The notes below the pieces were generated by a model. It was given only the letters and a program-made list of their open reading frames with translations, did not search any database and was not told where the DNA came from. This document shows, piece after piece, positions 1 to 64,000 of a stretch of DNA of 64,000 nucleotides. Made by a program: the position numbers and the translations under genes. This DNA comes from Helicobacter monodelphidis (GTDB lineage: Bacteria; Campylobacterota; Campylobacteria; Campylobacterales; Helicobacteraceae), in NCBI RefSeq assembly GCF_003288845.1, contig NZ_NHYN01000008.1, positions 1-64,000 on the forward strand. The letters are read 5' to 3'. Each line of letters starts with the position of its first letter. Within the stretch, counting starts at the first letter, position 1.

Positions 1-99
1 TGGAACGAAAAGACTTTTTGGATTGATGGATTTTTTGCTTGTAGTATAGGCGAAGCAAACCCTGAAACAATCAAGGCTTATATAGAGAATCAAGGATAG
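1..99 (+). mobile_element. IS200/IS605-type transposase TnpA, C-terminal fragment
   Basis: The window opens inside a plus-strand reading frame that ends at a TAG at 97-99. The visible 32 residues contain FWIDGFFACSIG and finish with YIENQG, the usual end of Y1-type (HUH) single-strand transposases of the IS200/IS605 family. The catalytic HUH and Tyr residues lie outside the window, so activity cannot be judged. A hairpin about 30 bases downstream fits the right end of such an element. It could also be a decayed copy. Confidence 0.75.
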
Positions 100-128
100 A
101 TTACTCGCTTATGCTCGTTGGCATTCAG

Positions 129-150
129 CCCAACCGCTAAAGCAGTTGGG
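129..150 (+). repeat. Right-end-like hairpin of the IS200/IS605 element
   Basis: CCCAACCGCT at 129-138 and AGCAGTTGGG at 141-150 form an imperfect hairpin (one mismatch, two-base loop). IS200/IS605 elements carry subterminal imperfect hairpins recognised by TnpA instead of terminal inverted repeats. The position just after the tnpA stop fits a right end. It also lies downstream of fusA on the opposite strand, so it may double as a weak terminator for the ribosomal operon. Confidence 0.55.
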
Positions 151-193
151 ATTTCTGCCTAAGTAGGTTTAAAGTTAGATATCGGAAAATTCA

Positions 194-2272
194 TTAACCT
201 TTTCGTTTTTCTGTGATCTCTTTAGCGATATTACCCGGAACTTCACCATAATGACTCATTTCCATAGTATATGTCCCGCGCCCTTGCGTTGCAGAACGCA
301 AATCTGTAGAATAGCCAAACATCTCAGCCAACGGAACAAACGCATTTACAACCTTCAAGCCGGAACGGTCATCCATAGAATTAATCTGCCCTCTCCGACG
401 ATTCAAATCACCAATCACATCACCCATATACTCTTCGGGCACTTCAACTTCAACTTTCATAATCGGCTCCAGAAGAACAGGACTTGCCTCTCTAGCTGCA
501 TCCTTGAACGCCATAGAACCCGCAATTTTAAATGCCATCTCAGAAGAATCCACTTCATGATAACTTCCATCATAAAGTGTAACTTTACAATCAACTACAG
601 GATAACCGGCTAAAACACCATTTTGCATCGCCTCAATAATTCCTTTATTAACAGCTGGGATATACTCTTTTGGAATTACACCGCCTTTAATTTCATCAAT
701 AAACTCATAACCTGCCCCTGCTTCTTGCGGTTCAAGCTTGATAAAGACATGTCCATACTGCCCTCGTCCACCAGACTGCTTTGCATACTTACATTCTTTA
801 TTAATGGTGCTACGAACAGTCTCCCTAAAAGCAACTTGAGGTTGTCCCACTTCAGCTTCCACCTTAAACTCACGTTTCATACGATCAACAATGATTTCAA
901 GATGCAATTCCCCCATACCTGAGATAATTGTCTGTCCACTCTCCTCATCTGTCTCAACTCGAAAACTTGGATCTTCTTCAGCAAGTTTCGAGAGTGCTAT
1001 ACTCATCTTTTCTTGATCGGCTTTCGTTTTTGGTTCAACTGCAATTGAAATGACTGGCTCTGGGAATTCCATTCTCTCTAGAATAACATGCTCTTTTTCA
1101 GAACAAAGTGTATCACCTGTAAGAGTATCTTTTAAGCCCACAAAGGCACAAATCTCACCTGCATAGATTTCCTTAATATCTTCGCGACGATTAGCGTGCA
1201 TTTTTAAAAGTCGCCCCACTCTCTCTTTCTTACCTTTTGTAGAATTATACACATAACTACCAGATTCAAGCTTACCACGATAAACGCGAACAAAAGTCAA
1301 TTGTCCCACGAACTGATCAGTCATAATCTTGAATGCAAGAGCAGCAAATTCTCCATCATCTGAAGATTCAACTAACACCTCAGATTCATCTTTGGGATTG
1401 ATACCTTTAATTTCCTCAACCTCTGTCGGAGCAGGAAGATACTCAACAACTGCATCAAGGAGCGTTTGTACACCTTTATTTTTAAAAGAAGATCCGCAAA
1501 GCATAGGAATAATAGACATAGAGTGGCAACCTATTTTAAGACCTCTTCTAATTTCTTCCTCGCTTAATTCTTCTCCTTCAAGATACTTCTCCATAAGCGA
1601 TTCATCTTGCTCTGCAGCAGCTTCAATCATTTTATTGCGATACTCTTCAGCTTTCTCTTTTAGTTCTCCCGGAATCTCTTCAATATCATATTGGGCACCC
1701 ATTGTCTCATCATTCCAAACAAAAGCTTTCATTGAAATTAAATCAACAACCCCTTTGAAAGTATCTTCCGCACCAATAGGAATTACAACGGGTACAGGAT
1801 TCGCTTTTAAACGATCCTTAATTTGAGATTCAACATTATAGAAGTTAGCACCAATCCTGTCCATCTTGTTCACAAAAACCATTCTTGGAACACCATATTT
1901 ATTGGCTTGCCTCCAAACAGTCTCGCTCTGTGGTTGGACACCACCCACAGAACAAAATACTGCCACCGCTCCATCAAGAACACGCATCGAACGTTCTACC
2001 TCAATCGTAAAATCCACGTGTCCTGGGGTGTCAATAATATTAATTTGATGATTATTCCAAAAACAGGTTGTTGCTGCAGAAGTAATCGTTATCCCACGTT
2101 CTTTTTCTTGCTCCATCCAGTCCATTGTTGCTGCACCATCGTGCACCTCACCAATTTTATGACTAACACCTGTATAGAATAGTATCCTCTCTGTTGTTGT
2201 TGTTTTTCCGGCATCAATGTGTGCTGCAATCCCTATATTACGAATCCTGCTTAAAGGTATTTTTCTTGACAT
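194..2272 (-). CDS. fusA: Elongation factor G
   Basis: A translational GTPase that moves tRNA and mRNA through the ribosome after peptide bond formation and helps recycle ribosomes. The product is 692 aa, the usual length. The P-loop [10 protein letters not shown] lies near residues 17-26, followed by DTPGHVDFT and NKMD. The EF-G-specific domains II-V follow. An upstream in-frame start adds six residues, but the ATG at 2272 is preceded by AGAGG at good spacing and gives the conserved [12 protein letters not shown] start. It is the last gene of the rpsL-rpsG-fusA unit. The tuf gene that often follows fusA lies about 13 kb away in the same cluster. Confidence 0.98.
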
Positions 2273-2283
2273 TTTATATACCT

Positions 2284-2766
<483 letters not shown>

Positions 2767-2777
2767 TTACTCTAAAA

Positions 2778-3158
2778 TTATTTTGTCGCTTTAGCTTTTT
2801 TAGCACCATATTTACTACGTGAAACTGTCCTTTTCGCAACCCCAGCAGTATCCAACGCACCACGAATAATATGATACTTCACGCCCGGTAAATCCTTAAC
2901 TCTTCCACCACGAATAAGCACAATAGAGTGTTCCTGTAAATTATGCCCCTCACCCGGAATATAACTGATCACTTCAAACTTGCTCGTAAGTTTAACTTTC
3001 GCCACTTTCCTTAAAGCCGAGTTAGGCTTTTTGGGTGTGGTTGTATAAACTCTAGTGCATACACCTCTTCTTTGAGGACAATCAACTAAAGCAGGAGATT
3101 TCGACTTCTTAATCGTCCGCTTTCTTTCCTTACGAATTAATTGGTTAATAGTTGGCAC
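2778..3158 (-). CDS. rpsL: 30S ribosomal protein S12
   Basis: Decoding-centre protein of the small subunit and the classical site of streptomycin-resistance mutations. The product is 126 aa with the conserved [15 protein letters not shown] stretch and HNLQEHS further on. The conserved loop lysines are the usual ones (PKKPNS). The start codon is GTG at 3156-3158, preceded by AAGGA. A TATAAT box about 55 bases upstream suggests a promoter for rpsL-rpsG-fusA in addition to readthrough from rpoBC. Confidence 0.98.
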
Positions 3159-3185
3159 GACAATTCCTTATTTTTAATCTTATTG

Positions 3186-3219
3186 TTTGCATTTATGCAA
3201 AATATTACCGCTCATTATA
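3186..3219 (-). promoter_or_regulatory. Promoter -10 and small leader hairpin upstream of rpsL
   Basis: On the minus strand TATAAT occupies 3219-3214, placing transcription start near 3207 and a leader of about 50 nt. No good -35 is seen, as is usual in this group. The leader contains a perfect 7-bp inverted repeat, TTTGCAT / ATGCAAA (3186-3201). Its role, if any, is unknown. Confidence 0.5.
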
Positions 3220-3258
3220 CTACCCTTAAGCTTGTTTTTTACTTAACAAAACCCAACA

Positions 3259-11910
<8,652 letters not shown>

Positions 11911-11949
11911 TCAACCTCTTAATAAGTTTTAGAAGAAAGAAAATATAAA

Positions 11950-11967
11950 GGGGAAGTCTCCCTCCCC
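11950..11967 (-). terminator. Attenuator-like hairpin between rplL and rpoBC
   Basis: Read on the minus strand, GGGGA at 11967-11963 pairs with TCCCC at 11954-11950 across eight bases and is followed by the T-rich stretch TTTATATTTT. The stem is only 5 bp, so termination would be partial. The position matches the known partial terminator between rplL and rpoB in Escherichia coli, which sets the ratio of ribosomal protein to polymerase synthesis. Confidence 0.5.
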
Positions 11968-12003
11968 ACTAATATTTTAAAAAATTATTGTTCTTAGAGA
12001 TTT

Positions 12004-12381
12004 TTACTTAATCTCTACTTTTGCACCTGCCTCTTCAAGCTTTGCTTTTATCGCAGCAGCATCTTCCTTGCTTGCAGCCTCTTTAACAGTGTGAGGAGTT
12101 TTCTCTACTGCATCTTTTGCTTCTTTAAGTCCCAAACCTGTAATTTCACGTACAACTTTGATGACATTAATTTTCTTTTCTCCCGCATCAATAAGCACAA
12201 CATCAAACTCTGTTTTTTCTTCTGCTACCACTGCACCACCTGCACCACCTGCACCACCTGCAACAACAGTCGGTGCAGCTGAAACACCAAATTTTTCCTC
12301 AAATTCTTTTACGAGTTCTGAAAGCTCAAGAACAGACAAACCACCAATATACTCAAGTACATCTTGCTTAGTGATTGACAT
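12004..12381 (-). CDS. rplL: 50S ribosomal protein L7/L12
   Basis: Stalk protein, present in several copies per ribosome, which recruits translation factors and stimulates their GTPase. The product is 125 aa. An N-terminal dimerisation domain is followed by a Gly/Ala-rich hinge ([17 protein letters not shown], about residues 40-55) and the conserved C-terminal domain with [12 protein letters not shown]. It sits 19 bases behind rplJ, whose product anchors it to the ribosome. Confidence 0.98.
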
Positions 12382-12400
12382 AATAGACTCCTTTTATAAA

Positions 12401-12883
12401 TTAATTTTCTTCTTTCTGCTTTCTAAGATTATCTAAAGCAGTAACAAAATAACGTGCCGGCCCTGTCCAAACAGAAAGCAACATTCCCAAAAGCTCATCT
12501 CTTGAAGGCATTTTAGATACAAGCTCAATATGCTTTGTATCAACAACATTACCTTCAAAAAAGCCCATCTTAATTACAAACTTACCCGCTGAATTCTCTG
12601 CAAATTTGCTAATTGCTTTTGCGAGAGAAATTTGATCTTCTCCCCAAATAAAGATATTCGTATCACGGAATTCTAACCCATCAGCACCAGCATTCTTCAG
12701 AGCAATAGAAGCAAGTGTATTCTTAACAACCTGCACCTTAATGCCCAAAGGACGCACTGCTACACGGAAAGACTCCAGATCTTTTACGCTTAAACCTTTA
12801 TAATCGCATACCGCAATTGCATTTGACTCTTTAAATTCAATGGTCAATGACTCAATAATTTGAGTTTTTTCGCTTTTTGTCAT
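12401..12883 (-). CDS. rplJ: 50S ribosomal protein L10
   Basis: Base of the ribosomal stalk: it binds 23S rRNA and the L7/L12 dimers. The product is 160 aa, close to the family norm, and shows [16 protein letters not shown] and [11 protein letters not shown]. The gene is preceded by AAGGAGAAG and a structured leader of about 110 bases. The L10-L12 complex often represses its own operon through such a leader. Confidence 0.97.
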
Positions 12884-12993
12884 TTGGTTCTTCTCCTTTC
12901 CGACAAATAACCTATTACAGGGGAAGAATTAAAATCCTTCATTAAGTGTCAGCCCCTATAGTCATCAGTCTAAGATAAACTCGAATCTCTCTT
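12884..12993 (-). promoter_or_regulatory. Candidate L10 leader RNA upstream of rplJ
   Basis: The rplA-rplJ gap of 110 bases can fold. On the minus strand AGGGG pairs with CCCCT, enclosing a GAAG...CTTC hairpin, with a CTGACACTTAATGAAG segment that could form an internal loop or kink turn. Position and general shape match the autoregulatory L10 leader of other bacteria. No covariance model could be run, so this is an inference from location and pairing. Confidence 0.45.
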
Positions 12994-13698
12994 TCAACGT
13001 AAATCCATTAACTCTTGTGCATCGAGCTCTAAAGAGGGACTCATTGTCAAAGAAATAGCCGCATGGCGGATGTACTTCCCTTTTGTAGATGCGGGTTTTA
13101 ACCGATTGATAACTCTCACAAGTTCTTCTAGATTACCCCTAATTTTATCCTCGCTAAAACTTGCTTTTCCGATTGGGGCATGAATATTACCCTTCTTATC
13201 AACACGAAAATTCACTTGTCCACTTTTGACATTTTCAATAGCCTTCACAACATCAGCTGTCACTGTTCCTGTTTTCGGATTCGGCATTAGCCCCTTTGGT
13301 CCTAAGATACGTCCAACCTTACCCACTAAAGCCATCATATCAGGCGTAGCAATAACAATATCAAAATTAATATTACCTGCCTTAATCTCATCAGCCAAGT
13401 CATCAGAACCAACAATATCAGCCCCAGCATTCTTAGCCTCATCCGCCTTAATGCCTTTTGCAAAAACTGCTACACGCACCTGCTTACCTGTCCCATGCGG
13501 TAATACAACTGCTCCACGAATCATTTGGTCTGCATGTCGCGGGTCAACCCCTAACTTCAACGCTACCTCCACCGTCTCATCAAACTTTGCCGAAACAAGA
13601 CTTTTAATCGTTGTAGATGCGGTTGTAATATCGTATATTTTGCTTGTATCAACCTTTTCCAACAAGGTTTTCATTCTTTTAGTCATTTTTTTTGCCAT
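12994..13698 (-). CDS. rplA: 50S ribosomal protein L1
   Basis: L1-stalk protein that controls release of E-site tRNA; in many bacteria it also represses the rplK-rplA mRNA. The product is 234 aa with [20 protein letters not shown] and [18 protein letters not shown] four codons upstream is possible, but GGAG at good spacing favours the ATG at 13698 (MAKKMTKRM). It follows rplK by about 23 bases. Confidence 0.97.
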
Positions 13699-13721
13699 TG
13701 TATACTCCAACTTTTTTTGCG

Positions 13722-14147
13722 TTAATCTACAATTTCAACACCCATACTGCGTGCACTACCCTCAACCGTCTTGATAGCTCCCTCAACATCTTTTGCATTC
13801 AAATCGTCCATTTTAGTTTTCGCAATTTCTAAAACTTGCATCCTAGTCAATTTGGCAATCTTATTTTTTAACGGATTATCAGAACCCTTTTGAATACCTG
13901 CCGCCTTTTTTATTAAGTCGGTTACCGGTGGCTTTTTTGTGACAAAAGTAAAACTTTTATCTTGATAAACAGTAATGATAACAGGAATGTTAAAATTTCC
14001 CATATCTTTTGTCTTCTCATTAAAAGCCTTGCAAAATTCCATAATATTCACACCTCTTTGACCCAAAGCGGGTCCGACAGGTGGAGAAGGATTTGCTTTG
14101 CCTGCTGGAATCTGGAGCTTTAGCTCTCCGACAATTTTTTTTGCCAT
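13722..14147 (-). CDS. rplK: 50S ribosomal protein L11
   Basis: Forms the GTPase-associated centre with 23S rRNA, the thiostrepton-binding site, and takes part in RelA activation. The product is 141 aa with the N-terminal [20 protein letters not shown] signature and the C-terminal rRNA-binding domain. It lies 21 bases behind nusG and couples to rplA. Confidence 0.98.
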
Positions 14148-14168
14148 ACGCCTTTCCTTTATAGTGAT

Positions 14169-14699
14169 TTAAACAATTTTCTCAACTTGAGAATAAAGAA
14201 TTTCAATAGGAGTGCTCCGCCCGAAAATAGATACATTCACCTTAAGCTTTCGATGCTCCATATCATACTCTTCAACTGTTCCCGTAAAATTAACAAAAGG
14301 ACCCTCAATAATCCTTACAACCTCGCCTGCCTCAAAGAATACCTTCGGTCTTGGTGCCGCACGATTATGGACTTTTTCCAAAATTACATTAATATCTGCC
14401 TCACCCAATGGTGTAGGTTTTTTAGCCTCACCAATAAATCTCCCAACCCTCGGTAGAGATTGTATCTTATGCCATAGTTCCGTATCAAGATCAACCTTTA
14501 CAAAAACATAGCCCGGATACAAACTACGTGGAATAACTCTTTTCTTGTTATTTTTAATTTCAATAATATCCTCTGTCGGAACAACAATTTGTTCAACACG
14601 ATTGGCAATCTTGTATTCTTCCACAAGATGTTCAATTGCTTTCTTGACAGTCTGTTCACTCCCAGAGTAAGTCTGAATCGCATACCAAGCAAGAGACAT
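14169..14699 (-). CDS. nusG: Transcription elongation/antitermination factor NusG
   Basis: Binds the RNA polymerase clamp through its NGN domain and couples polymerase to Rho or the ribosome through its KOW domain. The product is 176 aa. It shows WYAIQTYSGSEQ at the start, SLYPGYVFVK in the NGN domain, and GPFVNFTGTV in the KOW motif. A longer frame reaches back through secE in another frame; the ATG at 14699, with GGAG upstream, is the family start. It sits 16 bases after secE. Confidence 0.97.
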   Translation of the reverse strand: MSLAWYAIQTYSGSEQTVKKAIEHLVEEYKIANRVEQIVVPTEDIIEIKNNKKRVIPRSLYPGYVFVKVDLDTELWHKIQSLPRVGRFIGEAKKPTPLGEADINVILEKVHNRAAPRPKVFFEAGEVVRIIEGPFVNFTGTVEEYDMEHRKLKVNVSIFGRSTPIEILYSQVEKIV

Positions 14700-14715
14700 T
14701 AACTTTTCTCCTTTC

Positions 14716-14916
14716 TCATACAACAGCAGAAACAATAAAAGCCAATATTGAATCAACCAATGCCAAAAAAAGAGTGACGACACTAACTACCACAATAACA
14801 GAGATTGCTGCATTTCTAACAGAACCCACACCAGAATCATCACCTGCCCAAGTAGGAAATAAAACCTTGTTTAGTTCTTCTTTTGAATGTCTGTAATAGT
14901 TTATCATTTTTTTCAT
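14716..14916 (-). CDS. secE: Preprotein translocase subunit SecE
   Basis: Small essential subunit of the SecYEG channel in the inner membrane. The product is 66 aa. A short amphipathic N-terminal part (YYRHSKEELNKVLFP) is followed by one hydrophobic segment at about residues 35-62. Single-membrane-span SecE is the normal form outside the enterics. The position before nusG is diagnostic. The start may instead be the fourth codon (also ATG); no strong ribosome site is seen for either. Confidence 0.93.
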   Translation of the reverse strand: MKKMINYYRHSKEELNKVLFPTWAGDDSGVGSVRNAAISVIVVVSVVTLFLALVDSILAFIVSAVV

Positions 14917-14951
14917 TAGTTATCACTTTAATTATTTTTATCTTTCAGAGA

Positions 14952-15028
14952 TGGCAGGCCAGGAGGGACTCGAACCCCCAACATTCGGTTTTGGAGACCG
15001 ACGCTCTACCAATTAGAGCTACTGACCC
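14952..15028 (-). tRNA. trnW: tRNA-Trp (CCA anticodon)
   Basis: On the minus strand the gene starts GGGTCAG at 15028, has D-stem GCTC/GAGC, anticodon arm TCGGT-CTCCAAA-ACCGA (anticodon CCA), TTCGAGT T-loop region, and ends CTGGCCT-G-CCA with the CCA encoded. It lies between rpmG and secE, the same place as in many proteobacteria. Confidence 0.97.
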
Positions 15029-15062
15029 TTACGACCGCATAAGCACCGCCCACTTCTTTGAA

Positions 15063-15088
15063 TTTAAGGGGGACATCTCCCCCTTAAA
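15063..15088 (-). terminator. Strong hairpin between rpmG and tRNA-Trp
   Basis: TTTAAGGGGGA at 15063-15073 and TCCCCCTTAAA at 15078-15088 form a perfect 11-bp stem with a four-base loop. The downstream minus-strand sequence has no real U run. It may act as a partial terminator, an RNase processing site that frees the tRNA, or a 3' stabiliser of the tuf-rpmG message. Confidence 0.55.
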
Positions 15089-15097
15089 AGGTGTAAG

Positions 15098-15256
15098 CTA
15101 ACTCTTCAATTTAACTTCTTTATGAACAGTATGCTTATTTAAACGAGGGCAGAACTTCTTGAGCTCCAATTTCTCTGTTTGCGTTTTAGCGTTCTTTGTG
15201 GTAGTATAGTTAATATCACCACATTCTGAACATTTTAGTCCAATCTTCACTTTCAT
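15098..15256 (-). CDS. rpmG: 50S ribosomal protein L33
   Basis: Small 52-aa large-subunit protein near the E site. Reading back from the ATG at 15256 gives [17 protein letters not shown] and ends in HKEVKLKS. Cysteines at 9 and 12 (CSEC) and one at 36 (FCPRLNKH) suggest a zinc-ribbon relic with one ligand missing. It lies 41 bases after tuf and before tRNA-Trp. Confidence 0.96.
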
Positions 15257-15296
15257 CTTTACCTAACTCCAGAATTCTCATTAACTCTAAGTGACA

Positions 15297-16496
15297 TTAT
15301 TGAATAATGTTTGTTACAACACCTGCACCTACGGTTTTACCACCCTCACGAATCGCAAAACGAGTCTCTTTTTCAAGAGCAATAGGAGCAATTAATTCAA
15401 CAGTAATTTTCACATTATCACCAGGCATAACCATTTCTGTTCCTGCAGGAAGTGCAATAGAGCCTGTTACATCTGTTGTTCTTACATAGAATTGTGGACG
15501 ATAACCATTCAAGAATGGTGTATGTCGTCCGCCCTCATCTTTTGAAAGAATATAAACCTCTGCTTCAAATTTTGTATGAGGTGTAATCGACCCTACTTTG
15601 CAAAGAACCATACCTCTTTCCACTTCTTCCTTTTTTGTTCCTCTTAAAAGAATACCTACATTATGTCCCGCTTGACCTTCCTGTAATTCCTTACGGAACA
15701 TCTCAACACCTGTTACAGTTGTCTTTTGAGTATCATGGATACCCACAATTTCCACCTCATCACCAACTTTTACAATGCCTCTTTCAATTCTTCCTGTCAC
15801 AACAGTTCCACGACCAGCGATTGAAAAAACATCCTCGATAGGCATCAAAAAGGGCTTATCGGTATCTCTTTGTGGAGTTGGAATATAAGTGTCCACTTCT
15901 GCCATTAATTTAAGAATCTTATCACTCCACTCACCTAGATTACCTGTTTTTGCCTCCTCAAGTGCTTTGAGTGCTGACCCCGCAATAATAGGGGTATCAT
16001 CTCCTGGAAACTCATACTGACTCAAAAGTTCACGCACTTCCATTTCTACAAGTTCTAAAAGCTCTGCATCATCAACCATATCCTCTTTATTCAAGAAAAC
16101 AACAATAAAAGGAACACCTACTTGCTTGGAAAGAAGAATATGTTCTCTTGTTTGTGGCATAGGACCATCAGCAGCAGACACAACAAGAATTGCACCATCC
16201 ATCTGTGCAGCACCTGTAATCATATTTTTAACATAGTCGGCGTGTCCAGGACAATCCACATGTGCATAGTGGCGATTCTCTGTCTCATATTCAATATGAG
16301 AAGTTGCAATCGTAATCCCTCTCTCTTTCTCCTCTGGAGCATTATCAATATTATCATAATCTTTAAGCTCCGCTAAACCTTTAACTGAAAGAACAGCCGA
16401 AATAGCAGCACTAAGGGTAGTTTTACCATGATCGACATGTCCAATTGTTCCTATATTGACATGGGGCTTTGTACTTTCAAATTTTTCCTTAGCCAT
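15297..16496 (-). CDS. tuf: Elongation factor Tu
   Basis: Delivers aminoacyl-tRNA to the ribosomal A site as a GTP complex. The product is 399 aa with P-loop [10 protein letters not shown] (about 18-27), [20 protein letters not shown], and NKEDMVDD. Domains II and III follow, with [13 protein letters not shown]. It lies just after four tRNA genes on the same strand, the tufB arrangement. No second tuf copy is in the window. Confidence 0.98.
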
Positions 16497-16586
16497 TTCT
16501 AATCTCCTAATTCAAATTAAAATTATGCACCAAAGCACACAACAAACGCTAAAATAAAATGTGATCGACATCACAAACGCATAAAC

Positions 16587-16661
16587 TGGAGCCCATAGGC
16601 GGGATTGAACCGCCGACCTCTTCCTTACCAAGGAAGTGCTCTGCCACTGAGCTATATGGGC
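16587..16661 (-). tRNA. trnT: tRNA-Thr (GGT anticodon)
   Basis: Minus strand: begins GCCCATA, D-stem GCTC/GAGC, anticodon arm CTTCC-TTGGTAA-GGAAG (anticodon GGT), T-arm GGCGG-TTCAATC-CCGCC, ends TATGGGC-T-CCA. It is the last of four tRNAs before tuf. Confidence 0.97.
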
Positions 16662-16738
16662 ACAGTAAACCTAAACAACCATAAAAGTAGAATAATGAGG
16701 AACCAATTTAACGAAGCAATCAGCTCCCAGAGGTATTA

Positions 16739-16815
16739 TGGAGCGGGAAACGGGGCTCGAACCCGCGACCCTCAGCTTGGAAGGCTGATGCTCTAGCCAA
16801 CTGAGCTACTCCCGC
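16739..16815 (-). tRNA. trnG: tRNA-Gly (TCC anticodon)
   Basis: Minus strand: begins GCGGGAG, anticodon arm TCAGC-CTTCCAA-GCTGA (anticodon TCC), T-loop TTCGAGC, ends with encoded CCA. It reads codons GGA and GGG. Confidence 0.97.
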
Positions 16816-16845
16816 ACACTACCAGCGTATAAGCCACCCTATTCA

Positions 16846-16930
16846 TGGTGGTGGGACGTGGATTCGAACCACGGAAGACAAAGTCAGTAGATTTACAGTC
16901 TACCCTCGTTGGCCACTTGAGTATCCCACC
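16846..16930 (-). tRNA. trnY: tRNA-Tyr (GTA anticodon)
   Basis: Minus strand: begins GGTGGGA, anticodon arm GTAGA-CTGTAAA-TCTAC (anticodon GTA), has the long variable arm typical of tRNA-Tyr, and ends TCCCACC-A-CCA. Total 85 bases. Confidence 0.97.
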
Positions 16931-16983
16931 CTTGCTTATAGCTCTATTACTGGTCAAACACTGAACAAAATTAATAAATAAAA

Positions 16984-17059
16984 TGGAGCTGGTAAAGGGA
17001 CTTGAACCCCCGGCCTGCTGCTTACAAGGCAGCTGCTCTACCAACTGAGCTACACCAGC
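16984..17059 (-). tRNA. trnT: tRNA-Thr (TGT anticodon)
   Basis: Minus strand: begins GCTGGTG, D-stem GCTC/GAGC, anticodon arm GCTGC-CTTGTAA-GCAGC (anticodon TGT), T-loop TTCAAGT, ends with encoded CCA. It is the first gene behind the consensus promoter. Confidence 0.97.
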
Positions 17060-17090
17060 AAATCATCGAAATAAATTGAATTGAGGTAGA

Positions 17091-17119
17091 ATTATACAGA
17101 TTTTTTTTTGAGTTGTCAA
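17091..17119 (-). promoter_or_regulatory. Perfect consensus sigma70 promoter of the tRNA-tuf cluster
   Basis: On the minus strand TTGACA (17119-17114) is followed after exactly 17 bases by TATAAT (17096-17091). The first tRNA begins about 32 bases further on. The spacer holds nine consecutive A residues. A perfect -35 is rare in this group, where -35 boxes are usually absent, and fits a very strong stable-RNA and translation-factor promoter. Confidence 0.85.
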
Positions 17120-17136
17120 TATATTCTTTAAGAAAA

Positions 17137-17907
17137 TTACAAAATTTCTTTTAAATATGGATTAATGCGAAGTTTGTGATTAATGTCAATCGGCTTAATT
17201 CTTCTTTGCTTGAAATTTTCGATAGGTCGAAGCGTCAAACAAGAAGAGGGTTTATGACTCGCATCCAAATGGAAAATTTTATAACTATAAAATCCATTTA
17301 AAAAAGCCGTATAATAGACATTAGAAGCTTGTGAATAAGTTGTAATGATTCCGTTTGGCTTAAGAAGTTTTGCAAGAATATGAAAATGCTTCATATTCCA
17401 TAATTCAGGATTCTTCTTTGGGCTAAAAGGATCTTGGTGGATTATATCAATCTTACCAGCAAAACAATCAATAAGTCCTCCCAAATATTCTATTGCGTCT
17501 CCACAATATAGCTGAATATCTATCTTATCTGAAATAAATCTTCTCTTTTGCAACAAAGTCTCTAAAATAAACAGGAAAGGTTTTAAATCATCGGGATAAG
17601 GAATTGTAGGCAATCTTTTTAAAAGTTCAAAATCCTTTTCGGGAGTGAATATTTGAACCTTACCTGCAAAGTTTAGTTTTGTATATTCTAGCACAGAACA
17701 AAGAGTGTTATAACCCAAGCCAAAACAAATATCGATAATCCGCACAACAGGTAAATAAAGCAAATCTTCCTTTAAATCAATCGGTGGACGAATATGTTTA
17801 CGCAAAGTCTCACTCAATGCACCTTCAGTAATACAATGATAAGATTCAGCATAAGCTTCATTAAAAAGGGTATACGAAAAATCTCCCCCTATAACTGGCC
17901 GATACAC
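17137..17907 (-). CDS. MnmC N-domain-like tRNA methyltransferase (MnmD type)
   Basis: A 256-aa SAM-dependent methyltransferase. It shows a glycine-rich SAM site IDICFGLGYNTL (about 58-69), HQDPFSPKKNPELW, and a C-terminal SCLTLRPI stretch. These match the methyltransferase half of MnmC, which makes the final methylation of mnm5(s2)U34 in tRNA. The FAD-dependent half of bifunctional MnmC is absent, so it would act on an already formed nm5 group. The start is a GTG directly after the TAG of the upstream radical SAM gene, implying translational coupling. Substrate assignment is by family only. Confidence 0.75.
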   Translation of the reverse strand: MYRPVIGGDFSYTLFNEAYAESYHCITEGALSETLRKHIRPPIDLKEDLLYLPVVRIIDICFGLGYNTLCSVLEYTKLNFAGKVQIFTPEKDFELLKRLPTIPYPDDLKPFLFILETLLQKRRFISDKIDIQLYCGDAIEYLGGLIDCFAGKIDIIHQDPFSPKKNPELWNMKHFHILAKLLKPNGIITTYSQASNVYYTAFLNGFYSYKIFHLDASHKPSSCLTLRPIENFKQRRIKPIDINHKLRINPYLKEIL

Positions 17908-18873
17908 CTAATATTCAATTCCATGACTGCGTAAAAGTTGTCGCAAATAATTCATCTGAATATTTTTATCCATACACCACTTCGGAGCTAACAAATCTCC
18001 ACTATGCACTCCAGCAGAAATTCGGTGCATCACAACATCAGCAGGAATAAGTTTCAAAGACTTAACTAACAAATCTCCATAATGTTCTAAACTAATAGGC
18101 ATATACTCCCCTGCTTTGTACATCTGTGCCAACTTTGTATGTTCCATAACATACAAAGGGTGAATTTTCAAACCATCAAGCCCTATACGCAAAACCTCTT
18201 CTAAGGAAGCAAGAATCATCTCATCCGTCTCTTCTGGAAGTCCATAAATTAAATGGATACAAATCTTAATTCCACGTTTCCTTGCCTCATCCACCCAATA
18301 TTCTAAAGCACTACAATCATGCCCACGATTAATTAACTCAAGGGTTCGCTGATGAATAGATTGCACACCATATTCCACCCATACTTCCTTATCTTTTTGC
18401 ACCCATTCTGCAAGATAATCTAAAATATCAAGCGTAATTGAATCAAAACGCGTTCCAATTGAAATCCCAACAACTTCCTTACGTTTTAATGCCTCATTAT
18501 ATAAAATTTTTAATGTTTCTAATGGTGCATAAGTATTTGTAAAAGATTGAAAATAAGCTAAAAATTTACGCATTTTAAATTTTTTACGATGATATTCACT
18601 TTGGGTTTCAAATTGAATATTTAAGGCTTGAATCTGCTGTTGCAAAATGGGATTTTCCTGCATACTAGGTTTTAATTTAAAGGGAAGCTTGGGGACTTCT
18701 TGACTATTCAACGAAGGCGAAAAACTCTCATTCTTACAAAAAATACACCCTCCCCTAGCAAGTGTTCCATCAATATTAGGGCATGTAAAACCCGGAATAC
18801 TTAAAGGGACTTTCCTAACCCGTTCTCCAAAGCGTCTTTGAAAGTAACGCCCAAATGTTAACATTTTTCTCAC
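17908..18873 (-). CDS. Radical SAM protein, YhcC/TIGR01212-like
   Basis: A 321-aa radical SAM enzyme of unsettled function. The cluster cysteines lie in FTCPNIDGTLARGGCIFC (about residues 29-46), a wider first spacing than the canonical CxxxCxxC and typical of the YhcC group. Further marks are SIGTRFDSI and HLIYGLPEETDEM. It lies 14 bases downstream of purF and is stop-start coupled to the following methyltransferase. Homologues are often annotated as Elp3-like or as tRNA-modification candidates; the neighbouring tRNA methyltransferase makes a tRNA role plausible but unproven. Confidence 0.8.
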   Translation of the reverse strand: MRKMLTFGRYFQRRFGERVRKVPLSIPGFTCPNIDGTLARGGCIFCKNESFSPSLNSQEVPKLPFKLKPSMQENPILQQQIQALNIQFETQSEYHRKKFKMRKFLAYFQSFTNTYAPLETLKILYNEALKRKEVVGISIGTRFDSITLDILDYLAEWVQKDKEVWVEYGVQSIHQRTLELINRGHDCSALEYWVDEARKRGIKICIHLIYGLPEETDEMILASLEEVLRIGLDGLKIHPLYVMEHTKLAQMYKAGEYMPISLEHYGDLLVKSLKLIPADVVMHRISAGVHSGDLLAPKWCMDKNIQMNYLRQLLRSHGIEY

Positions 18874-18887
18874 ATTATTCCTAAAAA

Positions 18888-20255
18888 CTAAACTACATAT
18901 TTGCCATCAAAACAGGCTTGGCAAAAAGAATCAGATTGACCACACTCCAAACTTTGTCGCAACCCTTGCAAAGAAAGGTACACCAAAGAATCTGCCTCAA
19001 TATATTCACAAATCTGTTCAACTGACATCCTCGCACTAATTAAATCTTCTTTATTGGGAGTATCTACACCATAGTAGCATGGGCTAATTGTTGGTGGAGA
19101 GCTAATGCACATATGCACTTCTTTCGCTCCAGCACCACGCAAAATACGTACAATTTGGCGACTTGTTGTTCCGCGTACAATACTATCATCAATCACAATC
19201 ACTTTCTTACCTTCAATTAATTCACGAATGGGATTCAATTTCAAACGCACCTTCAATTCACGCATTGTCTGTGTTGGCTCAATAAAAGTACGTCCAATAT
19301 AATGATTTCTAATAATACCCAACTCAAATGGAATTTTACTCTCCTGAGAATACCCAAGTGCCGCTGCTACACCGCTATCGGGAACAGGAATAACAATATC
19401 TGCATCAATAGACTTTTCTCTTGCTAACTCTATACCCATTTTTTTACGCACATCATAAACGGTGCGTCCAAAAACTTTACTATCAGGACGTGCAAAATAG
19501 ACATATTCAAAAATACAAGGGTGAGGCGTAGGTGACATAATCTGCAAACTTTGAGGAGGCTTATTAGCTTCAAAAATCAACATCTCGCCAGGTTGAACAT
19601 CTCGCACATATTGTGCATTCACTAAATCAAAAGCACAACTCTCACTCGCAACAATATAGCCTACACTTCCGTCATCATTTTGAATCTTTCCTAGAGAAAA
19701 CGGACGAAATCCATTTGCATCACGAATGACAAACATTTTAGATCGACTCAAAAAAACAAGGGAATACGCTCCCTGTACTTGTAAAATCGCATCAATAATA
19801 CGATCTTGCAAACATTTTTTCTCACTTTTTGCAATCAAATGGATGAGAATCTCTGTATCCATAAAGCTCTGAAAAATTGCCCCATTCTCAATCAGCTTTT
19901 TACGCAATTCTTGTGCATTAGTTAAATTTCCATTATGCACAACAGACATTTCCCCCAAATCATAACGTGCAAAAACAGGCTGTGCATCTAACATTGAATC
20001 TTCACCAGCAGTTGAATAGCGATTATGACCAACAGCTGCATAACCAGAGAGTTTCTTTAAATTCTCCTCATCAAAAACGCTTGTCACCAACCCATGATTT
20101 TTAATTGTTTTGATTTTTTTCCCATCAGAACTACTAATTCCACTTGCTTCTTGTCCACGATGTTGCATTGAAAATAAAGAATAGTAGGCAAGTTTTGCAG
20201 CATTTTGACAATTGTATACGCCAACAACAGCACATTCTTCTTTAAAAGAATCCAC
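18888..20255 (-). CDS. purF: Amidophosphoribosyltransferase
   Basis: First committed step of purine synthesis: PRPP plus glutamine to 5-phosphoribosylamine. The product is 455 aa. The N-terminal glutaminase nucleophile is Cys8, after the short propeptide MDSFKEE. VGHNRYSTAG and the PRPP-binding VIVIDDSIVRGTTS follow. Late cysteines (CGQSDSFCQACF near the C-terminus) recall the iron-sulfur type of PurF seen in Bacillus. It follows dapB by 10 bases. Confidence 0.96.
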   Translation of the reverse strand: MDSFKEECAVVGVYNCQNAAKLAYYSLFSMQHRGQEASGISSSDGKKIKTIKNHGLVTSVFDEENLKKLSGYAAVGHNRYSTAGEDSMLDAQPVFARYDLGEMSVVHNGNLTNAQELRKKLIENGAIFQSFMDTEILIHLIAKSEKKCLQDRIIDAILQVQGAYSLVFLSRSKMFVIRDANGFRPFSLGKIQNDDGSVGYIVASESCAFDLVNAQYVRDVQPGEMLIFEANKPPQSLQIMSPTPHPCIFEYVYFARPDSKVFGRTVYDVRKKMGIELAREKSIDADIVIPVPDSGVAAALGYSQESKIPFELGIIRNHYIGRTFIEPTQTMRELKVRLKLNPIRELIEGKKVIVIDDSIVRGTTSRQIVRILRGAGAKEVHMCISSPPTISPCYYGVDTPNKEDLISARMSVEQICEYIEADSLVYLSLQGLRQSLECGQSDSFCQACFDGKYVV

Positions 20256-20265
20256 ACATTCTCCC

Positions 20266-21033
20266 TTATAAGCCTAAAGCATCTTGGATAGAATAATAAC
20301 CAATCTTCTGCTCTGATAGCCATATTGCAGCCCTCAACGCCCCTTTAGCAAAAGTTGCACGATTTGTCGCTGTATGCGTGAATTCCAAATATTCGCCCTC
20401 ATTAAAAAAGCCTACCGTATGCTTCCCTGCAATATCACCACCACGAACTGCAAACACAGCAATCTCATCCTTAGAGCGTTCGCCCGTGTTACCCTCACGA
20501 CCATAAAGGATATTTTCTAAACTAAGGTTACGTGCTTCCGCACATGTTTGTGCAAGTGCTAACGCTGTTCCACTCGGTGCATCTTTTTTGTAACGATGAT
20601 GCATCTCAACAATTTCAATATCAAATTCAGCCAAAGTTTTAGAAACTGTTCGAATAACTTCATGCAAAATGGCTACACCAAAAGACATATTACTTGCATA
20701 TAGTATAGGCATCTTTGTGGAAGCAACTTGCAAAAGATTATTTTGATAATCAAGCAAACCAGTTGTACCTATCACGATAGGCTTTGGGTGCTTATCAATA
20801 GCGGTTTCAAGCAAAGTCGTCGTTGCATCAGGTAAAGAAAAATCAATAACAACATCACAAGCATCCAAGAAAATCTGATAATCATTTGTTACCAATGCTC
20901 CCGGAGACATCGAAAAATCCAGATTCTTCCGTACAAAAACTGCAGAAAGGGTTGCATCCTTATGATCTACAAGAAGATCAACCAGAATCTTCCCCACACG
21001 TCCACTTGCTCCAAAAACGCCAATTTTTTTCAT
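20266..21033 (-). CDS. dapB: 4-hydroxy-tetrahydrodipicolinate reductase
   Basis: NAD(P)H-dependent step of the diaminopimelate/lysine pathway, needed for peptidoglycan. The product is 255 aa. The dinucleotide site is GASGRVGK (about 6-13) and the catalytic region is EMHHRYKKDAPSGTAL. A start seven codons upstream is possible, but GAGGAG at good spacing precedes the ATG at 21033. It overlaps nothing and follows trxB, although hom and lysC in this window belong to the same aspartate pathway. Confidence 0.95.
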   Translation of the reverse strand: MKKIGVFGASGRVGKILVDLLVDHKDATLSAVFVRKNLDFSMSPGALVTNDYQIFLDACDVVIDFSLPDATTTLLETAIDKHPKPIVIGTTGLLDYQNNLLQVASTKMPILYASNMSFGVAILHEVIRTVSKTLAEFDIEIVEMHHRYKKDAPSGTALALAQTCAEARNLSLENILYGREGNTGERSKDEIAVFAVRGGDIAGKHTVGFFNEGEYLEFTHTATNRATFAKGALRAAIWLSEQKIGYYSIQDALGL

Positions 21034-21050
21034 TATATACCACTCCTCTT

Positions 21051-21986
21051 TCACATATGATGCTCTAAATATGCCAAAGCACTCAATGCTGCTCTAGCAC
21101 CATCTCCAGCCGCACAAACAACCTGCTTTGCAGCTTGAATACGAATATCTCCAGCCGCAAAAAGACCTGGCACGTTCGTATTCATATTTAAATCTACTTT
21201 CACCTCTCCGGCATCAGTCATTTCACATAAAAAAGAACCATCTTCTTGCTTAAGAATCTGGTTATTGACAGAATAGCCAACAAATATAAATAAGCCATTC
21301 ACTTCTAACTTCTGTTGCTCTTGCGAATCCTTGTATTTGTATAATATACCATTTACACCCTTTGCATCGCCTAAAATTTCATCAAGCAATACAGGAGTTA
21401 AAAATTCAATATTTGCTTTCGCTTTCGCTTTTTGAAGGGTTACAGGGGCTGCCCTAAATTCATCGCGACGATGAAGGACTGTTACTTTTTTACATAACTC
21501 AGAAAGAAAAAGTGCCTCTTCAATCGCTGTATCACCACCACCTAACACTGCAACTTCCTCACCCTTATAAAAAAAACCATCACAAGTCGCACAAGTACTA
21601 ATACCACGTCCATAAAACTGATCTTCTCCCTTCACCCCAGAACGTTTAGGACTCCCACCGGTAGCCACAATTACTGATTTTGCCTCGAAAGTTTCTTTAT
21701 CGGTATGGATAACAAAATAATTTTTAAGCCGAGAAATGCGCATAACATCTTTTTGCATACTCTTTAAACCAAAGCGAAAACACTGCTCTTGCCAAGGTTG
21801 CATAAAATCAAATCCAGAGAGAACCTCTTTTACGCCAGGATAATTTTCAATTTCACTACTACCTGTAATTTGTCCGCCGGGCATACCGCGTTCAAACATT
21901 ACCACTTCTTTTGCACCACCTCTTGTTGTATATAAACCCGCAGTCAATCCAGCAGGACCGCCACCAATAATTGCAACATCTAACAT
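21051..21986 (-). CDS. trxB: Thioredoxin reductase
   Basis: FAD/NADPH-dependent reductant of thioredoxin. The product is 311 aa with FAD site [12 protein letters not shown] (about 6-17), redox pair CATC (132-135), NADPH site [12 protein letters not shown], and C-terminal GLFAAGDIR. It has its own promoter and lies near trxA, with one membrane protein gene between. Confidence 0.97.
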
Positions 21987-22042
21987 AAAAAACTCCTTAA
22001 AAAATTATCAAATTTTTTCACACTCTCATTAATGTGTAGTGC

Positions 22043-22048
22043 ATTATA
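22043..22048 (-). promoter_or_regulatory. -10 box upstream of trxB
   Basis: TATAAT (minus strand) within GCTATAATGCAC, about 57 bases before the trxB ATG. AAGGAG precedes the start. No -35 is recognisable, as expected for the Helicobacter housekeeping sigma factor. Confidence 0.55.
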
Positions 22049-22090
22049 GCATTAAAATATATTTTAATCAATAAAAATTATCTTTTAATA

Positions 22091-22612
22091 CTAAATATTT
22101 TTTTCTATCTTCTGATTTTGAATCTCCATTTCTGCATTACTCACCATACGAGATGGGTAACGTTGTTTAAATTGTTGCCCCACACCTTTTTCACGTTCTA
22201 TACTGACAAGTGTTGGAAGTTGCGTTACTTTAAAACGTAATAAATAGTTTAAAATAGTATTTGCACTAGAAGTTGCATAAATTCTGCCATTCTGTGAGGG
22301 TAATTCACGATTTTGATAAAAATCAATCGCTATAATAGGGTCTTTTTCAATAATTTCTAAATTTTGCACAAACCTCAATTGCTCTTGTACATTGGAACTA
22401 TAAAATATGATTACATATCGGTCAGACTGGGGAGTAAACAAACCTTCCGAAGTATAAAGCACCCACTCATTGAAGTCTACCTTTACAAGTCTGGAATAAG
22501 AAAACTGAAAATAAAAATAAGCTGCGGCACAAAATAACGCGGCTAAGAATGGAGTAATAATTCCAAAAGCTGGTCGAGGGGAGTTACACTCCCCATGTTT
22601 TTTAATCGACAT
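22091..22612 (-). CDS. Membrane-anchored protein with a possible thioredoxin-like fold, function unknown
   Basis: A 173-aa protein with one hydrophobic segment at about residues 17-38 and a C-terminal domain probably facing the periplasm. That domain has the rhythm of a thioredoxin fold: YVIIFYSSN (beta strand then helix) and, near the end, QLPTLVSI, like the cis-proline loop. There is no CXXC. At its expected place stands SSNV. Its ATG overlaps the trxA stop (TAATG), so it is translationally coupled to trxA and followed by trxB. I infer a redox- or folding-related accessory role; no named family is recognised. Confidence 0.6.
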   Translation of the reverse strand: MSIKKHGECNSPRPAFGIITPFLAALFCAAAYFYFQFSYSRLVKVDFNEWVLYTSEGLFTPQSDRYVIIFYSSNVQEQLRFVQNLEIIEKDPIIAIDFYQNRELPSQNGRIYATSSANTILNYLLRFKVTQLPTLVSIEREKGVGQQFKQRYPSRMVSNAEMEIQNQKIEKNI

Positions 22613-22938
22613 TAAAGAAGCTTATCAAGCTTTTCCTGAAAAAGCGACTTAGGGGCTGCACCCACATGACTATCAACTTGCTCTCCATTCTTATAGATAA
22701 AAATAGAAGGAACTCCTTTCACGCCATTTTGTGCAGCTAATTCCTGTTGCTCATCAACATTAACTTTACAAATAATTGCCTTCCCTTCGTAATCACCCGC
22801 AAGCTCATCAATAACAGGGCCAAGCATACGACAAGGACTGCACCAAGGTGCCCAAAAATCAACTAAAACAACCCCACCACTTCCAATTGTATCCGCAAAA
22901 GTGTCTGTTGTTAAATGTCTTACTAATTCACTACTCAT
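22612..22938 (-). CDS. trxA: Thioredoxin
   Basis: Cytoplasmic disulfide reductant reduced by TrxB. The product is 108 aa with VDFWAPWCSPCRMLGP (active-site Cys33 and Cys36) and the cis-Pro loop GVKGVPSIFIYKNGE. The active site is CSPC, not the usual CGPC. A GTG two codons upstream is possible, but AGGAG spacing favours the ATG at 22938. A TATAAT at 22971-22976 gives it its own promoter. Confidence 0.96.
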   Translation of the reverse strand: MSSELVRHLTTDTFADTIGSGGVVLVDFWAPWCSPCRMLGPVIDELAGDYEGKAIICKVNVDEQQELAAQNGVKGVPSIFIYKNGEQVDSHVGAAPKSLFQEKLDKLL

Positions 22939-22970
22939 CTTCACTCCTAATGTTAAAATTTAAAAAGCCC

Positions 22971-22976
22971 ATTATA
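22971..22976 (-). promoter_or_regulatory. -10 box upstream of trxA
   Basis: TATAAT on the minus strand in GGTTATAATGGGC, about 33 bases before the trxA start codon and just after yraN. Confidence 0.55.
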
Positions 22977-22991
22977 ACCTATTTTTGTAAA

Positions 22992-23318
22992 CTAAAGAGT
23001 AATATTTTCTATTAATTCTAATTTTTCGCCACAAACAATTAACGCATCAACACAATACTCCCTCGTAATACCATTTTGACTCAAATAGAACTCCAAACTT
23101 CTAATAATTCGTTGCATCTTAATAGGCGTGATATTATAAATAGGCTCAAAACTCTCCCCACTCTTGACTTCTACAAAATGTAAAATCTTCTTTTTTTCGG
23201 CAATAATATCAATCTCGCCAAAAGGCGTATAAAAATTCCGCTCTATGATTTTAAATTTTTTTTGCTGTAAAAATTGTGCTGCCTTTTCTTCAGCAATATT
23301 ACCTTTTTGGCGACTCAC
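22992..23318 (-). CDS. yraN: YraN family (UPF0102) putative nuclease-fold protein
   Basis: A 108-aa protein. GEIDIIAEKK and LHFVEVKSG carry the predicted restriction-endonuclease-like D...ExK residues. The family is widespread, often beside rsmI/yraL, and its biochemical role is unsettled. The start is GTG, one base after the hom stop, preceded by AAGGA. In C. jejuni the same gene order trxB-trxA-yraN-hom is known to me. Confidence 0.9.
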   Translation of the reverse strand: MSRQKGNIAEEKAAQFLQQKKFKIIERNFYTPFGEIDIIAEKKKILHFVEVKSGESFEPIYNITPIKMQRIIRSLEFYLSQNGITREYCVDALIVCGEKLELIENITL

Positions 23319-23319
23319 T

Positions 23320-24573
23320 CTAGTCCTTGATGCGAATCATCAGAGGCTCGCTTAACACAACAGGCAATTCCCCTAAACGCTTCAATGCACATTTAATATT
23401 CTTCTCTAATGCATAATGTGTTGAAAGAAGAATCTTTGCATCGTTCATCCCATTTTGTTGCAACAGAGAATTAATAGAAATATCTTCCTCGCTTAAAATT
23501 TTTGCAATCTGTGCTAAAACACCGGTTTTATCCGCAACCTCCGCTTTCAAATAATAGCGCGATTGAATCTCTTCTTGCGAACGCAAATACAACCCACTTT
23601 CAAATGGCTTCTTAAAGCCAAGCATAGGTGCACCCTTGCTTCTTGCAATTTCAATCAAATCTGAAATCACAGCACTGGCAGTAGCATCACCACCAGCTCC
23701 AGCACCATAAAACATTGTCTCACCTACACAATCCCCAACAACACTAATTCCATTCATTACGCCATCAACACGACTAAGCATTTCAGCATTCTTAATAAAT
23801 GCAGGGTGAATACGCAACTCAACTTGATTGTTTTGTCTTTTTGCAATTCCTAAAAGCTTAATACTATAGCCAAACTCTCTAGCAAATGCAATTTCATCAT
23901 TAGAAATTTTCGTAATACCTTCTATCAAAATATCATCAGGTTTTGCATCAATACCATAAGCTAAACTTGCAAGAATCAGCAGTTTATGAGCAGCATCAAT
24001 ACCCCCCACATCAAAAACTGGGTCAGCCTCTGCATAGCCCAAATGTTGTGCCTCTTGCAAAGCAGTTGCATAATCTATATTTTCATAAAGCATTTTAGTT
24101 AAAATATAATTACAAGTGCCGTTTAAAATACCACTAATTTCTAGAATGTGATTTGCCCCCAATCCATCTCTAAGTGCTTTAATGATAGGAATTCCTCCTG
24201 CAACACTTGCTTCAAAGCCAATAGGAATTTCTCCTGCAATCTCTTGTAATTCATAGCGATGATATGCTAAAAGTGCTTTATTTGCAGTGACAAGACGTTT
24301 TTTTGCACCCAATGTTTTTTTTGCTACAATAAATGCCTCATCAACACCACCCATTAATTCTACAATCGTATCAATAGAATCATCATTCAAGACAGATTCA
24401 ATATCGCTATATAGCGAAATATCTACATTTCTTTGCTTACCTAAAGAACGAACAACACCCTTAACAGGAATAATTTCCTCTCCAGCACGTGCCGCAATGA
24501 CTTCTTTATTTTGTTGCAAAATACGCACAACACTGCTACCTACAACACCGACCCCTACAATTCCGATACGCAT
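23320..24573 (-). CDS. hom: Homoserine dehydrogenase
   Basis: Converts aspartate semialdehyde to homoserine, the branch point to threonine and methionine. The product is 417 aa. It shows NAD(P) site [12 protein letters not shown], catalytic region [13 protein letters not shown] and GTCNYIL, and a C-terminal ACT domain (about 345-417) for allosteric control, usually by threonine. It follows the aminotransferase gene by six bases. Confidence 0.96.
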
Positions 24574-24579
24574 AATGAC

Positions 24580-25797
24580 TTAATTCTCACTTCCTAAATT
24601 CTTTAAAAATTGCTTAATATTTCTTGCCGCTTGGCGAATCCTTTTCTCATTTTCAATTAATGCAATTCTTACATAACCCTCCCCTGATTCTCCAAATCCA
24701 ACACCTGGAGAAACAGCAACTTTTGCCTCCTTAAGTAATCGCTTACTAAATTCTAAGCTTCCCATTTTTTTTGCAACCTCTGGTATCTCTGCCCAAATAA
24801 ACATTGTTGCTTGAGGCTTTTGTATTAGCCAACCTGCTTCGCCAAAACTCTTAATTAAAATATCCATACGCGTTGAATATTGATTCTTAATTTCCTCTAC
24901 ACAACTTTGATCGTCGTCAAGTGCAATCGTTGCTGCAATTTGTAAAGGCGTATACATTCCATAGTCAATCCAGCTTTTTATTTTTTGCAAAGCACCAACA
25001 AGCTTTTTATTTCCTACAACAAAACCTACACGCCAACCCGCCATATTATAACTTTTTGAAAGCGTAAAACTCTCAACAGCCACTTCTTTAGCTCCATCAA
25101 CCTCAAGAATAGAAGGCGTCTTGTAGTCACCATAACTTAAATCCGCATAAGCAATATCACTAATGACATAAAATCGTTCTTGCTTAGCTAAAACAACTAA
25201 ACGTTCATAAAAGCTCTTTGTTACAGTAACAGTCGTTGGATTATGGGGAAAATTCACAACAACAAATTTAGGTTTGGGCATCGCTTCTTTAAGTGCCCGT
25301 TTTAAATCTTGAAAATATTGCTCCTCATCAAGTTCAAATTTTTCATTCCACTTCAAACTAAATTTTGTTACATTTGCACCAACAATAATAAAGGCATAAT
25401 AATGAATAGGATACATTGGCTCTGACACAATAGCATTGTCACCAAAGTTTGAAATAGCTTGGATTAAATGCACATATCCTTCCTTAGAACCCATCGATAA
25501 ACAAGCTTCTGTGTCTGGGTCTAAATCTAAACCATATTTTCGTTTATACCAATTACAAATCGCTAAACGCAATTTATAAATTCCTTTACTCGCAGAATAA
25601 CCGTGATTCTTTGGTTTTTGTGCCGCCTCACAAAGCTTATCGATAATATGTTGTGGAGTTGGTCCATCTGGGTTCCCCATGCTAAAATCAATGACATCTT
25701 CATTATTTTGTCGCATTTGCAATTTAATTTCATTAATTGTTGCAAAAACATATTTAGGCAACCTCTTCATTTTATCAAATTCAATCTCATCAAACAT
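24580..25797 (-). CDS. PLP-dependent class I/II aminotransferase (AspB/AlaC-like)
   Basis: A 405-aa fold type I aminotransferase. It shows DFSMGNPDGPTP near the start, NFPHNPTTVT, and the PLP lysine in SFTLSKSYNMAGWRVGF (about residue 235). It resembles aspartate and LL-diaminopimelate aminotransferase relatives, so substrate is uncertain; beside hom it could serve the aspartate family. Two adjacent ATGs exist; GGGAG spacing favours the second (25797). Confidence 0.88.
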   Translation of the reverse strand: MFDEIEFDKMKRLPKYVFATINEIKLQMRQNNEDVIDFSMGNPDGPTPQHIIDKLCEAAQKPKNHGYSASKGIYKLRLAICNWYKRKYGLDLDPDTEACLSMGSKEGYVHLIQAISNFGDNAIVSEPMYPIHYYAFIIVGANVTKFSLKWNEKFELDEEQYFQDLKRALKEAMPKPKFVVVNFPHNPTTVTVTKSFYERLVVLAKQERFYVISDIAYADLSYGDYKTPSILEVDGAKEVAVESFTLSKSYNMAGWRVGFVVGNKKLVGALQKIKSWIDYGMYTPLQIAATIALDDDQSCVEEIKNQYSTRMDILIKSFGEAGWLIQKPQATMFIWAEIPEVAKKMGSLEFSKRLLKEAKVAVSPGVGFGESGEGYVRIALIENEKRIRQAARNIKQFLKNLGSEN

Positions 25798-25823
25798 CAT
25801 ATCTCCCTTTCAAATTCAAATCA

Positions 25824-26681
25824 TTAAAGACGTTCAAGCACAAACCGCAATCCCGTCTTCACATTAGAGGGCGTATGGCTATCACTTAAACGTACAAACG
25901 ACACTTCTTGTGGAATTTTCTGTTGATAAACTCCATTTTTAAAACTGGCTTTCTCTAAAGAAATAAGCCTCAAAGATGAATCATAAAAAGCAAGGTCTGG
26001 GTAGATTTTTCCTCCATGCAAAGGGCTAAATTGTAAAATACCTCCTCGCCTATTCAAAAAAATCCAATACTCTCCTTTCAAATTCCCATGCGACATCTCC
26101 ACTCCATATTCTAAGTTGAGTGCTTCAGGTATTTTTGGGGAAGTCAGCTTGAATCCATATTGCCATAAAACCTCATTTTCTCTTGTGAGCGAGGTTAATC
26201 GATAACCATATTCCTGCATTTCTTGCATAAAACTTACCGGGTCAAGGGCATTTTCTGCATTCATCAATAAAACCAAAAAAAATCGCCCATCGACAAATTC
26301 AGCTTGAATGGGTGTTGCATAATAATACCCCAAAGACTTCAATGCACTTTGCACAGAACGAGTAACAAAAATAGGAGAATCAGAAACTTCAATTTGAATT
26401 TTAAAAGCACGAACGGAAGGGACGGAAAGCTTTAAAAGCCCATTATCTTTCAAACGAGAAAGAATCTTTGGATAGTCGGGTCCGTATTCATTAAAATAAA
26501 GCTGTGATCTTTTAAAAATTCCATTCATAATGAAAGTCTTGTTTTTTTCAAAGACTCTGGGCTCTAAAAGCCTCTTTAAGACAGATTCAATATCCCTATC
26601 CACCGCAAAAGCTAATGTGGAAAAAACAATCAAATAGACGAAAATTTTTGCAGTTTTGGCAATAGACAATATGTTTACCAC
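25824..26681 (-). CDS. Secreted protein of unknown function (Cj0151c-like position)
   Basis: A 285-aa protein with a clear Sec signal peptide ending STLAFA (cleavage after about residue 26). The mature part is a mixed alpha/beta protein with no motif I recognise. The start is a GTG whose ribosome site, GGAGG, lies inside the last codons of the upstream gene, where it encodes that protein's terminal glycines; the frames overlap by seven bases. The pair seems to be a conserved module in Campylobacterota, which suggests a shared envelope role. Confidence 0.7.
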   Translation of the reverse strand: MVNILSIAKTAKIFVYLIVFSTLAFAVDRDIESVLKRLLEPRVFEKNKTFIMNGIFKRSQLYFNEYGPDYPKILSRLKDNGLLKLSVPSVRAFKIQIEVSDSPIFVTRSVQSALKSLGYYYATPIQAEFVDGRFFLVLLMNAENALDPVSFMQEMQEYGYRLTSLTRENEVLWQYGFKLTSPKIPEALNLEYGVEMSHGNLKGEYWIFLNRRGGILQFSPLHGGKIYPDLAFYDSSLRLISLEKASFKNGVYQQKIPQEVSFVRLSDSHTPSNVKTGLRFVLERL

Positions 26682-27661
26682 CCACCTCCTCCGTTAATGG
26701 AACGAAATTCTGCTTCAGTAATTGCCCTTAAGCCCTCATTGGGCGCATAATACAAGTACAAAGGTGAACCACTTGTAAAATTATTTTCTATCTCACCAAC
26801 ACTCACATTAAAACGTCCATGCCCTGTGCGAAACAATAAAGGCTTTTCTCCTTTAACAACAAAACGATCATAAACATTTTGATAAACGCGTTTTTTAGTA
26901 TCCACCTCTAAAATTCCTAACCACAGAGGGCCATTCAAAGAAAAGATAATCTCCCGTGTAATGTTCTGATCAACTAATGGAGGCTCTTCATTCAAAGATT
27001 GAGCTACAATAGACATATTTTGTTCTACCATCGTCCCATTCACTTCTGTTGCTACCGTTTCATTAGATTCTGCTTTTGTCTGATTGTTTTCTATGCCAAC
27101 TTGTGCTTCCAAATCGCGTCTAATATCCTCAACTACAGCCTTACCACCTTCAAAATGCTCATTATTCACAATTTCATCATAAGTATTTCCATATACATTA
27201 AAAATGTAATAACTCCCACCTAACACAACAACAATCGTAGCTATAGCAATATTAAGCCACTTGCTTGAAGTATGCTTCTCATAACGATCAATCTTCACAT
27301 TCACATCAATCAAGCTTGGACTATCATATTCATCAGCCTTAAATAAGCCATGCTCCTGACAATAGCGGTCATAATCATCCATCCAACCACTTAAGTCAAT
27401 ATTATACTCTCTTTCTAAGATGCGAATAAATCCCTGTGCTGTAACTTTATCAAATTGCTCATAATCTCTATCTAAAACCGCCTCAATTTTAAACAATGCA
27501 ATATATGTCTGCTTGTGAATTTTCTCTACACCTTCCTGACGCAAAAACTCTAAAGCCTTTTCACTGCCATTATTGACGACTCTCTCCCCTTCTTCTTTTG
27601 GTAGATTTGTATTTTCTTCTGGTTGATTATTATCGTTGTTATTGTTGTTGTTTTCGTCCAT
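26675..27661 (-). CDS. RodZ-like single-span membrane protein
   Basis: A 328-aa protein with four parts. First comes an Asn-rich head (residues 4-12). A helical cytoplasmic domain (about 34-106) follows, then one membrane span (about 135-155), then a periplasmic C-terminal domain (about 238-320). The C-terminal segment has the order GPLWLGILEVDTKKRVYQ, then VKGEKPLLFRTGHGRFNVSVG. That resembles the small beta domain at the end of RodZ (DUF4115: W..V.D..G..., G..P....G.......). RodZ links MreB to the wall machinery and has the same helix-span-beta layout. The assignment is by architecture and weak motif likeness. The head overlaps the end of rlmB by 23 bases. Confidence 0.55.
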   Translation of the reverse strand: MDENNNNNNDNNQPEENTNLPKEEGERVVNNGSEKALEFLRQEGVEKIHKQTYIALFKIEAVLDRDYEQFDKVTAQGFIRILEREYNIDLSGWMDDYDRYCQEHGLFKADEYDSPSLIDVNVKIDRYEKHTSSKWLNIAIATIVVVLGGSYYIFNVYGNTYDEIVNNEHFEGGKAVVEDIRRDLEAQVGIENNQTKAESNETVATEVNGTMVEQNMSIVAQSLNEEPPLVDQNITREIIFSLNGPLWLGILEVDTKKRVYQNVYDRFVVKGEKPLLFRTGHGRFNVSVGEIENNFTSGSPLYLYYAPNEGLRAITEAEFRSINGGGGW

Positions 27662-28346
27662 TTTGTATCCTATCCATTAAAATTGCTGCTGCTACACTCA
27701 CATTTAAAGAATCAACAAGATTCCTAAGTGAAATTGTAACACAATTATCCATTTTTGCGATTAATCTTTTACGCAACCCCTCTCCTTCACTACCCATAAA
27801 AAGTGCAATTTTGGGTGGTAGCGAAGCAACAAAATCCAATGTTAACTCTTGTCCGTGCAATCCCGCCGCGTTAAAACAAAAACCCGCCATTTTTAACTCG
27901 TGGGCAACACTCAAACCATCTTTCACAATTACAAAAGGTAAATCAAATATTGCCCCGCTACTTGTCTTGACTGCACCTTCATAAGAGAAAGAAACAATTT
28001 CAGTTAAAATAATTGCTTCAAATCCCAATGCATAAGCACTTCTAAAAATTGCACCGATATTGTGCGTATCGCTCACGCCTCCTAAAACAAGCACAGAAGA
28101 AAAAGTTTTAATTGTAGCAAAGTCACTTTGTTCTAAAGGAAAAATTTCCACTAAACAACCTTGATGATTCCCTCCCTTAGCTAAAGCTTGTGCTGCCTTA
28201 AAATCTATCCTTTCTATAGGAATATTTAGATTTAAAATATGCTTAAATAAGGACTTATCAATCTCTTTTTGCAAAATCACCTTACGGATTTTTTCAGCGT
28301 GTCGTTGTAGTAGATAACCGAGAATCTGTTTGCCATAAACAATCAT
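27639..28346 (-). CDS. rlmB: TrmH/SpoU family RNA 2'-O-methyltransferase (RlmB-like)
   Basis: A 235-aa SPOUT enzyme with an N-terminal substrate-binding domain and the three knot motifs: GGVSDTHNIGAIFRSA, IALFMGSEGEGLR, and SLNVSVAAAILM. The likely target is 23S rRNA (G2251 for RlmB), but TrmH relatives look alike. A longer start overlapping rsmI is possible; the ATG at 28346 with GAGG upstream matches the family start. Confidence 0.88.
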   Translation of the reverse strand: MIVYGKQILGYLLQRHAEKIRKVILQKEIDKSLFKHILNLNIPIERIDFKAAQALAKGGNHQGCLVEIFPLEQSDFATIKTFSSVLVLGGVSDTHNIGAIFRSAYALGFEAIILTEIVSFSYEGAVKTSSGAIFDLPFVIVKDGLSVAHELKMAGFCFNAAGLHGQELTLDFVASLPPKIALFMGSEGEGLRKRLIAKMDNCVTISLRNLVDSLNVSVAAAILMDRIQNGRKQQQ

Positions 28347-28353
28347 TACTTCC

Positions 28354-29190
28354 TCACTCTTGATGTAACGGATTCTGCCCATGAATCACACATTCATAGC
28401 ATTTCTTAACATCGATTCCTGTCATTTTAGCAATAATTTTGGCGACAACTTTTGGAGGAAGATTTAAAGCTTCAATATCGCTTCCGCGCAAAACATATTC
28501 TTCATGCAACGGACACCCATACACCATAAACGCCCATTCTCCACGAATCTCCTTAGCTGATAAACTTTTCAGCACATGCCCGACCTGCCCTTTATAGAAG
28601 GTTTCAAAGTGCTTTGTCATTTCCTTAGCAACAAAAATTTCAGCCCTCTTTTGCACTCTTTCCAAATCTTGCAAAGACTCTAGTAAACGATGAGGCGATT
28701 CATAAAAAATGACATCAATGCCGAGTGACAATAACCTTTCAAATTCACTTTTTCTTTCTTGTTGCTTTGAAGGTAAAAAGCCATAAAATAAGAACTCCTT
28801 ATGTGTACTTCCACTCGCCGCAAAAATTGTTAGGGGTGCATTGGCACCGGGCAAGACTGTATAAGGAATTTGATATTCTTGAACAAAACGAACCAATGCC
28901 GCACCAGGATCACTAATACAGGGTGTCCCGGCATCACACATATAAAGAACATTTCGCTCAAAAAAGTCTGAAGTAACATTCTCTAAAAAACCACATTCAT
29001 TATGAGAATGCACAGGCATTAACTCTGCAGAAAAAGAACGCAAATACCCCCTATTTTCTAAAAGACGAAGTAACGAAGAAGTGACACGTGTATCCTCGCA
29101 CAAAACCACCTCACTCTCCTCCAATACCCGCAATGTCCTTAGAGTAATATCCTCAAGATTACCGATGGGAGTTGGAACAAAAGTCAACAC
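28354..29190 (-). CDS. rsmI: 16S rRNA 2'-O-ribose C1402 methyltransferase
   Basis: A 278-aa tetrapyrrole-methylase-fold enzyme that methylates C1402 in the decoding centre. It shows VPTPIGNLEDITLRTLRVL, LCEDTRVTSSLL, MCDAGTPCISDPG and, later, FYESPHRL. Its start overlaps the rpmE stop by one base. It forms a ribosome-related unit with rpmE and rlmB. Confidence 0.94.
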   Translation of the reverse strand: MLTFVPTPIGNLEDITLRTLRVLEESEVVLCEDTRVTSSLLRLLENRGYLRSFSAELMPVHSHNECGFLENVTSDFFERNVLYMCDAGTPCISDPGAALVRFVQEYQIPYTVLPGANAPLTIFAASGSTHKEFLFYGFLPSKQQERKSEFERLLSLGIDVIFYESPHRLLESLQDLERVQKRAEIFVAKEMTKHFETFYKGQVGHVLKSLSAKEIRGEWAFMVYGCPLHEEYVLRGSDIEALNLPPKVVAKIIAKMTGIDVKKCYECVIHGQNPLHQE

Positions 29191-29393
29191 TACTTCAGAT
29201 TATATCTTTGCTTGAATTTTTCAACACGTCCCGCAGTATCAACAATCTTATCCGAACCGGTATAAAAAGGATGACAAAATGCAGAAATGTCAATTCTTAA
29301 TTCTGGCTTTGTACTAAGAACTTCAATTTCCTTGCCACTTGTTACACAAGTTACCTTGCAAGGCACATATTGTGGGTGAATATCTTTTTTCAT
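29190..29393 (-). CDS. rpmE: 50S ribosomal protein L31
   Basis: A 67-aa protein at the central protuberance that bridges to the 30S head. Cysteines at 12 and 16 (CKVTC) and at 40 (FCHPFYTG) mark the zinc-binding form. It heads the minus-strand block that runs to the yraN/trxA region. TAAGGAG precedes the start. Confidence 0.96.
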
Positions 29394-29497
29394 AAAATTT
29401 TAACTCCTTATTTTCTGGTTATTTAGAGACCGCATTCTAACCTATTTTTTTTTAAAAATAGCTAAGAATTTTCAGTGTTTTATCAGCCTTCAAAGCT

Positions 29498-29503
29498 TAT
29501 AAT
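29498..29503 (+). promoter_or_regulatory. -10 box upstream of the nitroreductase gene
   Basis: TATAAT in GCTTATAATGTCC, about 75 bases before the ATG, which has AGAGGAAA as ribosome site. The rpmE-nitroreductase gap of 185 bases is a divergent promoter region. No -35 is evident. Confidence 0.5.
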
Positions 29504-29578
29504 GTCCGCCGATATTTTTCAGTCCAACACGAAGAAATTTAAATTCTACCTAAAGATAACAATAAAAGAGGAAAATTT

Positions 29579-30220
29579 ATGAAATTTCAAGATTTTTTAC
29601 AAGACAATCTTTCTTACCGCTATGCTTGTCGTGATTTTGACCCAACAAAACCACTTCCGCAGGAACATTTACACATTCTTGCTCAAAGTATCCAATTTGC
29701 ACCCAGTTCAATGGGTTTACAGCCTTATCGCTCCATTTTTGTTACAGATAGAGAGAAAAAGACGAAAATCGCTTCTTTTAGCCACACACAACAACCAGTT
29801 ATTGACTGTTCTTGCCTGCTAATCTTAATGAGTCAAAAACCATACACCCTAAACGCAAATACGGCAAAAGAACATTACCAACGTCACCAAAATATAAATC
29901 ACATTGCAGAAAAAACGCAAATGGTAGAGGATATTTTGCAGCAACGTTTTCATAACGAGAGTTGTCTTATTGAGGGCTACATTAGGGAGCAAGTTTATCT
30001 TGCTATGGGAGATATGGTACGCGTTGCCACACTACTCAAGATAGACTCTCTCATTATCGGTGGTTTTGACACACAAAAACTTTACAAGTGGCTTGATTGT
30101 TACCCTAATACTTTCACACAATTCTTTCAACCATGCATACTTATTGCCTTAGGGTACGGAAAAGGTCAACCTTCTCCCAAGCAAAGACTTCCTTTGGGTG
30201 ATGTCACCTCCATACTTTAA
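29579..30220 (+). CDS. NfsB/RdxA-like oxygen-insensitive nitroreductase
   Basis: A 213-aa flavin-dependent NAD(P)H oxidoreductase. It shows SYRYACRDFDP at the start, FAPSSMGLQPYRSIFV (FMN contact), IREQVYLAMGDMVRVATLLKIDSLIIGGFD, and a C-terminal IALGYGKG. It resembles H. pylori RdxA/FrxA, which activate metronidazole. It may therefore affect nitroimidazole susceptibility, an inference by family. It ends 24 bases before lepA and may be co-transcribed. Confidence 0.85.
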   Translation: MKFQDFLQDNLSYRYACRDFDPTKPLPQEHLHILAQSIQFAPSSMGLQPYRSIFVTDREKKTKIASFSHTQQPVIDCSCLLILMSQKPYTLNANTAKEHYQRHQNINHIAEKTQMVEDILQQRFHNESCLIEGYIREQVYLAMGDMVRVATLLKIDSLIIGGFDTQKLYKWLDCYPNTFTQFFQPCILIALGYGKGQPSPKQRLPLGDVTSIL

Positions 30221-30244
30221 AACTCACATCTTGAAGGAAAAACC

Positions 30245-32044
30245 TTGAATCCACTCTCACGTATACGCAATTTTTCCATCATTGCTCATATTGACCATGG
30301 CAAAAGTACGCTTGCGGATTGCCTTATTCAAACCTGTGGCGCTATTAGCGAAAGAGAAATGACACAACAAGTTATGGATACAATGGACATTGAAAAAGAA
30401 CGCGGAATTACCATAAAAGCACAAAGTGTAAGGCTTTCATATCAATATCAAAATGAAACATACATTCTTAACTTAATTGATACGCCAGGGCATGTCGACT
30501 TCAGCTATGAAGTAAGTCGTTCTCTTGCTTCATGTGAAGGTGCTTTGCTTGTTGTTGATGCCTCTCAAGGTGTTGAAGCACAAACTATTGCTAATGTCTA
30601 TATCGCCTTAGAAAATAATCTTGAAATTCTACCTGTTTTAAATAAAATTGATTTACCTGCAGCAAATCCTGAACGTGTCATTGAGGAGATTGAACAAACC
30701 ATTGGGCTTGAGTGTAATCAGCCCTTATGTGTCAGTGCGAAAACACGTTTGGGTATTCGTGAACTTTTAGAACGTATTATTATGCAAGTTCCACCACCAA
30801 AAGGAGATCCAAACGCCCCCACAAAGGCTCTTATTTATGATTCATGGTTTGATAACTATTTGGGGGCTTTAGCCTTAGTTCGTGTTAAAGAAGGGGCAAT
30901 AAAGAAGGGACAGAGGATCCTTGTAATGGGTAGCAATAAAAATCATGAAGTGCTTGGGCTTTTATATCCCCACCCCATCAAACAACAACAAACAGAAGAA
31001 ATTGCATGCGGTGAAATTGGAATTGTTATTTTAGGGCTTAAGAGCGTTACAGATATTGCCGTGGGCGACACAATGACAGATTTTAAGAATCCTACCAAAG
31101 AGGCAATTAGTGGCTTTGAACCTGCAAAGCCTTTTGTTTTTGCAGGAATTTATCCCATCGAAACAGATAAGTTTGAGGATTTACGCGATGCACTAGATAA
31201 ATTAAAACTCAATGATTCGAGTCTAACCTATGAGCCAGAAACAAGTATTGCACTTGGTTTTGGGTTTAGGATCGGATTCTTAGGTTTATTGCACATGGAA
31301 GTAATCAAGGAACGATTAGAGAGAGAATTTGACTTAAGCCTAATTGCCACCGCGCCCACTGTTGTTTATCGGATAACACAAACCGATGGTAGCACAATCA
31401 ATATCCAAAACCCAAGCGAACTCCCACCAGAACAAAAAATTGCAAAAATAGAAGAACCTTATGTTAAGGCAACAATCATCGTTCCAAGCGAGTTTTTGGG
31501 GAATATTATTACACTTTTAAATCATCGGAGGGGCATTCAAGAGAAGATGGAATATCTTCATGAGACGCGTGTTTTACTTGAATACCTCATTCCAACCAAC
31601 GAAATTGTAATGGATTTTTATGACAAGCTAAAATCTTGTACAAAGGGCTATGCAAGTTTTGATTATGAGCCTTATGAATACCGCGAGGGTGATTTAGTTA
31701 AGCTTGATGTTCGTGTAGCAGGAGAAATTGTTGATGCACTTTCTATTATTGTGCCTAAAAGCAAATCTTATGACCGCGGTAAAGAACTTGTTGTAGCAAT
31801 GAAAGAAATTATTCCACGCCAACTTTTTGAAGTAGCAATTCAGGCAAGCATTGGAAATAAAATTATTGCAAGGGAAACGGTTAAATCAATGGGTAAAAAT
31901 GTGACAGCAAAATGCTATGGTGGGGATATTACACGAAAAAGAAAATTACTTGAAAAACAAAAAGAAGGCAAAAAACGTATGAAATCTATCGGGAAAGTGA
32001 ATCTACCACAAGAAGCATTCCTTGCTGTCCTTAAAATTGATTAA
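30245..32044 (+). CDS. lepA: Elongation factor 4 (LepA)
   Basis: A 599-aa translational GTPase that acts on stalled ribosomes and in 30S assembly. It shows [16 protein letters not shown] at about 14-29, [16 protein letters not shown], and [10 protein letters not shown]. The C-terminal region carries the LepA-specific end ([17 protein letters not shown]). The start is a TTG at 30245 preceded by AAGGA; it gives the family N-terminus. Confidence 0.96.
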
Positions 32045-32141
32045 CTCTTTTATAAAATAAACAAGTTAGAACAAAACTAAAAATAAATGATGGATTTTTA
32101 ATAACCCTCACAACACAAACTTTTTGAAGAAGGATTCTTGA

Positions 32142-34133
32142 ATGAAAACGCGACAATCTTCCCTATTTAAGGTATACTCCACCTATACTGAAGCAGGAGA
32201 CCAACCAGAAGCAATTTCACAACTAAGTCGTATGATTATGCAAGGACAACGTTATGCTATGCTTGTGGGCGTAACAGGAAGTGGAAAAACATTCACAATG
32301 GCGAAAATTATTGAAAAATTACAAATGCCGACATTAATTATGACACACAATAAGACCCTAGCCGCCCAGCTTTATAGTGAATTTCGTAGCTTTTTTCCTC
32401 ATAACCATGTGGAATATTTTATTTCCCATTTTGATTATTACCAACCAGAAGCCTACATTCCACGTCAAGATTTATTTATAGAAAAAGATTCTTCCATTAA
32501 TGAAGAGCTAGAAAGATTACGACTAAGAGCGACAACAAGCCTCCTGTCCTACAATGATGTCGTTGTTGTTGCAAGCGTATCCGCCAATTATGGTTTGGGT
32601 TCTCCTGCTGAATACATTAAGATGATATTACATCTTAAAAAAGGTGAGGAGATTAACCAAAAGCAACTCCTAGCAAGGCTTGTTGATATGGGCTATTCAC
32701 GCAATGACAATTTCTTTGAATGCGGTGATTTTCGCGTACGTGGAGAAGCAATTGATATTTTTCCTGCCTACAGTGAAAATGAAATTGTGCGTATAGAATT
32801 CTTTGGTGATGAAATTGAACGCATTTTAATGCTTGATAGTATTCAATTACAGGAATTACGTACTCTTGATGAATATATTTTATATGCAGCCAACCAATTT
32901 ATCGTAGGCGAATCAAGACAAAAACAAGCCACTACAGAGATTAAAGAAGAATTAGCAAAACGTCTTGCATTCTATGAAAAAGAGGGGCGAATGGTTGAAT
33001 ACGAACGCTTAAAAAGTCGCACAGAATTTGATTTAGAGATGATACAAACAAGCGGAATTTGTAAAGGCATCGAAAACTATTCTCGTCATCTTACCGGCAA
33101 AAAAGAGGGTGAAACCCCTTATAGTCTACTAGACTATTTTGAGTTTAAACAACAACCCTATTTGCTCATTGTTGATGAATCCCATGTGTCTTTGCCCCAG
33201 TTTGGAGGAATGTATGCGGGGGATCGTAGTCGCAAAGAGGTTTTGGTTGAGTATGGATTCAGATTGCCAAGTGCTTTGGATAACCGCCCATTAAAATTTG
33301 ATGAATTTATTATTAAAGCACCACATTATTTGTTTGTTTCTGCCACACCTGCTAAACTAGAATTAGAATTGAGTCAAGAGGCAATAGCTGAACAAATTGT
33401 CCGCCCTACAGGGCTTTTAGATCCTACTTACGAAATCCTATCAAGCGATAATCAAATTGCGACACTCTATGACGAAATTATCAAAGTCATCGAAAAAAAA
33501 GAAAGAGTTTTAATTACATCTTTAACAAAAAAAATGGCAGAGGAACTAACAAAATATTATAGTGATCTCGGAATTAAGGTGCGTTATATGCATTCAGATA
33601 TTGATGCCATTGAACGTAATGAGATTATTAGAGGGTTAAGATTGGGTGAATTTGATGTTTTAGTTGGAATTAATTTATTAAGAGAGGGTTTAGATTTACC
33701 TGAAGTTTCTCTTGTTGCCATTTTAGATGCAGATAAAGAAGGGTTCTTACGCAGCGAAACAAGCCTCATTCAAACAATGGGGAGAGCGGCCAGAAACTTA
33801 AATGGAAGAGTTTTACTTTTTGCAAATAAAATTACACCATCAATGCGAAAAGCCATGGAGGTAACGGATTATCGTCGTAAAAAACAAGAAGAATTTAATA
33901 AAAAATATAATATTATCCCTAAGAGTGTTAATCGAAAGGTTGAGGAAGAATTAAAAGTAGAATCTCTGGGTAATTTAGATATAAAAAATCTTAAAAAAGA
34001 TAAAATCCCTAAAGCAGAAAAAGACAGAATTATTAAAGAACTCACGCGTAGAATGCACACGGCAGCTAAAGCATTAGAATTTGAAGAAGCTGCTCGAATT
34101 CGTGATGAAATTACAAAAATAAGGAAAAGTTAG
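32142..34133 (+). CDS. uvrB: Excinuclease ABC subunit B
   Basis: DNA-damage verification helicase of nucleotide excision repair, partner of UvrA and UvrC. The product is 663 aa. It shows Walker [14 protein letters not shown] (about 43-55), the beta-hairpin region [13 protein letters not shown], and helicase motifs DESHVSLPQ and QTMGRAARN. The C-terminal UVR domain (about 625-660, [14 protein letters not shown]) contacts UvrC. It follows lepA by 97 bases, preceded by AGAAGGA. Confidence 0.97.
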
Positions 34134-34941
34134 TTGAGTCTCTTTTGATCATCTTTGGTTTATGAGTTTTGATTCAAGTTATTTTTTAAGCTGTAGTTTA
34201 AGCATAAAAATTTTAAAATAAGATTTACCTCAGTTCTTTGCCCTATTATTAATCCTTGAAAAACATCGATACTAAAGGATTAATCCAGCATTCATCAAAA
34301 GTTCCATTTATTATACGCACATTGATACCCGGTTTATTTTTATGCCGTCAATTACATTCTTGCCCGAACTATCAATATTATATGGATAAACTTTTCCTTT
34401 TCTTTTAACTTTATCAAGATATATTCTAACTCCACAACATAAATTCGCGCTCCACTGAATTCTAATTATTATCTCACCTACCCGTTTATCAAAGTCAATC
34501 AAAAAGGATTATTCAATATTTATAATAAAAATTTTATTATGAATTTGGTTATTGAACCTCCTTATAATCCTATCATCATCTTTGTCAAATTAATGCAGTC
34601 TACTTCTTCTACCAAAGATAAGAAAAAATATACAGCAAGTAAAGGGTTTTATGGAATTGCAAGGTACAAAAATTTTTTTGACAATACAAAGAATTTTTTA
34701 GTAAATGCAAATACATCTTTTGCGCTCTGTATCTCAAGCAATCATCTCACAACCCAAAATTCTAAACTTTATTAAAATTTATGAAAAGTAAAAGAAAAAT
34801 GGTTATCTACTAATTTTGAGATAAATATAAAAATTTGACGGACAACTTGGGTTGTTTCTTTAAGAATAACTTAAAAGAAACGAATCTATAAAAAACAATA
34901 AAAAATTATGAGTTATTTATTTAAATAACTCATTTTTAAGC
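34134..34941. other. AT-rich gap without a recognisable gene
   Basis: About 800 bases with no gene I can name. It contains a minus-strand 63-codon frame (34311-34502) and a plus-strand 78-codon frame (34539-34775). Neither has a ribosome site or known motif, so both may be decayed remnants. A perfect 10-bp inverted repeat, ATTAATCCTT / AAGGATTAAT (34248-34257 and 34275-34284), lies 115 bases after uvrB and might be its terminator. The right edge is the palindrome over the next promoter. Confidence 0.5.
34908..34933 (+). promoter_or_regulatory. Perfect 26-base palindrome, candidate operator
   Basis: ATGAGTTATTTA at 34908-34919 and TAAATAACTCAT at 34922-34933 are exact inverted copies around TT. 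The palindrome ends eight bases before a TATAAT box (34942-34947) and so covers the -35 region of the response-regulator promoter. A dimeric repressor or activator site is the natural reading. It is followed by TTTTT, so a terminator for transcription from the left is an alternative. Confidence 0.55.
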
Positions 34942-34947
34942 TATAAT
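34942..34947 (+). promoter_or_regulatory. -10 box of the response regulator operon
   Basis: TATAAT in AGCTATAATTCC. Predicted transcription start is near 34954, giving a leader of about 58 nt before the ATG at 35012, which has GGAAGGGG as ribosome site. Confidence 0.6.
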
Positions 34948-35011
34948 TCCTTATATTTAAAGCTCTAGTTAGGAATTTAATGAGAGGCAATCAAAGAAGG
35001 AAGGGGTTTTA

Positions 35012-35443
35012 ATGAGTGTAACTTCAAGTGACCGTTCTCTTTTCGAGCTAACACTTTTGTATGCAGAAGACGATAAGAGCATTCAAGAAATGATGAAAAA
35101 GATTCTTCAACGCCGTTTTTGCAAGGTTCTTTGTGCTAATGATGGAGAAGGAGGATTTGACCTTTTCCAAAAAGAAAACATAGACATTGTCATTACAGAT
35201 ATGAGTATGCCAAAAGTCAGTGGTTTAGAATTATGTGCAAAAATCAGGGAAATTGATGAAGAAATTCCTATTATGATGATTACTGCTTTTAATGAATCAG
35301 ATTATCTAATTGAAGCTTTGCAGTTAGGAGTTGATCGCTTCCTTTTTAAACCAATCAACACGACAACCTTAGATAAGCATCTCAAGATTTTAGTTAAAAG
35401 GGCGATACTATCTAAGAAAAACCTCACACAAGGAGTCTCATAA
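35012..35443 (+). CDS. Single-domain (CheY-like) response regulator
   Basis: A 143-aa receiver domain with no output domain. The acidic pocket is EDD (residues 19-21), the phospho-acceptor Asp63 lies in ITDMSMPK, and the switch residues Thr91 and Lys113 are present. It should therefore be phosphorylatable. Short extensions flank the domain on both ends. Its last base overlaps the first base of the next gene (TAATG), so the two are coupled. No histidine kinase is in the window. It differs from chemotaxis CheY by its partner and extensions. Confidence 0.88.
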   Translation: MSVTSSDRSLFELTLLYAEDDKSIQEMMKKILQRRFCKVLCANDGEGGFDLFQKENIDIVITDMSMPKVSGLELCAKIREIDEEIPIMMITAFNESDYLIEALQLGVDRFLFKPINTTTLDKHLKILVKRAILSKKNLTQGVS

Positions 35444-37650
35444 TGCTTCCACTTTTACACCGAACCAAGCTGAATAGCGGGGTTGTTAGTTGCACTATTA
35501 CAGACAAGAAAATATTTATGCTAGATAATCTTTACCACTTCTATGAACTGGATGCTTCAGACCTCTCTTTTTCGAAAAGCACACAAATTTTTAAAGACAA
35601 AGAAGCAAGACATAAATTCACACATGCTATATCTGGTTCTGTCGATGGATATTTATTCGTTACACTCCATAATAGTTCACAAGGCGTCATTTTGAAAGAT
35701 GGCGAAACAGTTGCAAAAATTGCCAACCTACAATGGCATAAGGCTACTGTAAGCTCATCACGTTTTTCACGTGATGGGCGCTATCTTGCAACAGGCGGAG
35801 AAGATGGGAAAACTCTACTTTTTCAAATTCCAAGCTTTAAGCTTGCAGGCTCTATGCTCCCGCGTCCAGATTACATCGCAAGTATTAATTTTGATTCAAA
35901 AGCAGAGAGAATTGCTTCAAGCAGTTTTGACGGTGTGACGGTTATATTAGACATTGAAAGAAACCTTATTGTAGGAACTTTCGAGCTAGAAAAAACAGTA
36001 CTTGAAGACGGTGTATTCTTTGATTGTGGAAACAAATTCTTCTTTGTCTGTCGTGATGGGAGAGCAGGTATTTACAATCTGTTAACACAAGAATTAACAT
36101 TAAAAGAAATAACTAAGGAGTGGTTTACACGTCTAAGGCTTACTACAGACCGTCGCTTTGCTATTGTTGGAACAAAAGCAAATAAGCTTTTTATTATTCG
36201 CTTAGAAGATTTAGAACCTATTCAAACTCTTATAACGGAACATAATGGAATTTCAGCGATTGATTTAACAATCGACCGTTTAGCTGTTGCTTATATTGAT
36301 GGCTACATAGAATTTTATAACCTTCAAAAATCTCTTGATATTTTTGAAGGCTTAATTAATGAGGGGAATTTTCTTGATGCCCTACGACTCACAAAAGAAG
36401 AAAATGTATTCCTCAGTTTGTTGCCTATCTACACCAAAACAATGGAAGAACAATGGAAAAAAACACTTAAAGAGGCGATTGACTTCTTAGCCACCAATCG
36501 TTTTCAAGAAGCGATTAACCTTGTTGCACCTTTCATGGACGACAAACGCAAAAAAGAAGAATTTAGCCAATATGCACAACAAATTGAAGCTGTTGCGAAA
36601 TTTTGTGATGCATGGGAAAGTAAAGATGTGCAAACCGCCTACAAAATTGCCGAACAATCTCCTGAAGTGCGAAAACTACCATTTTTCGATTTACTTGAAG
36701 AATATTTTTTACAGATTTTCAATGCTGCGAAAAAGTTTCTCATTATGGATGCAAAAAATAATATGCCAAAAGCTCAAGCCCTACTTAAACCATTTTTGAA
36801 TGTGAAAAGCAAGAAAGATATTGCGTATGCCTTACTCAAAGAATCTAATAAGTTTCAACAGCTTGATACTCTCCTTAGGGAAAGGAAATTTGCAGAATTA
36901 TTTGCTTTAGCAGAGAAACATTCTTTCTTAAAACAAACAAATAGTTATGATAAGGCGATGTATATTATTCCACAAGTTATTGATCGTATGAATCAACTAA
37001 TGGCCAATAAGAATTTTGAGAAAGCGTCAGAACTTTCTACCTTTCTAGCTTCGTTAGCCCCCTTCAAAGAAATAGGTGAAGAAAATCTTCGATTGATTGA
37101 ATTGCAAAAAACCTTTTTAAGTGCCGTTGAAGCAAAAGATCTTAAAAAAGCATATGCACTTGCATCAGAGGAAAGTAAGCTTCAAGCCCTACCTGAATAT
37201 TCAGGACTAAACAATGAATTTAAAGAAATTGCGGAACAAGCCTACAATCTTGCTACAGATGGCTTCACTAGCAATGTGATTGATCATTTAAATCCTTATT
37301 TTGAGGTAGAGTATTGGCAAGAAAAAATTGCTTCTATTATCAAAATCTCTTATCTTTATGAGTTAGATAAAGCAGCAGAAAATAAGGCTACATATAGCGA
37401 TGTGAATTGGAAAAAATCTATTCTCATTTATTTGGATCGCTTTGGGCTTGACGAGGAAATTTCTCGTATTTGTGAAATGCGTGGCTTAATGGAATTTATG
37501 ACTGACATCGGACAAGGAAATCCTAAAGGTTACAAGAGTCTGCCCTACACCTATACTATCTTGATTAAAGATGTAGGAGATGCAAACATTAGTAGCAGTA
37601 GCACGGATGAGGTTGATATTGACGCACTTTTACAGGAAGCAGAAATATAA
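35443..37650 (+). CDS. WD40-type beta-propeller plus alpha-solenoid protein, function unknown
   Basis: A 735-aa protein without signal peptide or membrane span. Residues 1 to about 290 show WD40-like blades. The clearest is WHKATVSSSRFSRDGRYLAT with GGEDGKTLLFQI; another is IASINFDSKAERIASSSFDG. From about 300 to 700 it is helical with repeated pairs of the EAIDFLATNRFQEAINL kind, like a TPR or solenoid array. The tail is acidic (EVDIDALLQEAEI). It is translationally coupled to a lone receiver domain and is presumably its target or scaffold. The function is unknown; the two-part layout suggests protein-complex assembly. Confidence 0.7.
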   Translation: MLPLLHRTKLNSGVVSCTITDKKIFMLDNLYHFYELDASDLSFSKSTQIFKDKEARHKFTHAISGSVDGYLFVTLHNSSQGVILKDGETVAKIANLQWHKATVSSSRFSRDGRYLATGGEDGKTLLFQIPSFKLAGSMLPRPDYIASINFDSKAERIASSSFDGVTVILDIERNLIVGTFELEKTVLEDGVFFDCGNKFFFVCRDGRAGIYNLLTQELTLKEITKEWFTRLRLTTDRRFAIVGTKANKLFIIRLEDLEPIQTLITEHNGISAIDLTIDRLAVAYIDGYIEFYNLQKSLDIFEGLINEGNFLDALRLTKEENVFLSLLPIYTKTMEEQWKKTLKEAIDFLATNRFQEAINLVAPFMDDKRKKEEFSQYAQQIEAVAKFCDAWESKDVQTAYKIAEQSPEVRKLPFFDLLEEYFLQIFNAAKKFLIMDAKNNMPKAQALLKPFLNVKSKKDIAYALLKESNKFQQLDTLLRERKFAELFALAEKHSFLKQTNSYDKAMYIIPQVIDRMNQLMANKNFEKASELSTFLASLAPFKEIGEENLRLIELQKTFLSAVEAKDLKKAYALASEESKLQALPEYSGLNNEFKEIAEQAYNLATDGFTSNVIDHLNPYFEVEYWQEKIASIIKISYLYELDKAAENKATYSDVNWKKSILIYLDRFGLDEEISRICEMRGLMEFMTDIGQGNPKGYKSLPYTYTILIKDVGDANISSSSTDEVDIDALLQEAEI

Positions 37651-37653
37651 ATT

Positions 37654-37659
37654 TATAAT
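37654..37659 (+). promoter_or_regulatory. -10 box upstream of the 40-aa membrane peptide
   Basis: TATAAT in ATTTATAATGAAA directly after the stop of the propeller gene, about 67 bases before the small ORF. It may give the peptide and the TSUP gene their own transcript. Confidence 0.4.
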
Positions 37660-37726
37660 GAAAATAATTTTAACTTCAAATCATATTTGAGGCATCCATA
37701 AATTCATCTCAATAAAGGAGTATACG

Positions 37727-37849
37727 ATGAGCAAAAAAGAGGAATTGACAGAACTAGAGAAGAGTTGCGTAAGTGATCTCGTTTATATTATAGGTGGGGC
37801 AATTTTGATTATTTTTGGAATTTTCAGCTTAGGCACCATTGGCATATAA
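37727..37849 (+). CDS. Small single-span membrane protein (40 aa)
   Basis: An ATG preceded by AAAGGAG at six-base spacing opens a 40-codon frame. It has a charged head (MSKKEELTELEKSC) and one hydrophobic segment (about residues 18-38, DLVYIIGGAILIIFGIFSLG). The good ribosome site and charged-then-hydrophobic layout support a real gene. It lies 33 bases before the TSUP transporter gene and could be an accessory peptide for it. No family is recognised. Confidence 0.6.
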   Translation: MSKKEELTELEKSCVSDLVYIIGGAILIIFGIFSLGTIGI

Positions 37850-37882
37850 ACCACCTAATAAACTTACAATAAGAGTTATACG

Positions 37883-38644
37883 ATGGAACTAGAACTCTCA
37901 GTGATTGTTCTGTTGATTATGGCAGCATTTATAGCGGGCTTTATTGACTCTATAGCTGGTGGTGGCGGTATGATTACTATTCCTGCTTTATTTTATGCTG
38001 GAATTCCACCCACGCAAGCTTTAGGCACAAATAAACTACAAAGTAGCTTTGGTAGTGGTTCTGCGATGCTATATTTCTATCGAAAAGGTCATATTGATTT
38101 TAAAAAGGCATCTTTAGGGATTATTTTTGTTTTTATTTTATCAGCACTAGGAAGTCTTACAGTTCAAAAAATTGACCAGCAGTATCTGGCAAAAATTATT
38201 CCTTTTTTGCTTATTATCTTTGCATTTTACTTTTTATTTTCTCCAAAAGTGTCTCAAGAAAACACAAAAGCAAAGGTAGGACGCTATACCCTTGCAACCT
38301 TATTGGGTCTTATAGGTTTTTATGACGGCTTCTTTGGTCCCGGTACAGGATCATTTTTTTTATTAATTCTTGTTGCATTGGGAGGATCAATGATTACATC
38401 AGCACTTGCATATTCTAAACTATTCAATTTTACTTCCAATATTGCTTCCTTGTTATTTTTTGCTATCAATGGGCAGGTTTTGTGGCTTGTTGGACTCTTG
38501 ATGGCAATTGGACAATTTACTGGAGCAACATTAGGGGCAAAAGTTGCATTACGTTATGGGGGTAAAATTATCAAACCTTTGGTTGTTGTAATTGCCCTCA
38601 TCGTTGCAATCAATTTACTTTATAAACAATACATTGCCCAATAA
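37883..38644 (+). CDS. TSUP (TauE/SafE, YfcA-like) membrane transporter
   Basis: A 253-aa integral membrane protein with about eight hydrophobic segments in two repeats. Each repeat has the family glycine motif: FIDSIAGGGGMITIPAL near residue 20 and GFYDGFFGPGTGSFF near 145. TSUP members export sulfite, sulfoacetate or related organic anions; the substrate here is unknown. Short spacing to the 40-aa peptide suggests co-expression. Confidence 0.88.
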   Translation: MELELSVIVLLIMAAFIAGFIDSIAGGGGMITIPALFYAGIPPTQALGTNKLQSSFGSGSAMLYFYRKGHIDFKKASLGIIFVFILSALGSLTVQKIDQQYLAKIIPFLLIIFAFYFLFSPKVSQENTKAKVGRYTLATLLGLIGFYDGFFGPGTGSFFLLILVALGGSMITSALAYSKLFNFTSNIASLLFFAINGQVLWLVGLLMAIGQFTGATLGAKVALRYGGKIIKPLVVVIALIVAINLLYKQYIAQ

Positions 38645-38838
38645 CAACAGCTACACATTAAAAACAACACCATCTTTCTGGCTTAATAAAAAAAGAATTG
38701 TACGATTCATACAAAATAACTACTTAACACTTACAAAAAAGCTTAAGAAGTTTAAAGCAAAAAACTCTTTAACTAAAATCTAAAACAATAATAACAATAA
38801 AGATACTTAATTAATACCTACAATTGGACATCTAAAGA

Positions 38839-39765
38839 TTAAGAGTAAATTTCCTCATATTGATTCTTAAAGCGACGATGAAACCAAAGCCATTCTTCAG
38901 GCTTCTTTTCAATGGCCTGCTGGGTTATTATCGCCTGTTTTTGGGTAGCCTCAAGAATGTCTTGTTGCATATTGTCTGTTTTTGAAACAACAATAGGATC
39001 ATAATAGTGGATAAAAAAATGTGAATAATCTTCATTGCATTCTGAAAAAACTGGTATAATCACACTATCAAATCGCCTTGCTAAAATCGATGCACTAGGA
39101 GTATGTCGCACCTTTTTTCCAAAAAAATCAACAATCACTCCTTCTTTTTCTGCCGTATTTTGGTCAACTACCAAACCAATCGGATAGCCATGATTCATAA
39201 ATTTTAGAATTTCCCTCATTCCTTTTTGTTTATTAATAAGCTGAATACCAAAACGACTTCTCACCTTACATAGAAAATAATCAAGGCTAGAATTTCCAAA
39301 AAATCTTCCTACATTCCCCATTTTTCCATAAACAATTCCCGCACAAAGCGATATTAATTCCCAATGCCCATAGTGTGCCGTAATTAATACAAAAGGCTTA
39401 TCCTTAGGAATGATTGCATCAGCTTTTTCTTTATTAAAAATTGTAACTCTTTGAAGAATTTTTTCTTGGGACGACACAGAGAGTCGCACAAAATCCAAAA
39501 CACTGAATGCAAAATTTAAATAACCGCGTTTAATGATATTTTTTTTCTGTTCCTCACTTAAATTATCTTGGTAAACAAAATCTAAATTAATTTTTGCATC
39601 TTTTTTCCTTCTTTTATCAAGAATATAGAAAATCCAGGCAAGTCCTTTCACAAAAAACATAAAAATTTTATGGGGTAAAAAAGCAAAAAAATAGGCTAGT
39701 GTATAAAAAAATATCTCAAAAATTCTTATTTTTAAGCGATTAAGTTTTGAATCTGTCTGGGACAT
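38839..39765 (-). CDS. Lipid A biosynthesis acyltransferase (LpxL/HtrB-like)
   Basis: A 308-aa inner-membrane acyltransferase that adds a secondary acyl chain to lipid A. It has an N-terminal hydrophobic segment (about 15-32) and the catalytic HX4E motif in ITAHYGHWE (His131, Glu136). Further marks are GNVGRFF and VVDQNTAEKEGVIVDFFGK. It is 11 bases downstream of the heptosyltransferase, in an envelope operon. I recall the same pair in H. pylori. Confidence 0.9.
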   Translation of the reverse strand: MSQTDSKLNRLKIRIFEIFFYTLAYFFAFLPHKIFMFFVKGLAWIFYILDKRRKKDAKINLDFVYQDNLSEEQKKNIIKRGYLNFAFSVLDFVRLSVSSQEKILQRVTIFNKEKADAIIPKDKPFVLITAHYGHWELISLCAGIVYGKMGNVGRFFGNSSLDYFLCKVRSRFGIQLINKQKGMREILKFMNHGYPIGLVVDQNTAEKEGVIVDFFGKKVRHTPSASILARRFDSVIIPVFSECNEDYSHFFIHYYDPIVVSKTDNMQQDILEATQKQAIITQQAIEKKPEEWLWFHRRFKNQYEEIYS

Positions 39766-39776
39766 TACACCTCCTT

Positions 39777-40787
39777 TTATCGCAATAAATCTTTAGCGAT
39801 TTCAGCAATTTTTTTTGGACAAAGTGTAGCAATGGAAAAATCATCCTTTTGATAATCTCTGCTTGCTTCTGCCCTTAAAGCTCGATTAATTGGGCTAAGG
39901 AGTGCGAATCGTTCAATAGGTGTATTACCAAAAAGCGTAATTGAGGCAATGTTTAAGGCAAAAGCTAAATGCACGACACCCGTATCACCACCAATAACTA
40001 AATCTACCTGCATTAAAAGTGCTTTAACCTCATCTAAAGAAAGTTTTGGCAAGCAAACCAAACAAGGATTGCTCTCTTGCATCTCTTGGGCAATCAATGG
40101 ATAGGAGTATGATAATAAAAAAATATGAAAATTTTTATCTAAGTATTTTGAAAGCACCAAAAACTGTTGTGGTGGATAAACTTTATTTGGTTTTGATGAT
40201 TCTAATGCAAAAACAATTTTTTTACCCTTGTAATCCTGAATCAAGGTTTGAATTTTCTGCTTTGCCTCATCCGATGCGTTTAATCCGGGTAAGCAACATA
40301 AACGACCTTTTTGCAAAAATTCATCAAGAAGCTGATGCTTGTAGGGCAAGCAATAGGCCTCTGAAAGCAACTTTGCATTACGTTTTAAAATATGTTCTTG
40401 ATAGTTAATATGGCAATGCTCATGATAAAATAATGCAGATAATCCTTCCTTTGCAGATTGAAAAGAAAAACCTATTTTTCTTTTTGATGGCAAAAAATGT
40501 GCAATAATAGCACTTTTCAAAAGCCCTTGTGCATCAATTACATAATCATAAGAGTTTAATTGCTTTAAGTTATTCAATAGGGTATAGAGTTCACGCCACC
40601 GCCTACCCTTTAACAGCTTTCTAATAGGCAAAGGGTGGATCTGGGATACAAAGGGTGAATAACGCAAAATTTCGCTAAACTCCTCATCTACAAACCATTC
40701 CCTTTGACGACTCTCAAACATAGGCAACAAAAGAGCTAGATGAATAATATCACCTAGTGATGAAAGTTTAATAATAGCTTCTTGCAA
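39777..40787 (-). CDS. waaC: Lipopolysaccharide heptosyltransferase I
   Basis: Adds the first heptose to Kdo in the LPS core (GT9, ADP-heptose donor). The product is 336 aa. It shows IIKLSSLGDIIHL at the start, FALESSKPNKVYPPQQF for the donor, and GGDTGVVHLAFAL. A TTG at 40808 would add seven residues. The TTG at 40787 has AGAGGA nine bases upstream and places KLSSLGD where the family has it, so I prefer it. Overlap with ppx/gppA is small or nil. Confidence 0.88.
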   Translation of the reverse strand: MQEAIIKLSSLGDIIHLALLLPMFESRQREWFVDEEFSEILRYSPFVSQIHPLPIRKLLKGRRWRELYTLLNNLKQLNSYDYVIDAQGLLKSAIIAHFLPSKRKIGFSFQSAKEGLSALFYHEHCHINYQEHILKRNAKLLSEAYCLPYKHQLLDEFLQKGRLCCLPGLNASDEAKQKIQTLIQDYKGKKIVFALESSKPNKVYPPQQFLVLSKYLDKNFHIFLLSYSYPLIAQEMQESNPCLVCLPKLSLDEVKALLMQVDLVIGGDTGVVHLAFALNIASITLFGNTPIERFALLSPINRALRAEASRDYQKDDFSIATLCPKKIAEIAKDLLR

Positions 40788-40792
40788 AAATT

Positions 40793-42268
40793 TTATTCCT
40801 CTAGCCAATCAACTTGAATTTGTAATTCCTGCGGAATAGCCAACTTATTAATCGCTTCACGTGCAAGATAAGGATCTTGTTGTGTGCAAATCACTAACAC
40901 CCCGTGCTGATATTTAAAATCAACATTTTGTAAGTAGGTAGCAAGAATTTCTGCAATCGCTAAAATTATACTTAGCCAGTAAACCACATCATAAGATGGA
41001 ACTAAAGAAGCAACTTTTTCATAACGTGCAACATTCGGTGGCTTTTTACTTCCATACGATTCAACAAGCATAGAGATTAAAATCCTATCCGCATGCGTAA
41101 AACCATAATTTAAACCATTTACCAAAAAATAACCCCCATGCTTATGATTTTGATAAAAATTTAATGCTGTTCCAATATTCAATAATCGTGCTGCACTTTT
41201 TAAATGAAATCGATAAGATTCATTGACTTGATGTAGTAAATATAAAACATCAAACAATCTTAACGCATAGGACGCAAGACGTTTTGTCCGTACATCCTGC
41301 AAAGAAAAACGATCAACAAGGCTACGAATACTTGGATTAAATCCTTTAGGAAATGTAAAATGGGAGTTACGCAGTGCGTCCGTTAAAAATACACCCTCTC
41401 TAACCCCAACACCACTTATCACAATTTCTGTTGCCTCAAAATGTTTCAATAGGGTACTAAAAATCAATGCACCGCCTCGAATATTATCAAAACGATCTTC
41501 ACTAATACCCAAATCTACTAGCTCCTGAGTGTCACACGCTTCATAAACCTGTCTAAAGAAACCTTGATGAGATTCTACATTATATTCAAATGCATGAAGG
41601 GTACTCAGAGGGTACTCTTCTCTCTCCATAATTGCCTTAGAAAGTGCACGAATTGTTCCACCAATTCCAAAAATACGCTTCCCTTTAAAAGAATAAGGAA
41701 TTTTTTGCATTTGCCCCTGAATAAAAGTTAACATCTCATGGATAGGCATATTTTTATCAAAAAATAACTCTTTTAAACGAATCGTACCAAGATCAAGAGA
41801 AATTAAATCTACAATTTTTCCATTTTGGATTAATGCACATTCACTTGAACCACCACCAATATCAATAGTTACGCCTTCATCATAAGGTAAAAGATTCAGT
41901 GCTGCAACTGCACCATAAAATGCCTCCCTTTCCCCAGTGATAATTTTTATATTCAAGCCCAGACATGAACGCACCAATGCAAGAAATTCCCCACGATTAG
42001 GGGCATCTCTTAATGCACTTGTTGCTACACATAAAATCTTCCTGGCTCCCACTTCATGGGCAATTTTCAAAAAACCCCTTAAAGCACAAATCGCCCTTTC
42101 AATCGCTTCTTTTTGTAAATATCCACCATTTTGATAGCTATTTTCAGATATACGCACACGACTTTTTCTCTCCTCAATCAGATAAAAACCATAGCGACTC
42201 GTCTTCTTAAAAATTGCCATTCTTGCTGAATTCGAACCAATGTCAATCACTGCAGTTATTTTTGCCAT
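40793..42268 (-). CDS. ppx: Exopolyphosphatase / guanosine pentaphosphate phosphatase
   Basis: A 491-aa ASKHA-fold phosphatase. It shows DIGSNSARMAIF (about 7-18), CVATSALRDAPN, and IDIGGGSSECALI; a C-terminal HD-like helical domain follows. It can hydrolyse polyphosphate or convert pppGpp to ppGpp; sequence alone does not separate GppA from Ppx. Its start overlaps the fdxA stop by one base. Confidence 0.9.
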   Translation of the reverse strand: MAKITAVIDIGSNSARMAIFKKTSRYGFYLIEERKSRVRISENSYQNGGYLQKEAIERAICALRGFLKIAHEVGARKILCVATSALRDAPNRGEFLALVRSCLGLNIKIITGEREAFYGAVAALNLLPYDEGVTIDIGGGSSECALIQNGKIVDLISLDLGTIRLKELFFDKNMPIHEMLTFIQGQMQKIPYSFKGKRIFGIGGTIRALSKAIMEREEYPLSTLHAFEYNVESHQGFFRQVYEACDTQELVDLGISEDRFDNIRGGALIFSTLLKHFEATEIVISGVGVREGVFLTDALRNSHFTFPKGFNPSIRSLVDRFSLQDVRTKRLASYALRLFDVLYLLHQVNESYRFHLKSAARLLNIGTALNFYQNHKHGGYFLVNGLNYGFTHADRILISMLVESYGSKKPPNVARYEKVASLVPSYDVVYWLSIILAIAEILATYLQNVDFKYQHGVLVICTQQDPYLAREAINKLAIPQELQIQVDWLEE

Positions 42269-42519
42269 TACTCTTCTTTCTGGAGTTGTTCATATTTATA
42301 TTTTAATTCTTCGATACTTTCAACATTATCAGGGTCAGGAATCAATGCATCTTTAGGACATACAGGAACACACGAAGGTTCATCATCATAACCTACGCAT
42401 TCTGTGCAACGATCAGGGTCAATAATATAATAGGGATCTTCAACCTCAATTGCATCATTAGGACACTCCTCACGACATTCATCGCACGCAATACATTCTT
42501 CTGTAATCATTAATGCCAT
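42268..42519 (-). CDS. fdxA: 2[4Fe-4S] ferredoxin
   Basis: An 83-aa low-potential electron carrier. The first cluster motif is CIACDECREECP (Cys 9, 12, 15, 19). The second is CTEC followed by an insertion before CVPVCP, the pattern of Allochromatium-type ferredoxins. A charged C-terminal helix follows. It heads the fdxA-ppx-waaC-lpxL operon. A physiological partner could be OorDABC, encoded at the other end of the window. Confidence 0.93.
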   Translation of the reverse strand: MALMITEECIACDECREECPNDAIEVEDPYYIIDPDRCTECVGYDDEPSCVPVCPKDALIPDPDNVESIEELKYKYEQLQKEE

Positions 42520-42618
42520 TTATTGTACTCCACTTTTAAAATTAGCCTATATTTCTACCCTAAAAATTCTTAAAATCTTATTTAATGAAAAAATTTTATC
42601 CCTTAAGCCTTGTTGGAT

Positions 42619-42624
42619 TATAAT
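42619..42624 (+). promoter_or_regulatory. -10 box upstream of the R-M locus
   Basis: TATAAT in GGATTATAATACAG. It precedes a 13-codon mini-ORF and then the R-M gene. If the region at 42661 is a duplicated purB start, this may be the original purB promoter. Confidence 0.5.
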
Positions 42625-42660
42625 ACAGCATTCAAAAACAAATCAGCCTCAAAACAGTGA

Positions 42661-42727
42661 TGATTAATTTAATGGAGATTCTACAATGATAGAGCAACAC
42701 GCACAAGAAAAAATAAAAAATTCTTAG
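42661..42727 (+). repeat. Diverged copy of the purB 5' end, with 13-codon ORF
   Basis: TGATTAATTTAATGGAG, then ATGATAGAGC (ATG at 42686), parallels TGATTTAATTTAAAGGAG and ATGATAGAAC in front of and inside purB (46556-46590). The short frame (MIEQHAQEKIKNS) matches the purB N-terminus (MIERYARKEMKAL) at 6 of 13 positions, with most of the rest conservative. I read this as a decayed left copy of a target duplication. It might also act as a leader peptide for the R-M gene. Confidence 0.45.
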
Positions 42728-42755
42728 TTTATAAAATTAAGAAAAAGGTTAAATA

Positions 42756-45700
42756 ATGGAATTTCTAGGCACTTATCTTAATACAATTCAAAATATCACA
42801 CTACAAGACAAAGAACATACACACCGCACGTATTTACAAAACTTTTTAAACTCCATTAAAGAAGCTTTAGCTACCAACAATAAGGCTTTGTCCAGCCTTA
42901 CTATTAGACACGAACCAAACAATGACAAAGAGGGTAGAGGTGCACCAGATTTTATGATTTTATTTCAAGGCTTAAGTATTGGCTACATTGAAAATAAACG
43001 TGTAAATACGGATTTAGATTCTGTGGTACAAAGTGAACAGATTGAAAAATATCTTCAATTGAATGATAATCTAATACTAACGGATTATTTGCACTTTTGT
43101 CGCGTGTGCAAAAATGAAAAAAACAAAGCACAAATTGTGCAAGGGTGTAGAATCTGTGAGCTTAGCCAAATCAAAGCCACACTTAAAAGTAAGCAAATTT
43201 TAGAATCCAAAACACAAGAATTGCTAGATTTTTTTAAAATCTTCTTTGATGCAAGTAAAATAAAACCTATCATCACGGCTTCAGAATTTGCTCAAAGCTT
43301 AGCACTTCGCACACAGATTCTAAAAGCTACTTTGATAGAAAATATCGACAATATGCACATTGCAAACCTTTATGAAACTTTCAAAACTCAACTCTATCAA
43401 GAGCTAGATTTTAATGACTTTTGCGATTCTTTTGCACAGACGTTGACTTATAGTCTTTTTCTCGCAAAGCTAAACATCACAGAAGATAAAGAGCTTGATT
43501 TATATAATGCAAAAAAGTTTATCCCTAAATCATTCCCGCTTATTCGTGCAATGAGCGATTTTCTCAACCAACTTGAGGATTTAGATTCTATTAAGTGGTT
43601 ATTAGAAGAAATTATCCACATCAGCAATCATATTGACATTGCAAGTATTATCCGTGAACTTAATCAAATGAACGAAAAAGATTTACTCGGAAACTATACA
43701 ACTGCTTTTACACACAAAGACCCTTATTTGCATTTTTACGAGACATTCCTAAGCAAATACGACCCAAAATTGCGTGAGATTCGTGGGGTATATTATACTC
43801 CTATAAGCGTGGTAAGCTTTATTATTAATGCAATAGATTTCATATTAAAAGCTGATTTTGCACTACCAAAAGGCTTGAGTGCGAGTTTAGAAAACCAAAA
43901 TATTACCCTTTTAGACTTCGCCACAGGCACAGGGACATTTTTGCTAGAAAGTTTTAGAAAAGCATTGGAACCCACATCTAAAAATAGTCCTAAATATGAC
44001 CCCAAAAACTTGCTTAATAAATTCTTTGGTTTTGAATTTTTAATCGCTCCTTATATTATTGCACATTTGCGACTTTCTCAAAGTTTCAAAGAAGAGTTTA
44101 ACACTCCCATAGAGGACAACGAGAGATTAGGAATCTATCTTACAAACACACTTTATAGTAAAGATATTAAAGCAGAACAAAACGAAAAAGCAAATCTATT
44201 TGGTGGAATCCCAGAACTTGTGGGGGAAGCAATAGCTGCACAAAAAACTAAAGAAAAAGAGATTTTAATTATTACAGGTAATCCACCCTATAACGGTGCA
44301 AGTGCAAATAAGGGTTTATATGAAAAAGAAGTGCGAAATACCTATAAAAAACCTTTAGAGATTCTAGGTTCTCCTGTGACATTTATCAAAAATGGCAAGA
44401 TAGAAAAAGAGAAAAACCCAAAATGGTTACTTGATGATTATGTAAAATTTATTTGTTTTGCAGAATCTAAGATTCAAAAGCAAGGAAGTGGAATCTTTGC
44501 TTTTATTTCTAATAATAGCTTTTTGGATAACCCCACATTTCGCGGAATGCGCTATTCTTTGCTAAATACTTTTGATAAAATTTATATTTTAGATTTGCAT
44601 GGCAATGCAAGGAAAAAGGAGTTATGCCCTGATGGCAGTAAAGATGATAATGTATTTGATATTATGCAAGGGGTAAGCATTAATGTATTTGTGAAACACT
44701 CTTGCCATTCCAGCTTCCCCATTGGTCATTCTGAGGCTAAAGCCGAAGAATCTAAGAAGCATTCTAGCAAAGATATTTCGGCTTTTTCAAAGCCTCAATA
44801 TGATAAGGCGGTTTGTCATTCTGAACGTAGCGAAGAATCTAAAACCAAAAAGCCACTTGCGTCAGTCTATCATTATAACCTTTATGGCAAACGCAAAGAC
44901 AAATATAACTTTCTTTATGAAAATACTTTAGATTCCATTAAGTGGAGCAAACTCTCTCCCAAAAAGCCTTTTTATCTCTTTATCCCGCAAAATGAGAGTT
45001 TAAGAGAGGAATACGATAAGGGCTGGAGTGTAAAGGATATTTTTAGAATAAGCGGGGTTGGAATCTGCTCTAAAAGAGATAATATTGTTTTTCACAATAC
45101 TAAAGAAAGTCTAAAAGTTATGCTAAAAGATTTTATCACAAAATCAAAAGAGGAATTATATAGAATCTATAATATAGGGGAAGATTCAAGAGATTGGAAA
45201 CTAGATTCTGCAATAGAATCTATTAAAGAAAATAAAGATAATTTAGATGATTTTATAATGCAATGCCATTATCGCCCTTTTGATTATCGTTGGACTTATT
45301 ACATTAATAAATCACGCGCGTTTATGGCTTATCCTGTTTATGAAGTTTTTCAGCATTTTTTAGATAACGATAATGTAGCTTTACTTGCTTCAAGACAAAG
45401 TAGTGCTGTGGGCGATGATAAAATCAGCACTATTGCTATTAGCGATAAAATGGTAGATTTAAATTTCTACCGCAGGGGTGGGGAAGAAGTTATGCCTCTT
45501 TATCTCAAAAATGAGGATTTACAATCAAATAGAATAGAAAACTTCACACAAGAATTTAGAGATTTTATAGATTCTAAATATCAATGGGATAATGAGGATT
45601 ATAAAAATAATCCTGAATTCTTTATTATTACCCCATGTCATTCTGAGGCTAAAGCCGAAGAATCTAAAAAAGATTCCAACAAAGAGATATTTCGCTCTGC

Positions 45701-45968
45701 TCAATATGACAAAGAACAACACAATAACCATAAATTCACCCTCACACCAGAAGCAATACTAGGCTATATCTATGCAGTGCTTTTCCATAAAGACTATAGA
45801 GAAAAATACCTTGACTTTCTTAAAATCGACTTCCCAAAGATTCCCTTTGTAGAATCTAAAGAGAAATTTTTAATCCTAAGTGCGTTAGGGCAAAAATTAA
45901 TCTCGGTGCATTTAATGCAAGATTCAGCAACAAGAGAGAGAGAGAGAGAGAGAGAGAGCAGAAAATAA
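42756..45968 (+). CDS. Type IIG restriction-modification enzyme, phase-variable, off at its 3' end
   Basis: A 1070-aa fused nuclease and adenine-N6 methyltransferase. The nuclease head has a PD-ExK site: APDF (Asp65) and YIENK (Glu79, Lys81). The methylase core follows: YYTPISVVSFI, motif I LLDFATGTGTF (about 386-396), and motif IV NPPY (509-512). A specificity region ending in EEVMPLYLKNE comes next. No helicase motifs are present, so it is not type ISP. Two stretches (about 657-705 and 961-985) are translated dispersed repeats. The frame ends just after an (AG)13 tract as repeated RE residues, before the conserved family tail, which lies at 46269-46568. Methylase function may survive truncation; this is unknown. 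Confidence 0.85.
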   Translation: MEFLGTYLNTIQNITLQDKEHTHRTYLQNFLNSIKEALATNNKALSSLTIRHEPNNDKEGRGAPDFMILFQGLSIGYIENKRVNTDLDSVVQSEQIEKYLQLNDNLILTDYLHFCRVCKNEKNKAQIVQGCRICELSQIKATLKSKQILESKTQELLDFFKIFFDASKIKPIITASEFAQSLALRTQILKATLIENIDNMHIANLYETFKTQLYQELDFNDFCDSFAQTLTYSLFLAKLNITEDKELDLYNAKKFIPKSFPLIRAMSDFLNQLEDLDSIKWLLEEIIHISNHIDIASIIRELNQMNEKDLLGNYTTAFTHKDPYLHFYETFLSKYDPKLREIRGVYYTPISVVSFIINAIDFILKADFALPKGLSASLENQNITLLDFATGTGTFLLESFRKALEPTSKNSPKYDPKNLLNKFFGFEFLIAPYIIAHLRLSQSFKEEFNTPIEDNERLGIYLTNTLYSKDIKAEQNEKANLFGGIPELVGEAIAAQKTKEKEILIITGNPPYNGASANKGLYEKEVRNTYKKPLEILGSPVTFIKNGKIEKEKNPKWLLDDYVKFICFAESKIQKQGSGIFAFISNNSFLDNPTFRGMRYSLLNTFDKIYILDLHGNARKKELCPDGSKDDNVFDIMQGVSINVFVKHSCHSSFPIGHSEAKAEESKKHSSKDISAFSKPQYDKAVCHSERSEESKTKKPLASVYHYNLYGKRKDKYNFLYENTLDSIKWSKLSPKKPFYLFIPQNESLREEYDKGWSVKDIFRISGVGICSKRDNIVFHNTKESLKVMLKDFITKSKEELYRIYNIGEDSRDWKLDSAIESIKENKDNLDDFIMQCHYRPFDYRWTYYINKSRAFMAYPVYEVFQHFLDNDNVALLASRQSSAVGDDKISTIAISDKMVDLNFYRRGGEEVMPLYLKNEDLQSNRIENFTQEFRDFIDSKYQWDNEDYKNNPEFFIITPCHSEAKAEESKKDSNKEIFRSAQYDKEQHNNHKFTLTPEAILGYIYAVLFHKDYREKYLDFLKIDFPKIPFVESKEKFLILSALGQKLISVHLMQDSATRERERERESRK
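44726..44803 (+). repeat. Palindromic dispersed repeat, in frame inside the R-M gene
   Basis: The left arm at 44726-44753 begins TCATTCTGAGGCTAAAGCC. The right arm at 44771-44803 begins AGATATTTCGGCTTTTTC and ends CTCAATATGA. The right arm is largely the reverse complement of the left, so the unit can fold into a long hairpin. It encodes HSEAKAEESKK and adds no stop. Confidence 0.75.
44816..44840 (+). repeat. Single-arm dispersed repeat, in frame inside the R-M gene
   Basis: A 25-base copy beginning TCATTCTGAACGTAGCG, encoding CHSERSEESK, 12 bases after the preceding unit. Its two ends (ATTCT and AGAAT) pair. This peptide pattern is a known hallmark of short dispersed repeats read through by ORFs in several bacteria. 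Confidence 0.7.
45638..45709 (+). repeat. Second palindromic dispersed repeat, in frame inside the R-M gene
   Basis: The left arm at 45638-45665 is identical over 28 bases to the one at 44726. The right arm at 45685-45709 (AGATATTTCGCTCTGC...) differs in its core and matches the CHSERSEES type inverted. It encodes CHSEAKAEESKKDSNKE and lies in frame. Confidence 0.75.
45933..45958 (+). repeat. (AG)13 simple sequence repeat, phase-variation tract
   Basis: Thirteen uninterrupted AG units near the 3' end of the R-M ORF, translated as alternating Arg-Glu. With 13 units the frame stops at TAA 45966-45968. One unit more, or two fewer, would continue into the frame read at 45969-46275. Such tracts mutate by slipped-strand mispairing in Helicobacter and Campylobacter. 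Confidence 0.9.
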
Positions 45969-45969
45969 T

Positions 45970-46275
45970 GAGAACAAATCTCAATATTGGGCTGGTGCTT
46001 TGCAGACAAGTAGTACGTCAAGCATTCAGCCACAGCTTCATAGTATATTCGATAATGGAGAGTTGTTACATTTCAGACACAACCAGAGAGATAAATTATC
46101 TCTTTCCGCTCTATCTAAAGGCTTAAAAATGCAAAATATAGGTTTAGTTTGTGATAGAGGTTCTAAATTGCAAGAGATTAATAACATTTTTATTACTCAA
46201 AATATTATTGATTTGCATTTGGTAGGTAGCGGAAGCTATATTTTCCCACTCTATCTTAAGGAGAAGTTATGCTAG
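45970..46275 (+). pseudogene. Out-of-frame partial specificity domain of a type IIG enzyme
   Basis: In the second frame the sequence reads on through QYWAGALQ to MQNIGLVCDRGSKLQEINN, then DLHLVGSGSYIFPLYLKE, ending at TAG 46273-46275. This matches the second half of a type IIG target-recognition domain and is equivalent to the stretch ending EEVMPLYLKNE in the ORF upstream, but is a different sequence type. The upstream gene already has its own version, so this looks like an extra or donated half-domain. A TTG at 46000 could start it, but there is no ribosome site, and it would be a fragment. Confidence 0.65.
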
Positions 46276-46568
46276 ATTCTAACATTGGTAAGCCACTTTA
46301 TAAAGATACAAAAAACAAAAATTTAACCATTATCAAGCCTAACTATAAAGAATCTGAACAAAAGCTTTTTGTTAATGAAACATTGTATTTTGATAATGTA
46401 AGTAAAGAAGTATGGGAATACAAAATCGGAGGTTATCAAGTTTTGGATAAATATCTAAAAAGCCATAAAAATGAAAAGATAGATTTTGAGCATTTCCAGT
46501 GCATTATTCAAACTTTACATAAAAGCTTGGATTTGGAGCGAGAAATTGTTAAAATTGATTTAATTTAA
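46269..46568 (+). pseudogene. Detached C-terminal tail of the type IIG enzyme
   Basis: A 99-codon frame in the same phase as the main R-M ORF. It starts MLDSNIGKPLYKD, where the main ORF has HLMQDS, and carries the family tail EVWEYKIGGYQVLDKYLKSHK. Normally this follows the specificity region directly. AAGGAG five bases before its ATG, which overlaps the preceding stop, would allow translation as a separate small protein. It ends 11 bases before purB. It is either a remnant or a split subunit. Confidence 0.65.
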
Positions 46569-46579
46569 AGGAGTTAAAT

Positions 46580-47911
46580 ATGATAGAACGATATGCAAGA
46601 AAGGAAATGAAAGCCCTTTGGGATATGAATGCAAAGTACAGTGCATGGCTAGAGGTAGAAAAGGCATTAGTGCGAGGCTGGAATCAACTTGGACTAATTC
46701 CAGATTCTGATTGTGAGAAAATCTGTAAAAATGCAAAATTTGACATTGCACGAATTGATGAAATAGAGGCAGTTACAAAGCATGATCTTATCGCATTCAC
46801 AACAAGTGTCGCTGAGTCTTTAGGGGAAGAAAGTCGATGGGTGCACTATGGAATTACTTCGAGTGATTGTATTGACACGGCGGTGGCATTACAAATGCGT
46901 GATTCTTTGAAAATCATTATTGAAGATATAAAGATTTTAAGAAAAATACTCAAAAAACGCGCTTATGAACATAAGGACACATTAATGGTGGGGCGCAGTC
47001 ATGGGATTCATGGAGAACCCATTACCTTTGGCTTGGTTTTAGCAATTTGGTATGATGAGATGGGGCGCCATTTAAATGCCCTGCAATCAACCTTAGAAGT
47101 CATTAGCGTGGGGCAATTGAGTGGGGCTATGGGAAATCTTGCACACACCCCCATCGAATTAGAAGAAATTGTTTGCTCTATGCTTGGATTAAAACCTGCG
47201 AGGGTTAGTAATCAGGTTATACAACGCGATAGCTATGCACGATTAATGAGTGATTTAGCACTTCTAGCTAGTAGTTGCGAAAAGATTGCTGTTGAAATTA
47301 GACACCTACAACGAACAGAAGTTTATGAAGCAGAAGAATACTTTAGCAAGGGGCAAAAAGGAAGTTCTGCAATGCCACATAAACGCAATCCAGTTCTAAG
47401 TGAAAATATTACAGGGCTATGCAGAATAATCCGCTCCTATGCTATTCCGGCAATGGAAAATGTTGCACTATGGCACGAAAGGGATATTAGCCATTCCAGT
47501 GTGGAGAGATTTATTTTGCCAGATGGATTCATCACGACAGATTTTATGCTTCATCGCTTAAGCGGATTGCTTGAACAGCTTGTGGTTTACCCCAAAAATA
47601 TGATAAAAAATCTTAACCTAACTGGAGGGCTTGTTTTTTCACAAAGAATTCTACTGGAACTTCCAAAAAGAGGTGTATCGCGTGAAGATTCCTATAAAAT
47701 TGTGCAACGCAATGCAATGAAAGTATGGGCGGACTTACAAGAAGGTAAAGCGGTTTTGAACGCAAACGATGAAAGTCTATATTTACAATATCTCCTTGAA
47801 GACAAAGAGCTCGTGGAATATATCGGGCAAGACGCCATACGAGAATGTTTTCATGTACAATATTACACCAAAAATGTCGACGCTATTTTTAAGAGAGTAT
47901 TCGAAGTATAA
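46580..47911 (+). CDS. purB: Adenylosuccinate lyase
   Basis: Catalyses two purine steps: SAICAR to AICAR, and adenylosuccinate to AMP. The product is 443 aa. It shows TSSDCIDTAVALQ, GRSHGIHGEPITFG, and the signature GSSAMPHKRNPVLSEN. AAAGGAG precedes the ATG. With the R-M locus inserted upstream, no clear promoter of its own is seen, so expression probably depends on readthrough. Confidence 0.96.
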   Translation: MIERYARKEMKALWDMNAKYSAWLEVEKALVRGWNQLGLIPDSDCEKICKNAKFDIARIDEIEAVTKHDLIAFTTSVAESLGEESRWVHYGITSSDCIDTAVALQMRDSLKIIIEDIKILRKILKKRAYEHKDTLMVGRSHGIHGEPITFGLVLAIWYDEMGRHLNALQSTLEVISVGQLSGAMGNLAHTPIELEEIVCSMLGLKPARVSNQVIQRDSYARLMSDLALLASSCEKIAVEIRHLQRTEVYEAEEYFSKGQKGSSAMPHKRNPVLSENITGLCRIIRSYAIPAMENVALWHERDISHSSVERFILPDGFITTDFMLHRLSGLLEQLVVYPKNMIKNLNLTGGLVFSQRILLELPKRGVSREDSYKIVQRNAMKVWADLQEGKAVLNANDESLYLQYLLEDKELVEYIGQDAIRECFHVQYYTKNVDAIFKRVFEV

Positions 47912-47934
47912 ATAGAAACTTTTAAATAAAAATT

Positions 47935-47965
47935 TTAGAAGGTAACAAAATTCATTACCTTCTAA
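47935..47965 (-). terminator. Terminator between purB and htpG
   Basis: TTAGAAGGTAA at 47935-47945 and TTACCTTCTAA at 47955-47965 form a perfect 11-bp stem with a nine-base loop between the convergent genes. On the minus strand it is followed by AAATTTTTATTT, so it fits best as the htpG terminator and may also stop purB transcripts. Confidence 0.75.
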
Positions 47966-47992
47966 GACAATTTAATTTGGAAAGAAACATAC

Positions 47993-49858
47993 CTAAATGC
48001 TTTTCTCCAAAATCCTATTCATTCTTTGAATAAAACTTGTCGGTTCTTTCAATGTTCCATTTTCAAGCAATAAAGCTTGCTCAAGAAGTAAATGGGCATA
48101 TTCTGCATTTTTATGGTTATCATTACAAAGCAATAAACGTATTAAAATAGGGTGTTCAGGATTAATCTCAAGGATAGGTTTTCCTTCTGGAATATCACCA
48201 AACTGCCCCATCTGTCGCATAAGATTCTTTATTGCAATACTAGATTCATCTTTATAAACAATACAAGCAGGTGAGCTAACAAGCTTTTTTGATAGCACAA
48301 CATCTTCAACTTTTTCACCTAGCTCCTCTCTAAAAGTTGCAATCAAATCTTTAAACTTTTCCTGCTCTTCGGCACTCACTGATTCTAAGATAAATTCTTC
48401 ATCAGCTTCCTTACTATTAATCGAAACAAGCTTAGTATGCTCATATTCTTGGATATTTGGCATTACAATAGCATCAATTTCTTCATCAAACAATAGCACT
48501 TCAATGCCTTTTTTCCTAAATCGCTCAAGCATAGGAGAATCACCAATGCTCTGATTATTTTGTGCCAATAAATAGTAAATGGCTTTCTGATTTTCTTGCA
48601 TTCTCTCTTTGTATTCCTTAAAAGAAACTTGTTCTCCATTGACACTTGAAGAGAATCTAACCAAATTCAACAAACGATCACGATTCTCAAAATCTCCATA
48701 TAAACCCTCTTTTAATACCCGACCAAACTCATCATAAAATGGTTTATATCTTTCTTTATCCTTAGCAATTTCCTCAATTTCTCCTAATATCTTCTTTACA
48801 GACGCACTCTTAATATTAGCCAAAATACGATTCTGTTGCAAAATTTCACGACTTACATTCAAAGGAAGATCTTCACTATCAATAACTCCGCGTACAAAGC
48901 GCAAGTAAGTTGGCAACAACTCCTTATCATCATCAGTAATGAATACACGTTTAACATAGAGTTTAACGCCGGAACGATAATCTGGACGATATAAATCAAA
49001 AGGTGCTTTTTGTGGAATATAAAAAAGGGTTGTATACTCCAAACCACCTTCAACTTTTGTATGCACCCAGCACAATGGGTCGCTAGAATCATGACTTAAG
49101 CTCTTGTAAAATTCTTTATATTCTTCTTCTGAAATTTCACTTTTAGCAAGCCTCCATAACGCAGATGCCTTATTGACTTGTTCATATTGCTCTTTCTCTC
49201 CAGTTTCTTTTCCTTCTTTATCGTACTCTTTTTTCTGATAACGTAAAAAAATGGGGAAAGGAATATGATCTGAATAGCGTCTAATAATTTCGCTTAAACG
49301 ATAATGACTTAAAAATTCTTCTTCATCATCATTTAAAAATAATGTAATATGACTACCAAACTCTTTCCTGTCAGCAAGTGCAATCTCATATTCTCCTTTT
49401 CCAATGCTCTTCCAGAGATGAGATTCCTCAACAAGAGGCTTCCTAGAAACAACATGCACTTCCTTAGCAACCATAAATGCAGAATAAAATCCGACCCCAA
49501 ATTGCCCAATCAACGCCGAATCTTTCTTCTTATCGCCGACCATGTTGTTTAAAAATCCCTTTGTCCCACTACGTGCAATTGTCCCTAAATTCTCTACCAA
49601 TTCCGCCTCATTCATACCAATACCATTATCAATCACACTAATTGTTTTTGCATTCTCGTTAATACAAATTTCAATCTTAGGGGTAAATTCTAAATTTTTA
49701 TATGCATCATCAGTATGCGTTAAATATTGTAATTTTTCAAGCGCATCAGAAGCATTTGAAATTAGCTCCCGCAAAAAAATTTCTTTATTAGAATATAAAG
49801 AGTGAATCATCAAATCAAGCAATTGATTCACTTCTGTTTGAAAACTATGTTTTGACAT
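47993..49858 (-). CDS. htpG: Chaperone HtpG (bacterial Hsp90)
   Basis: ATP-dependent cytoplasmic chaperone. The product is 621 aa. The GHKL ATPase domain shows ELISNASDALEKL, VIDNGIGM, GTIARSGTK, and GQFGVGFYSAFMVA. The middle domain carries NVSREILQQN. It stands alone with its own promoter (TATAAT at 49887-49892) and terminator. No HspR or heat-shock operator was recognised. Confidence 0.97.
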   Translation of the reverse strand: MSKHSFQTEVNQLLDLMIHSLYSNKEIFLRELISNASDALEKLQYLTHTDDAYKNLEFTPKIEICINENAKTISVIDNGIGMNEAELVENLGTIARSGTKGFLNNMVGDKKKDSALIGQFGVGFYSAFMVAKEVHVVSRKPLVEESHLWKSIGKGEYEIALADRKEFGSHITLFLNDDEEEFLSHYRLSEIIRRYSDHIPFPIFLRYQKKEYDKEGKETGEKEQYEQVNKASALWRLAKSEISEEEYKEFYKSLSHDSSDPLCWVHTKVEGGLEYTTLFYIPQKAPFDLYRPDYRSGVKLYVKRVFITDDDKELLPTYLRFVRGVIDSEDLPLNVSREILQQNRILANIKSASVKKILGEIEEIAKDKERYKPFYDEFGRVLKEGLYGDFENRDRLLNLVRFSSSVNGEQVSFKEYKERMQENQKAIYYLLAQNNQSIGDSPMLERFRKKGIEVLLFDEEIDAIVMPNIQEYEHTKLVSINSKEADEEFILESVSAEEQEKFKDLIATFREELGEKVEDVVLSKKLVSSPACIVYKDESSIAIKNLMRQMGQFGDIPEGKPILEINPEHPILIRLLLCNDNHKNAEYAHLLLEQALLLENGTLKEPTSFIQRMNRILEKSI

Positions 49859-49886
49859 TATTAACTCCTTACAAAATTAAACGGAT

Positions 49887-49892
49887 ATTATA
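49887..49892 (-). promoter_or_regulatory. -10 box upstream of htpG
   Basis: TATAAT on the minus strand in GTTATAATATCC, about 30 bases before the ATG, which has AAGGAG. No -35 is seen. Confidence 0.55.
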
Positions 49893-49903
49893 ACATTAAA
49901 AAA

Positions 49904-50527
49904 CTAAAAAGTCCCACTCTCCTCTTCGCCATACTTAATAAAATCACGCACAATCATCTCTTTAAGATGTGCCATATAGGTATATTTTTGATTGTCTTTT
50001 TTAAGTTTTTGTAAGACAAATTCTAAACGATGAATCTGAAAACGAATCGCTGTATAATGAGCCATTTGTTCTTCCAACTCATCTGGCGGAAGTTCCTTAT
50101 AATATTCCTCAATTTTATCTAAAAGAATTTCTTGATACTCACTGCACTTAATCAATAGCATTCCCTCAAGACTCTTAAAAAAACTACCCGTACTCATATG
50201 GGCAAAAAAGTCTAAAATATCTTCATACTCATGTTCTTTCACCATTGCACCGATAATTGTGTAAATATCATCAGCACTATTTCTATGCTCTATAATTTGA
50301 TCCCAATAGTGCTTAAGTGGTGTTGGATAACCTCCGTTATCTACCTCTGTTTTTTCATTTTCAACAATACCCTGCTCAATCAGAATATCCTCAAAACTAT
50401 TTATGAATTTTTTACTTTCTTCATTAAAGAGAGACTGGATATCCTCAAGATCCATCTGTTTAAGCTTATCTAGTGAATGTCCATGCAACTGAAGTTGTGC
50501 AACCAAATCTTTGTATGATAACGGCAT
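49904..50527 (-). CDS. Conserved helical protein of unknown function (HP1233-like position)
   Basis: A 207-aa, largely helical and acidic cytoplasmic protein beginning MPLSYKDLVAQLQLHGHSL. No membrane span, signal peptide or catalytic motif is seen. Its start shares a base with the folP stop, so it is coupled to the folP-holB-hobA-lysC operon. The same relative position is, as I recall, held in H. pylori. Function cannot be assigned. Confidence 0.75.
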   Translation of the reverse strand: MPLSYKDLVAQLQLHGHSLDKLKQMDLEDIQSLFNEESKKFINSFEDILIEQGIVENEKTEVDNGGYPTPLKHYWDQIIEHRNSADDIYTIIGAMVKEHEYEDILDFFAHMSTGSFFKSLEGMLLIKCSEYQEILLDKIEEYYKELPPDELEEQMAHYTAIRFQIHRLEFVLQKLKKDNQKYTYMAHLKEMIVRDFIKYGEEESGTF

Positions 50528-51678
50528 TATACCCTCCTTAATGCTTGTTTAATGGCTAACATTTGTTTATGCTCTTTAACATCATGGCAACGAATAATAC
50601 TTGCACCATGCTCCAAAGCCTCTGCGTGCAAAATCAAACTACCCGGCAATCTTTCTTCAGGTTCTGAAGGATAAACAGCTCCTATCATCGATTTACGACT
50701 TGCACCCACTAAAAGCGGTAAACGATAGGCTTGAAAATTAGAAAGATGGGCAATAAGGGAAAAATTATGCTCATAGCTTTTACCAAAACCAATCCCCACA
50801 TCTAAAATCAGATTTGTAATCCCTTCAGCATTCAAGCTTTGAATTTTATCTGCAAAAAATGCGTCCACCTCCTCTAATACATTATCGTAGTGTGGGCAAT
50901 CTTGCATATTCTTAGGATTGTTTTGCATATGCATAAGAATAACTTTGCATTGTGTAGCTACTGCAATTTGGACCATACGCGAATGACGCAATGCCGTGAT
51001 ATCATTCAAGATACTAAAACCACTTTCTAAAGCTAATTCTGCAACCTTTGGAGAATAAGTATCCACACTCAAAGCAACTTTAGCTGCAATATTTTCACTT
51101 TTAATTGCATAAAAAACTTCCCGAACACGTTCTAATTCCTCTTCTTCTTCCAGCCATGCACTTCCAGGCCGACTAGAAGCCGCACCAATATCAATTATGT
51201 CTGCACCTTCATCAATAAATTGATAAATCCTTTCTATTGCTTCTTGCGTGTTACAACGACTTTGTAAATAAAAACTATCAGGTGTGAGGTTGATCACACC
51301 CATAATTTGTGCTGAAAATATTGGTGTATGAATATGTCTTTGTAATTGCATAGCTAGCTGCTTTAAATCAAAAGGTTGTTGTTTGCATTTTTGGATAAGA
51401 ATGGGGAGTAAATTTCGCGTAATTATTAAAATTGCATCAACTTTTTTAATACCTAAAATTGCTTCTTTGGGCAATGCAACTTCCGCCCCTAAGCTTAATG
51501 CCTCTTGCTTGAGAATTAATGCTGCAGGAGTTTTTAAATCCTTAATAAAAAAAAATTCTATTTGTGCCTTTTGTTGCATAATACGAACACCGCCCTTCTC
51601 GCATCCCAAACTACTCAAATATGACGCAATATCTTTAGGCATAATTTTAACCAAATTAAGCATATTTGATTCTCGCAT
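50527..51678 (-). CDS. folP: Dihydropteroate synthase with N-terminal extension
   Basis: Joins p-aminobenzoate to dihydropterin pyrophosphate in folate synthesis; the sulfonamide target. The product is 383 aa, about 100 longer than usual. The TIM-barrel enzyme starts near residue 115 (IMGVINLTPDSFY), with DIGAASSRPGS and DVGIGFGKSYEHN. The N-terminal 110 residues form an extra domain, also known in Helicobacter homologues. A second ATG five codons in (51663) is an alternative start. The 5' end overlaps holB. Confidence 0.93.
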   Translation of the reverse strand: MRESNMLNLVKIMPKDIASYLSSLGCEKGGVRIMQQKAQIEFFFIKDLKTPAALILKQEALSLGAEVALPKEAILGIKKVDAILIITRNLLPILIQKCKQQPFDLKQLAMQLQRHIHTPIFSAQIMGVINLTPDSFYLQSRCNTQEAIERIYQFIDEGADIIDIGAASSRPGSAWLEEEEELERVREVFYAIKSENIAAKVALSVDTYSPKVAELALESGFSILNDITALRHSRMVQIAVATQCKVILMHMQNNPKNMQDCPHYDNVLEEVDAFFADKIQSLNAEGITNLILDVGIGFGKSYEHNFSLIAHLSNFQAYRLPLLVGASRKSMIGAVYPSEPEERLPGSLILHAEALEHGASIIRCHDVKEHKQMLAIKQALRRV

Positions 51679-52318
51679 TTTGCTTATGCCTTAAAATACG
51701 CAACAGCAAAGGTAAAAATATATGTTCGGCTCGTTCAAATTGTTCTGCCAACAAAAAAGCTTGATGAAATGCCTGCAAATCCTCCTCATTAAGAGGAATA
51801 TTTACCTGTTTCGCACAAATCAAAAGAGCAGAGACTCTTTCCTTTACTTCCTCTTTGCTAATAAATTCCTTACCAAAAGCTTTCAAAAAAGTATAAATAG
51901 AATCCAAACTTATATTTTGCAAATCTATATTAAGGCTTGGAAGCGACACATTTTGACGCATATTCACAATGCGTAATCTAGAACGAATCGTTGGAAGAAT
52001 GGCAGACTTGCTCGATGTAATAAGCGTAAAATAGACAGAGGATGGTGGTTCCTCTAAAATCTTTAGCAAAGAATTTTGTGCATATTCATTATATGACTTT
52101 GCCGCTAAAACCATACGCGTCGCTGAATAATGGTGAATGTAGGCAAGACGTACCACTTCCTTTGCATCATCAATCTCAAAAATATCTCTAAAACAAAATA
52201 AGAAGAACATAGAATCCGATGATTTAAATTTTACCTGCAAAGATTCAAAGCATTCTTGCGGAGAATCAACCAACAAAATGAAAGAACCCTGCTCCTCATC
52301 TAAAGCAAATTCTTGCAT
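51656..52318 (-). CDS. holB: DNA polymerase III delta' subunit, reduced form
   Basis: Clamp-loader subunit, 220 aa, much shorter than the 330-aa type. It keeps the AAA-derived stretch YAQNSLLKILEEPP followed by ITSSKSAILPTIRSRL, but has no Walker A or zinc-binding cysteines. A TTG two codons upstream exists, but GGAG spacing favours the ATG at 52318. It overlaps folP and directly follows hobA, another replication gene. Confidence 0.85.
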   Translation of the reverse strand: MQEFALDEEQGSFILLVDSPQECFESLQVKFKSSDSMFFLFCFRDIFEIDDAKEVVRLAYIHHYSATRMVLAAKSYNEYAQNSLLKILEEPPSSVYFTLITSSKSAILPTIRSRLRIVNMRQNVSLPSLNIDLQNISLDSIYTFLKAFGKEFISKEEVKERVSALLICAKQVNIPLNEEDLQAFHQAFLLAEQFERAEHIFLPLLLRILRHKQNARIKYA

Positions 52319-52320
52319 AA

Positions 52321-52878
52321 TCAAGACTCCAAATTAACATCGCCAAAAATTGCAGCCGAAAGACTCTTATCAAAAATTCTTAGAAGCTGCATTAACTTAA
52401 TATCAAGCAATTCATCAGATTGTAGCCAAAAACTATTTTGCAAACGATCATCTAAAATCCAATTAAAGCTAAATTCTCGCCCTAAAGAAAGCTTTGCACA
52501 AGTACCACTTCCTCTACCAATATACCAAAAAATATACTTGTCTCCCAATGAAATTGCTAACATATCTTGCAAAAGACTCACATCGCTAGGGTCAGAATCA
52601 AAATGATAAAACTGTGTATAAACAGAATTCAAAGAATAAAGCGGTATAAATGGACGTCCTTTACGAGGATGATTTAAAAAATGAAGAATGTAATCCACAA
52701 ACCAAGAACGTTCCTCATCACTCATTAAAATAACGCTATATCCGTCCAAAATACGCATCAACACACTTTGGGTAAGTGCAATCCATTCTGTCTTGCGATC
52801 CTCCAGCCAAACGGCAGGCTTACTTGCATCATTACGGATTGTCTTAATCGTCCATGAATAAAAATCTTTATTTTCCAT
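52321..52878 (-). CDS. hobA: DnaA-initiator-associating protein HobA
   Basis: A 185-aa SIS-fold protein that tetramerises and gathers DnaA at oriC, the campylobacterotal counterpart of DiaA. DASKPAVWLEDRKTEWI and the position between lysC and holB identify it. It ends with a TGA next to the holB start (coupled). HobA is restricted to this phylum, so it supports the taxonomic assignment. Confidence 0.9.
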   Translation of the reverse strand: MENKDFYSWTIKTIRNDASKPAVWLEDRKTEWIALTQSVLMRILDGYSVILMSDEERSWFVDYILHFLNHPRKGRPFIPLYSLNSVYTQFYHFDSDPSDVSLLQDMLAISLGDKYIFWYIGRGSGTCAKLSLGREFSFNWILDDRLQNSFWLQSDELLDIKLMQLLRIFDKSLSAAIFGDVNLES

Positions 52879-52883
52879 TCAAC

Positions 52884-54089
52884 TCACTTATCTAGTTCAA
52901 AGGCCGAATGCATAGAACGAATGGCTAACTCTGCATACTGTAAATCAATCAATACAGAAATTTTAATTTCACTTGTGCTAATCATCATAATGTTGATTTG
53001 CTCATTTGCAAATGTTGTAAAAACCTTGCTTGCAATACCTGTATGAGACTTCATACCCACACCTACAATAGAAACTTTTGCAATATTATCATCATATTCA
53101 ATCTGTGCAAAACTACCCTTAAAACTTTTTAAAACACTCTTAGCTAATTCTAATTCCGTCTTAGGAATGGTAAAATCTAGGTCGGTTTTACCATCATAAC
53201 CAATTGTTTGCACAATCATATCCACATTAATATTTGCCTCAGCAAGAGTGCCAAAAATTTCAGCAGCAATACCGGGCCTATCCTCTACCTCTGCAATACT
53301 CACGCGTGCCTGATTTTTATCTAAAGCAATTCCGCTAATGATGGGTTGTTCCATAATATCCTCTTCTTTAGTAATTAATGTACCTGGATTATCGCTAAAA
53401 GTGCTACGCGTTACCAGCTTAACATCAAGTTTTTTTGCTAATTCCACAGAACGATTCAGCAAAACCTTAGCTCCCATGCTTGCCAATTCTAGCATTTCAT
53501 CATAGCTAATTTTGTCAATTTTCTTTGCGTTGGGTTCAATGCGAGGGTCAGTCGTAAAAACACCTTCAACATCTGTATAAATCTCACACAAATCAGCCTT
53601 CAAAGCACCTGCAAGTGCAACGGCAGAAAGGTCGCTTCCACCACGTCCAAGTGTCGTAACATCACCTTTTTCATTCACACCTTGAAAACCTGCTACAATA
53701 ACAATTTGTCCCTCATCGAGAAGTTGCAAAATGCGTTGGGTATCAATATGTTCAATATGAGCTTTTGTGTGGTAAGAATCTGTAAAAATCCCAGCATTCC
53801 TCCCGCTCAAAGAAATTGCCTTATGTCCCAATGTTTGTAGAGCAATTGCCAACAAAGCACTTGTTACACGTTCACCAGAGCTAAGAATCATATCAACTTC
53901 GCGCGGATCAGGTAAGGGGTCAAAATGTAAAGCGTAACCTAAAAGCTTATCCGTTTCACCACTCATCGCAGACACAACAATCACAACACGATCCTGAGGT
54001 TTTTTTGTCTCAAGAACACGTTTAGCAACATTATTGATACGTTCTAAGTCACCAACACTCGTTCCACCATATTTTTGAACAAGTAGCAT
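52884..54089 (-). CDS. lysC: Aspartate kinase
   Basis: First step of the aspartate family (lysine, diaminopimelate, threonine, methionine). The product is 401 aa. It shows VQKYGGTSVGD at the start, TLGRGGSDLSAVALA, and DVEGVFTTDPRI. Two ACT domains (about 265-401) give feedback control. It follows rppH directly and is linked here to replication and folate genes, an order also known in H. pylori. Confidence 0.96.
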   Translation of the reverse strand: MLLVQKYGGTSVGDLERINNVAKRVLETKKPQDRVVIVVSAMSGETDKLLGYALHFDPLPDPREVDMILSSGERVTSALLAIALQTLGHKAISLSGRNAGIFTDSYHTKAHIEHIDTQRILQLLDEGQIVIVAGFQGVNEKGDVTTLGRGGSDLSAVALAGALKADLCEIYTDVEGVFTTDPRIEPNAKKIDKISYDEMLELASMGAKVLLNRSVELAKKLDVKLVTRSTFSDNPGTLITKEEDIMEQPIISGIALDKNQARVSIAEVEDRPGIAAEIFGTLAEANINVDMIVQTIGYDGKTDLDFTIPKTELELAKSVLKSFKGSFAQIEYDDNIAKVSIVGVGMKSHTGIASKVFTTFANEQINIMMISTSEIKISVLIDLQYAELAIRSMHSAFELDK

Positions 54090-54566
54090 TTATAGATAAC
54101 CTCCTCTTTTAAAATAATCCAAAACATGTTTATAAATCATACGTTTAAAATTTGTAACTTCATTGAAAACAATCTTATAGGGGACAAACTTATAAGCATT
54201 AAACTCTGGAACTTCTGTTTGAATATTAATGAGTGAAGTTGAATGCAAACGTACCAAAAAATATTTTTGTCGTTGTCCACTAAAAGGATACATTTTTTGT
54301 GCAACAGAGGGTGGAAAATCATAAGTTACCCATTGCGGATATTCAGCAATTAAATCCACCCTATCTGTTCCAATTTCCTCTTTCAATTCCCTAAATAAAG
54401 CTTCTTTTGGGCTTTCTCCTTCATCGATACCCCCTTGCGGAAATTGCCACGCATCTTTAATATCCGTGCGACTCGCAATGAAAAATTCACATTTTTCAGG
54501 ATACGCTGGTGAAACTATGACAGCAGCAACATTAGGACGATAAATTTTTTTCTCATTCTGCTCCAT
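54090..54566 (-). CDS. rppH: RNA pyrophosphohydrolase
   Basis: Nudix hydrolase that removes pyrophosphate from the 5' end of mRNA and starts decay. The product is 158 aa. The Nudix box spans about residues 42-64: GGIDEGESPKEALFRELKEE then IG. WQFPQGG precedes it, as in RppH. It is the first gene of the rppH-lysC-hobA-holB-folP operon, with TATAAT at 54605-54610 upstream. Confidence 0.93.
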   Translation of the reverse strand: MEQNEKKIYRPNVAAVIVSPAYPEKCEFFIASRTDIKDAWQFPQGGIDEGESPKEALFRELKEEIGTDRVDLIAEYPQWVTYDFPPSVAQKMYPFSGQRQKYFLVRLHSTSLINIQTEVPEFNAYKFVPYKIVFNEVTNFKRMIYKHVLDYFKRGGYL

Positions 54567-54604
54567 TGCTTACCTTAATCTGTAAACTCCTTTTTGGGTC
54601 GCAC

Positions 54605-54610
54605 ATTATA
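54605..54610 (-). promoter_or_regulatory. -10 box of the rppH-lysC-hobA-holB-folP operon
   Basis: TATAAT on the minus strand in TTTTATAATGTGC, about 39 bases before the rppH ATG. The 79-base divergent gap also must hold the hemW promoter; TATAAA at 54607-54612 on the plus strand is the only candidate. Confidence 0.5.
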
Positions 54611-54645
54611 AAATAAGCAAGATAAAAACTCTCTGAGGAATGACA

Positions 54646-55683
54646 ATGTTACTTTACTTTCATATACCATTTTGTGCCTCTAAATGCGGTTACTGTGCAT
54701 TTAATTCCATTATTAATAATATAGATTTACATTTACCTTATTTTCAAGCTATGCAAACACAACTTAAATCATTTTTGTACCACTTAAATCCATCTATTGA
54801 AAGTGTTTTTATTGGAGGAGGAACACCCAATATTGTCAATTTTTGGCTTTATGAAAACCTATTTCAGATATTTATGCCCTTTGTACAAAAAAATGCTGAA
54901 ATTACGCTTGAAGCAAATCCAGAATTCTTGAATGTAGAATTTATACGCCACATTCAAGAATATGGAGTGAATCGCATCTCGATGGGTGTCCAAAGCTTCA
55001 GCACACAGAAACTACAATGGCTTGAGAGGAATGCAACGCCCCATTCCATTCAATCAGCATTCATAGCTTTAGATCAAGCAAATTTTAAAAATATCAACAT
55101 TGATTTGATTTATGGAACGCCCTTTGATGATTCTTTACAACTCTTAAATGAATTAGAATCTTTGCAACAATTACCCATTACCCATCTTTCTGCCTATCAT
55201 TTGAGTATCGAAAATGGAAGTAAATTTAAACAAGATAAAAGGCAAAATTATGAGGGAGAAGAATTTTCTTTTCTTTTAGAAAAAGCAGGGTGGTGGCAAT
55301 ATGAAGTAAGTAATTATGTTCAGTGCAAAGAATGGATATGCCAACATAATTTAGGTTATTGGAATCGTAAAGAATATATCGGTGTTGGAGCTGGTGCGGT
55401 TGGTTTTCTACAGAATTACCGCTATACAAATCTTTTAAGCATTCAAGAATATATAAAAAACCCAAAGTATATCAAAAAAGAATTTTTATCTTCTCAAGAA
55501 GAATCCTTAGAGCGTTTATTTTTAGGGCTTCGCTGTGCAATTATCGGCGTAAAAAAAACAGATGTCCCTAATCAAGAAAATTTAGATATTGCAATCAAGG
55601 AGGGAATTGTTGAGGAAAGGAGTGGAAGAATCTACGCAAAATCACTCCTTCTAGCTGATGAAATTGCTTTATTTTTGAGTTAG
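54646..55683 (+). CDS. hemW: HemW-type radical SAM protein
   Basis: A 345-aa radical SAM protein. The cluster motif is CASKCGYCAF, i.e. CxxxCxYCxF, the HemW pattern; oxygen-independent coproporphyrinogen oxidase HemN has CxxxCxxCxC. FIGGGTPN and RISMGVQSF follow. HemW inserts or carries heme, though it is often annotated as coproporphyrinogen oxidase. GAGG spacing favours the second ATG (54646) over the one six bases earlier. Confidence 0.9.
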   Translation: MLLYFHIPFCASKCGYCAFNSIINNIDLHLPYFQAMQTQLKSFLYHLNPSIESVFIGGGTPNIVNFWLYENLFQIFMPFVQKNAEITLEANPEFLNVEFIRHIQEYGVNRISMGVQSFSTQKLQWLERNATPHSIQSAFIALDQANFKNINIDLIYGTPFDDSLQLLNELESLQQLPITHLSAYHLSIENGSKFKQDKRQNYEGEEFSFLLEKAGWWQYEVSNYVQCKEWICQHNLGYWNRKEYIGVGAGAVGFLQNYRYTNLLSIQEYIKNPKYIKKEFLSSQEESLERLFLGLRCAIIGVKKTDVPNQENLDIAIKEGIVEERSGRIYAKSLLLADEIALFLS

Positions 55684-55686
55684 TAA

Positions 55687-55716
55687 GTGTTAGCTAATAC
55701 AATCATTAGCTAACAC
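55687..55716. terminator. Bidirectional terminator after hemW
   Basis: GTGTTAGCTAAT at 55687-55698 and ATTAGCTAACAC at 55705-55716 form a perfect 12-bp stem with a six-base loop. It lies between convergent genes, followed by AAAA on the plus strand and preceded by it in complement, giving TTTT for the minus-strand transcript. Confidence 0.75.
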
Positions 55717-55730
55717 AAAAAGTTAAGGGG

Positions 55731-57200
55731 CTATTCTAAACCCTCAGCTTTGTAGGTGTTTAAGGCTTTTTGAGGGTTAAGAACCTCACCTTGTGCCTTT
55801 TGTTGCCCTAAGAGCATATCAAGGCTACTACCACTACTAGAAGTCGATGAAAAACTAGCAGAGAAACTAAATGAAGCAGAAAAGCTTAATGATGATCCGC
55901 TTTGTGCTTGAGTATGCTGAATCGTCATTTGTGCATAAATTTCTTTTTGCATCATTGAGAGAAATTTAATACCTACACCTTCTTCACCTAAACCAATTAG
56001 CTGTGCAAGCTCCCTTTCTTTTAGCTCTTTTTGGAGTAGCTCTAACGCCTCTTGATCTCCATTTTCCATCGCCTCTTTAATTTTCTCCGAAATCTGATCT
56101 TTCTCATTTAAACCTAAAGAATCACGCAACGCCTCTACGATTGTTTTACCATAGGAAAATGGATTTGCCAAAGTAGGCATATTTAAACTAGGTTGCTGTG
56201 CGTTATTAAGCCCATTTGCGGGAAGAGGTGTAATACCCTCTTCAGAATGCCCACCTCCTGAAGGATCTCTTGAAGCCCCTAAACCAAAAGGATCTGTTGC
56301 AAAAATACGCAACCCCTCAAGCAAAGAACCTAACCCCTCATTAAAGGCAGTGTCCAAAAGCCCATTAAATGGAGAATCTACGGCACTAAGCTGATTTTTG
56401 TCGCCTAAATCGTCCATAAAGAATCCAAACTTTGCTTGATCCAAATCACTTGTGTTGCCCGCATAAGAAAGCTCAATAGGGTCACCATTTTGTAGTTTTT
56501 CCAACAATGTTGGATCAAGTGTATCTTTACCGCCAGTGATCTTTGTATAAACACTATGCGTCAATGTAACTTCAGCTTCAATCATACGCGTTGTACCATC
56601 TTCACCCGTTACTTTTCCTGAAAAACTCAACTTATACGAACGCGTATATGCCATTTCTTGTGTCGCAACCCCTGTTGTGTTGTCATAAGACGCATTGAAC
56701 TGTAGAGACTCGCTCGCCTCAAAACTATCCATTGGAACAAGGTTTAAGTTTGTAAGGTCAAATCCTTTATTTGCTGGAGCAACTGAATTAGAAGGCTTTT
56801 GTTGCTCTTCTAACCGCTCCTCTTCTTCTTTTTTCTTCTCATCATCACTTTTTTCTATCTGATCTGCAACGGGAGACGAAACCTTTGGGGTATTTGCAAG
56901 ATTATTAAAAGGTGCAAAAGCACTTTTATTTTGGTTATTATTTTGGAACATATTTGTGATGCCCCGTAATTTTTCAACAATACCCTTTGCAAAATCCGCA
57001 CGCAATTGCTCTTTTGCAGACTGCCCATCTGTATTTTCGATACCATTCCTAGCAGCATCTGTCTTCAGCTTATCTTTATCACCAACACCTTCACCTGCAT
57101 TTTTCAATGTGTCTTGAGGTTGTTCCTCTTCAGGCTTACTAGGGCGAATCAATGAGCCAAGTTGTTGCGGTTGAAATGGATTAGTCTGTCCTATATACAT
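55731..57200 (-). CDS. Ser/Gln-rich protein of unknown function behind a sigma28-like promoter
   Basis: A 489-aa protein without signal peptide or membrane span. The order is a polar, Gln/Lys-rich first third with a charged run near residues 118-133 (EKKKEEEERLEEQQ). A middle domain (about 165-270) follows, with alternating beta pattern (YKLSFSGKVTG, IEAEVTLTHSV). A helical part with ELLQKELKERELAQLIG follows. Near 450 there is a striking SFSASFSFSASFSSTSSS tract. No named family is recognised. The upstream promoter resembles flagellar sigma28 (FliA) sites, so it may be a flagellum-co-regulated or flagellum-exported protein. Confidence 0.65.
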   Translation of the reverse strand: MYIGQTNPFQPQQLGSLIRPSKPEEEQPQDTLKNAGEGVGDKDKLKTDAARNGIENTDGQSAKEQLRADFAKGIVEKLRGITNMFQNNNQNKSAFAPFNNLANTPKVSSPVADQIEKSDDEKKKEEEERLEEQQKPSNSVAPANKGFDLTNLNLVPMDSFEASESLQFNASYDNTTGVATQEMAYTRSYKLSFSGKVTGEDGTTRMIEAEVTLTHSVYTKITGGKDTLDPTLLEKLQNGDPIELSYAGNTSDLDQAKFGFFMDDLGDKNQLSAVDSPFNGLLDTAFNEGLGSLLEGLRIFATDPFGLGASRDPSGGGHSEEGITPLPANGLNNAQQPSLNMPTLANPFSYGKTIVEALRDSLGLNEKDQISEKIKEAMENGDQEALELLQKELKERELAQLIGLGEEGVGIKFLSMMQKEIYAQMTIQHTQAQSGSSLSFSASFSFSASFSSTSSSGSSLDMLLGQQKAQGEVLNPQKALNTYKAEGLE

Positions 57201-57242
57201 TTTTTTACTCCTAATGCGTTTTTCTGGAAACTACCAACGATT

Positions 57243-57270
57243 ATATCGGTATGTTTTAGATAAAAGTTTA
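57243..57270 (-). promoter_or_regulatory. Candidate sigma28 (FliA) promoter
   Basis: On the minus strand TAAACTTT (57270-57263) and ACCGATAT, with CGATAT at 57248-57243, are separated by about 12 bases. They are close to the sigma28 consensus (TAAA near -35, GCCGATAA or CGATAT at -10). Transcription would start near 57236, 36 bases before the ATG, which has TAGGAG. Confidence 0.55.
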
Positions 57271-57340
57271 GCATTCTTTACATAAAATTTGCACAAAAAA
57301 ATTTTTTTTATTTTTTTAAGTAACAATAACCCATTCTTAA

Positions 57341-59953
57341 TCAATCATTTTTTTTCAAGAATTGCATAGGGGTTTTTAGTATTCTTTCCAATAAATATGC
57401 CGGGCTTTGAATGGTTTGCTTGAGAATATTGGTTTGGATACGAACATCTTTTGTTGTCCCTGTAACTTCCAAAAAAGTCGAAAATGAACCATCCTGCCCT
57501 GTGATAATATAACCCATCAATGGGATATTATTGAGCAATGTACTTAAATTTTTAAAAGCGGCAATTTTTACATGAAAGTTAATCATCCCATCGCCAATAC
57601 GAACAACCCCAGCACCTTGAGAATCTACAGAAGATCCATCAAATTCAAAACGATCAATTCTAATAATTTCATCACTAATTTCAAGGTTAATAGAACCGCT
57701 CTTGATTTTGTAACCACTATTATCAAAACCGGGCGATTTAAAAAGCAATAACGACGGAGCAGAATCTAAGAATGCAATAATATTTTGCAACCCAACAAGA
57801 CTTTTAAATGTCGCATTCTTCAAAATAACATTCCCTTTAAAAACCCCGTCCTTATATTCTCCTGTAAGAGTATACTTTCCTCCCTTTACTGCCGATTCTC
57901 CCAAAAGTTTATTCATTAAAAATTCATTGATTTGCTCACCATGAATAGCAAAAACTTTATCAAAATATGAAATATTAATTGTGCTATTACCATTCTTGAG
58001 TGTTCCACTAAGATTTTTTTGCTTAGAAACTTCTAATCTCACCTGATTAAATGGCAATTGCCTTTCTAACATAAATAGTGTAATATTACTTCCTTGAATA
58101 TGAATGGCTTTTGGAAGCTCTATTTCTTTCTCATCAGATTTATCATTGTCTAACTTAGACGAAAATGCAAAAACAATATCCCGCAAAGAAAGTGTAATAA
58201 TATCAGAAACTTTAATATGAATTAAGCCATCACTGGAAAAAACTTCCGCCCGCCCCTGTGTATCAAAATTTCCAGAAAATTCCAAAGGTGTAAGCGGTTT
58301 TAGCGTTTGCGTAAGAATAGGTAAATTATGCTCGCGTACCCCCGCCTTGAATGTAAAATTCTTAAAATCGACTGTCTTGAGGGTTAAATGCCCATCACGA
58401 ACATCTAGTGATTGAAGAATTTTAGAATATGGAGAAAGGTTCAAGAGATGTTGGATATGAATACTCGTTTCTGTACCCAAAGATAACTCTAAAGGCAAAG
58501 TTGGAAAATTAATCGCAACAGATTCTTTGAAGTCTCCAAAAAAAGGAATTTCTTGAGGAGGCAAATTAAGAATCTCGCCATCGTCAAAAAGCACAAGCTT
58601 ATTTGCTTGTAACTTACCCTGCATATTCATTTTTTGTGTATCTAAAATCATTGAAACACTCCCCTTAATTTTAGGGGTAGAGAGAGTTTCAATCGCCATA
58701 TTTTCAAAAGCAACAAAATTATCTTTCAATAAAACTTCAACGCCTGTCGTAGAAAATTCAAACCCCTTCAAAGAAAAATTACTTTGCTGTGCTACAAATC
58801 TTCCTTTAACACTCATCTCTCTTTCATCAAAAGGGATAGAAAGTTGCAATTCAGCATTTACATTACCATTTTTTTGGCTGATAGGTAACTGAATCTCGTA
58901 AGCTTCAAGAATCTTAAGAATTTTTTGGTTTAGTCGCGTTTTTGTTAAAATATTAATGTTAAGGTTTGGATGCTCAAAAATATGCTCTATGCTGACATTG
59001 CTACCTTGCAAGGAAATATCTTCATAAAATGGGTCAACAAGAGAAAAATTTACCTCGCCCTTATGAAAAATTCCATTAATTTCTTGTAAAATAATAGGTG
59101 AAAGGGTTTTTTGGAAAAAAATCTTTGCGGTAGAAATTTTTACTTCAATATATAGATTATCGATAATACTTTGCAGAATGTTTTTTGCAGAAAAATTACC
59201 CTTTGAAGTAACTTTTGTGATTTGAAAATCACCCTGAATATTCTCTAAAATCCATTCTTTAGGTTCTTTACTAAGAGACTGGATTACTTCAAAATCTTGC
59301 AGAATATCCGTATAAACCTGATAACCAAAAGGTAACGATGAACCCTCAAGCATAATATCTTCAAAATTACTTTCAATATGAAAATTAAATAAGAAATCGT
59401 CTCGAATCGATAATGCCCCTCTTAATAAAATATTTTTCTCTTCAAAATCATAATCCATAGCCCCTGTGATTGAAATCTGCTTAGGAAGATAACTAATTTC
59501 AGCAAAATGTACGCGTATTTGATTAATATCATCATTACTTGAAAACAAATCAATCTCAATACGCCAATCTGGCATCTGTACACTAATATGATTATCGCGT
59601 GCAAATGCTGAACCTACATAGTCTTGATAGATAATTTTCTTAATCTCAACATCACCAATTAAATTTAAAAATATTTCACTATTTTTAAGGATTCTTAGAG
59701 CTAAATTTACATTTTCCTGCAAATCTTGCTCATTTTCTTCTGATTGTGAATCCTGCAAAATTTGTAAATCGTCTATAACAATATTCAACTTTTTATCTAA
59801 AGTAAGGTAAAATTCCTGAATTTTTACAGAACCTAAAGTAAGAGATGGGATATAGATTCCGCTCTTTAAAAAACTATATAGCCCTAAAAATAGGAGTAAT
59901 ATGACAGAAAAAAAAATAAAAATGGCAAGTATTGGTTTTGATTTCATCTGCAT
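57341..59953 (-). CDS. AsmA/YhdP-like large envelope protein
   Basis: An 870-aa protein with one N-terminal membrane span (about 8-28) and a very long beta-rich periplasmic part. Typical elements are MNMQGKLQANKLVLFDD, GEYKDGVFKGNVILKNATF, and, at the C-terminus, FEFDGSSVDSQGAGVVRIGDG followed by PLMGYIITGQDG. This is the pattern of AsmA-like proteins (DUF3971, YhdP group), thought to form lipid conduits between membranes. It is divergent from mltG and overlaps its 5' end by 53 bases. No strong ribosome site precedes its start. Confidence 0.75.
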   Translation of the reverse strand: MQMKSKPILAIFIFFSVILLLFLGLYSFLKSGIYIPSLTLGSVKIQEFYLTLDKKLNIVIDDLQILQDSQSEENEQDLQENVNLALRILKNSEIFLNLIGDVEIKKIIYQDYVGSAFARDNHISVQMPDWRIEIDLFSSNDDINQIRVHFAEISYLPKQISITGAMDYDFEEKNILLRGALSIRDDFLFNFHIESNFEDIMLEGSSLPFGYQVYTDILQDFEVIQSLSKEPKEWILENIQGDFQITKVTSKGNFSAKNILQSIIDNLYIEVKISTAKIFFQKTLSPIILQEINGIFHKGEVNFSLVDPFYEDISLQGSNVSIEHIFEHPNLNINILTKTRLNQKILKILEAYEIQLPISQKNGNVNAELQLSIPFDEREMSVKGRFVAQQSNFSLKGFEFSTTGVEVLLKDNFVAFENMAIETLSTPKIKGSVSMILDTQKMNMQGKLQANKLVLFDDGEILNLPPQEIPFFGDFKESVAINFPTLPLELSLGTETSIHIQHLLNLSPYSKILQSLDVRDGHLTLKTVDFKNFTFKAGVREHNLPILTQTLKPLTPLEFSGNFDTQGRAEVFSSDGLIHIKVSDIITLSLRDIVFAFSSKLDNDKSDEKEIELPKAIHIQGSNITLFMLERQLPFNQVRLEVSKQKNLSGTLKNGNSTINISYFDKVFAIHGEQINEFLMNKLLGESAVKGGKYTLTGEYKDGVFKGNVILKNATFKSLVGLQNIIAFLDSAPSLLLFKSPGFDNSGYKIKSGSINLEISDEIIRIDRFEFDGSSVDSQGAGVVRIGDGMINFHVKIAAFKNLSTLLNNIPLMGYIITGQDGSFSTFLEVTGTTKDVRIQTNILKQTIQSPAYLLERILKTPMQFLKKND

Positions 59954-60833
59954 TCTTTTTTTAATATTTGTTTGCTATTTAGCAATGCCCGTAACTTCAA
60001 ATCGTGTGATTTACCTTCCTAAAGGTGGCGTGAGTGAAATTATAACATATCTACAAGAAAAAAATTTTGAAGTTTGTAAGTTTGATGGGCTTTTTGTGCG
60101 TATGTTCGGCTATCCTCAAAGCGGTTGGATTGATATAAAAGCAACACATCTAAGTCGTGGAGACTTCTTATATCGCCTAACAAAAGCAAAGGCAGCAATT
60201 AAAACCATCACCCTCATTCCGGGTGAAACAATGTATTTTTTTGCACAAGACATTGCAAAAGAATTTGACCTCTCTGCAACAAAAATTTTGGAAGCTTACA
60301 AAAAATATGCAAAATATGAGGATGGTGTAATTCTCGCTGATACCTACCATATTCCCATGGGTATCACAGAAGAGAATCTTGTCTTGTATCTCCTCAACCA
60401 TTCCTTAGAGAGACATAAAGCCCTTTCCATCAAGATTTTGGGTGAATATGATGAGGTGCAATGGTTCAAATACATTATCATTGCTTCTATTATCCAAAAA
60501 GAATCAGCCAATATTCCGGAAATGCCTTTAGTATCAGCTGTTATTCATAATCGCTTAAAGAAAAAAATGCCTTTGCAAATGGATGGTAGCTTAAATTATG
60601 GACAATATTCGCATACTCCCATCACAGCTAAAAGAATTCGTAACGATTCTACACTATATAATACTTATCGCCACAAAGGAATTCCCCACAATCCCATTGG
60701 TAGCGTGGGTTTCGACGCAATTAAGGCTGCCATTTCACCAGCCGATGTTGACTATTTATTTTTTGTTAAAAATCCGCAAGGAACGCATACTTTCACAAGG
60801 ACATACAATGAACATCTTAAAAATATTCATTAA
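59901..60833 (+). CDS. mltG: Endolytic murein transglycosylase MltG
   Basis: Inner-membrane lytic transglycosylase that cuts nascent glycan strands. The product is 310 aa with one membrane span (about 10-31). The catalytic region shows ASIIQKESANIPEMP (Glu of KES), then VIHNRLKKKMPLQMDGSLNYG. The end has DVDYLFFVKNPQGTHTF and TYNEH. The ribosome site AGGAG lies inside the oppositely oriented AsmA-like gene. Confidence 0.92.
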   Translation: MTEKKIKMASIGFDFICILFLIFVCYLAMPVTSNRVIYLPKGGVSEIITYLQEKNFEVCKFDGLFVRMFGYPQSGWIDIKATHLSRGDFLYRLTKAKAAIKTITLIPGETMYFFAQDIAKEFDLSATKILEAYKKYAKYEDGVILADTYHIPMGITEENLVLYLLNHSLERHKALSIKILGEYDEVQWFKYIIIASIIQKESANIPEMPLVSAVIHNRLKKKMPLQMDGSLNYGQYSHTPITAKRIRNDSTLYNTYRHKGIPHNPIGSVGFDAIKAAISPADVDYLFFVKNPQGTHTFTRTYNEHLKNIH

Positions 60834-60912
60834 TTTTTTTCGACTCAAGAAGTTTTAAGTTATTTTATTTGAAACTTCTATATGTAAAACTTTGTTATAA
60901 GAGGAATAGCAG

Positions 60913-61863
60913 ATGACACAAAGCTATCAAAAAGTATGCGTTTTAGGTGCTGGTAAAGTTGGTGGAACACTCGTTCAGATTCTTGCAAATTATAATTTAT
61001 GTCACGAAATATGGATTAAAGATAGCAATATAGATGTTGCCAAGGGAGTCGCGTTAGATACAATGCAATCAGCAATTTTGCGAGGTAGTAGTACACAGGT
61101 GCATGTTGTGGAAGAAGCGAGTGAAATTGAGGGTTGCCAGATTCTATTTTTCTGTGCAGGTTCACCAAGACTACCCGGAATGAGTCGTGATGATTTACTT
61201 CTAGCAAACGCAAAAGTTGTTTCTACTGCCCTAAGTAGCCTCAGTAACTATCTCCAAAACACAATTATTGTTATGGTTACAAACCCCCTTGATGCAATGG
61301 TTTATACAGCACTCCATTGCTTAGGCCTAAAAGCATCGCAGGTTATTGGGATGGCAGGTGTATTAGATAGTGCGAGGATGAGTTATTTTATTGCTGAAAA
61401 ATTAGGTTTTGGTGCTGGACATATTACAGCTTCTGTGATGGGTGGGCATGGTGACGATATGCTACCTCTGGAACGTTTAAGCTCTGTAGGCGGAATTCCC
61501 TTGACTGATTTACTTAGTCAAAAAGAGATAGAGGACATTATTCAAAAAACACGTAATGGTGGTGCACAAATTGTTAATTATTTCAAGAATGGTTCAGCTT
61601 ATTATGCACCAGCAATGTCTGTTGCAAAAATGGCAAACGCAATACTTAGAGATACAAATGAAATTCTCCCTTGCTCTGTTTTATTGCAAGGTGAATACGG
61701 TTATAGTGATGTTTGTACGGGAGTACCTGTGTTGCTTGGGCAAGGTGGCGTTAAAAAAGTGTTTGAGATTCGATTAACAGATAAGGAAAAAGAACTTTTT
61801 GCAAGGTCTATCCAGTCTGTGCAAAGCTTAATTCAAACTTTAAAATCTCATCAAGTTTGTTAA
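60913..61863 (+). CDS. mdh: Malate dehydrogenase (LDH-like type)
   Basis: NAD-dependent malate/oxaloacetate interconversion in the TCA cycle. The product is 316 aa. It shows nucleotide site VLGAGKVGGT (Lys in the place usually held by Asn), AGSPRLPGMSRDDLL, in which the Arg after the proline marks malate specificity, and the catalytic His in MGGHGDDM. It could be called lactate dehydrogenase by distant similarity; the substrate loop argues against that. It lies upstream of oorDAB. Confidence 0.9.
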   Translation: MTQSYQKVCVLGAGKVGGTLVQILANYNLCHEIWIKDSNIDVAKGVALDTMQSAILRGSSTQVHVVEEASEIEGCQILFFCAGSPRLPGMSRDDLLLANAKVVSTALSSLSNYLQNTIIVMVTNPLDAMVYTALHCLGLKASQVIGMAGVLDSARMSYFIAEKLGFGAGHITASVMGGHGDDMLPLERLSSVGGIPLTDLLSQKEIEDIIQKTRNGGAQIVNYFKNGSAYYAPAMSVAKMANAILRDTNEILPCSVLLQGEYGYSDVCTGVPVLLGQGGVKKVFEIRLTDKEKELFARSIQSVQSLIQTLKSHQVC

Positions 61864-61870
61864 AAAAGGG

Positions 61871-61920
61871 CTAGAATCAGCCTCAAGGTTTTTAAGGAGG
61901 CTTTGAGGCTGATTCTAGCT
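61871..61920 (+). terminator. Long perfect hairpin with alternative pairing between mdh and oorD
   Basis: GCTAGAATCAGCCTCAA at 61871-61887 and its exact complement at 61904-61920 give a 17-bp stem and a 16-base loop. AGCCTC in the left arm can instead pair with a nearer GAGGCT (61898-61903) in the loop. There is no U run after the stem. It may separate mdh from oorDAB, stabilise the mdh mRNA, or be a regulatory switch. Confidence 0.6.
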
Positions 61921-61973
61921 TCTTGAAGTGTTTGAAGCCATAATTGGCAGAATTTTAACTAAAGGAAAAGTAT

Positions 61974-62291
61974 ATGGCAAAAATGGTAGCCCCTGCTAAT
62001 ACGCCTGTATGGGTAGATGAAAGTCGGTGTAAGGCTTGCGATCTTTGCGTTTCTTTGTGTCCTAGTGGAACATTAGCAATGCAATCTGGTAGCCAATATG
62101 TTTTGGGTAAGATTGTTAAAGTGATTGAAGCAAATAGCTGTATAGGGTGCAATGATTGTGAATTGCATTGCCCGGATTTTGCAATTCATGTTGCAGAAAA
62201 ATCAGAATTTAAATTTGCTAAATTAACAGAAGAGTCAAAAAATAGAGCACAAAAGATTAAAGAAAATCGGTTTATGGTGATAGGAGAGTAG
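61974..62291 (+). CDS. oorD: 2-oxoglutarate:acceptor oxidoreductase, delta subunit (ferredoxin)
   Basis: A 105-aa 2[4Fe-4S] subunit with CKACDLCVSLCPSGT (about 20-34) and CIGCNDCELHCPDFA (about 55-69). It passes electrons from 2-oxoglutarate oxidation. It is first of the oorDABC operon, preceded by AAGGAAAAG. Confidence 0.94.
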   Translation: MAKMVAPANTPVWVDESRCKACDLCVSLCPSGTLAMQSGSQYVLGKIVKVIEANSCIGCNDCELHCPDFAIHVAEKSEFKFAKLTEESKNRAQKIKENRFMVIGE

Positions 62292-62292
62292 A

Positions 62293-63420
62293 ATGAGTAG
62301 AGAGGAAATTGCAAGCGGCAACGAATTAGTTGCATTGGCAGCCGTAGATGTAGGCTGTAGGTTTTTTGGTGGTTATCCCATTACTCCCTCTAGTGAAGTC
62401 GCACATGATATGAGCTGGAGACTTCCAAAAGTGGGTGGGAAATTTATCCAAATGGAAGATGAAATTGGCGGAATCTCTGTTGCATTGGGTGCAGCAATGT
62501 CTGGCGTTAAGTCAATGACTGCAACCTCTGGACCAGGAATCTCTTTAAAGTCTGAACAAATTGGCTTAGGTTTTATGGCTGAAATTCCATTAGTCATTGT
62601 AAATGTTATGCGTGGAGGACCTTCAACAGGACTTCCTACAAGGGTTGCACAAGGCGATATTTTACAAGCGGCAAATCCAACGCATGGGGATTATCAGTCT
62701 ATTGCACTTTGTCCGGGTAGCCTTGAAGAAGCATATACAGAAGCTGTACGTGCTTTTAATCTTGCAGAAGAATTTATGACACCCGTATTTTTATTACTTG
62801 ATGAAACGCTTGGGCACATGTATGGGAGAGCAGTTCTTCCGGATTTGGCTGACATTCAAAAAAATATTGTGAATCGTAAAACTTTTGAGGGTAATCCAAA
62901 AGATTATAAGCCTTATGAGCGTAAAGAAGATGAACCTGCAGTCTTAAATCCTTTCTTTACGGGTTACCGCTACCATATCACAGGACTTCATCATGGTCCA
63001 CTTGGCTTTCCTACAGAAGATGCAAAACTTTCTCAAAACCTCATCGATCGCTTATTTAATAAAATTCTTCACAAGCAAGATCGTATTGAAAGCTATGAAG
63101 AATATAAATGTGAAGATGCAGACCGCATTCTTATTGCCTATGGCTCTACCTCAAGAAGTGCCAAAGAAGCGGTGGATAGAATGCGTGAGAATGGTGTAAA
63201 AATTGGCTTATTTAGACCTATCACATTGTGGCCATCTCCTGTAAAAAAACTACAAGAGATTGGTAAGAAATTTGACAAAATTCTTGTAGCAGAGTTAAAT
63301 AAAGGGCAGTATTTACGCGAAATTGAACGTGTAATGAAAAAAGATGTAAAATTTTTGGGCAAAGCAAATGGACGCCCTCTTTCTCCTTCAGAGATAATCA
63401 ATGCAATTAAGGAGCTATAA
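62293..63420 (+). CDS. oorA: 2-oxoglutarate:acceptor oxidoreductase, alpha subunit
   Basis: A 375-aa subunit with GYPITPSSEVAHDM, EDEIGGISVALGAAMSG, and TSGPGISLKSEQIG, the pyrimidine-binding fold of KorA/OorA. It makes succinyl-CoA from 2-oxoglutarate, in place of the usual dehydrogenase complex. The start follows the oorD stop by one base and it is followed without gap by oorB. Confidence 0.95.
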   Translation: MSREEIASGNELVALAAVDVGCRFFGGYPITPSSEVAHDMSWRLPKVGGKFIQMEDEIGGISVALGAAMSGVKSMTATSGPGISLKSEQIGLGFMAEIPLVIVNVMRGGPSTGLPTRVAQGDILQAANPTHGDYQSIALCPGSLEEAYTEAVRAFNLAEEFMTPVFLLLDETLGHMYGRAVLPDLADIQKNIVNRKTFEGNPKDYKPYERKEDEPAVLNPFFTGYRYHITGLHHGPLGFPTEDAKLSQNLIDRLFNKILHKQDRIESYEEYKCEDADRILIAYGSTSRSAKEAVDRMRENGVKIGLFRPITLWPSPVKKLQEIGKKFDKILVAELNKGQYLREIERVMKKDVKFLGKANGRPLSPSEIINAIKEL

Positions 63421-64000
63421 ATGGCATTTAATTATGATGAATACCTAAGAGTAGATAAAATGCCAACACTATGGTGTTGGGGTTGTGGTGATGGAATTAT
63501 CCTAAAAAGCGTGATTCGTGCGATTGATGCTTTAGGCTGGAATATGGATGATGTTTGCGTTGTGAGCGGAATTGGTTGTAGCGGACGCTTTTCTTCTTAT
63601 ATCAACTGTAATACAGTCCATACAACACATGGACGAACTCTTGCTTATGCCACAGGAATTAAGCTTGCACACCCAGAAAAGAAAGTAATTGTTGTTGGTG
63701 GTGATGGAGATGGGCTTGCTATTGGCGGAAACCACACTATTCACGCTTGTCGTCGTAATATTGACATCAATTATGTCTTGATTAATAACTTTATTTATGG
63801 CTTGACAAATTCTCAAACTTCGCCAACAACTCCTAAAGGAATGTGGACGGTAACCGCACAATACGGCAACATTGATCCAGAATTCGATGCATGTCGTTTA
63901 GCTGATGCTGCAGGTGCAACTTTTATCGCCAGGGAAAGTGTGTTAGACCCCAAAAAACTTGAAAAAGTGCTTAAAGAAGGATTCTCACATGAAGGCTTTA
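63421..64000 (+). CDS. oorB: 2-oxoglutarate:acceptor oxidoreductase, beta subunit (partial)
   Basis: The ATG at 63421 directly follows the oorA stop. About 193 residues are visible before the window ends. WCWGCGDGIILKS carries the cysteines near the cluster, and VGGDGDGLAIGGNH, then LINNFIYGLT, form the thiamine-pyrophosphate motif. The C-terminal third and oorC lie outside the window. Confidence 0.95.
   Translation, partial: MAFNYDEYLRVDKMPTLWCWGCGDGIILKSVIRAIDALGWNMDDVCVVSGIGCSGRFSSYINCNTVHTTHGRTLAYATGIKLAHPEKKVIVVGGDGDGLAIGGNHTIHACRRNIDINYVLINNFIYGLTNSQTSPTTPKGMWTVTAQYGNIDPEFDACRLADAAGATFIARESVLDPKKLEKVLKEGFSHEGF

Follow-up and report, generated by a model that had tools for sequence, protein, structure and literature searches.

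An AG repeat as a probable three-way selector of recognition modules in a type IIG restriction-methylase of Helicobacter

Background

Phase-variable restriction systems are mostly viewed as on/off switches or as the outcome of allele shuffling by recombination. A dinucleotide repeat near the 3′ end of a restriction-modification gene in Helicobacter monodelphidis raises the question of what slippage at this position would do to the enzyme: would it silence the protein, or give it another target? The gene lies in a window of 64,000 nucleotides (positions 1 to 64,000 of contig NZ_NHYN01000008.1, which is the whole stretch of DNA analyzed here), and all features described below are on its forward strand. 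Based on the sequence and on analogy with enzymes of H. pylori, we propose that the repeat is probably a three-position selector for the specificity of a type IIG restriction-methylase.

Results

An AG repeat in a type IIG gene

The ORF at 42756-45968 encodes 1070 amino acids. Judging by its sequence, the gene is a type IIG (IIL-like) restriction-methylase, that is, it has a methylase, a recognition domain and a nuclease in a single polypeptide. An earlier note on this DNA had assigned the gene to this type, and a match to the PADLOC model REase_MTase_IIG that covers most of the chain (E = 5e-292) bears this out. Pfam matches are to N6_Mtase (PF02384) and to positions 1-256 of Type_ISP_C (PF18135), and the order of domains is a nuclease-like N terminus, an N6-adenine methylase and the core of the target recognition domain (TRD). 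The methylase match starts near residue 326 of 1070. A PD...ExK-like motif, recognized by eye only, is located near residues 64-81. NCBIfam offered no usable name for the gene product, and Rfam had no match in 42000-47000.

An (AG)13 tract, 100% pure, occupies 45933-45958 and is in frame with this ORF, whose stop codon TAA (45966-45968) ends ten bases past the tract, just as the earlier note had read it. In a scan of both strands of the 1.99-Mb assembly, this was the sole run of eight or more AG units, and the tract is therefore far beyond what chance would produce. As in other contingency loci, the repeat unit is not a multiple of three and the run exceeds chance length; we infer that the tract slips in vivo. 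No second slippage tract was found in the gene. The earlier note was also right to place the switch near the 3′ end, which is where this slippage-prone, in-frame tract is found.

Three reading frames after the tract

The present stop defines one frame, here called A. One additional AG unit, or two fewer, leads into frame Y, whose tail (45958-46275) closes with TAG at 46273-46275. The earlier note had predicted that these changes would join the gene to a frame stopping at 46275, and its frame arithmetic was correct. One unit fewer, or two more, leads into frame X, whose tail (45959-46126) reads RTNLNIGLVLCRQ...LFPLYLKA* and closes with TAA at 46124-46126.

Frames X and Y, both distinct from the frame that ends at the present stop, each code for a module of ~45 residues that is homologous to a module in the enzyme's own TRD, module M. 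Because both of the frames without the early stop encode recognition modules, the switch would be three-way. The earlier note had recognized one alternative frame (Y) and missed the third (X), so that its two-way switch described only part of the locus.

A module profile with the pattern NIGLxxxRQ...FPLYL has three matches in the window: M (NVALLASRQ...MPLYL, 45372-45506), the core of X (NIGLVLCRQVVRQ...LFPLYL, 45983-46117) and the core of Y (NIGLVCDRGSKLQ...IFPLYL, 46135-46257). The scores of X (6e-20) and Y (1e-20) are partly so by construction, since the seed of the profile included these three modules of the window. Single-ORF enzymes in Brachyspira and in an order-level relative carry Y-like modules in the M slot that are 80-83% identical to the window's Y, and the M slot of a spirochaete single-ORF enzyme holds an X-like module with 64% identity to X of the window. 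X and Y thus represent alternative versions of one recognition module. An AlphaFold2 model of a Y-state homologue (protein P0004 of locus L028, using an alignment of eight sequences) has a similar strand pattern in M and Y, which carries no weight at its mean pLDDT of 41 and pTM of 0.34.

Before it reaches module Y, frame Y runs over X (45958-46134), and this stretch exhibits no amino-acid constraint. With the X protein and the local codon usage taken into account, the chance that frame Y would be free of stops over X is 0.009 in the window and 0.0006-0.11 in other loci; as the loci are related, these values are not to be multiplied. The earlier note had taken the whole frame to 46275 to be more type IIG protein. 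This holds for module Y, but the stretch at 45958-46134 is an unconstrained linker.

Conservation and selection in Helicobacteraceae

We searched 121 genomes of the family, one per species, with the ORF that follows the type IIG gene (the guide ORF, described below), and then read the loci. The tract, X and Y are present together in 21 Helicobacteraceae loci. In every one of these, frame A stops 0-5 codons after the tract, and X and Y are open to the end of the module. All three states occur among these relatives (assembled in state A in eight loci, X in four and Y in eight, with the remaining locus at a contig edge), and the state varies between species. The repeat unit is AG in ten loci, C in five, G in three, a tetranucleotide (GACA or ACAG) in two and a heptanucleotide (CATCAGG) in one. 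These units are 1, 2, 4 or 7 bases long, and a multiple of three was never found in the 21 loci. That different repeat units occupy the same place points to selection for slippage there.

Comparing only X modules of the same type, dN/dS of X in its own frame is 0.04-0.21 across loci, and mostly 0.10-0.16 in the window's comparisons. For Y it is mostly 0.02-0.15, with 0.02-0.04 for the core of the window's Y and higher values in G107, in which Y is frameshifted, and in a few closely related pairs. For the guide region the range is 0.08-0.27, and for the guide ORF of the window 0.09-0.19. Together with the lack of constraint in frame Y over X, this pattern indicates that X, Y and the guide are translated and useful, whereas in the Y linker only the open frame is preserved.

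The selection is hard to square with a decaying gene, in which an insertion would have split the C terminus and left the downstream pieces as remnants. Such decay would agree with the homologues in other genera, whose single ORF includes the guide, and with the loss of X or a frameshift in some loci (G103, G124, G018 and G107). However, X, Y and the guide have dN/dS values far under 1 in many species and the layout is identical in 21 loci, so we rejected the pseudogene explanation, which we consider extremely improbable.

Module X also moves between genomes. G033 and G111 are 100% identical upstream and 98% identical in Y, but only 57% identical in X, whereas G094 and G111 share 99% identity in X and just 89% upstream. 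X has therefore been swapped as a block between close relatives, and behaves as an exchangeable cassette. In loci L084 (G033), L085 (G111) and L083 (G094), the flanks of X on both sides are alike although X itself has been replaced, and at least three X types circulate.

Such exchange might also be expected if X and Y were silent donors whose sequence replaces M through gene conversion, with their frames being incidental; the homology of M, X and Y and their conserved ends would fit as well. A donor, however, needs neither an open frame, nor this arrangement of frames, nor a slippage tract, yet both frames are kept open and the tract is kept with different units. Moreover, the corresponding added domain in H. 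pylori (CTRD) works as an attached domain (PMC3936762). We rejected silent donors because of the open frames and the retained tract, and rate them as highly unlikely. Selection of M, X or Y by frame is the explanation that we pursue below.

Several loci depart from the common layout. Reduced loci in G124 (L087), G018 (L093) and G103 (L078) keep Y and the guide ORF and have lost X; in G124 and G018 the slippage tract is gone as well. In G017, almost nothing but G fills the first ~170 bases of the contig, at the position of the tract (L089, 1-170); a long poly-G was probably misassembled here. Poly-G tracts also occur in or near the 5′ part of homologues, at 6126-6136 of L028 and in the loci of G129, G019, G109 and G108, where they are probably a separate on/off switch. 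When read from its ATG, the main ORF of L028 lacks the N terminus in the assembled state.

A recognition domain split at the tract

A complete TRD in the same chain is typical of this class of enzyme, and the window enzyme does not have one. The guide ORF at 46269-46568 (99 amino acids) matches positions 255-320 of PF18135 (E 7e-13) and 977-1064 of the PADLOC IIG model. Since the main ORF accounts for positions 1-256 of PF18135 and the next ORF for 255-320, the tract marks the point at which the TRD is divided, and with its guide on a separate ORF the window enzyme is a variant of the type IIG (IIL-like) restriction-methylases. In an alignment with LlaBIII and LlaGI, the cut falls near the boundary between the core and guide subdomains, whose limits were taken from PMC4872093. 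According to that study, the core reads the DNA, while the guide, which has no role in target recognition, is packed onto the core and directs the DNA.

No tract length fuses the guide ORF to the type IIG gene. The earlier note had expected the switch to change the specificity or the C-terminal part of the enzyme; the recognition part is indeed what is switched, but the natural C terminus is this separate ORF. In Brachyspira and other genera, the guide is fused to the rest of the homologue in one continuous chain, and outside Helicobacteraceae the guide is mostly within an open frame of ~1000 codons. No unit of tract, X and Y was present outside Helicobacteraceae in the loci fetched (one strand, ~1.5 kb around each match). 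Extra fragments of the guide region occur in L074 (G006) and L100 (G128), either ~3 kb from the main copy or alone.

The position of the guide suggests another way in which the locus might work. In the window, the guide ATG overlaps the stop of frame Y, and in nearly all loci with a separate guide no more than about 10 bases lie between the guide start and the Y stop. The guide is also the best conserved TRD subdomain among Type ISP enzymes (PMC4872093). The switch could then be mainly on/off, with one state (for instance Y) making enough guide and states A and X being off. Against this, the guide ORF has its own start codon and its own ribosome-binding site, AAGGAG at 46258-46263, within the end of frame Y. 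Strong purifying selection on the X protein, and the exchange of X cassettes, would make no sense if state X were off, and the A state is active in H. pylori (PMC3936762). A mainly on/off switch thus appears unlikely to us, and a choice between active specificities is the reading that we retain.

In-gene repeats and origin

A palindromic repeat, CATTCTGAGGCTAAAGCCGAAGAATCTAA, occurs twice in the gene, exactly and in frame, at 44727-44755 and 45639-45667. A variant, GTCATTCTGAACGTAGCGAAGAATCT, is in frame at 44815-44840. Elsewhere in the genome we found no copies of these repeats save one weak match on another contig, while the variant has 10-15 copies in the relatives G019, G090, G092 and G129, which belong to other genera. 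That the repeats are rare in the rest of the genome and abundant in other genera suggests lateral acquisition, and another Helicobacter lineage is the probable source of the gene. The in-frame copies further suggest that this repeat family is tolerated in protein linkers. The guide ORF had no match in the same-genus genomes G001-G004, and no copy of the enzyme adjoins purB in G002, G003 or G004.

Comparison with known systems

The closest known systems are H. pylori JHP1272 (Hpy99XIV) and HP1353-HP1354 (HpyAXVI). As described by Krebes et al. (PMC3936762), a second poly-C tract in these genes adds a 94-residue CTRD that resembles part of the TRD, and experiments showed that addition of this Y-type module by frameshifting alters specificity at two bases, -2 and -1. 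Frame Y after the second poly-C tract has 91-96 residues in genomes of the H. pylori group, and its length of 94 in G059 matches the published CTRD. The window's Y and the H. pylori Y are 61% identical.

Like those enzymes, the window enzyme is a single-chain restriction-methylase with a slippage tract near the 3′ end; tract length decides whether a domain is added, and that domain is homologous to the enzyme's own TRD. The arrangements differ in that the H. pylori poly-C tract follows a fused guide, whereas the dinucleotide tract in the window precedes a separate guide ORF. In addition, only one added domain was described for H. pylori, whereas the window has two alternative modules in overlapping frames. 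What is new relative to the H. pylori CTRD enzymes is therefore the pair of alternative modules in overlapping frames, a tract whose repeat unit can be longer than one base, and a guide encoded by its own ORF.

A module X is also found in the H. pylori group, in a ~50-residue tail of the third frame. Loci L095, L094, L097, L099 and L101 have this third-frame module, NIALILSRQAK...FPLFC, after the second poly-C tract. We found no description of a third frame X beside the CTRD in the open-licence literature, including the consulted sections of PMC3936762.

Other systems share some of these properties. In the BcgI-like HpyUM032XIII (PMC4450513), and in the Type I system NgoAV that is cited there, slippage switches specificity and not activity, as proposed for the window. 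However, the poly-G tract of HpyUM032XIII joins or splits S1 and S2, which are whole TRDs of a separate specificity subunit, giving two states, and neither system is a type IIG single chain with alternative modules. The CjeFIII-type enzyme of Campylobacter jejuni NCTC11168 (PMC4889913) is likewise a type IIG restriction-methylase whose variation depends on a repeat tract, although the abstract of that paper describes it as a switch of expression and methylation, and not as a choice of appended modules. The Type ISP enzymes LlaGI and LlaBIII (PMC4872093) have a PF18135 TRD with core and guide subdomains, as the window enzyme does. Unlike it, they are unbroken chains that also carry a helicase-like ATPase between nuclease and methylase; the Pfam and PADLOC matches of the window enzyme include no helicase family, which sets it apart from Type ISP.

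Discussion

A slip by one AG unit would alter the frame in which the ribosome exits the tract. With 13, 16, ... units (state A), the protein would end just past the tract, and the built-in M would read the DNA. With 14, 11, ... units (state Y), the linker and module Y would be added, and with 12, 15, ... units (state X), module X. Since one unit more than the present number leads to Y and one less to X, each state is a single step from the other two.

Within the TRD, M is likely responsible for reading the bases beside the methylated adenine, and an attached X or Y would displace or substitute it, such that methylation and cutting would both shift to another target. By analogy with the H. pylori CTRD, state Y is predicted to recognize C at -2 and any base at -1; X presumably reads a different combination. 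We assume that the guide joins in trans from its own ORF in all states and is best translated in state Y; translational coupling between Y and the guide is probable. The earlier note's expectation that the switch would alter the recognition part, and not silence the enzyme, fits the behavior of the H. pylori homologues (PMC3936762), and also the different states of homologues in other Helicobacter. We infer that the specificity of the window enzyme changes in this way.

A wider statement also seems reasonably likely: that one tract picks M, X or Y, that this unit has been kept across Helicobacteraceae with varied repeat units, that X can be exchanged as a cassette, that most species make the guide as a polypeptide of its own, and that the "two-state" enzymes of H. 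pylori are three-state too. H. pylori strains in the X frame are then predicted to show a third type IIG motif, which would retain the outer bases of the Hpy99XIV/HpyAXVI motifs and have other bases beside the methylated A.

The modules may also represent natural, portable units of base recognition for enzyme engineering. If the proposal is true, the same DNA is used in all three reading frames, and through a single slip a cell would pass between three methylomes, and likewise between three restriction barriers.
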